Source of the DNA: Candidatus Saccharimonadota bacterium
Lineage (GTDB): Bacteria > Patescibacteriota > Saccharimonadia > Saccharimonadales > Saccharimonadaceae
Direction of reading: 5' to 3'
Assembly (NCBI GenBank): GCA_016196195.1
Contig: JACPYF010000013.1
Location: 1 to 36,407, forward strand
DNA length: 36,407 nucleotides
This document shows, piece after piece, positions 1 through 36,407 of the stretch. A program made the translations under genes and the position numbers. A model generated the notes under the pieces. That model was not told where the DNA came from. It worked only from the letters and a program-made list of their open reading frames with translations, and ran no database searches. How positions within the stretch are numbered: position 1 is the first letter of the stretch; the number at the start of each line of letters is the position of its first letter.

Positions 1-192
1 AATCTGTGAAGATGAAATGGGCTGGGCGTAAAGCGGCTCGTAATGGCAAAAAACTACTTCGTCTGGATGTCCCATCTAAAACGACGGACTAAAATCTTAT
101 TATGAAAGTTTGGGTTTTAAACGGCTACAGGATAAAGAAGTTAAGGCTCCAGACAGCACATACACAGTAGCGCTATACGAGAAACCCACAGT
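1..192 (+). pseudogene. GNAT acetyltransferase C-terminal fragment, frameshifted, truncated by window edge
   Basis: Frame 3 reads SVKMKWAGRKAARNGKKLLRLDVPSK then stops; another frame continues NDGLKSYYESLGFKRLQDKEVKAPDSTYTVALYEKPTV*. Joined they match the GNAT C-terminal pattern; one A appears missing in the A-run at 78-81. Confidence 0.6.
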
Positions 193-197
193 ATAGA

Positions 198-482
198 TTA
201 ATAATCAAAAATAATCCTGTGATAGCCCTCAGCCTCAGCCTCTTTGGCTGTACAAAATTCATAATCGCTAAGTGGCTCGAAACCATACTCCTTGTCACCG
301 GGCAAATCGTAAGAGTAAGATGCCGCAAAATTGCTTGACTTGACAGGTAGGTGGCCGCACTTTAGGGTACCGTATGCAAACGGAAGCACGCCTGATATGA
401 ATCCCCCAAATAACAAGATTGGGATCAGAGCAATTGAAGCAATTACTACAAATACCTTTTTGTTTTTGTTTAGTTTCTTCAT
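198..482 (-). CDS. Small secreted/membrane-anchored protein (start MKKLNKNKK), C-terminal FCTAKEAEAEGYHR motif
   Basis: ORF with N-terminal TM segment; the internal Met at 482 is a more plausible start than 575, which overlaps the divergent SET gene. Confidence 0.55.
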   Translation of the reverse strand: MKKLNKNKKVFVVIASIALIPILLFGGFISGVLPFAYGTLKCGHLPVKSSNFAASYSYDLPGDKEYGFEPLSDYEFCTAKEAEAEGYHRIIFDY

Positions 483-536
483 ATAAGTTATTCTAACACT
501 AACCTTTCTATTAGGCCATTTGCTATACTCTATCTT

Positions 537-884
537 ATGATAAGCGGCATCAAGCCAAATAGTATTAACGGTCATTCCCCGCTACCTGAAGAAGTATATA
601 TAGAAAAATCACCTCTTCATGGTATGGGTATTTTTGCCAAAGTGGATATCCCGAAAGAACATGATTTTGGTATAACTCATATTGCAGATGAAAGGTTTAA
701 CAATGGTTATATTCGCACCTCTATAGGTGGTTTTGTGAACCATTCTACAAACCCGAACATTGAGCTAAGAGAGCAAGACGACACTCTACACCTTTGGACA
801 ATAAAGCCCGTAGAGAAAGGTGAAGAACTGACTGTTGACTACACGCCGTATTACACAGCCGAAGAATTAGCCACATATAGATAG
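537..884 (+). CDS. SET domain-containing protein
   Basis: SPLHGMGIFAKVDIPK...GGFVNHSTNPN...KPVEKGEELTVDYTPYY matches SET motifs (NHSxxPN, ELTxDY). Confidence 0.8.
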   Translation: MISGIKPNSINGHSPLPEEVYIEKSPLHGMGIFAKVDIPKEHDFGITHIADERFNNGYIRTSIGGFVNHSTNPNIELREQDDTLHLWTIKPVEKGEELTVDYTPYYTAEELATYR

Positions 885-888
885 TATA

Positions 889-1518
889 ATGACCCCTATG
901 GAACAACTAAGCCCTACCCCGCCACAATTGAAACAAGTTACACTGCAGTCACTGTTCGAAGAGCTCGGTGAGTATGATGCGATGCGTTCATGCACGCCAA
1001 CATCTTTTTATATGCTGCTACAGGCTATCGATGGCTTGCCAGATAGTCAATCAGCTGCAGACTTTGTCCGAGGCCTTAATACAGACGAAGCTCACACAAC
1101 AGACCACAACTGGAGCAGGCCTGCCCTGTCAGCCGCGATACGTGAGGCGTATGATGTAGCTGTTGTCTCGTGGCAGCTAAACGGCGGCACCAATATAGAG
1201 GCCATGCAGAAAGCTGGCTACCTGGAGACCGACCAAGAAGTTGAGGTTTTTAACGATGCAGTAAGCGGCCGCAGCGTAGAAGACGTCGTACGAGCTGGTT
1301 ACCCTGTAATGGTGACTATGCAGCCAAACTTTGGTGACACAGGCAGCCAAAGTGTGCATTCCGTCATCATTGAAGCCTGGCATGACGCTGCGGTAACAGT
1401 TGTTGACTCTGACGCTAGAAACACCTCGACACAGTTCAGCCCAGACGAGATCAGGCAAAGTATCAGCCCTCAAGGGGCCGGCACCATAGTTTTGCCCAAA
1501 CATCCCCAGCAAAATTGA
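889..1518 (+). CDS. Papain-like/C39-like cysteine peptidase family protein (putative)
   Basis: CTPTSFYMLLQ...VHSVIIEAW...VTVVDSD gives a Cys-His-Asp order typical of C39-like proteins. Confidence 0.5.
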   Translation: MTPMEQLSPTPPQLKQVTLQSLFEELGEYDAMRSCTPTSFYMLLQAIDGLPDSQSAADFVRGLNTDEAHTTDHNWSRPALSAAIREAYDVAVVSWQLNGGTNIEAMQKAGYLETDQEVEVFNDAVSGRSVEDVVRAGYPVMVTMQPNFGDTGSQSVHSVIIEAWHDAAVTVVDSDARNTSTQFSPDEIRQSISPQGAGTIVLPKHPQQN

Positions 1519-1569
1519 TTTCTCCTCTGATATGGTGTAAACTTTTGCTTACGTACTAACCAATAACGT

Positions 1570-1645
1570 GGCTCTTTAGCTCAGTTGGTAGAGCAGAGGC
1601 TTGAAGAGCCTTGTGTCCTCGGTTCGAGTCCGAGAGGAGCCACCA
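1570..1645 (+). tRNA. tRNA-Phe (GAA), CCA encoded
   Basis: Acceptor GGCTCTT/AGGAGCC, D-arm GCTC..GAGC, anticodon loop TTGAAGA, T-arm CTCGG-TTCGAGT-CCGAG, ACCA. Confidence 0.93.
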
Positions 1646-1654
1646 AGAAAATAC

Positions 1655-1682
1655 CTGATCGTCATGATCGGGTCTTTTCTTA
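1655..1682 (+). terminator. Intrinsic terminator after tRNA-Phe
   Basis: CCTGATC-gtcat-GATCGGG followed by TCTTTTCTT. Confidence 0.6.
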
Positions 1683-1708
1683 TTAGGGACAAAGCCCACC
1701 AAGCTAGA

Positions 1709-2425
1709 TTAGTCGGAAGAGTCAGTTTTTACTGGCTCTTCGTCATTTTTACCCAACATAGTGAGGTGCATAGGTAGGAACCTACCAAAATGCATTGTTG
1801 CTACGGTCCTGTGGGACTCTTCAATCGGACCGTTGTTATTTACGATAAAGTGCGAACGTTCATTTCGCTCTGTGCGAGCCATTTGCTGTGCAATGATAGC
1901 GTCAACATTTCTACGTTTCTTGCCCTCGGCTACCCGTTCGTCTTCCCTGGCTTCGGCCCTCTTGCGCTGAGTTGCCTCGTTAACGTCAACAGTGACTACA
2001 TAGTGCACTCTTTGCTCGCCACCAGTTTCTAATAGTAATGGTGAGTCCAAAATAGCATAGTTACCGAGTCGTAAATTGGCCTGAAGCTGTCGGTCAACCT
2101 CGTGTCCTATAGCGGGATGTTTGATCGCCTCTAATCTCTGCAATGCAGCGGATTTAACACCAGGAGGCTGGTCTTTTGGAAAAACAATTTCACCTAGCCT
2201 GCCTTTATCAATTTCTCGGCTTTCATTTAGGATAGCTTTGCCCCAGTATTTGACTATTTCTTCGTAGGCTTCGGTGCCTCGTAGCATAACTTCATCTGAT
2301 ATAACATCAGCATCAACAATGCCAACACCAAGTTCTTTGAACCTATTGGCTATGGTGCTTTTTCCAGATCCTATTCCACCAGTAAGACCAACCACCAAGC
2401 CTGGTTCAGTATTTAACTGTTTCAT
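1709..2425 (-). CDS. coaE: Dephospho-CoA kinase
   Basis: VVGLTGGIGSGKSTIANRFKELGVGIVDADVISDEV Walker A and CoaE signature. Confidence 0.85.
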   Translation of the reverse strand: MKQLNTEPGLVVGLTGGIGSGKSTIANRFKELGVGIVDADVISDEVMLRGTEAYEEIVKYWGKAILNESREIDKGRLGEIVFPKDQPPGVKSAALQRLEAIKHPAIGHEVDRQLQANLRLGNYAILDSPLLLETGGEQRVHYVVTVDVNEATQRKRAEAREDERVAEGKKRRNVDAIIAQQMARTERNERSHFIVNNNGPIEESHRTVATMHFGRFLPMHLTMLGKNDEEPVKTDSSD

Positions 2426-2458
2426 AATAAATATTATACCAGAAAATACATAAATAGT

Positions 2459-3661
2459 CTATTTTTTAGTGGCGCAGATTTCGCACTCTTCTTCGGCGCC
2501 GAACTCTGTCGCCCATTGCTGAGAGGCTTTCCACCAAGGTTCTAGGTCATGATAACCAACCCAATCGGCAGCTTCGCGTATCATCCATCCCGTCCAGCCA
2601 GTTAGGCGTAGTTTGCCATACTCGAAAGCAGCCCAGCCGTAGCCAATCGGTACAACTGTTGCTGGAAACTTTGGCTTGTAGGCGTCACCCTCATTACCAT
2701 AGTATTTTGCTTCGATATCGTGTGTGACATAATGCCCATCATAGACAGCTGTCTGGGCGAGTCCTGAATATGGAGTATTGGCATTGTCACCAACCACATA
2801 TATATCTTCTTCGGCTATTAGGTGCTCGTCGACGGTGACTTTGCCGCGTTCAGACAGGTTAAAGTCATTGTCTTTGAAAAACGGGTTGTTTGAGGTGCCT
2901 GCCGTCCAAACAACAGTATGAGACGGTATGTCTTTGCTACTAACCATCAAACTATCTTCGTCCATGCCTTGGACCATTTTGTGTACCATCACTTGGATAC
3001 CAAGCTTTTTCAGGCGCTTGGCAGCTGCGACAGATACTTTTTCAGCTGAATTAGGTAATATCCGAGGTGCCGCCTCGATGAGCTTTACATTGATACGACG
3101 GTTTTTAATTCCGTGTCGCTTCATAATTTGACGCATATATGTTGGTAATGCACCAGCCAGTTCTACGCCGCTCGGGCCACCACCGACTATGATGTAGTTA
3201 ATGTCTGGCTTGCCTTCGTCTTGCAGTAGCTCATGGAGATGTGCCTTGAACCGTTTTACCTCTTCCGGAGATTTTATGCCATAAGAATACTTGCTCAGAC
3301 CTTCTATGCCAAAGTAGTTTGTTATCACACCCAAAGCCAGTACTAGTTTGTCGTAGGCTAATATTTTTTCGCTCTCTAGCTCGATAGATTTTGTAGTTCT
3401 GTCCAATTTAACTAGTTTGTCGTTGATAAAGTTGATGTTCCCGCCCTCTAAAATTTCACTAAGGGGTATCGCAGACTGCCGGAACAACCCACCGGTTGCA
3501 GTGTGATATAAGGTTGGGTTATAACGAAAGTCCAACTTGTCAGATATTAGGGTTACTTCGAACTCTTCGTTATGGCTAAGCTCTAGGGCTGCCTTGATAC
3601 CACCAAAACCACCACCAACTACAACAATCTGCTGTTTTTCAGTATTTGTTTTTTTATTCAT
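2459..3661 (-). CDS. ndh: NAD(P)/FAD-dependent oxidoreductase, type II NADH dehydrogenase-like
   Basis: IVVVGGGFGGIKAALEL; second dinucleotide fold YIIVGGGPSGVELAGAL; IYVVGDNANTPYSGLAQTAVYDG. Confidence 0.87.
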   Translation of the reverse strand: MNKKTNTEKQQIVVVGGGFGGIKAALELSHNEEFEVTLISDKLDFRYNPTLYHTATGGLFRQSAIPLSEILEGGNINFINDKLVKLDRTTKSIELESEKILAYDKLVLALGVITNYFGIEGLSKYSYGIKSPEEVKRFKAHLHELLQDEGKPDINYIIVGGGPSGVELAGALPTYMRQIMKRHGIKNRRINVKLIEAAPRILPNSAEKVSVAAAKRLKKLGIQVMVHKMVQGMDEDSLMVSSKDIPSHTVVWTAGTSNNPFFKDNDFNLSERGKVTVDEHLIAEEDIYVVGDNANTPYSGLAQTAVYDGHYVTHDIEAKYYGNEGDAYKPKFPATVVPIGYGWAAFEYGKLRLTGWTGWMIREAADWVGYHDLEPWWKASQQWATEFGAEEECEICATKK

Positions 3662-3719
3662 CTGAACAACAGTATATATCTCTTGCGTACGAGCTGCAAT
3701 AAGTTTATGCTTAGAAGCA

Positions 3720-5384
3720 ATGAAAGACTTCGAGCAAGCGCTAGTAAAGGTGGGTTTTGGCGGTGAAATAGAAGATTCTGTTGATGTTTTAGAAAAGTAT
3801 TCTCATGACGCGTCGATGTTCGAGATTAAACCGCAGCTAGTCGTTGCACCACATACTGCCGAAGATGTAGAAAAGCTAGTCACACTAGTAGCAAAAGAAA
3901 AAAAGAGGAATGAGCACCTAAGTTTGACCGCACGTTCTGCTGGAACATGTATGTCTGGTGGAGCTATCAATGATTCGATCATCATAGATTTTAATCGTCA
4001 CCTGACAAAAGTCATTAACGTCACAGGCTCTAGCGCTCGAACACAACCTGGAGCATTCTTTCGTGATTTTGACGCATTAACAATTGCCCACGACAGTTTA
4101 CTACCTAGCTACCCAGCTAGCCGTGACCTTTGTACAGTCGGCGGGATGATAAACAATAACAGTGGTGGTGAAAAATCATTAGAATACGGAAAAACCGAGA
4201 AATATGTCCGTGAGATAGATTTTGTGTTTTCTGACGGGGTTAAACGAAAAGTAAAGCCACTCAAGCGTACAGAACTGATCAAGAAAATGGCTCAGAAAGA
4301 TCTTGAAGGCAAAGTTTACAAAGATTTATACCAACTAATCGAAGATAACTACGAAGCTATTAAAGCCGCCAAGCCGCATGTTAGCAAGAATTCGACTGGA
4401 TATAACCTATGGAACGTCTGGGATCGTGAAACTGGCATATTTGACCTAACACAGGTTATTGTCGGCGGACAAGGAACATTAGGTATGGTCACTGAGGCCG
4501 AGTTCAAGCTAGTAAAACGTCGCAAACACTCTGGCTTGCTGGTATTGTTCCTGAAGGATATTGATGATTTGGGTGAGTTAACAGAGAAAATATTGGTACA
4601 CAAACCAGCGACACTAGAATGTTTCGATGATGCGACGCTACTGTTAGGTATGAAGTTTTTGCCTAGTTTTTTGTCAAAATTAGGTCTAAAAAAATGGCTA
4701 CAATTGGTGTTTGGTCTAGCGCCAACTGGCATACAGTTCCTGCGCGGCATACCTAAACTAGTCGTTATGGTGGAATTTAACGATGAAACAGAAGATGGCG
4801 TGCGCAAAAAGGTACATGATTTGCATTCAGAATTGGGCCATTTACACGCAAGATACGAAATCAATGGGTTTGAAGAAGATCCGACCGAAGGTAAGAGTGA
4901 AAAGTTCTGGATAATGCGCCGTCAAAGCTTTCAATTACTACGTAGCAAGGTTAAAGACAAACACACTGCACCGTTTATCGATGATTTCGTAGTTAATCCA
5001 GAGCATTTGGCTGAGTTTTTGCCTAAGATCCGCAAAATCATAAAGAAATACAAGCTTTTAGCTACCATAGCAGGCCACTTGGGCGACGGTAACTTTCATA
5101 TTATTCCGCTAATGAAACTGGAAGATCCAAAAGACCGGCGCAAGCTACTGCCTGCAATGAAGGAAGTAAATCACTTGGTTCTAAAATATGGTGGTAGTTT
5201 GAGTGGCGAACACAATGACGGCTTAGTGCGCGGCCCATGGCTAAAAGAAATGTATGGCGCTGAAATGTTGGACATCTTTAAACGCACAAAGCAAATTTTT
5301 GACCCAGACAATATATTCAACCCTCACAAAAAGGCTGATGCTGATTGGGACTATAGTTTTTCGCATATTCGCGACCATTTCTAG
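3720..5384 (+). CDS. FAD-binding oxidoreductase (glycolate oxidase GlcD/D-lactate dehydrogenase family)
   Basis: FAD_binding_4-like LTARSAGTCMSGGAIN...TVGGMINNNSGGEKSLEYGKT; C-terminal GHLGDGNFHIIP and GGSLSGEHNDGLVRGPW. Confidence 0.87.
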   Translation: MKDFEQALVKVGFGGEIEDSVDVLEKYSHDASMFEIKPQLVVAPHTAEDVEKLVTLVAKEKKRNEHLSLTARSAGTCMSGGAINDSIIIDFNRHLTKVINVTGSSARTQPGAFFRDFDALTIAHDSLLPSYPASRDLCTVGGMINNNSGGEKSLEYGKTEKYVREIDFVFSDGVKRKVKPLKRTELIKKMAQKDLEGKVYKDLYQLIEDNYEAIKAAKPHVSKNSTGYNLWNVWDRETGIFDLTQVIVGGQGTLGMVTEAEFKLVKRRKHSGLLVLFLKDIDDLGELTEKILVHKPATLECFDDATLLLGMKFLPSFLSKLGLKKWLQLVFGLAPTGIQFLRGIPKLVVMVEFNDETEDGVRKKVHDLHSELGHLHARYEINGFEEDPTEGKSEKFWIMRRQSFQLLRSKVKDKHTAPFIDDFVVNPEHLAEFLPKIRKIIKKYKLLATIAGHLGDGNFHIIPLMKLEDPKDRRKLLPAMKEVNHLVLKYGGSLSGEHNDGLVRGPWLKEMYGAEMLDIFKRTKQIFDPDNIFNPHKKADADWDYSFSHIRDHF

Positions 5385-5390
5385 ACACTG

Positions 5391-6539
5391 TTGATAGATG
5401 GGCGTATCATAAAAAGTGATATGGCTGAGCGAGACAAACGTATCGTAATAAACCTGTTAAGACACGCAGGCATAGAGATTAACGGTAAAAAACCATACGA
5501 TATACAGGTACACGATGAGCGGTTTTATCGCCGAGCCCTGCGCCACCAGGGCCTAGGTATTGGCGAAGCATATATGGATGGTTGGTGGGAGGCTAAGTCT
5601 ATAGACCAACTAATAACCCGTGTACTAAATGCAGAGCTTGAAAACAAAGTACGCACCAGCCCAGAAATTATATTGTTAGGTCTATCAACCCTAATAACCA
5701 ACCGTCAAACCACCAGGCGAGCACGCAAGAACGCTGCTCATCACTACAACATTGGCAATGATTTGTACGAAAGAATGTTGGACAAACGTATGATATATTC
5801 GTGTGGCTATTGGAAAAATGCCAAAACGCTAGACGACGCACAGGAAGCCAAACTAAAACTAATCTGCGATAAATTAGAGCTCAAAAAAGGGATGACACTA
5901 CTAGACATTGGCTGTGGCTGGGGCGGATTTTCCGAATATGCAGCCAGAAACTATGGGGTTAAAGTTACCGGCATTAGTCCAGCGTCCGAGCAAGTAAAAT
6001 TGGCTAGAAAACGCACAAAGAGCTTGAGTGTAAAGATCGAGCAAAAGGATTACCGTGATATGACTGGTAATTTCGACCGAATCGTCTCGATCGGCATGCT
6101 AGAACACGTCGGCTACAAGAACTACAACAAATTCTTTGATATATGCCGCAAATTACTAAAAGACGACGGTTTGATGTTGCATCATACAATAGGCAGTAAC
6201 GCGTCTGTTCGATCTGGTGACCCGTGGATGGACCGATATATCTTTCCTGGTGGTAACTTGCCGTCGATTGCGCAAATTTCAAAAGCGGTTGAAAATAAAC
6301 TGATAATTGAGGATATTCATAATATCGGACCAGATTATGACAATACCCTGATGGCCTGGCACAAAAATTTCATGAAATACTGGGGTGAAATTGAAGACTT
6401 TTACGATGAGAGGTTCAAACGAATGTGGGAATATTATCTGCTATCTTGCGCTGCTGGTTTTCGCAGTCGCAACCTACAGCTATGGCAAATTGTTATGCGC
6501 CCGCGTGTACAGACACCTACCTACAGAAGCGTTCGCTAG
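5391..6539 (+). CDS. cfa: Cyclopropane-fatty-acyl-phospholipid synthase family methyltransferase
   Basis: HYNIGNDLYERMLDKRMIYSCGYW, LLDIGCGWGGFSEYAA, SIGMLEHVGYKNY, FPGGNLPSI; TTG start in the track. Confidence 0.88.
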   Translation: MIDGRIIKSDMAERDKRIVINLLRHAGIEINGKKPYDIQVHDERFYRRALRHQGLGIGEAYMDGWWEAKSIDQLITRVLNAELENKVRTSPEIILLGLSTLITNRQTTRRARKNAAHHYNIGNDLYERMLDKRMIYSCGYWKNAKTLDDAQEAKLKLICDKLELKKGMTLLDIGCGWGGFSEYAARNYGVKVTGISPASEQVKLARKRTKSLSVKIEQKDYRDMTGNFDRIVSIGMLEHVGYKNYNKFFDICRKLLKDDGLMLHHTIGSNASVRSGDPWMDRYIFPGGNLPSIAQISKAVENKLIIEDIHNIGPDYDNTLMAWHKNFMKYWGEIEDFYDERFKRMWEYYLLSCAAGFRSRNLQLWQIVMRPRVQTPTYRSVR

Positions 6540-6550
6540 TGCTACCTCGG

Positions 6551-6579
6551 TATTGAATATTACATGAATTTATGTTAAA
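6551..6579 (+). promoter_or_regulatory. Putative sigma70-type promoter for the CDF gene
   Basis: TTGAAT-17 nt-TAAAAT upstream of the GTG start. Confidence 0.45.
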
Positions 6580-6628
6580 ATAGTACTGTTCACGTTAGAA
6601 AGCAACTTAAATCTAAGGTAGGTGATCC

Positions 6629-7324
6629 GTGGCTCATACCCACACCCACAACCATCATCATGGTCATGGGTGCGACCATGACCATGGTGCTCAAACACCA
6701 GCAACAATCGCCACAGCAGTGATTCTTTTTTCACTGGCAACTGTGGAGTGGTTTGCCGGCAAGGGACTCAACAACCCAGGCGTCATAGCCGACGCCGGGC
6801 ACAACCTTTCCGACGCCATATTCGCACTGGCCGTGGTCTTGATGATCCCGGTTATAGGCATCGGCAGGAAAGTTTTTTCCAGCTCGCACTTCATGAGGTG
6901 CAACATCGAGTCCTTGGTGGCGATCGTAATCGCCTTTACCACAATCGCTATGATCGGCTACTTGTCGATCGAGCAAGTGTTGAAGGGGGTGTCCACTGAG
7001 CATTCCGAGCTGGTCTTGCTGATCGGTATTGTGAGTTGGGGTATCAACCTCACACTTGCAAAAATGCTGATGCGCTCGAGCAACAGTGTGACGAAGTCAC
7101 TAGGAGTTCACCTCCTGTCAGATGCAACAGCATCACTCTGGATTAGCGGAGCCGCCATAGCGACCCTTGCGGTCGCCTGGTGGGGCTGGAATGTCATTGC
7201 AGCAGTCATCATTTTGGGGCTCGCCGCGAAGCACAACTGGCACCTCATCTCTGATGAAGGCAAAAAGATCCACCGACTCGAGTCATGCTCTGAAAACGTG
7301 AACAGCCCGTCCCATAGTCATTAA
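6629..7324 (+). CDS. Cation diffusion facilitator transporter (short, His-rich N-terminus, no C-terminal domain)
   Basis: MAHTHTHNHHHGHGCDHDHG; DAGHNLSDAIFAL and HLLSDATASLWI HxxxD motifs; GTG start. Confidence 0.85.
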   Translation: MAHTHTHNHHHGHGCDHDHGAQTPATIATAVILFSLATVEWFAGKGLNNPGVIADAGHNLSDAIFALAVVLMIPVIGIGRKVFSSSHFMRCNIESLVAIVIAFTTIAMIGYLSIEQVLKGVSTEHSELVLLIGIVSWGINLTLAKMLMRSSNSVTKSLGVHLLSDATASLWISGAAIATLAVAWWGWNVIAAVIILGLAAKHNWHLISDEGKKIHRLESCSENVNSPSHSH

Positions 7325-7357
7325 ATCGACAGGGGCGGGCTTTTCGCCCTTCTGGGG

Positions 7358-9178
7358 CTATTTTTTATTGCGTTTGCGTTGGTTTGGGTCTAGGAAGCGT
7401 TTGCGTAAGCGTAGGCTTTTAGGTGTTACTTCTAGCAGTTCATCATCTTCGATAAAATCAATGGATTGCTCGAGAGATAGATCAGTAAAAGGAGTTAGCT
7501 GGACTGTTCCGTCGCTGCTGCTAGTACGCATGTTTGTTAGCTGTTTGCCTTTACATACATTTACATCTAGGTCGCCTTGGCGGTTGTATAGGCCTACGAT
7601 CATGCCCTGATAGACGGTCGTTCCAGGGCCAACATACATTATTCCGCGAGCTGCAGAGTTATCTAGGGCGTAGGCAGTCGTTGAGCCAGCTTCGGTGGCG
7701 ATCAGAGCGCCGTTACGGTGTTGTTGCAGCTTTGGACCCATTGGCTGATAGCCGTGTGGCAGACTGTGCATGATGACAGTTCCCTTTGTTGCAGTCATCA
7801 ATAGATTGCGTAGGCCAATCAGGCTGCGCGTTGCAATGATATATGTCTGACGAATCGCACCAGAACTAGTTGTTTCTTGGTGGGTCATTTCGCCGCGACG
7901 TTGACCAAGCTCTTGAGATATTGCCCCAACAAACTCTGAGCCAACTTCGATCAATACCTCTTCGACAGGCTCTTGTTCGACACCGTCTTTTTGGATAGTT
8001 ACAACCTGTGGTCGACCAACTTCAAATTCGAAACCTTCACGACGAAGTGTTTCGATCAGTACTGATAGATGCAATTCACCGCGACCAGATACTTTGAAGC
8101 CAATGCCTTCGTCTTCTACACGTAGAGCTACGTTTGTTTCTAGCTCTTGCTGCAAACGATCACCAATTTGGCGAGAAGTGGTAAATTCACCTTCTTTACC
8201 TTTTAACGGGCTGGTGTTTGGACCTAGGTACATAGATAGTGTCGGAGCTTCAACCTCTAGAACTGGTAGAGCCTCTGGATTTTCACTGTCGGCAATAGTT
8301 TCACCAATATGGGCGTCACCGATACCAGTTAGCGCCACGATATCACCAGCTATAGCACTGTCGATTTCTTCACGGTTTAGGCCACGATATGCAAATAGCT
8401 TATCGATTTTGGCGTTTACTTTACTGCCATCGGCTTTTATTAGTACTACTGGCTGAGATTTCTTGATAGTTCCACGAGATATGCGACCAATAGCGTATTT
8501 GCCTAAAAAGCTGTCATATTGCAGAGATGTTACTAAAAGCTGCAGCGGCTTGGTTGTATCAACCTCTGGAGCTGGAATGTCGCCGATAATTGCGTCAAAT
8601 ATAGGTGACAAATCACCTTTTTCTTCTGGTTTTTCTGGCATTTCTTTCCAAGCTTTACCTTCGCGACCAATGGCGAAATAGACTGGATAGTGCAGCTGGG
8701 CGTCATCGATTGCAAGCTCTAGGAATAGATCGTCAATCTCGTCTTTTACCTCAGCAACACGTCGTGATGGTTTGTCAATTTTGTTGATAACTACAACGGG
8801 CTTGAGGCCTAGCTCGAGGGCTTTGGACAAAACAAACTTTGTCTGCGGCATCGGGCCTTCCTGAGCATCAACAATCAATAGTACGCCGTCGGCCATATTT
8901 AGGGTTCGTTCGACCTCACCGCTAAAGTCTGCGTGGCCTGGTGTGTCAATGATATTGATCTTGTAGTCATCATGATAAACAGCAGTTTGTTTGGCTGTAA
9001 TAGTGATTCCGCGCTCGTGCTCTTGGTCGCCACTATCCATAATCAGGTCTTGGCTCATCTCGGCCTGGTTGTCACGAAAAGTGTTGGACTGCTTTAACAG
9101 CCCATCTACCAAGGTAGTTTTACCGTGGTCGACGTGGGCAATAATAGCAACGTTACGTATAAATTTTGGGTCTGTCAT
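7358..9178 (-). CDS. typA: GTP-binding protein TypA/BipA
   Basis: RNVAIIAHVDHGKTTLVDGLLKQS, DTPGHADFSGEVERTL, full-length 606 aa EF-G-like GTPase. Confidence 0.95.
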   Translation of the reverse strand: MTDPKFIRNVAIIAHVDHGKTTLVDGLLKQSNTFRDNQAEMSQDLIMDSGDQEHERGITITAKQTAVYHDDYKINIIDTPGHADFSGEVERTLNMADGVLLIVDAQEGPMPQTKFVLSKALELGLKPVVVINKIDKPSRRVAEVKDEIDDLFLELAIDDAQLHYPVYFAIGREGKAWKEMPEKPEEKGDLSPIFDAIIGDIPAPEVDTTKPLQLLVTSLQYDSFLGKYAIGRISRGTIKKSQPVVLIKADGSKVNAKIDKLFAYRGLNREEIDSAIAGDIVALTGIGDAHIGETIADSENPEALPVLEVEAPTLSMYLGPNTSPLKGKEGEFTTSRQIGDRLQQELETNVALRVEDEGIGFKVSGRGELHLSVLIETLRREGFEFEVGRPQVVTIQKDGVEQEPVEEVLIEVGSEFVGAISQELGQRRGEMTHQETTSSGAIRQTYIIATRSLIGLRNLLMTATKGTVIMHSLPHGYQPMGPKLQQHRNGALIATEAGSTTAYALDNSAARGIMYVGPGTTVYQGMIVGLYNRQGDLDVNVCKGKQLTNMRTSSSDGTVQLTPFTDLSLEQSIDFIEDDELLEVTPKSLRLRKRFLDPNQRKRNKK

Positions 9179-9266
9179 AAAAATAAGCCCGTTCAGTGGG
9201 CATCCTCTTATGTTTATATTACCATACTTTATCCGATAAATACAGAGATGATATAATGAAATTCAC

Positions 9267-9353
9267 GCGCGAGTGGCGGAATTGGTAGACGCGCCAGCTT
9301 GAGGGGCTGGTGAGCTTCGGCTCATGGAGGTTCAAGTCCTCTCTCGCGCACCA
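9267..9353 (+). tRNA. tRNA-Leu (GAG), CCA encoded
   Basis: Acceptor GCGCGAG/CTCGCGC, anticodon stem CCAGC-TTGAGGG-GCTGG, long variable arm, T-loop GGTTCAAGTCC, ACCA. Confidence 0.93.
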
Positions 9354-10933
9354 AGTTGAATTTTCTTGCTTTGAAGCAGGGTTGCAAAGGGTTCTTTCCA
9401 GAGGTAGGAAGGAGCCCTTTCGTCATCTAAATGTATGTTCAAAAGCAAAATTCTAGCCAAAATGTCTTTTTCAACTGATGTACCAGCTCTCATCTTGTCA
9501 GCAACAGAATTAGCCAAGTTCAAAAACTCTTCTTTTTTCATCTTGATTTGTGCTGGATCAGTCACTTTTTTGCCTATTTCTGCTATCTTTTCGTCTAGGT
9601 CAATCACTGTGTTTTCTAGGTCTTCTAGGTCTTGTACGAGCGTTTTGCGTGCAATCTCAGGCGTACCCTCTGGCAGCCCAGTTAGCTGACGAGCTTTGGT
9701 GTCTAATTCTTTCTTCCTGTGTTTCCTAGCACCTTCTAGGCTACGTCGTTCTGCACGTAGTCCTTGCACCTTTTCCTCGGTATAGCCGTCTATGGTCTTG
9801 CTGTACTTATCATATTCTTTTTCAGTGAACTTCATCTGCTCTAATACCTGATACAGGTCATTAAATATGTACTTAGCACGAACGCTCTTGATGCTACGTT
9901 TGCACGCCTTATTGTCGCAACGATACGTTAGACCATATTCACCGCTTGCAGACTTATTCTTGCCTACACGCATAGGTATAGTGCTATAACACACGCCACA
10001 GAATACCAACCCACGTAGAGGATAAAACGTTGCACGCTTAGAAAACGGAAGCACTCTCGCACGCTTCTGGCTCATAGCTTGAATGGCATTGTATGTGTCC
10101 TCATTTATCATAGGCTTGAAGTTGCTGATTTGCCGCATATCAACTTCCTGACCCGATTGGACCAAAATGCCAAAGTAAAAAGGGTCGTGAAACAGATGGG
10201 ATGCTATCTGTTTAGTGATAGTAATTTTTCTTATTTTCTTATTTTTGCGAGTTATTTTGGTCATGCGGTGAACGTCATTTTTCGCCCAAAAGTCTACAAT
10301 CTCAGTCACCGTGTGACCATCGGCACGCATTTGCCATCCTCGTTGGATTAAGTCAAAGTTCTTGGGGTCTGGCTCATAGTAGCCTGTGACTTCATCACGC
10401 ATATATCCCCACTTGAACGCACCAGATTTTCCTTTTTCAAAGCTACTTCCAACACCTCTTCGAATGTTCTCGCTCGAACTGTCTGTGTAGTTCTTCGCCA
10501 TTGCAAATAGGATATTCAGCAGTAGCTTGCCAGCAGCGTTGTTTGTGTATTGTACAGTTGGGAACTTTAAGTCCTTGATGATGCCACTATCTAGCATATC
10601 CATAATCATGCCGCTCTCAAGCATTGTGCGGCTCAGTCTATCAGGGTGCCAGCTTAAAATGCCATCGTATTTGCCAGCGGTAATGTCAGCAAGCATTTGC
10701 GTAAATAAAGGCCTATTGTTGGCTGTCCATGCTGACCCATTTTCCTCAATAGGATCGCCAACAACTATCAGCTCCTCACGCTCGGCATACTCCTGACAGA
10801 ACTTTATTTGGTCAGGTACAGACTGTGCTTGTGCGTCTTCTCCCTCGGATGACTTGCGGGCATAAAGTACATAGCGTAGTGGTTTCGCTGGCTCCTCTGT
10901 ATGCTGTACTGGTCTTTTTAGTATCTTGCCCAT
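9332..10933 (-). CDS. Large serine recombinase (site-specific integrase)
   Basis: YVLYARKSSEGEDAQAQSVPDQIKFC resolvase N-domain; SWHPDRLSRT; recombinase domain; zinc ribbon FCGVCYS...YRCDNKACKRS; C-terminal coiled coil. Stop codon lies inside tRNA-Leu. Confidence 0.93.
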   Translation of the reverse strand: MGKILKRPVQHTEEPAKPLRYVLYARKSSEGEDAQAQSVPDQIKFCQEYAEREELIVVGDPIEENGSAWTANNRPLFTQMLADITAGKYDGILSWHPDRLSRTMLESGMIMDMLDSGIIKDLKFPTVQYTNNAAGKLLLNILFAMAKNYTDSSSENIRRGVGSSFEKGKSGAFKWGYMRDEVTGYYEPDPKNFDLIQRGWQMRADGHTVTEIVDFWAKNDVHRMTKITRKNKKIRKITITKQIASHLFHDPFYFGILVQSGQEVDMRQISNFKPMINEDTYNAIQAMSQKRARVLPFSKRATFYPLRGLVFCGVCYSTIPMRVGKNKSASGEYGLTYRCDNKACKRSIKSVRAKYIFNDLYQVLEQMKFTEKEYDKYSKTIDGYTEEKVQGLRAERRSLEGARKHRKKELDTKARQLTGLPEGTPEIARKTLVQDLEDLENTVIDLDEKIAEIGKKVTDPAQIKMKKEEFLNLANSVADKMRAGTSVEKDILARILLLNIHLDDERAPSYLWKEPFATLLQSKKIQLGARERT

Positions 10934-10950
10934 AATATAATTCTACCTGA

Positions 10951-11148
10951 CTAGAAGTAGATACGACCACCATTATTGTCTGACATTGAGATGGCATTTA
11001 ATTTTGCTAATGAGCTATTCTCGTCTATGGCTTTAAGAGCATCTGTGTACTCTATTAGTCCGTCGTCAACATTTGTTTTCTTTGGCTTTTTGTTTGGTAT
11101 AACTACGTGGACAACATTATTGCTCACTCTGGTTCTTTCTTGAACCAC
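10951..11148 (-). CDS. Small hypothetical protein upstream of the serine integrase
   Basis: 65-aa ORF with GTG start, downstream of a near-consensus minus-strand promoter. Confidence 0.35.
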   Translation of the reverse strand: MVQERTRVSNNVVHVVIPNKKPKKTNVDDGLIEYTDALKAIDENSSLAKLNAISMSDNNGGRIYF

Positions 11149-11214
11149 GAGAACGACTTAGTGTCGAACCCCTACCGAGAATGCCGTATACCTGTGTCTA
11201 GCCTGGAATCAAAA

Positions 11215-11275
11215 GAACGTACCAGGTCAGAGAGCTTCAAGTCTACTACTTAAAACAATCTGGTATGGTACGTTC
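11215..11275 (-). promoter_or_regulatory. Inverted repeat in the 5' leader of the integrase transcript
   Basis: GAACGTACCA (11215-11224) pairs with TGGTACGTTC (11266-11275), just downstream of the minus-strand promoter. Confidence 0.5.
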
Positions 11276-11283
11276 CATCTTTA

Positions 11284-11312
11284 ATTATACGCCTTACCAT
11301 AAGAATTGTCAA
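11284..11312 (-). promoter_or_regulatory. Consensus sigma70-type promoter reading toward the integrase
   Basis: Minus strand TTGACA (11307-11312), 17-nt spacer, TATAAT (11284-11289). Confidence 0.7.
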
Positions 11313-11374
11313 GTCGAAATGTTGTTTTTGAGATAATAAGAACAGAGATAACGCCGAAAACAAAGGAGTAAAAA

Positions 11375-11608
11375 ATGGAAATCGGAAAAGCTATTGGTAG
11401 ACCGCCTAAAGTAACATACACTACTATGTTACGTCTTGAAGATTCGATACAACATAACAGCACAATCACTGAGGCTTGTCGCTGGGCTGGCATAAGTCGG
11501 ACCACTTTCTTCTATTACATGAGGAATAGCGTGGTGTTTAAGGAGAAGATGGAAGCCGCAAAAGATAACCAGAACAAAGTGGTATTTAGTTTCTTTACAC
11601 TTGTCTAG
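11375..11608 (+). CDS. Small HTH protein (phage-like homeodomain/terminase-small-like HTH)
   Basis: GRPPKVTYTTMLRLEDSIQHNSTITEACRWAGISRTTFFYYMRNSVVFKEKMEAAKDN; good RBS AAAGGAG. Confidence 0.6.
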   Translation: MEIGKAIGRPPKVTYTTMLRLEDSIQHNSTITEACRWAGISRTTFFYYMRNSVVFKEKMEAAKDNQNKVVFSFFTLV

Positions 11609-11866
11609 GAAAGCCCCTATTTTCGCTACATTTTCGTAGATTTTGGAGTGCAGAAAGTAGCTAAGTAATACGAGCAAATGACGTTAAGTAGTAAAAAAAT
11701 GGCCAAAAATTATGTAGAGTATTGCACGGTATCACATCAGGCAAAAAGATGAACGGTTCTAGCACTCTCTGTGACGCATTTGGAGACCGTTTGAGCGTGT
11801 TTTGGGGTCGAGTTGAGTATTTGTGCTATCCCTGTAGATTTTGCAGTATTTCCCTGTTAAAATGAA

Positions 11867-12427
11867 ATGGTGAAAGACGCAAAAATACACTCGCAAAAAA
11901 TCAGACAAGAAGCAAATAAGTTGCTTGAAGAAACACGTCTTTACGCATTACTTGAGCAGTTCGGCAAGGTGGATTTAGGTGGTAGTTATGCTTATGACTT
12001 AATGGTTGACAGAGATTTGGATTTTGGAGTTGCAGTGAAAGAAATAACTCCAGAAATTAGGGCTAAGTTAGCATCAACATTTGCGTCACAGATTTGGGCT
12101 TATAGTGTCAACATGACTGATAGAGTGAACTTTGAGCCTTTATCTAACTTGGGAGCACCTAGAGGACTATTCTTAGGCTTAACCATACCATTCCCTGTAG
12201 AGCGATGGAATATAGATATTTGGTTCATAGTTGTTGATGCTTTGCCGACAGATGCTATGGCTAGTCTTATTTCAAAAGCAACAGAAGCTCAGAAAGATAC
12301 TATTTTACAAATTAAATACGAGCTAATGATTGATGGAAAGAAATCAAAAGGAATCACTTCTGCTGAAGTTTATAAGGCTGTGTTGAATAATGGAGTTAAG
12401 ACAACTAGGGAGTTTTTGAATGAATAG
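11867..12427 (+). CDS. Nucleotidyltransferase-fold protein
   Basis: GGSYAYDLMVDRDLDFGV resembles the NTase GG[ST]...DxD signature. Confidence 0.55.
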   Translation: MVKDAKIHSQKIRQEANKLLEETRLYALLEQFGKVDLGGSYAYDLMVDRDLDFGVAVKEITPEIRAKLASTFASQIWAYSVNMTDRVNFEPLSNLGAPRGLFLGLTIPFPVERWNIDIWFIVVDALPTDAMASLISKATEAQKDTILQIKYELMIDGKKSKGITSAEVYKAVLNNGVKTTREFLNE

Positions 12428-12893
12428 CGTTGATTTAGACGAACTCAAGAAGTTCCTCATGAATGCAAATATGCCTCATGCAACAGGTACGGCAAAAACC
12501 GTTAAGGAAAATGACGGTTCACGAACTATTGAATTTATTGAGGGCGACTACCGAATGCATGACAACTTCTTTGGAGGTGAGCCCTATGGTGGACGCTTAG
12601 TTGTTTTCTATCAAGAGCAGCCGTTGTTTCTTGAAGTTTATTACGGACAGACAACTCGTCCAGCAGATACTGTCTATGATTTCTTAAGAGAAGCCTTACA
12701 GCATCCAGGAGAAGATAACCCATTTCGTGGACCTGCTGAATACAAAAAAGACAATCTGACCTACAAAAGCACTACTGAGGGCAATGTTGCGAACCATACG
12801 GTTAAAGAGTTTATCTACGACGGAGATGAAGAGATTTACTGGGCAGTTGTTATTGGTGGTTTAGTAGACCAAAATGCAAGAGGAGCAATGTAA
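12420..12893 (+). CDS. DUF5680-like protein
   Basis: EGDYRMHDNFFGGEPYGGRLVVFYQEQPLFLEVYYG...FLREALQ...FRGPAEY pattern recalled from that family. Confidence 0.5.
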   Translation: MNSVDLDELKKFLMNANMPHATGTAKTVKENDGSRTIEFIEGDYRMHDNFFGGEPYGGRLVVFYQEQPLFLEVYYGQTTRPADTVYDFLREALQHPGEDNPFRGPAEYKKDNLTYKSTTEGNVANHTVKEFIYDGDEEIYWAVVIGGLVDQNARGAM

Positions 12894-12895
12894 TC

Positions 12896-13336
12896 ATGGT
12901 ATTGGTAATAAACCCTGAAATTGAAATCAAAAATTCCCCTATTCAAGGGAAAGGTCTATTTACCAAAGTCCCAATTAAAAAGGGAGAGACGGTTTGGATT
13001 TCTGAGGGTGAAGAACCCTATGATGAAAAGATATACACTGACGAGGAGTTTAAGGAATTTCAAAAGTGGTGTATTGAGAATGGTAAGGAGTGGGACGCTG
13101 TAGCTAATGGGGATGGAACTCATACGGCTGCAATTTCTGAAAGAGAGAAGCATCCAGGCAATTATGGTAATCATAGCTGTGATCCTAATATGGGTAAAGG
13201 GTACGTTGCTCTCAGAGACATAAAAGCTGGCGAAGAACTGACTGCTGATTATGCTCAGTTCTCTACAAAAGACTGGGAGATGAAGTGCAACTGTGGAGCA
13301 AAGAATTGCAAAGGAACCGTTAGAGGAGCACTGTGA
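12896..13336 (+). CDS. SET domain protein with post-SET-like Cys cluster
   Basis: SPIQGKGLFTKVPIKKGE...GNHSCDPNMG...IKAGEELTADYAQF...MKCNCGAKNCKGTVRG. Confidence 0.8.
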   Translation: MVLVINPEIEIKNSPIQGKGLFTKVPIKKGETVWISEGEEPYDEKIYTDEEFKEFQKWCIENGKEWDAVANGDGTHTAAISEREKHPGNYGNHSCDPNMGKGYVALRDIKAGEELTADYAQFSTKDWEMKCNCGAKNCKGTVRGAL

Positions 13337-13824
13337 TTATTCAGATAGATGGCATATCAGGAACTGGCAAAACAACTGCCGCAGAAGAACTCGCTAGGCG
13401 GGGATACACTGCCCTTGATGCTGATGAGTCATTTGGTTACTACGGGAACCCAGAAACAGGAGAGCCAACCGATGAGCGAACCCAGCATAATTGGATTTGG
13501 GATATAGATAAGGTTAAAACACTGGCAGTGTCATCAGGAGACACCACTATCTTTGTTTGTGGCGGAGCTATGAATCAAGACAGAGTTAGGGATATTTTTG
13601 ATAAAAGATTTACATTAGTAATCGACAATGACACTATGCGTCATCGACTCATGACTCGAACAAATAACGAGTTTGGTAAGCATCCAGATGACCTTGCACG
13701 ACAGCTTGAATGGAATAAGGGAGCTACTGAATACGCAAAGAGCATCGGAGCAATAGTTATTGACGCAACTAAACCTATTGAACAGGTTGTGGACAATATT
13801 TTGAGGGAATCAGGTGTCGAATAA
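13333..13824 (+). CDS. P-loop nucleoside/nucleotide kinase-like protein
   Basis: IIQIDGISGTGKTTAAEELARRGYTALDADE Walker A; overlaps SET gene stop; GTG start. Confidence 0.7.
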   Translation: MIIQIDGISGTGKTTAAEELARRGYTALDADESFGYYGNPETGEPTDERTQHNWIWDIDKVKTLAVSSGDTTIFVCGGAMNQDRVRDIFDKRFTLVIDNDTMRHRLMTRTNNEFGKHPDDLARQLEWNKGATEYAKSIGAIVIDATKPIEQVVDNILRESGVE

Positions 13825-14341
13825 TATGAGGCTTATAGTGGTCAATCTACCACAGTACAGAGTTGATACTGAACCCAATCATAAAGTAATAGGCAAAATA
13901 GTCGATAAGGTAATACAAGAGAATTTTACTGGCAAGACCATAGTTGTACGAGGTGTAAGCTCTTCTGCCCATTCAGATAAGTCGGTTGATGAACTGGTTG
14001 AAATAATCAAGGATTCAGGTACAGACCGTTATGACCAAAAACGTATTGGTGATAGGTATGAGAATATCAAAGGTAAGCATATAGACTTGTTCGCATTTCG
14101 CAGAAAAGTTACGCCACGCATGGAGGTATTCAAAGACATTAGCTGGGGTTTCTATCATGGGTCTAGGACAATTCATGGCAAGCCAGTACGTATAGATATT
14201 CTGACAGTCTATGATGCTTCACAACTTAGGGCAGTAGTACACCAGTATGAAGGACGTGATGATATTAAGCGTGATGGTTTCGTCTTCAAGAATCCAAGTG
14301 ATAAGAAATCTGCCGTCTTAGGCATAATAAAAATTACATAA
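13814..14341 (+). CDS. Hypothetical protein, last gene of the island operon
   Basis: 175-aa ORF overlapping the upstream kinase ORF by 11 nt, same strand. Confidence 0.6.
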   Translation: MSNNMRLIVVNLPQYRVDTEPNHKVIGKIVDKVIQENFTGKTIVVRGVSSSAHSDKSVDELVEIIKDSGTDRYDQKRIGDRYENIKGKHIDLFAFRRKVTPRMEVFKDISWGFYHGSRTIHGKPVRIDILTVYDASQLRAVVHQYEGRDDIKRDGFVFKNPSDKKSAVLGIIKIT

Positions 14342-14477
14342 TTTCGATTGTTGTATAGTAGGTTTTTTAACAGGGGTGGGCGAAAATAACACAAGCACTT
14401 GACAAGCCCCTATGTCGCTAAAAAAATGGCTCTACCCCTGTAAGCATGGGGCGTACAAGCTCCATTGTGCGACATTG

Positions 14478-15260
14478 TTACAAGTACTTTGGCGTTGCAC
14501 TGATTACCGTAAATCCTTCGTATGGATTCTCTCCTGCTGATGTTATCATCTCGCTAAATGTAAGTTGAGATATGTTCACGGTAAGCTTATCTGTGTCAAT
14601 CTTGGTTACAAATGGAACCTTGTCGTTCATGTCAGGAAGCTGAATTGTTTTTGGTGGTGCAGTATCGAATTGGTCACTGTGTCTTGTAAAGATAAGTACA
14701 TCAAAGTCCTTGAATCGTAGTCGGTGCGTATTGAAGTTCAGATGGACAGGCTTGTCGTTCTCCATATCCCAGTTGAAATTGAAGTTTATGTTGCTTGAAG
14801 CAGGTATTGCAATGACATCTAGCGTAGTAAATTTCTGGCTACTGTCCCGTTCTAACGGTACATCATTTTGACGTGTCATCTCTTTAATATCATCGTCAGA
14901 CATCTCTCTACATAGTAGTGTCGTCAGGTGCTTTGAGGTTTTTAGACCCTCTAGAGGTATCGTAATCGCATCTTTGTCGTTTGTAACTGTCTTAGTGCCG
15001 TCTTTCATTTTAGTATGAGATTGTCCTGTTGCATGTATGCTTGTATGGTCAATATCTACAGGTTCGCTGACTTGCTCGTATCTTATATCAAATGGGTTAC
15101 TCTCTATCTTTAGCTTGCCTAACGTACCACCTGATCCACCTTCCTTCGGATAAATATGTAGCATTAAGCTGACATCAGATTTTTGTTGCCATAGTCTACA
15201 TAGAAGGTATGTCTTATCTCCTTCTTTTATAAAAATGCGATAGTGCGGTGCTTTCTCCAT
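14478..15260 (-). CDS. Hypothetical protein of unknown function
   Basis: 260-aa uninterrupted ORF; no recognisable domain. Confidence 0.6.
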   Translation of the reverse strand: MEKAPHYRIFIKEGDKTYLLCRLWQQKSDVSLMLHIYPKEGGSGGTLGKLKIESNPFDIRYEQVSEPVDIDHTSIHATGQSHTKMKDGTKTVTNDKDAITIPLEGLKTSKHLTTLLCREMSDDDIKEMTRQNDVPLERDSSQKFTTLDVIAIPASSNINFNFNWDMENDKPVHLNFNTHRLRFKDFDVLIFTRHSDQFDTAPPKTIQLPDMNDKVPFVTKIDTDKLTVNISQLTFSEMITSAGENPYEGFTVISATPKYL

Positions 15261-15310
15261 AGATATATCATAACAGGGGTAGGTTCAAATCTCTTCGGTT
15301 AGTAATAACG

Positions 15311-15463
15311 TTAGTAGGCATAATTTGCCTCTAACATCTGTTGCGACCTCTGAGCCATCGTTACTTGAGGTAGTCTAAATACGGTCTGGTTTTGGTTTTC
15401 AAATAGCCACTGTGCTATCTTATAGATGAGTTCAAAAGCAATCGCTTTTGGTGCACCAGACAT
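15311..15463 (-). CDS. Possible 50-aa small protein (below ORF-track cutoff)
   Basis: Minus strand ATG to TAA: MSGAPKAIAFELIYKIAQWLFENQNQTVFRLPQVTMAQRSQQMLEANYAY; no clear RBS. Confidence 0.35.
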   Translation of the reverse strand: MSGAPKAIAFELIYKIAQWLFENQNQTVFRLPQVTMAQRSQQMLEANYAY

Positions 15464-15470
15464 AATGAAA

Positions 15471-15490
15471 ACCCTACACTGCTGTAGGGT
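15471..15490 (-). terminator. Intrinsic terminator hairpin (possibly bidirectional)
   Basis: ACCCTACA-ctgc-TGTAGGGT; minus strand followed by TTTTCATT. Confidence 0.6.
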
Positions 15491-15803
15491 TTATTAAATT
15501 CTATGAAATGTGACGCACAGAGGGTGCCGAGCTGGGTCGAGGCGTTTATAGCCTCGACCCAGGACTCTCGTTCTCTTTCATCCCTGGACTCAAAGCGTGA
15601 GCTAGAGACCTCCGAGGGGGATTTTGTGAGAACGTTGGTATGCAGCTGTCGTCATACAACGCCGGTTTTGAATTGCTGGAAACAAGCTCCAGCGACGGAC
15701 GTTGACTTCGATTGACTGGCTTCTTGCCCGTCTTTGCCTGCTGCTTTTTCACGCTACACACTCCCTTGTGCGTCACTTGACAGCCAGGATGAACTCCCAA
15801 CTT
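15491..15803 (-). ncRNA. Candidate structured ncRNA copy A
   Basis: Closing helix 15510-15519/15767-15776 (GTGACGCACA/TGTGCGTCAC); hairpin 15532-15562 (12 bp, 7-nt loop); helix CGTTCTC/GAGAACG (15569-15575/15628-15634); promoter at 15810-15838 and terminator at 15471. Confidence 0.6.
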
Positions 15804-15809
15804 GTTTTC

Positions 15810-15838
15810 ATTATACACTAATAAACTAAAAAAAGCAA
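15810..15838 (-). promoter_or_regulatory. Putative promoter of ncRNA copy A
   Basis: Minus strand TATAAT at 15810-15815, weak -35 TTGCTT 17 nt upstream. Confidence 0.5.
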
Positions 15839-16039
15839 GCATAAGCTTGCTCTAATCAGGGGTAGGGCTTGCTACCTATATAAGCGTAACTACGATTGTC
15901 CACCACAACAACTCCATTAGTACGTATAGGCACACACTCCCTACCTGTTTGCGATAATACCATAAGCCTATTTACATTAAAATAGAACGGCTGCATATTG
16001 CTGTGGAAAACTATAGCCGGCAAGTATATACTTGGTTCA

Positions 16040-16567
16040 ATGAGAATAATTGCAGGAAAACTAGGAGGTCTACTATTTAAGGCACCGCGAGGTAGGCGTA
16101 CTCACCCCATGAGTGATCGTATCAAGGGCGCTATCTTTAACTCGCTAGGCAGCATAGAAGGCTTGTCGGTGCTAGACGCATTTGCTGGCAGCGGGTCCTT
16201 GGCGTATGAATCGGTCAGTCGCGGCGCTAACGTCGTGGTGGCTGTGGAATCTGACAAACGAGCTGTAAAAATCATGAAGGAAAATGTAGAAAAGCTCAGA
16301 ATACAAAACCAGTGCAAAGTAGTACATGCAAATGTTTCTAGCTGGTCTAGCAACAACAAGGACCAGATGTTCGATATTGTTATAGCCGACCCTCCATATG
16401 ATGTACCCAGGCCAGAACTATTACAGAAATTGACACGACACACTAAAGATAATGGCCTCTTCATACTGAGCTGGCCCGCGAAAACAGACCTGCCAGAGCT
16501 GAACGGTCTGAAGCTAGAAGACGTCAGGCAGTATAGCGGCGCTCAGGTAGCATACTATAGAAAATAG
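16040..16567 (+). CDS. rsmD: 16S rRNA (guanine966-N2)-methyltransferase RsmD
   Basis: MRIIAGKLGG...RPTxDR-like HPMSDRIKGAIFNSLG, VLDAFAGSGSLAYESVSRGA, IVIADPPYD. Confidence 0.9.
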   Translation: MRIIAGKLGGLLFKAPRGRRTHPMSDRIKGAIFNSLGSIEGLSVLDAFAGSGSLAYESVSRGANVVVAVESDKRAVKIMKENVEKLRIQNQCKVVHANVSSWSSNNKDQMFDIVIADPPYDVPRPELLQKLTRHTKDNGLFILSWPAKTDLPELNGLKLEDVRQYSGAQVAYYRK

Positions 16568-17365
16568 CTAGCTCCTTCTATCAGAGGCGTATATCCAGGA
16601 CAGCGCGACAGTTTTGATGATGATTGGTATCAATTGTTTTTTGGTTTGACGTGCCAAAGTTGGGGTCCAGCCTTTTTGGTTGAAGGTTTCATACATCTGT
16701 AGGTCGGCTATTTTTTGCAAGTTTTCTAGAAATATCTTTTCAATTCCAAGCTCTTTGACGCGACCGATTTCGTCCGAGCTGAGCTCTAGTTTGCCAGCAC
16801 GCAGCGGTGTTATAGCACTGGCCACACCTAGCTCGAACAGTACATGCGAAGTCATGACGCCTTTTGCGCCCCAAAACTCCCAGTTATTCTTTATCTTTTC
16901 ACGCTTGCCATCACCTGGGATCAGCAGTTTTTTACGTACACTATCGCGCGTTTCTTTTGGTTCGCCACGCAGTTCCTCTAGATGGTCCTCTAGCGGAAAG
17001 TGGTGCGCCGGAGTCAGGCCATCTACAATTGCATGCGATAGCCAGGCCGCCTCAAAAGCCGCTTTTTTCTCATCTTTAGCCTTTAAGGCTTCGGCCAGAG
17101 ACTGCTCGTGGTGTTTGATTTGGTCCAGCAAACCATCCTCGCGAGGATTTTTGGGATCTATGAAATGCCAGGGCTCGTCAGCACCAGGGTTCTTGCGCTT
17201 TATACCGTCAGGACCATTCTTTCCCTCAAAATGCAGCACGTCTTTTCTGGTTGGGAAAAAGTCTTGGCCGTAGTCTGTAGCCAAACGATATGCAACTTTG
17301 TTGATTTTTTGGTGCACACCCAGGACATTACCTGATTTGTGGTGCAACGTCGTTCCCGAATACAT
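16568..17365 (-). CDS. Conserved hypothetical, possible zinc phospholipase C/P1-nuclease-like fold
   Basis: 265 aa, His-rich positions LHHKSGNVLGVHQKI...AAWLSHAIVDGLTPAHHFPLEDH; distant resemblance only. Confidence 0.5.
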   Translation of the reverse strand: MYSGTTLHHKSGNVLGVHQKINKVAYRLATDYGQDFFPTRKDVLHFEGKNGPDGIKRKNPGADEPWHFIDPKNPREDGLLDQIKHHEQSLAEALKAKDEKKAAFEAAWLSHAIVDGLTPAHHFPLEDHLEELRGEPKETRDSVRKKLLIPGDGKREKIKNNWEFWGAKGVMTSHVLFELGVASAITPLRAGKLELSSDEIGRVKELGIEKIFLENLQKIADLQMYETFNQKGWTPTLARQTKKQLIPIIIKTVALSWIYASDRRS

Positions 17366-17367
17366 GG

Positions 17368-19401
17368 TTAGTTTAGTGTGGTTACTTTCTGATATTTTTT
17401 AACTTGTTCGTATAACTGCTTGTATTGTAGCAAATCTTCGCCACTTTGCAGAAACTGATCAACAGCCTTTTGAACTATGGCTATCGCTTTGGTATCGCCC
17501 AAACTGGCCATTTGTAGGTTTAGCTGGCCATGCTGGGCTCGACCGTATATCTCACCTGGACCGCGCAGCTTTAGGTCGACTTCTGCCAAATAAAAGCCGT
17601 CGTTTGACTTTTCTAGCTCTCGCAGGCGCCTAGTTGGCTTTAGGCTGTCACTAGAGACCAAAAAGCAATGGCTTTGATGCGCACCGCGACCAATGCGTCC
17701 GCGCAGCTGGTGAGCCTGCGCTAGTCCGAATTGGTCAGCGTTTTCGATTATCATAACTGTGGCGTTTGGTACATCGACGCCTACTTCTATGACCGTGGTG
17801 CTGACCAATATATCGATATTTCCCCGAGCAAAATTTTCCATAACAGATTGTTTTTCGTCACTGGCCATCTGGCCATGCAATAAACCTATCTTGTTTTGCT
17901 GAAAAACGGTTTTTTGTAATTTTTTGTACTCTAACTCGACCGAGCGTTTCTCGGATTCTGGGTTTTCGTCTATCAGCGGACAGACTACGTAGGCCTGGCG
18001 GCCTGCAATGATTTCCTGTTCAACTTTTTGGTACATCGACTCGCGCGAGTTTGGTGAAACAATAGAAGTCTTTATGGGCTGACGACCACGTGGCATTTCG
18101 TTTAATATCGATACGTCTAACTCGCCATAAACTGTCAGTGCGAGTGATCGCGGGATAGGCGTCGCCGTCATAGATAGTAGATGCGGCAAGTGACTTGATT
18201 TCTCTAACAGCCTTTGTCTCTGAGCCACGCCAAAGCGATGCTGTTCGTCGATAACCACAAAGCCCAGTTTGTGAAAATTGACCTTTTCCTGGATCAAAGC
18301 GTGCGTGCCGACTACAACCTGCACGCATCCGTCGGCAATACGCTCGTAGAGCTGCTTTTTAGCGCTTGGTTTGACTGAACCCGTCAGCAGGCCAATGGTT
18401 ACGCCAAAAGGCTCTAGTAGCTTCGTCAGAGTCTCGGCGTGCTGAGTAGCTAATATCTCGGTTGGCGCCATTATAGCGGCCTGGAAGCCTTTTGCTGCAG
18501 CTAAACTGGCACTCATGCCGGCAACAACTGTCTTGCCCGAGCCTACATCACCTTGCAGCAGTCGGTTCATCGGGTGTTCATTTTCGAAATCCTGGGCAAT
18601 TTGCCACACGGCAGAACGCTGGGCATCAGTTAACTTGAATGGCAGATTTGTAACAAAATCTTTGGCGTGTGATTGGTCAAATGGTATTTGCCAGCCTGTT
18701 AACTTGGTATTCTCACGCTTGTTCATTTGACCAGCCAAAACTAGCGAGAATAACTCTTCGAAACCTAAACGTTTACGAGCCTGATCCAGCTGTTCATCAT
18801 TTTCGGGAAAATGCAGATAGGTTAATGCGTTTGCGCGAGATATGAGTTTTTGCTGTTTTACTATTTCACTGGGTAAGATTTCGTCTAGCATAACTATGGC
18901 CGGTCGAAGCTCTGCCAAGATCTTGCGCACTACGTGTGATTTTAGGCCGGCAACCGCACGGTACAGAGGTACAATCCGCCCCGCATTTACGTGTTTGCCG
19001 TCGGACTTTTCTACGCTAGGGTTTGATACTTGGTATTTGTGACCATTTAGACCAAACTGACCAGAAATGAGCCATTCGCCCTTTTCTTTTTTTAGCTGAT
19101 CGGCGCGATACGGTTGGTTGAACCAAACAGCAGCTACCTTGCCGCTGTCGTCCGCCAATGTAGCCTCGGTTATATGCAGGCCACGACGGACACGACGGGT
19201 ATTGAGGTGTTCGATCTTGGCCCGCAGGGTGACTTTGCCAGGCTTGATGGTTGCTATTTGATTAATCTGCGAATAATCCTCGTAACCACGAGGGAAAAAC
19301 TCTATCAGATCATTGACGGTATGCAAATTAGCTTTGGCTAGGCTCTCTGCTGTCTTTGTACCCACACCCTTGATATTGGCGAGTGGTGTTTCGAGTTTCA
19401 T
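17368..19401 (-). CDS. recG: ATP-dependent DNA helicase RecG
   Basis: MNRLLQGDVGSGKTVVAGM, VIDEQHRFGVAQRQRL, MTATPIPRSLALTVYGEL, QLRGRIGRG. Confidence 0.95.
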   Translation of the reverse strand: MKLETPLANIKGVGTKTAESLAKANLHTVNDLIEFFPRGYEDYSQINQIATIKPGKVTLRAKIEHLNTRRVRRGLHITEATLADDSGKVAAVWFNQPYRADQLKKEKGEWLISGQFGLNGHKYQVSNPSVEKSDGKHVNAGRIVPLYRAVAGLKSHVVRKILAELRPAIVMLDEILPSEIVKQQKLISRANALTYLHFPENDEQLDQARKRLGFEELFSLVLAGQMNKRENTKLTGWQIPFDQSHAKDFVTNLPFKLTDAQRSAVWQIAQDFENEHPMNRLLQGDVGSGKTVVAGMSASLAAAKGFQAAIMAPTEILATQHAETLTKLLEPFGVTIGLLTGSVKPSAKKQLYERIADGCVQVVVGTHALIQEKVNFHKLGFVVIDEQHRFGVAQRQRLLEKSSHLPHLLSMTATPIPRSLALTVYGELDVSILNEMPRGRQPIKTSIVSPNSRESMYQKVEQEIIAGRQAYVVCPLIDENPESEKRSVELEYKKLQKTVFQQNKIGLLHGQMASDEKQSVMENFARGNIDILVSTTVIEVGVDVPNATVMIIENADQFGLAQAHQLRGRIGRGAHQSHCFLVSSDSLKPTRRLRELEKSNDGFYLAEVDLKLRGPGEIYGRAQHGQLNLQMASLGDTKAIAIVQKAVDQFLQSGEDLLQYKQLYEQVKKYQKVTTLN

Positions 19402-20618
19402 CAGCGTACCAGTAAAAAGCTATTTTTGCCTTTTTTGATTAATGATATCTCTGACACATCACTATCTTCGGAGGCTCTTTGGCCATTGATCGTAATCGCC
19501 CCGCCTTCTAGTAGTCGGCGGAACTCACCTTTTGAGCTAACTAGCCCGGCCTCGACTAGTCGGTCGCCAACATTTCCAAATGATGCGGTCGGTATTTCGC
19601 CTGACAAGAGTTCTAGCTGATTTTGGTCAAGCTGGCTAACACTAGAATTGTCACCAAATAATACCTCGGTAACTTTTTGTACATTCTCGGCACGTTCACG
19701 GCCGTGTACAAGTTTTGTCACCTCAAAGGCTAGTGCTTTTTGAGCGGCGCGTTCACTTGGGCTGCTAACGCTCTCGCGGCCTAGTCGTTCGATCTGATCA
19801 CGAGATAGATCAGTATAGATTTTTAGATAATCAATAGCTTCGTTATCGTCGATGTTTAGCCAAAACTGGTAAAACTGGTAGACACTAGTCTTTTTCTCAT
19901 CTAGCCAGACGGCTCCTTCTTCGGTTTTGCCGAACTTTTTGCCGGTAGTTTTGTTAATGATCAATGGCGCAGTGTAAACATGCGCTTCTTTGCCCTCGAC
20001 TTTGCGGATCAATTCGACGCCAGATAGCGAGTTACCCCATTGATCGCTGCCGGCAACCTGCAGAGTCACGCCCTTTTCTCGGAATAGATGTAAAAAGTCA
20101 TACCCCTGGATAAGCGAATAGCTGAACTCGGCGTAGCTGATACCGCTACCGCCTTCGCCTGTGCGGCTTTTGACAAAGTCCCGATCTAAGAGCTGGGTTA
20201 GCGAAAAGTTCTTGCCGTAATCTCTTAGAAAGTCTACAAACTTTATCTCTTTGAACCAGTCGTAATTGTCGACAACAGCAAAATCAACACCGTCAAATAT
20301 TTTGTGGTACTGGGCAACAATAGCCTGCTTGTTGTGGTTGATTTCTTCAACAGTTTTTAGCTCACGTTCCTCGGTCTTGCCATCCGGGTCTCCTATCAAA
20401 CCAGTAGCACCACCGACCAACAAAATTGGCTGGTGTCCGGCATTGATAAAGTGTCTGACCATGATCGCCATAGCCAGGTGGCCTATATGCATACTGTCAC
20501 TACTAGGGTCTACGCCCCAGTAAAAAGTAATCTTTTGGTTGTCGAGTACACTCAGGTCCTTGAGTGTAGTTTGATTTTTAAAACCTCGCCAGGCTAGCTC
20601 GTCAGTTAGATTCGTCAT
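19401..20618 (-). CDS. tyrS: Tyrosyl-tRNA synthetase
   Basis: WGVDPSSDSMHIGHLAMAIMVR, GGATGLIGDPDGK, KFGKTEEGAVWL, C-terminal S4 domain. Confidence 0.94.
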   Translation of the reverse strand: MTNLTDELAWRGFKNQTTLKDLSVLDNQKITFYWGVDPSSDSMHIGHLAMAIMVRHFINAGHQPILLVGGATGLIGDPDGKTEERELKTVEEINHNKQAIVAQYHKIFDGVDFAVVDNYDWFKEIKFVDFLRDYGKNFSLTQLLDRDFVKSRTGEGGSGISYAEFSYSLIQGYDFLHLFREKGVTLQVAGSDQWGNSLSGVELIRKVEGKEAHVYTAPLIINKTTGKKFGKTEEGAVWLDEKKTSVYQFYQFWLNIDDNEAIDYLKIYTDLSRDQIERLGRESVSSPSERAAQKALAFEVTKLVHGRERAENVQKVTEVLFGDNSSVSQLDQNQLELLSGEIPTASFGNVGDRLVEAGLVSSKGEFRRLLEGGAITINGQRASEDSDVSEISLIKKGKNSFLLVR

Positions 20619-21015
20619 TTGCTTTTATCCGCCAGTTTAGTAGGAACCTGTCGACCACGCCGACTAGCTCTTCGCCTGAATAATCTGATTTAACTAAATA
20701 TAGGTCCGCACCACGCTCCATAGCGTCCTTCTTTTTATCTTCGTCCGGAAAGCTAGAAGTTACTATGATAGGTGCCTTTATAGATGTATTGTTGCGCAGG
20801 TTAGATATAAACTCATACCCGTCCATTTCAGGCATCAACAGGTCTAAAATAATAACCGTAGGGTTAAACTCGGCAATCTCGGTTATTCCTGCAAGCCCGT
20901 CGTTTGTAGTGAGAACTTTGTACCCAGCTTGTTCAAAGCTTGTTGAGTATATAGTACGTATGTCCTCATTATCATCAATTATGAGCACTTTTCTATTTTG
21001 TCCGCTAACGTCCAT
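20602..21015 (-). CDS. Stand-alone response regulator receiver protein
   Basis: MDVSGQNRKVLIIDDNEDIRTIY...VIILDLLMPEMDGYEFI...VTSS; internal Met at 21015 is the likelier start. Confidence 0.85.
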   Translation of the reverse strand: MDVSGQNRKVLIIDDNEDIRTIYSTSFEQAGYKVLTTNDGLAGITEIAEFNPTVIILDLLMPEMDGYEFISNLRNNTSIKAPIIVTSSFPDEDKKKDAMERGADLYLVKSDYSGEELVGVVDRFLLNWRIKANDESN

Positions 21016-21154
21016 GACTATTACTATAACAAAAAAATACCCTAATGGCAGCAACGTAGAAAAACTACACAAATAAGCATAAATAATTAGCAATTTTGGC
21101 CCGAGTTAATGATATAATGAGTATCAGATTTTAAAGAGAGGGAGAAAAACAGAA

Positions 21155-23779
21155 GTGATACGGAAACGGCAGTCTCGATTTGCCAAAGCTGGCAAAAAAT
21201 TAAGTGTCTACTCTAACCTAACGGCCAAGCGTAAAGCTAAAAATGACGCACGCTCACGCAAAAAAGCTGAGTACTTGGCTAGTTTGCCAAAAAATCCTAT
21301 AGCTAGAACTGCACACCGTATGCACCCTCGACGAGTTGCAAAGTATTGGACGAGCCGCGAAGGCGCGATGATGGCACTCAAGATACTAGGTGTTGCAATA
21401 TTGTTCGGCGTACTTTCTATGGGTGCTGTTTTTGCGTATTACAGAAAAGAGCTTGACGCTATACGGCCGTCAGAGCTGTCAAAGCGAGTTTCAACAACCG
21501 TCACGAAATACTATGACCGCAACAATGTGCTGCTTTGGGAGGACAAGGGAGCCGGTAACTACAGGCTAGTGGTTCCATCTAAAGATATATCTCCGTACAT
21601 GCGAGAAGCCACTATAGCTATAGAGGACAAGGACTTTTACAAACACGGCGGCGTGAGCTTTAGTGGTATTGCCAGAGCAACGTACAATAACTTTTCTGGA
21701 GGTAGCACTCAGGGTGGATCTACTCTGACTCAGCAGCTAGTCAAACAGGTATTCTTTGCCGACGAAGCCCAGCAGCGCGGGATTGCCGGCATACCTAGAA
21801 AATTCAAAGAAGCGATCTTGGCTGTTGAAGTCGAGCGCATGTACAACAAAGACCAGATCATCAACCTGTACCTCAACGAGTCACCATATGGAGGTAGGCG
21901 TAACGGCGTAGAGTCTGCCTCGCAAACCTACTTTGCCAAATCTGCAAAGGATCTGACCCTAGCAGAGGCAGCCCTACTGGCATCTATACCGCAACAACCT
22001 GGACTTTATGATCCATACAATGTTGCTGGTCACGAGTATTTACTGAAACGACAGAAACTCGTTCTAGATAACATGGCTGAACAGGGCTATATAACAGAGA
22101 AACAAGCCAGCGATGCAAAGAAAGTGGCCGTACTAGATGAAATCAAACCAGAAACCGATCAGTATGCCAACTTGCGCGCACCACACTTTATACAGTACGT
22201 TCGCTCGCAACTAGAGAAAGAGTTGGGTAAAGCAACTGTTGGTAAAGGTGGCCTGACAGTTAAAACAACTCTTGACTACAGAGTCCAAGAAAAAGTAGAA
22301 AGCGCAATGGCGTCCTTGTTCAAGAGCTCCCTGCCTCGCTCAGCGAACTTTGATAATGGCTCCGTTGTAATAATCGATAACAAAACTGGACAAGTAATGG
22401 CCATGCAAGGTAGTCGCGACTATAACCATCCCGGCTACGGACAAGACAATGCCGCTATCTCGTATATTCAGCCCGGTTCGTCAATCAAGCCTTTCGTTTA
22501 CTCTGCACTATTCAAGCAAAAACCAAATGGTCAGCAAAACTATGGAACGGGATCTATACTGAAAGACGAACCTATAGATCAGATCTACGGGGCAAAGCTA
22601 GAGAACTTTGACCACAAATATATGGGTAATATGACTATCAGAAGCGCCCTGGCACAATCACGTAACATCCCCGCAGTAAAAGCCATGTACATAACCGGAC
22701 GGGATGAGACACTCAAGACTATTCGCGACATGGGAGACAAAAGCTACTGTATGGATGGTGTAGACAAGCAAGTGGGCTTGGCCTCAGCCATTGGTGGTTG
22801 TGGTTTGAAACAAATTGAACATGCTGATACCTTTGCAACTTTGGCGCGTGGCGGCGTTTATATACCACCAGCTACTGTGCTAGAAGTTAAAAACGCTCAG
22901 GGCGATGTAGTCAAAAAATGGAAAGAAAACAGCAAGCGCGTAATCGACGCTCAGGTACCGTTCCTGCTACAAAGTATCTTGAGCGATGACAATGCTAGGG
23001 CGCCTAGCTTTGGGCGCGGAGCAAGCGGTCTGAACGTGCCTGGCGTAAAAACCTTTACAAAGACCGGTACATCAAACCTCGGAACCAAGTCAAAGGACCT
23101 TTGGATGAACAGCGTCAGTCCAAAAGTCAGCATGAGCATTTGGGTTGGTAACCACGACACGCGTCCTATGAGTAACGCCCTATCCAGCATCGTAGGTCCG
23201 ACTGTGAATAAAATCATGGGGCCTATACATACTGAGATATTCCAAAAAGAAGGCACCTGGAAGCCTGGTGATTGGTTCACTCAGCCAGCCGGAATACAAA
23301 ATATCAAAGGCGAGTTCTACCCATCATGGTACAACCAAAAACAAGCATCGACCAGTTCACAGCTAGCCTTTGACAAGGTATCCAAGAAAAAGGCCACCAG
23401 CTGTACGCCAGAAGGTGCCAAGGTCAATATCAGCGTCACAACGGTCATGGACCCAGTGACAAAGAAAAACAACATCCTAGCCGATGGTGGCTACGACGCT
23501 AGTGCCGATGATGATGTGCACATCTGTGGCGATGTTGTACCGCTAGTAACTGCTACTGGTCAAGCAACTAACAAGATACACGTTGAAGTTACTCAAGGCA
23601 AAAACCCTATACAGTCCGTAACCATCAGCGTAGTTGGCGGACCAACTACTTCTGGTGCAGCACCTGGTGCATATGACTTAACCGTTGCTGCGCCTGGTAC
23701 ATACACAGTGAATGTAACAGCAACCGACAGTGCATTTTACACAAATACCAATCAATCGATCACCGTAACCGTACCTTAG
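21155..23779 (+). CDS. Penicillin-binding protein 1 family (transglycosylase/transpeptidase)
   Basis: AIEDKDFYKHGGVSFSGIARA, GGSTLTQQLVKQ, QPGSSIKPFVYSA, TKTGTSN; GTG start. Confidence 0.93.
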   Translation: MIRKRQSRFAKAGKKLSVYSNLTAKRKAKNDARSRKKAEYLASLPKNPIARTAHRMHPRRVAKYWTSREGAMMALKILGVAILFGVLSMGAVFAYYRKELDAIRPSELSKRVSTTVTKYYDRNNVLLWEDKGAGNYRLVVPSKDISPYMREATIAIEDKDFYKHGGVSFSGIARATYNNFSGGSTQGGSTLTQQLVKQVFFADEAQQRGIAGIPRKFKEAILAVEVERMYNKDQIINLYLNESPYGGRRNGVESASQTYFAKSAKDLTLAEAALLASIPQQPGLYDPYNVAGHEYLLKRQKLVLDNMAEQGYITEKQASDAKKVAVLDEIKPETDQYANLRAPHFIQYVRSQLEKELGKATVGKGGLTVKTTLDYRVQEKVESAMASLFKSSLPRSANFDNGSVVIIDNKTGQVMAMQGSRDYNHPGYGQDNAAISYIQPGSSIKPFVYSALFKQKPNGQQNYGTGSILKDEPIDQIYGAKLENFDHKYMGNMTIRSALAQSRNIPAVKAMYITGRDETLKTIRDMGDKSYCMDGVDKQVGLASAIGGCGLKQIEHADTFATLARGGVYIPPATVLEVKNAQGDVVKKWKENSKRVIDAQVPFLLQSILSDDNARAPSFGRGASGLNVPGVKTFTKTGTSNLGTKSKDLWMNSVSPKVSMSIWVGNHDTRPMSNALSSIVGPTVNKIMGPIHTEIFQKEGTWKPGDWFTQPAGIQNIKGEFYPSWYNQKQASTSSQLAFDKVSKKKATSCTPEGAKVNISVTTVMDPVTKKNNILADGGYDASADDDVHICGDVVPLVTATGQATNKIHVEVTQGKNPIQSVTISVVGGPTTSGAAPGAYDLTVAAPGTYTVNVTATDSAFYTNTNQSITVTVP

Positions 23780-23787
23780 TTTATAGA

Positions 23788-24606
23788 CTACTGATTCGCT
23801 AGTTTGACTAGTGAATCTTCAGGAGTTTGTCTCTTGCGAGGCTGTCTTTGAGTTGGTTTTTTAGCCACAGACTTACTAGGCTTGTTGTTAGGTTTTTGCT
23901 GCTGAGGCTTGTCACTACGAAGCTTTTTAGCAAATAGCATTTTGCCAGCGGCGGTCTGCAAGGCGCGAGTAAACTCTACTTCGACAGATTGACCTATCTG
24001 GCTACCGGCGTTTTCAACTACTACCATTGTGCCGTCTTCTAGGTAGCCGACTGCCTGAGTTTTGTCCTGACCTTTGTTGACTAATGTAATATGTCGTTTT
24101 TCACCCGGCAGATAGCTCATACGTAGTGTCTGAGCCAGCTCATTGATATTGAGAACTCGTATACCTTCAGCTGCAGCAACTTTGTTCAGATTAAAATCTA
24201 ATGTTAGCAGATCAGCACTTGATGTCTTGGCAAGCTGAACTAGGCGTTCGTCAACACCACCTTCACCAGGTAGACCATCATCGAGTATCTCGACGTCGCT
24301 ACCAGGTAGATCTTGGAGCTGCTTAACAACGTCCAGCCCATGTCGGGCGCGTGAACGTTTTTCGCTATCAGCGTTGTCCGCTAGATATTGCATTTCGCGA
24401 AGCACCGAACTAGGTACAACTAGCGTTCCACCCAAAAAGCCGATCCGCGCAACATCCAATATGCGGCCGTCGATCAAGGCCGAGCTGTCTAATAGGACTG
24501 ATTTTAATGAGGTGCTTTTGATCCTCGGAGAACGAGTTTGTTTTAGAGCTACGTATAGCGTCAAAAGCAACACCAATAGCAATATGATTGTTTGTAATAT
24601 TTCCAT
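23788..24606 (-). CDS. PIN/TRAM domain protein (YacL-like)
   Basis: LLDSSALIDGRILDVARIGFLGGTLVVPSSVLREMQYLAD; C-terminal TRAM-like VGYLEDGTMVVVENAG; start MEILQ at 24606. Confidence 0.88.
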   Translation of the reverse strand: MEILQTIILLLVLLLTLYVALKQTRSPRIKSTSLKSVLLDSSALIDGRILDVARIGFLGGTLVVPSSVLREMQYLADNADSEKRSRARHGLDVVKQLQDLPGSDVEILDDGLPGEGGVDERLVQLAKTSSADLLTLDFNLNKVAAAEGIRVLNINELAQTLRMSYLPGEKRHITLVNKGQDKTQAVGYLEDGTMVVVENAGSQIGQSVEVEFTRALQTAAGKMLFAKKLRSDKPQQQKPNNKPSKSVAKKPTQRQPRKRQTPEDSLVKLANQ

Positions 24607-24634
24607 ATAATTTCCTTTTCTTTCTTTGATATAA

Positions 24635-25981
24635 CTACTTGAGGTAGTCAACGAGAGCCGAGCGCAGGTCAGTTACTTGACGTGCAAACTTTGTGCCTTT
24701 TCGAAGCTTTGGCGTGATTGCCTGGGTAAAGCCAAGTTTTTTTGCCTCATCCAAACGCCTGTCGCTAGCGATAGCAGAACGAACTTCGCCGCCTAGCCCG
24801 ACTTCGCCAAAAACTACTACCCCATCACCTATCTTGCGTGATGCCGCAGCAGAAGCGATCGCCATAGCAACTGCTAGATCTGCAGCTGGATCAGCTAGCT
24901 TCAGGCCGCCTACTACATTGATATAGATATCACTCTCGGATAATTTCAACTTGGTTCGCTTTTCTAAAACGGCGATCAAAAGATTGAGACGATTGATATC
25001 AAAACCACTAGCAGTACGTTTAGGATAGCCGAAATGAGTCGGATTTACAAGAGCCTGTATCTCAACTAGTAGAGGTCGATTGCCTTCTAGCGTGGCTAAT
25101 ATGACTGAACCGTCGGTGTTCTGACGCTCGGCTAGCAGTGCTGCTGATGGGTTTTCGACTTGCTTCAATCCTTCCTCGACCATTTCTAGCAAGGCAACTT
25201 CGTTAGTTGCACCGTAGCGGTTTTTTGCAGCACGTATAATTTTGAATCCGCCGTAACGGTCGCCTTCAAAATTTAGAACTACGTCAACTAGATGCTCTAG
25301 GACTTTTGGCCCTGCTATTGAGCCTTCCTTGGTGACGTGGCCAACCAACACAACAGACGTATTGGCTGATTTCGCAGCACGAATAATAACGTTTGATGAG
25401 TTCGTGATTTGGCTGACAGTTCCCGGTGCGCTAGTAATTTCATCCAGCGCAAGTGTCTGAATAGAATCTACAATAACCAGATCATACTGGCTCTCGGCGA
25501 TAGTCGCCGCAATGTCATCAGCACTGGTGCTGCTAGCAAGGCTCAGGGCTTCTTGTCTATGTGCACCCAATCGCTCGGCCCTCAGTTTAATCTGGCCGGC
25601 TGATTCCTCTCCGCTGATATATAGAACTGTTTTTTTGTTGGCAACATTGGCGGCAACCTGCAATAGTAGTGTGCTTTTACCGATACCCGGCTGACCGGCC
25701 ATCAACATAACGCCGCCAGGCATGAGGCCGCCTCCCAAAACAGTGTCTAGTTCGCCAAAGCCAGTCTTTAGCCTGTCTTTTACGTTGTCTAACTCTACCT
25801 GTGACAATTTCTTTGGTTTTAGTATTTTGCCTCGGCTTTTTGCTACGGCTGATTTGCCAGATGATACCGGAGTTGACTCCAGCAACGAGTTCCATGCACC
25901 GCAGTTTTCACATTTGCCTACCCATTTGCTGTACGTTGCTCCACATTGTTGACAGGTATATATAGTTGTTGATTTTGCCAT
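24635..25981 (-). CDS. radA: DNA repair protein RadA
   Basis: Zinc finger CQQCGATYSKWVGKCENCGAWNSL, GQPGIGKSTLLLQVA, KNRYG motif, Lon-like C-terminus. Confidence 0.95.
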   Translation of the reverse strand: MAKSTTIYTCQQCGATYSKWVGKCENCGAWNSLLESTPVSSGKSAVAKSRGKILKPKKLSQVELDNVKDRLKTGFGELDTVLGGGLMPGGVMLMAGQPGIGKSTLLLQVAANVANKKTVLYISGEESAGQIKLRAERLGAHRQEALSLASSTSADDIAATIAESQYDLVIVDSIQTLALDEITSAPGTVSQITNSSNVIIRAAKSANTSVVLVGHVTKEGSIAGPKVLEHLVDVVLNFEGDRYGGFKIIRAAKNRYGATNEVALLEMVEEGLKQVENPSAALLAERQNTDGSVILATLEGNRPLLVEIQALVNPTHFGYPKRTASGFDINRLNLLIAVLEKRTKLKLSESDIYINVVGGLKLADPAADLAVAMAIASAAASRKIGDGVVVFGEVGLGGEVRSAIASDRRLDEAKKLGFTQAITPKLRKGTKFARQVTDLRSALVDYLK

Positions 25982-26002
25982 TGGTATAAGTTTAACAGAT
26001 AC

Positions 26003-26998
26003 CTACAAGCTTGGCACGCTGGTGCTGTCGACTTTTGAGTTCAATTCCTTGACTTGTATATTAAGGTCATTTAGCTTGGCACGCATACTTTCATATTGAC
26101 TGATCTTGGTGTTTATTAAATCTTTTTTAGCGTTCAAAGCATCGCGCTTTGCCAAAAGCTCAGCTCGTGCGGCATTAAACTCTGACTGTGATTCAAATTC
26201 ACCTTCGGTGTTGGCGCGACTATTGAAGTTTTCGATATCATCGTTTAGCTTTGTGGTGTCAACATTGTACTGATCGGTTAGGCTGTTTATTTCTGCGGCC
26301 AGGGCATCTAGTTGGGCGACTAGCTGGTCTTGTTGGTCTTTTACATCGTTAAAAACTTTGTCGTATTGAGATGCAAAGGTAGTGATTATACTTCTGTTTA
26401 TAAAGTACTGCTTGTAGTAATCTTCTAGCTCGGCAGGTAGATTGGCAGCCTCGGTGCCCAAGATAGAATGCAGTTCGTTGTTACGTTCGCCAGGCTCGGT
26501 TTTGTCATAGATCTTTAGTCGCACAGCCAAATCAGAATCAGCCTGCTGGACGCTAGGTAGTGCGTCCTCTATCATCTTGTTCACGTTCTTTTTCTCACTA
26601 TACGAAAGCCTGTCGTATGCCCCATGAAGCATTTCGTGAGCTGCCGTAACCTGGCGGACACCTGAAAGCCTAGGGTCTGTTACGTTATAGACGTACATAT
26701 GCTGAGGACCTATATAACAACCCAAGACCACCGTTTGCTCTTCCTTTTTTTCGCAGTGTTTATTAAAAGTGCTGCGGCTATTTAGCTCTGGCTGGGCTGC
26801 TAGAAACAAGAACTTACCCTTTGGTGTAAATTGTATTTGATCGGCAATCTGAGAGACTTCCTGGCTAGGCTTGTATACCTGCGAAACAACGACTTGGTCT
26901 ATCAGGTATTGGTAATTAAATGCCAGTAAAACCAACCCAACGACAGCAATAATCATAGTGATGATTGATGAGTTAGAGCGCTTGGATTTAGATCGCAC
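26003..26998 (-). CDS. Membrane-anchored protein with HExxH motif and coiled coil
   Basis: N-terminal TM; VTAAHEMLHGAYDRLSYSEK; C-terminal coiled coil. Confidence 0.7.
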   Translation of the reverse strand: MRSKSKRSNSSIITMIIAVVGLVLLAFNYQYLIDQVVVSQVYKPSQEVSQIADQIQFTPKGKFLFLAAQPELNSRSTFNKHCEKKEEQTVVLGCYIGPQHMYVYNVTDPRLSGVRQVTAAHEMLHGAYDRLSYSEKKNVNKMIEDALPSVQQADSDLAVRLKIYDKTEPGERNNELHSILGTEAANLPAELEDYYKQYFINRSIITTFASQYDKVFNDVKDQQDQLVAQLDALAAEINSLTDQYNVDTTKLNDDIENFNSRANTEGEFESQSEFNAARAELLAKRDALNAKKDLINTKISQYESMRAKLNDLNIQVKELNSKVDSTSVPSL

Positions 26999-26999
26999 T

Positions 27000-29468
27000 C
27001 TATTCGGCCTTTACGCTGACCCTGAGGGCGCCTTCAGCAACTGTCGCCTGCAGGACATCACCTTTGCTAAAGTCGCCTGATAACATTCCGTCAGCCACCA
27101 AATGTTCTAGCTCGTCTTGTAGGACGCGCCGCAAGGGGCGTGCTCCGTTAAATTCATCATAGCCTTTATCAATCATCCATTTTTTGGCCTGGGGGGTCAC
27201 AACTATACTGAGGCCCTGGATGTTGAGACGGTCTTTGAGGTCTTTGACCTGAAGGTTAAATATCTTGCCTATTTCACTCCTAGTGAGAGCGTGGAACACT
27301 ACAACACCGTCAAAGCGATTGATCAGCTCTGGCCGCATTTTTTTAGACAGAGCTTCTTTGGCAGCAGATTCATTCTTTTTATGCATATCCTCCAGTTTCT
27401 TACCGTCATTTGCCGATTTCACCCTAAAACCTAGACTGGCTTCTTTTTTCATAGCTTCTGCGCCGAGATTACTAGTCAGGATAACAATGGTATTAGAAAA
27501 GTCGACGCTACGGCCCTTGGCATCGGTCAAACGCCCATCTTCTAGAAGCTGTAGTAGTAGCTGGAAAACATCTGGATGGGCTTTTTCGATCTCGTCTAGC
27601 AGAACAACGCTGTATGGTTGTCGGCGAATCTTGTCTGTTAATTGACCACCATCGTCATAGCCAACGTACCCAGCTGGTGCGCCAACTAGACGACTAGCGC
27701 TGTGACGCTCGCCGAACTCACTCATGTCAATTTTTATCAGAGCGTCCTCGCTGCCGAAAACTTCACGTGCTAGTACGCGAGCTAGCTCTGTTTTACCAAC
27801 GCCAGTTGGGCCCATGAATATGAATGAGCCAATAGGACGTTTTTTGCTGGCGATGCCCGAGCGGCTGCGACGAATACTTTTAGCAACTTTAGCAATTGCT
27901 TCTTTTTGACCAATAATAGATTTGCCTAGATGGCCCTCAAGGTTACGCAGTAGTGCCGCCTCTTTGGAAACAACCCGGTTGACTGGAATACCCGTCATAG
28001 TCGCAATAGCTGCCGCTACATCATCGGTTGTTAGCGGAATCGCATCTCGCTTTTCGTCGATATGTAGTTTGCTAAGTTTTTCGTTTAGTTGAGAGATTCG
28101 GGTTTTGCACATGGCAGCGCGCTCGTAGTTCTCGTTGGTTACGGCTTCTTCCATTTTGTCGTTTAGTAGATTAATCTGGCGCTGTATGTTGCGAGCCTCT
28201 GGCAATAATACGCCGTTTTTAACACGTACTTTGCTAGCAGCTTCATCGATAACGTCTATCGCCTTGTCGGGCATAAAGCGCTCGCTAACATAGCGATCAG
28301 CTAAATTCACAGTGTCTTCAATGATCTCGTCACTCAGCTTCACTCCGTGATAGCCCTCGTAGTGATGGCGCAAACCTTTGAGTATGGCTACGACATCTTT
28401 TAACTTCGGCTCTGGGGTCATTATTGACTGTAATCGACGCTCAAGCGCGGCGTCTTTCTCGATATGCTTTCGGTATTCATCGATAGTTGTTGCGCCGATC
28501 AAACGTATTTGCCCTCGGGCTAGGGCAGGCTTCAGTATATTCGCAGCGTCCATAGAGCCCTCTGCAGCCCCGGCACCGACTATCAAGTGCAGCTCGTCAA
28601 CAAAAAGGATGATATTTGTGTCATCAATAATTTCATTCATTACTTTCTTCAGACGCTCTTCGAACTCTCCGCGATATTTTGTACCGGCAATCATACCGGG
28701 TAAATCTAGCTGGATGATTCGTTTGTCTAACAGGTGCTCAGGAGCTTTTTCGTTAGCTATGCGCTGAGCTAGACCTTCGACAATCGCGGTTTTGCCAACA
28801 CCCGGGTCGCCGATCAGAACAGGATTGTTCTTTGTGCGACGACTCAAAATCGTTATCATACGATTTATCTGTTCATCGCGACCTATGACAGGGTCTAGCT
28901 CGTCCTTGTGCGCCTGGGCGGTTAGGTCGATGCCAAATGTGTCGAGCATGCCTTTTTTTGACCGGCGCTTTAAGCCAGTTTTTGCGCCTGTATTACCTAA
29001 ATGAAAAGCTTCCTTTTGATCGCGTAGGTAATCGTCTATTTCGTTGGACACTTCCTGCATATCGATGTTCATATCACGTAGCAAAACGCTAGCTCGAGCA
29101 TTTTTTTGCGACAATATGCTAAACAGGATATGCTCGGTACCGCAGTAATCTTGATGGAACTCTTGGGCAGTGTCCCAGCTCATCTTTAGAGTAAGTTTGG
29201 CAGTTTCACTAAGTCCTGTTGCACCAGCGCTTATAACAAGTGAGCGCGGAGTTAGGTTTAGAGCTGTGTGAGCACGTTCTAGCGTAACGCCGTTGTCAAA
29301 CAATATCCTGCCTCCGACCGAGTCCGGCTGAGACAAAAGCCCGAGTAATAGATGCTCGGTACCGATGTATGAGCTCCCAAGACTGCGTGCGATTACCTCA
29401 GCCTGCTGCAAACTACCGCGCGCATTGTCAGTTAGATACTGAGCGAAATCTTGAAAGTTTTCTGGCAT
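27000..29468 (-). CDS. clpC: ATP-dependent Clp protease ATP-binding subunit ClpC
   Basis: Clp_N repeats, [21 protein letters not shown]-like linker, [16 protein letters not shown]-terminal ClpB D2-small. Confidence 0.93.
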
Positions 29469-29510
29469 ACTTATATTCTACCTCCAAATATGTCTATATG
29501 TATACCTAAA

Positions 29511-29538
29511 ATTATACGCATATTAGCACTCGTGTCAA
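29511..29538 (-). promoter_or_regulatory. clpC promoter
   Basis: Minus strand TTGACA (29533-29538), 16-nt spacer, TATAAT (29511-29516). Confidence 0.75.
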
Positions 29539-29549
29539 GCGAGTGCTAA
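29523..29549. promoter_or_regulatory. CIRCE element (HrcA operator)
   Basis: TTAGCACTC-N9-GAGTGCTAA, exact consensus. Confidence 0.95.
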
Positions 29550-29564
29550 CTATCGGTATTGCTG

Positions 29565-30689
29565 CTACTCTGTGGCTTCTTCGACGGCGTTTAGTAGAGA
29601 ATCTTCGATGTTCTTGCGTGGTTTTTCAGCAGGTTTGGTTGCTGTTTCGATATCTAGCTCGTAGCCAGTTAGCTGAGACGCCAAGCGCACGTTTTGACCG
29701 CCACGGCCGATTGCAATTGATTGCTGATCCTCGTTTACAAACACTTTGGCACGCTTGTCCCCTTCTTTATCGCTGACAATTTCGATCTTTTGGACTTCGG
29801 CAGGAGATAGGGCGGCTTTGATAAATGTTTCTGTGTCATCACTATATGAAATGATGTCGATCTTTTCTTGGTCACCGACTTCGTTCATAACAGCCTGTAT
29901 ACGCGTACCGTGGCTACCAACAAAGGTACCGACTGGGTCTACACCTGGGACGTTTGATACAACAGCGATTTTAGATCGTCGTCCTGCTTCGCGAGCAATA
30001 GTCTTGATCTCAACAGCACCACTCTCAATTTCTGGAACTTCACTAGCAAAAAGTAGCTTGATAAAGCCAGTGCTAGCGCGAGACAAAATCAATTGCGGGC
30101 CACGGTTACCTCGTTCGATTTCTTTTAGTAGTACTTTTACACGTGAACCTGCAGAGTAATATTCACCCTGGATTTGTTCGCTAGCTGGAATAATGCCAGT
30201 TGCGTTACCTAGGTCGATACGCACGACACGTGGTTCAACACGCTGCACTGTACCGTTTAGTATTTCCCCTACTTTGTCCTCAAAAGCAGCACTAACGACT
30301 TCTCGTTCGGCTTCACGCAATCGTTGCAGGACAACTTGTTTTGCAGTTTGCGCAGCAACGCGACCAAAAGTTGTGGCCTTTGCAGTTTTTTCCTCTATAA
30401 AGTCACCTACCTTGGCGTCTTTTTTCACTTTCTGAGCGTCCTCTAAGCTGATTTGGTTGATGTCGTTTTCGACTTCCTCGGCAACTTCGCGGCCAACAGA
30501 GATTGTTGCTTCTCCACTGTTAGTGTTCAGAACTGCTTTTACTAACTGATCACGCTCGCCATTGTCACGACGCCACGCGGCCGCTATAGCTTGTTCGATT
30601 ACTTCTACTACTGTTTCTTCGGGTAAGTTTTTTTCTTCGGCGATTGTTCGTACAGCTTGAGTAAGCTGCTTTAGATCTAATCCATCCAT
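29565..30689 (-). CDS. nusA: Transcription termination/antitermination factor NusA
   Basis: S1 region, GVDPVGTFVGSHGTRIQAVMNEVGDQEKIDII, SIAIGRGGQNVRLASQLTGYELDI. Confidence 0.93.
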   Translation of the reverse strand: MDGLDLKQLTQAVRTIAEEKNLPEETVVEVIEQAIAAAWRRDNGERDQLVKAVLNTNSGEATISVGREVAEEVENDINQISLEDAQKVKKDAKVGDFIEEKTAKATTFGRVAAQTAKQVVLQRLREAEREVVSAAFEDKVGEILNGTVQRVEPRVVRIDLGNATGIIPASEQIQGEYYSAGSRVKVLLKEIERGNRGPQLILSRASTGFIKLLFASEVPEIESGAVEIKTIAREAGRRSKIAVVSNVPGVDPVGTFVGSHGTRIQAVMNEVGDQEKIDIISYSDDTETFIKAALSPAEVQKIEIVSDKEGDKRAKVFVNEDQQSIAIGRGGQNVRLASQLTGYELDIETATKPAEKPRKNIEDSLLNAVEEATE

Positions 30690-30710
30690 AATGTTTTCTC
30701 CTTTGATTAA

Positions 30711-30738
30711 AAAACCCGGGCCTTGATGGTCCGGTTAA
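30711..30738 (-). terminator. Intrinsic terminator between the M13 locus and nusA
   Basis: Minus strand CCGGACC-atcaa-GGCCCGG followed by a T-run. Confidence 0.6.
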
Positions 30739-30779
30739 CTGTTTGCAATTATATAGCAAGGCTATATTTTACGCAAGCG

Positions 30780-32607
30780 CTACCAGATCTTGGCACGTTT
30801 TACCGGCGGGCGGTACAGCTTGTCACCTTCTTTGACATCAAATGCTTTGTAGAAATCATTTATATGCTGGAAGATGGCGTTGATTCTAAACTCTGATGGC
30901 GGGTGCGGGTCGGTCAGTGCAAATTCACGTGCTTTCTGATCACGTATACTCACCGCTTCGGTGAAAGCATAGTTTGTGAAGAAATCATGTACATGGCTTG
31001 GCAAAGCTTTTCTTTTCGCTCACCGTCTGCCAGCTGCGAACATTGCCGTCAGCATCGAATTGTGAGCCTTGGTCGTCAAAAGCATGGGTAAGCTCATGCC
31101 CAATCACCATACCGATTCCCCCAAAGTTCTGAGCCATACTGTACTCGCGGTCAAAAAATGGCGCCTGGAGTATACCCGCCGGAAAACATATGACCAAACG
31201 GCTTGGATCGTGATATGCATTCACCGTTTGCGGGCTCATGTACCATTGATCACGAGAGTTTGGCTGCCCCAGGCGTGATAATTCAAAATCATGATTAAAC
31301 ATCTCTGCCTCTAGCAAGTTCTCTACAAATGAATCTCTGGCGACCCTTAGTGACGTGAAATCCCTCCATTTATCGGGGTAGCCTATTAAAACTTTCATGT
31401 TTCGAAGCTTTTTGATGGCATAGGCCTTTGTTGCGTCACCCATCCAGTCCAGGTCCTCGATACGCCCGGCGAAGGTGTTCGATATCTCATCGACCATCTG
31501 TAGAACTGCCTTTTTCGATGCCTCTGGAAAATGCTCGCCTACATATAGCTGACCAACGTTCTCGCCCATTGCATGATCCATACAATAAACTACTTTTTTC
31601 CAATGAGGCTGGTCCTTTTTTGTGCCGTTAATTACTTTTCCAAAAAATTCAAAATAGATTTTTGCTGTCTTTTTAGAAATAACCGGAAGATACTGTCTGA
31701 GCAGCTGCCACTTTAGATAAATATGCCAATCCTCCACAGGAAGATCGACAAAACTTTTGTTGATAAATTCCATAAATTCTGGCTGATCATGGCTGATATT
31801 TTTTGTGTACGACAAGTTTGCACCGTTCGCGTACTCTTGCCAATCAATATTTGCGTAAGTATTTTGTAAATCTTCAAAAGATATAGGGTGGTAATTAGCC
31901 TCAACGTCCCTCAACTGCGAGTTTGTGCGTTGAATTTTTGCTATCTTATGTTCAAATGAAAATATCGTATCAACAAATTTTTCTTTTGACGCTGCAATAT
32001 CACTATATAAATCATAGGCGTTCCCTAGGAAATCTTTGTATTTATCACGAGCCTTTACCATCTCTTTGTCGCTAGACAGATAGTAGTCACGATCAGGCAA
32101 GGATAGCCCGCCTTGATATAGGTGTGCTACGTACTTTGTGGCATCATTTTCGTCAGTACCTACGTAAAGAGCCCAGGGTACATTAGCCCCTCTTCTGTGC
32201 AGCTGGCCTATTACATTTGACAAGCTTGATGGTCCATCTGTAGCCGTTATCGTGCTCATGATTTCTCCTAGGACAGACCAGTGGCGCTCTTCAAACTTGT
32301 CGAAATTTATACCTGTGTAATAAAAATCGCGTGCTTGCTTTTCTATACTATTAATATCTTTCTTGGACTGAAGACCTTCGTAAATATTTCGCATATTCTC
32401 CAGCGCTTCTTCCCTCAGGACATGAAATGTGCCCCACCTAGACTCAGTGTCGGGCATGGGATTATCATTTAGCCAGTTGCTGTTGGCATAAGTAAAGAAA
32501 TCATCCTGGGGACGCACAGATTCATCTAGATGTTGCTCCATCTTCATTGTCATTATTAATGAGTATACTGGAACTAGGTAACAATAGACAAAACTTGTTG
32601 TAAGCAC
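30780..32607 (-). pseudogene. M13 family metallopeptidase, internally deleted and frameshifted
   Basis: ORF 30985-32607 ends shortly after VIGHELTHAFDDQGSQFDADGNVRSWQTVSEKKSFAKP; the C-terminus (DFFTNYAFTEAV...ALTDPHPPSEFRINA...YRPPVKRAKIW*) is in another frame at 30780-31004. The ENxxD segment is absent. Confidence 0.8.
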
Positions 32608-32759
32608 CGTATATTTGTTATCATATTGGTAGCAGTGTTTGTACTTTTAGCTCAGGCTAGATTTTTACAAACAAGCTTTAATAATTCTTTACCGACGTGC
32701 CTTGATTGGCTCAGCGTCACCACTAGTAAAAAACCTTAGACGAATAAAGGATTATTAAA

Positions 32760-33020
32760 GTGTCTCTAACAATAAACGAACGAATAACGGTAGTGGCGGT
32801 GTTTGGCGATAAAGATTCGCCGCTAACACCCGTGCACATGCGCTGGGGTAAAAAACAATACAAGCTGGGCAAGGTGGACTTTTATCACACCACCCGTGAT
32901 GGCAATCATACGGTGCATCATTTTTCGCTGACAGATGATGCGCAGTCTATGTATATGAAACTAGCTTTTCATAGCGGCAGCTTGGTCTGGACCCTGCAAG
33001 AAACCGAGGCCTGCCAATGA
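32760..33020 (+). CDS. Small conserved-looking protein coupled to Y-family polymerase
   Basis: 86 aa, GTG start; stop overlaps the dinB-like start (ATGA). Confidence 0.65.
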   Translation: MSLTINERITVVAVFGDKDSPLTPVHMRWGKKQYKLGKVDFYHTTRDGNHTVHHFSLTDDAQSMYMKLAFHSGSLVWTLQETEACQ

Positions 33021-34279
33021 AACACACCACAGGCAAGATGGACCTAGGTATCAACCAAATAGAGCCAAAGATCATGCATATTGACCTAAATTCGTGCTTT
33101 GCCACGATCGAGCAACAGGCCAAGCGACACTGGCGCGGTAAACCAGTCGGCGTTGTGGCCTATGACAGCCCCGGCGGCATCATACTAGCTGCTAGCTACG
33201 AAGCCAAAAGATTGGGCATAAAATTAGGGACCCGAGTGTGGGAAGCGCAAAAGATCAGCCCTGGTATACACATATGCCGGGTAGACCCGCCAAAATACCG
33301 CGAAGCACACAGATTATTCCGTGAAGTACTAGAAAACTACACCAGTGACGTCAAAGCCCGCAGTATCGACGAATTTGTGCTGGATTTATCTGATAGCAGA
33401 GCCATAAAAGACGGCAAAACTATGCAGCAAATCGGGCATGAGATCAAGCAGGAGGTTTACAGACACGTTGGCGAAGCAGTTAGCTGCAACGTTGGTATAG
33501 GCCCAAATAGATTTTTGGCCAAGCTGGCCTCTGGTCTGAATAAGCCAAACGGACTAGACGCTATTGATAGTAATAATATGGATGAAATATATGGCGGTCT
33601 AGAACTGCAAGACCTACCCGGCATCAACCGACGCTATGACATGCGCCTGCGCCTGGGTGGAATCAACAGCGTATCTGATTTTCTGGCAGCAGACGCCCAG
33701 ACTCTGCGAGGCATATTTGGTGGCATAGTTGGGTATTATTGGTGGCTGAGGCTACGCGGCTGGGAGATTGACGATCGCGACTGGAAGAGTGGCCAGCAAA
33801 TCGGCCACCAGTATGCAATGAGAGAAAAACTGCCCTACGATCAGCTAGATCCCATCATCTTTAAACTTGCGCAAAAGATTGCCCGCAGACTGAGCAACAA
33901 AGACCAGAAAGCAACCGGTATACGAGTCGGGCTGCGCTATGTCCGCTCGCCTTACTGGCACAAGTCGAAACGCTTAACCCACCATTTGATCACAACCCAG
34001 GATATATTTCGAGCAGCTCGTGAGCTGATTGACATAGACGCACCAAAGGGCGCTGGTCTAGTTAGTCTGCTATCCGTAACGGCCTTTGATTTTGAGCCCC
34101 TTGACCCCGAGCAGCTGGCCTTTAACATGACGGGTCGACCTATTGCGAACCGTGGCGCAATTGCAAAGGCTATGAGTAGCGTCAATGATCGTTACGGAGA
34201 TTTCGCCCTGATACCAGCGACTATGATAGGTACTGATGAAATCGCGGGTGATTCGATAGCGTTTGGCAATTTAACCTAG
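33017..34279 (+). CDS. dinB: Y-family DNA polymerase (DinB/Pol IV-like)
   Basis: IMHIDLNSCFATIEQQ, ARSIDEFVLDLS catalytic motif, CNVGIGPNRFLAKLAS, DLPGINRR HhH. Confidence 0.88.
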   Translation: MKHTTGKMDLGINQIEPKIMHIDLNSCFATIEQQAKRHWRGKPVGVVAYDSPGGIILAASYEAKRLGIKLGTRVWEAQKISPGIHICRVDPPKYREAHRLFREVLENYTSDVKARSIDEFVLDLSDSRAIKDGKTMQQIGHEIKQEVYRHVGEAVSCNVGIGPNRFLAKLASGLNKPNGLDAIDSNNMDEIYGGLELQDLPGINRRYDMRLRLGGINSVSDFLAADAQTLRGIFGGIVGYYWWLRLRGWEIDDRDWKSGQQIGHQYAMREKLPYDQLDPIIFKLAQKIARRLSNKDQKATGIRVGLRYVRSPYWHKSKRLTHHLITTQDIFRAARELIDIDAPKGAGLVSLLSVTAFDFEPLDPEQLAFNMTGRPIANRGAIAKAMSSVNDRYGDFALIPATMIGTDEIAGDSIAFGNLT

Positions 34280-35200
34280 GTTCTCTAAAAACTCGTCTAC
34301 CGCCGGTGGTTGACCTCCCATAGATATAGCGCCGAGACGAATGTCGCCTGTATGTCCATGCCAATGCTGCCAAACTCTGCTGGCAAACTTCATTTGTCGA
34401 AGCTTTTTTGACGTAATCGCCTCTAGACCACTGCCCTGCGCACTCTTTTTGCGATATTTTACTTCTATCAGGCTGATCGCGTCCCCCTTTTGAGCTACAA
34501 TATCGACTTCACATAGCTTTGTGCGCCAGTTTTTATCAATGATGTTAAAGCCCAGGCTTTCTAGATAATTTGCGGCTGCATCTTCAGCGATACGACCGGT
34601 CGTAGACTTGATCTTGTCAGTTTTTTTAACAGAGGAAACCTCTAGGCCTAGGGCTTTTTTAACGGGCGTAAAGCTGAGCCTATGTATTTCGCTGGGACCA
34701 TTTTTGGCTAAACTAGTACTGTGCAATGCAGTTCCGTAGCCAACATGCTTGTCAAAGCCGTATTGTGGGTAGTCTTTGTTTGCGACTTCGCTCATATAGT
34801 AATCCCTGGCGACCTTGGCGATTATACTGGCTGCTGAAACACTTGGGACTAGTAGGTCCGCTTGCTTCATAGTGGTCACCCGGGGATCATCTATCAACCT
34901 GATAGTGCCGTCTATTATTATCTCGTCATATTCAACGTCTATATCTTTGAGCGCCATACGTGATGCCATCTTTAAGGCTTCGGACAGGCCAATACGGTCG
35001 ATCGTTTCCGCTGATACCCAACCCAGACCTATAGCGACAGCCTTTTCTTTAATTTCTTTTGCCAATACAACACGTTTTTTGGCTGTGAGCTTTTTGCTAT
35101 CAGTTAGCCCCTCGATCTGCACGCCACCCAACACGACTACGCCAACAACCAAGGGACCAGCCCACGCCCCTCTGCCTACTTCATCTACCCCTACAATCAT
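34271..35200 (-). CDS. rnhB: Ribonuclease HII fused to a YraN/UPF0102 nuclease-like domain
   Basis: MIVGVDEVGRGAWAGPLVVGVV...SVSAASIIAKVARD; C-terminal GRIAEDAAANYLESLGFNIIDKNWRTKLCEVDIVAQKGDAISLIEVKYRK (YraN pattern). Confidence 0.9.
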   Translation of the reverse strand: MIVGVDEVGRGAWAGPLVVGVVVLGGVQIEGLTDSKKLTAKKRVVLAKEIKEKAVAIGLGWVSAETIDRIGLSEALKMASRMALKDIDVEYDEIIIDGTIRLIDDPRVTTMKQADLLVPSVSAASIIAKVARDYYMSEVANKDYPQYGFDKHVGYGTALHSTSLAKNGPSEIHRLSFTPVKKALGLEVSSVKKTDKIKSTTGRIAEDAAANYLESLGFNIIDKNWRTKLCEVDIVAQKGDAISLIEVKYRKKSAQGSGLEAITSKKLRQMKFASRVWQHWHGHTGDIRLGAISMGGQPPAVDEFLENLG

Positions 35201-35210
35201 ACGTCTACTA

Positions 35211-35239
35211 TAGACTATTTTTTTTATCTGTATTATGAT
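35211..35239 (+). promoter_or_regulatory. Putative promoter of ncRNA copy B
   Basis: TAGACT-17 nt-TATGAT. Confidence 0.35.
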
Positions 35240-35284
35240 GACAGGGATTTCGATGGCGTTAAAGCCTACGCGATCGGACCTTTT

Positions 35285-35575
35285 AGACAAGGAGAACCCC
35301 TAACTGCGCCGCGTCCAGTTTGAAAATGTTCGGAGTGCCGGCAGCAGGCGCACACCGGGGGACACTCCGACAACTCGTGGTGGACGACGGATGCTATTCA
35401 CTGGCCCTTCCGTTGCCCGCCACGCAGTCTTATCCCATGATGCGCATTTGATGTCGAGTGGAGCTCCAAACTACCCCACTCGACCGTGCATTTGCGGCGT
35501 CCTGGAGCGGGTAGGTGCGGCCATTTCTAGCCGCACCTACCCGAACCTGGCGTTCTCCTTGTCTTAATTTTTTTT
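35285..35575 (+). ncRNA. Candidate structured ncRNA copy B
   Basis: Closing helix 35285-35297/35552-35564 (13 bp perfect) followed by T8; hairpin 35508-35543 (14 bp); helix ATGCGC/GTGCAT (35440-35445/35486-35491) enclosing 9-bp GTCGAGTGG/CCACTCGAC. Confidence 0.65.
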
Positions 35576-35587
35576 GAAACTATCCTT

Positions 35588-35613
35588 AAAACTACCTATA
35601 TGGTAGTTTTTTT
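35588..35613 (+). terminator. Intrinsic terminator after ncRNA copy B
   Basis: AAAACTACC-tata-TGGTAGTTTTTTT. Confidence 0.75.
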
Positions 35614-35635
35614 GTAAAAAACACAAAAAAAGGGG

Positions 35636-35664
35636 TTTACATACAAAAACATAAGGAGTATCGT
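35636..35664 (+). promoter_or_regulatory. Putative promoter of ncRNA copy C
   Basis: TTTACA-17 nt-TATCGT. Confidence 0.5.
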
Positions 35665-35671
35665 AAAAGTA

Positions 35672-36025
35672 GGTAGAAGAACCCGCTACGCGAAGAGTTC
35701 TCCCGCAGCTCCAATACAAACAAAGACGAGAAAAAAGCTTTCAACAAAAACTTGTAGGGCCGTTCATTGGAAATGTAGATCATCGCACGCTAGCGCATAG
35801 AATGTGCTTGTGGCAGAAGAGCTACAATATTTCCGAGTGATTGAAAGGTCACGCCAGACCCAGCGCAAGGAATTGCACTGGTGTAAATCACCATGATAGC
35901 GCCAGAGGAGGCCTCCTAATCTACTGGAAGCCCGCAAAGTGCTATCGCCTCTCTAAGCAAGTTCCCGACGGGTGGCGCTCATCACGAGCGTCACCCGTCA
36001 CGAGGCTTTTTCTCGTCTTTTTTCA
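35672..36025 (+). ncRNA. Candidate structured ncRNA copy C
   Basis: Closing helix 35725-35738/36007-36019 (GACGAGAAAAAAGC/GCTTTTTCTCGTC, one bulged A) followed by T6; hairpin 35969-36001 (14 bp); helix GATAGC/GCTATC (35895-35900/35943-35948); CCATGAT shared with copy B. Confidence 0.65.
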
Positions 36026-36053
36026 TGCTTTGAAATAATTTGACAAAAGTGTT

Positions 36054-36083
36054 GACAAGTTTTTTAGTATTGTGATATTATAG
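36054..36083 (+). promoter_or_regulatory. Promoter at right edge
   Basis: TTGACA-18 nt-TATTAT. Confidence 0.6.
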
Positions 36084-36089
36084 TTTATG

Positions 36090-36400
36090 AAATCGGGCAT
36101 CCAGCCTGATCAACCAAAAGGCAAGTGATCGGATGACACAGAACGTTCTGACCCCTCGCGCCGCGGCACGCGGTAGCACCTCAGAGACGCTGATGAGCAC
36201 CACCTCGAACGCCGCGGACCGCGGCGCCCACGCGATCACCTCGGACGCCGCAGAGGCCTCCTCGGGCTGACGCCGGCGCGCACAACTTCGTAGATCCTGA
36301 CTCGGGAGGGTCAACAGTCATACCAGACAGTTGGATCACGAAGGCAGACCTACCCGGGCAGCACCATTCATTTGGTGCTGCCCGGGGGGTCCATTTTTTT
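36090..36400 (+). ncRNA. Possible fourth structured RNA (copy D) or short-ORF transcript
   Basis: Own promoter; helix CTTCGTaGATCC/GGATCACGAAG (36286-36297/36333-36343); 13-bp hairpin 36353-36386; T7 tract 36394-36400. No closing helix found. Confidence 0.4.
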
Positions 36401-36407
36401 ACAAGCA

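Follow-up and report, generated by a model that had tools for sequence, protein, structure and literature searches.

RNAIII of Staphylococcus aureus is a highly structured, dual-function RNA with closed ends that encodes a small peptide. Single genes such as icaR, and the toxins hok and aapA, already provide examples of bacterial messages whose two ends pair with each other. In the icaR mRNA of S. aureus, a motif in the 3'UTR pairs with the Shine–Dalgarno (SD) sequence, blocks ribosome loading, and makes a substrate for RNase III (PMC3868564). In the case of hok and aapA, the paired ends hold the full-length mRNA in an inactive state, which lasts until 3' processing takes place (PMC6733600).

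Here, we describe a locus, element A, in a genome of 585 kb from a member of the Saccharimonadaceae. The window, that is, the whole stretch of DNA that was analysed, is 36,407 nucleotides long. The features of A, all of which can be read on the minus strand, are as follows.

15810 to 15837, minus strand: promoter region with both boxes, from the sequence
15837-15832, minus strand: weak -35-like TTGCTT, conserved in the orthologue A' and overlapping the terminator of the preceding element
15815-15810, minus strand: -10 box TATAAT, read from the sequence and conserved in A'
15776-15767, minus strand: 5' closing strand GTGACGCACA, from fold and scanner
15766-15761, minus strand: SD-like AGGGAG, directly after GTGACGCACA and partly paired too
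15546 to 15752, minus strand: predicted 68-codon ORF (suggestive), with a GTG start at 15752 and its TAA at 15548-15546 in the hairpin loop
15634-15628, minus strand: CGTTCTC of the "central helix", with partner GAGAACG, from the sequence
15532 to 15562, minus strand: perfect 12-bp 3' hairpin, CTGGGTCGAGGC-TATAAAC-GCCTCGACCCAG, from fold and scanner
15525 to 15531, minus strand: linker CTCGGCA from hairpin to closing strand, identical in A'
15510 to 15524, minus strand: full 3' closing strand CCCTCTGTGCGTCAC, whose partner is the 5'UTR together with part of the SD, from fold and scanner
15519-15510, minus strand: core of the 3' closing strand, TGTGCGTCAC, from the sequence
15469 to 15492, minus strand: terminator hairpin AAACCCTACAGCAGTGTAGGGTTT followed by T, from the sequence and conserved in A'

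The fold prediction gives a closing helix of 10 bp, lengthened by AGGG/CCCT with a bulge, and the distance from CGTTCTC to the 3' hairpin is 72 nt. The promoter box, both helices, the AGGG/CCCT extension, the hairpin, this distance, and the terminator had all been predicted, and each is present on the minus strand where it was placed; the terminator extends slightly beyond the range first given (15491-15815). GTCCTGG does occur next to the hairpin, but it overlaps the stem, its CTGG being the stem start, and does not stand ahead of the hairpin as had been described. Over 301 nt, A folds at -120.7 kcal/mol, compared with -90.5 +/- 5.9 for shuffled sequences (z -5.10), and 0/100 dinucleotide shuffles fold as well. 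A is likely an RNA of roughly 310 nt whose two ends pair and thereby cover a probable ribosome-binding site. Rfam searches with A and its related elements gave no credible match at gathering or permissive thresholds, and BLASTN of A against 41 relatives and phages gave no match beyond chance.

Element A is native to its genome. It was said to lie between an island and rsmD, and a syntenic genome free of the island agrees with this: in G001, the only genome of the same genus that was compared with the window, the order rsmD, element X, an A-like locus (A'), terminator, tRNA-Leu, and typA is unbroken and has no island. In the window, the island separates tRNA-Leu from A; because it lies between the two and is absent at the G001 site, A is outside it. 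The GCACCA of the tRNA end recurs at the right island junction. A contig search for a third member of the genus found only G001 and one different genus, and A is known in two species only. The island carries genes for a SET-domain protein, a DUF5680 protein, and a small P-loop kinase-like protein, and also contains an inverted repeat.

9332 to 15446 (about 9353 to 15446, some 6.1 kb, by the junctions as we read them): island of about 6 kb, with a serine recombinase beside tRNA-Leu(GAG)
11215 to 11275, plus strand: imperfect inverted repeat of 28 nt with a 5-nt spacer, within the island
15850 to 15985 (also L039-L058), minus strand of the window: element X, a putative small RNA of about 100 nt just upstream of A, with its own promoter and terminator

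Element X deserves a description in its own right. Its core, GTTGTTGTGGTGGACAATCGTAGTTA, was present in 131/198 of the family genomes searched (46/61 genera). In 42 of the 45 loci checked, X sits on the coding strand within the rsmD 3' end; this genus differs, with X outside rsmD and on the opposite strand. The consensus fold has a z of -6.7 against column shuffles, with a few two-sided changes, and Rfam returned no match for X. It would be a putative small RNA that sits inside a housekeeping gene and has changed its place in one genus.

Comparing A with A' separates what is kept from what is replaced. Both possess the promoter, closing helix, 3' hairpin, CTCGGCA linker, and terminator. The closing strands differ in sequence with their pairing retained, and the hairpin has 12 bp at the same place in both, again with a different sequence. 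The interiors (198 nt in A, 272 nt in A') align no better than shuffled sequences (z 0.2), whereas the neighbours are well conserved between the window and G001, rsmD being 77% and element X 91% identical. Neither the "central helix" nor GTCCTGG of A has a counterpart in A'. An ORF occupies the corresponding position at either locus, 68 codons long in A and 93 in A', and the two peptides are unrelated, so the 68-codon ORF is not conserved as a protein. In A', an SD (GGAGG) is predicted inside the closing helix. The best explanation in our judgement, held at the odds of the whole reading given below, is that the content of the frame changes fast and that the frame is what selection keeps.

One way of finding further frames is a scanner that targets the closing helix and the 3' hairpin; its thresholds were set after A and the two other elements of the window, B and C, were known. 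On both strands of the 36-kb window, A, B, and C were the only matches. Markov sequence, which does not model all features of real DNA, gave 11 weak matches in 2 Mb, and 0/11 had a terminator. By these counts the scanner is highly specific, and finding a closing helix together with a 3' hairpin exceeds chance. A further 426 kb of the same genome contained one convincing new locus, element E, the remaining matches having short closing helices and no terminator. Match L105 was rejected: it is antisense to a gene read as mscL-like and folds more poorly. These elements and their orthologues are listed below, together with element D, which lies at the contig end and is the fourth structured transcript.

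35285 to 35565, plus strand: element B, with closing helix AGACAAGGAGAAC/GTTCTCCTTGTCT and a 14-bp 3' hairpin, from scanner and fold; orthologue B'
35722 to 36020, plus strand: element C, with closing helix AAAGACGAGAAAAA/TTTTTCTCGTCTTT and a 14-bp 3' hairpin, from scanner and fold; orthologue C'
L090 (contig C18) 15335-14860, minus strand: element E, from scanner and fold (z -6.3)
L130 2590-3090, plus strand: E', the orthologue of E in G001
36085 to 36395 of the window, plus strand: element D, fold z -6.0
L063 683-300, minus strand: orthologue D', with a 56-codon ORF weakly similar to that of D (z 3.1)

B and C are as structured as A or more so (fold z -8.0 and -8.1, respectively). In G001, their orthologues lie upstream of rnhB in unchanged order. 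These too have ends that pair and a 3' hairpin, and the interiors again align poorly (z 2.7 for B and B', -0.7 for C and C'). Element D has its own promoter, a terminator hairpin, and a GC3-rich 45-codon ORF, without the closing helix of A to C; Pfam gave no match for the D and D' ORFs. When the B-C-D region was searched with BLASTN in 151 family genomes, matches were confined to the two members of the genus.

Element E reads, in order, as a promoter, one strand of the ACAAGTAGAAGTTAT/ATAACTTCTACTTGT helix, AAGGAG, ATG, 118 codons, a 12-bp hairpin, the other closing strand, and a terminator; its 5'UTR-3'UTR helix spans 15-17 bp. E' keeps a 17-bp helix letter for letter, with a promoter region that is 92% identical, and the adjoining gene is 79% identical. 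The E' protein of 122 aa is weakly similar to that of E (0/500 shuffles as good, z 4.9), a likeness for which BLASTP gave no alignment. No credible homologue of the E protein was found in 151 family genomes, and Pfam had no match for the E and B' ORFs. The SD of E lies outside the helix; SD hiding is therefore not general, and the wider role of the pairing may be to protect the ends from nucleases.

Beyond the genus, 600 kb of G074, a genome of another genus, yielded three ORF-bearing panhandles that pass the filter, encoding 147, 95, and 77 aa, with an SD in or at the helix in all three. A fourth pass (482493) is without an SD and looks spurious. The same filter gave 0 matches in 1.2 Mb of Markov sequence. 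In relatives of the G074 pair, the stretch between two panhandles is kept and the panhandles are not. With the terminator filter, no convincing case was seen in two further genera (400 kb each) and none in 150 kb of Escherichia coli; a looser filter without the terminator produced a few short-helix matches in E. coli and in all genomes, mostly within genes. A literature search found no description of such panhandle messages in Saccharibacteria.

The original prediction took A, B, and C to be dispersed copies of one multicopy structured RNA, with A as the third copy. The outer frame is indeed common to the three, the 72 nt from central helix to hairpin in A is as claimed, and the spacing from hairpin to helix end is nearly equal, at 17-24 nt in 8/8 elements measured. 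The architecture is also dispersed as predicted, since E carries it on another contig. A, B, and C have no sequence in common, however, and when their structural profiles were aligned against controls with shuffled interiors and retained closing helix and hairpin, 20/80, 72/80, and 64/80 shuffles reached the observed score. A common fold beyond chance is thus limited to the frame, that is, a closing helix, an interior, a hairpin, and 17-24 nt to the helix end. The multicopy reading is largely refuted by this alignment. The linking motifs are also missing from A', and E, an ordinary gene, carries the same frame; we regard the multicopy reading as improbable. Since unrelated contents are found inside it, the frame has the look of a common device for closing small messages, not of three copies of one RNA. 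The case of A, B, and C also shows that an architecture can mimic copies of one RNA when the ends alone are common.

Whether A is a message is a harder question, and its main rival is a non-coding or dual role. A could be a trans-acting or protein-binding sRNA whose core is the closing helix and hairpin, the ORFs of A and A' being due to chance. Shuffling the interior still leaves an ORF that extends to the hairpin in 195/1000 cases for A and 137/1000 for A', so A alone proves nothing on coding; there is no codon-usage signal for A (for A' and E, the best score is that of frame 1), and Pfam and NCBIfam gave no match for the A and A' ORFs. The same frame in B, B', C, and C' encloses no convincing spanning ORF: B has an unremarkable one (395/1000 shuffles), and the other three have none. 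B and C also hold extra interior structure when frame and composition are retained (z -4.7 and -3.5). The complete change of interior between two close species nevertheless argues against a conserved RNA interior, and A and A' agree in having the SD inside the helix (AGGGAG and GGAGG, respectively), the start 6-8 nt further on, and the stop in the hairpin loop, all at the same relative positions. The same ORF test gives 10/1000 for E, 25/1000 for E', and 4-46/1000 for the three G074 elements, all coding within the same frame. Since these clearest members of the class code for protein, the regulatory RNA originally proposed is less likely than an mRNA with paired ends; we still count the non-coding reading as a serious possibility. 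Coding in A itself is only suggestive, and we hold with moderate confidence that A is an mRNA. Among messages, one that encodes the toxin of a type I toxin-antitoxin system and is silenced by its paired ends would resemble A in pairing its ends over the SD, which is the hok/aapA device (PMC6733600), and in its short ORF. Two tests speak against this: the 68-aa product has no hydrophobic membrane segment and is basic and hydrophilic, and a consensus scan of 15500-15800 found no promoter-like site on the plus strand, hence no antisense promoter within A. As the A' product is also unrelated, we consider a toxin very improbable.

We therefore favour, with a probability of roughly 55%, the reading of A as a native, monocistronic, small panhandle mRNA that possibly also acts as RNA. 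The frame retained in A' with its interior replaced, and its recurrence around the coding genes E, E', and those of G074, were counted for this reading. The TATAAT promoter would give rise to an RNA of about 310 nt, in which the 5'UTR and part of the SD AGGGAG are predicted to pair with the strand of the 3'UTR between the 12-bp hairpin and the terminator. By analogy with icaR and hok/aapA, the full-length RNA would be closed to ribosomes, with both ends shielded from exonucleases. The message could then be translated only once the 3' strand had been removed or pushed aside, and the hairpin would be opened by a ribosome that terminates at the stop codon in its loop. More speculatively, Saccharibacteria of this family might keep a few dispersed "slots" with a fixed panhandle frame, a small-protein content that outpaces neighbour genes, and one common opening signal (an RNase, a helicase, or host-cell contact); we think this doubtful.

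If a conserved frame with fast-evolving contents does occur at several loci within a reduced genome, and in a second genus as well, end-pairing would become a recurring design among Patescibacteria, and end-paired frames would then point to small unannotated genes there.

Set against the known systems, A is presumably comparable to RNAIII in its paired ends and small ORF, with no sequence relation. Its predicted likeness to hok and aapA is that of a short mRNA whose paired ends sequester the SD, with a small ORF inside; the differences are a hydrophilic product, the lack of an antisense promoter in A, no known 3' processing, and contents that differ between orthologues. As in icaR, the 3'UTR strand of A is complementary to the SD region, with AGGG predicted in the closing helix, and by this analogy it would block ribosome loading and offer a double-stranded target to RNase III. 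The icaR pairing, however, covers 7 nt in the long mRNA of a conserved regulator, whereas here 10-17 bp close a short message, with the SD outside the helix in E; a perfect hairpin of 12-14 bp adjoins the 3' strand, and contents with no relation to each other share the frame.
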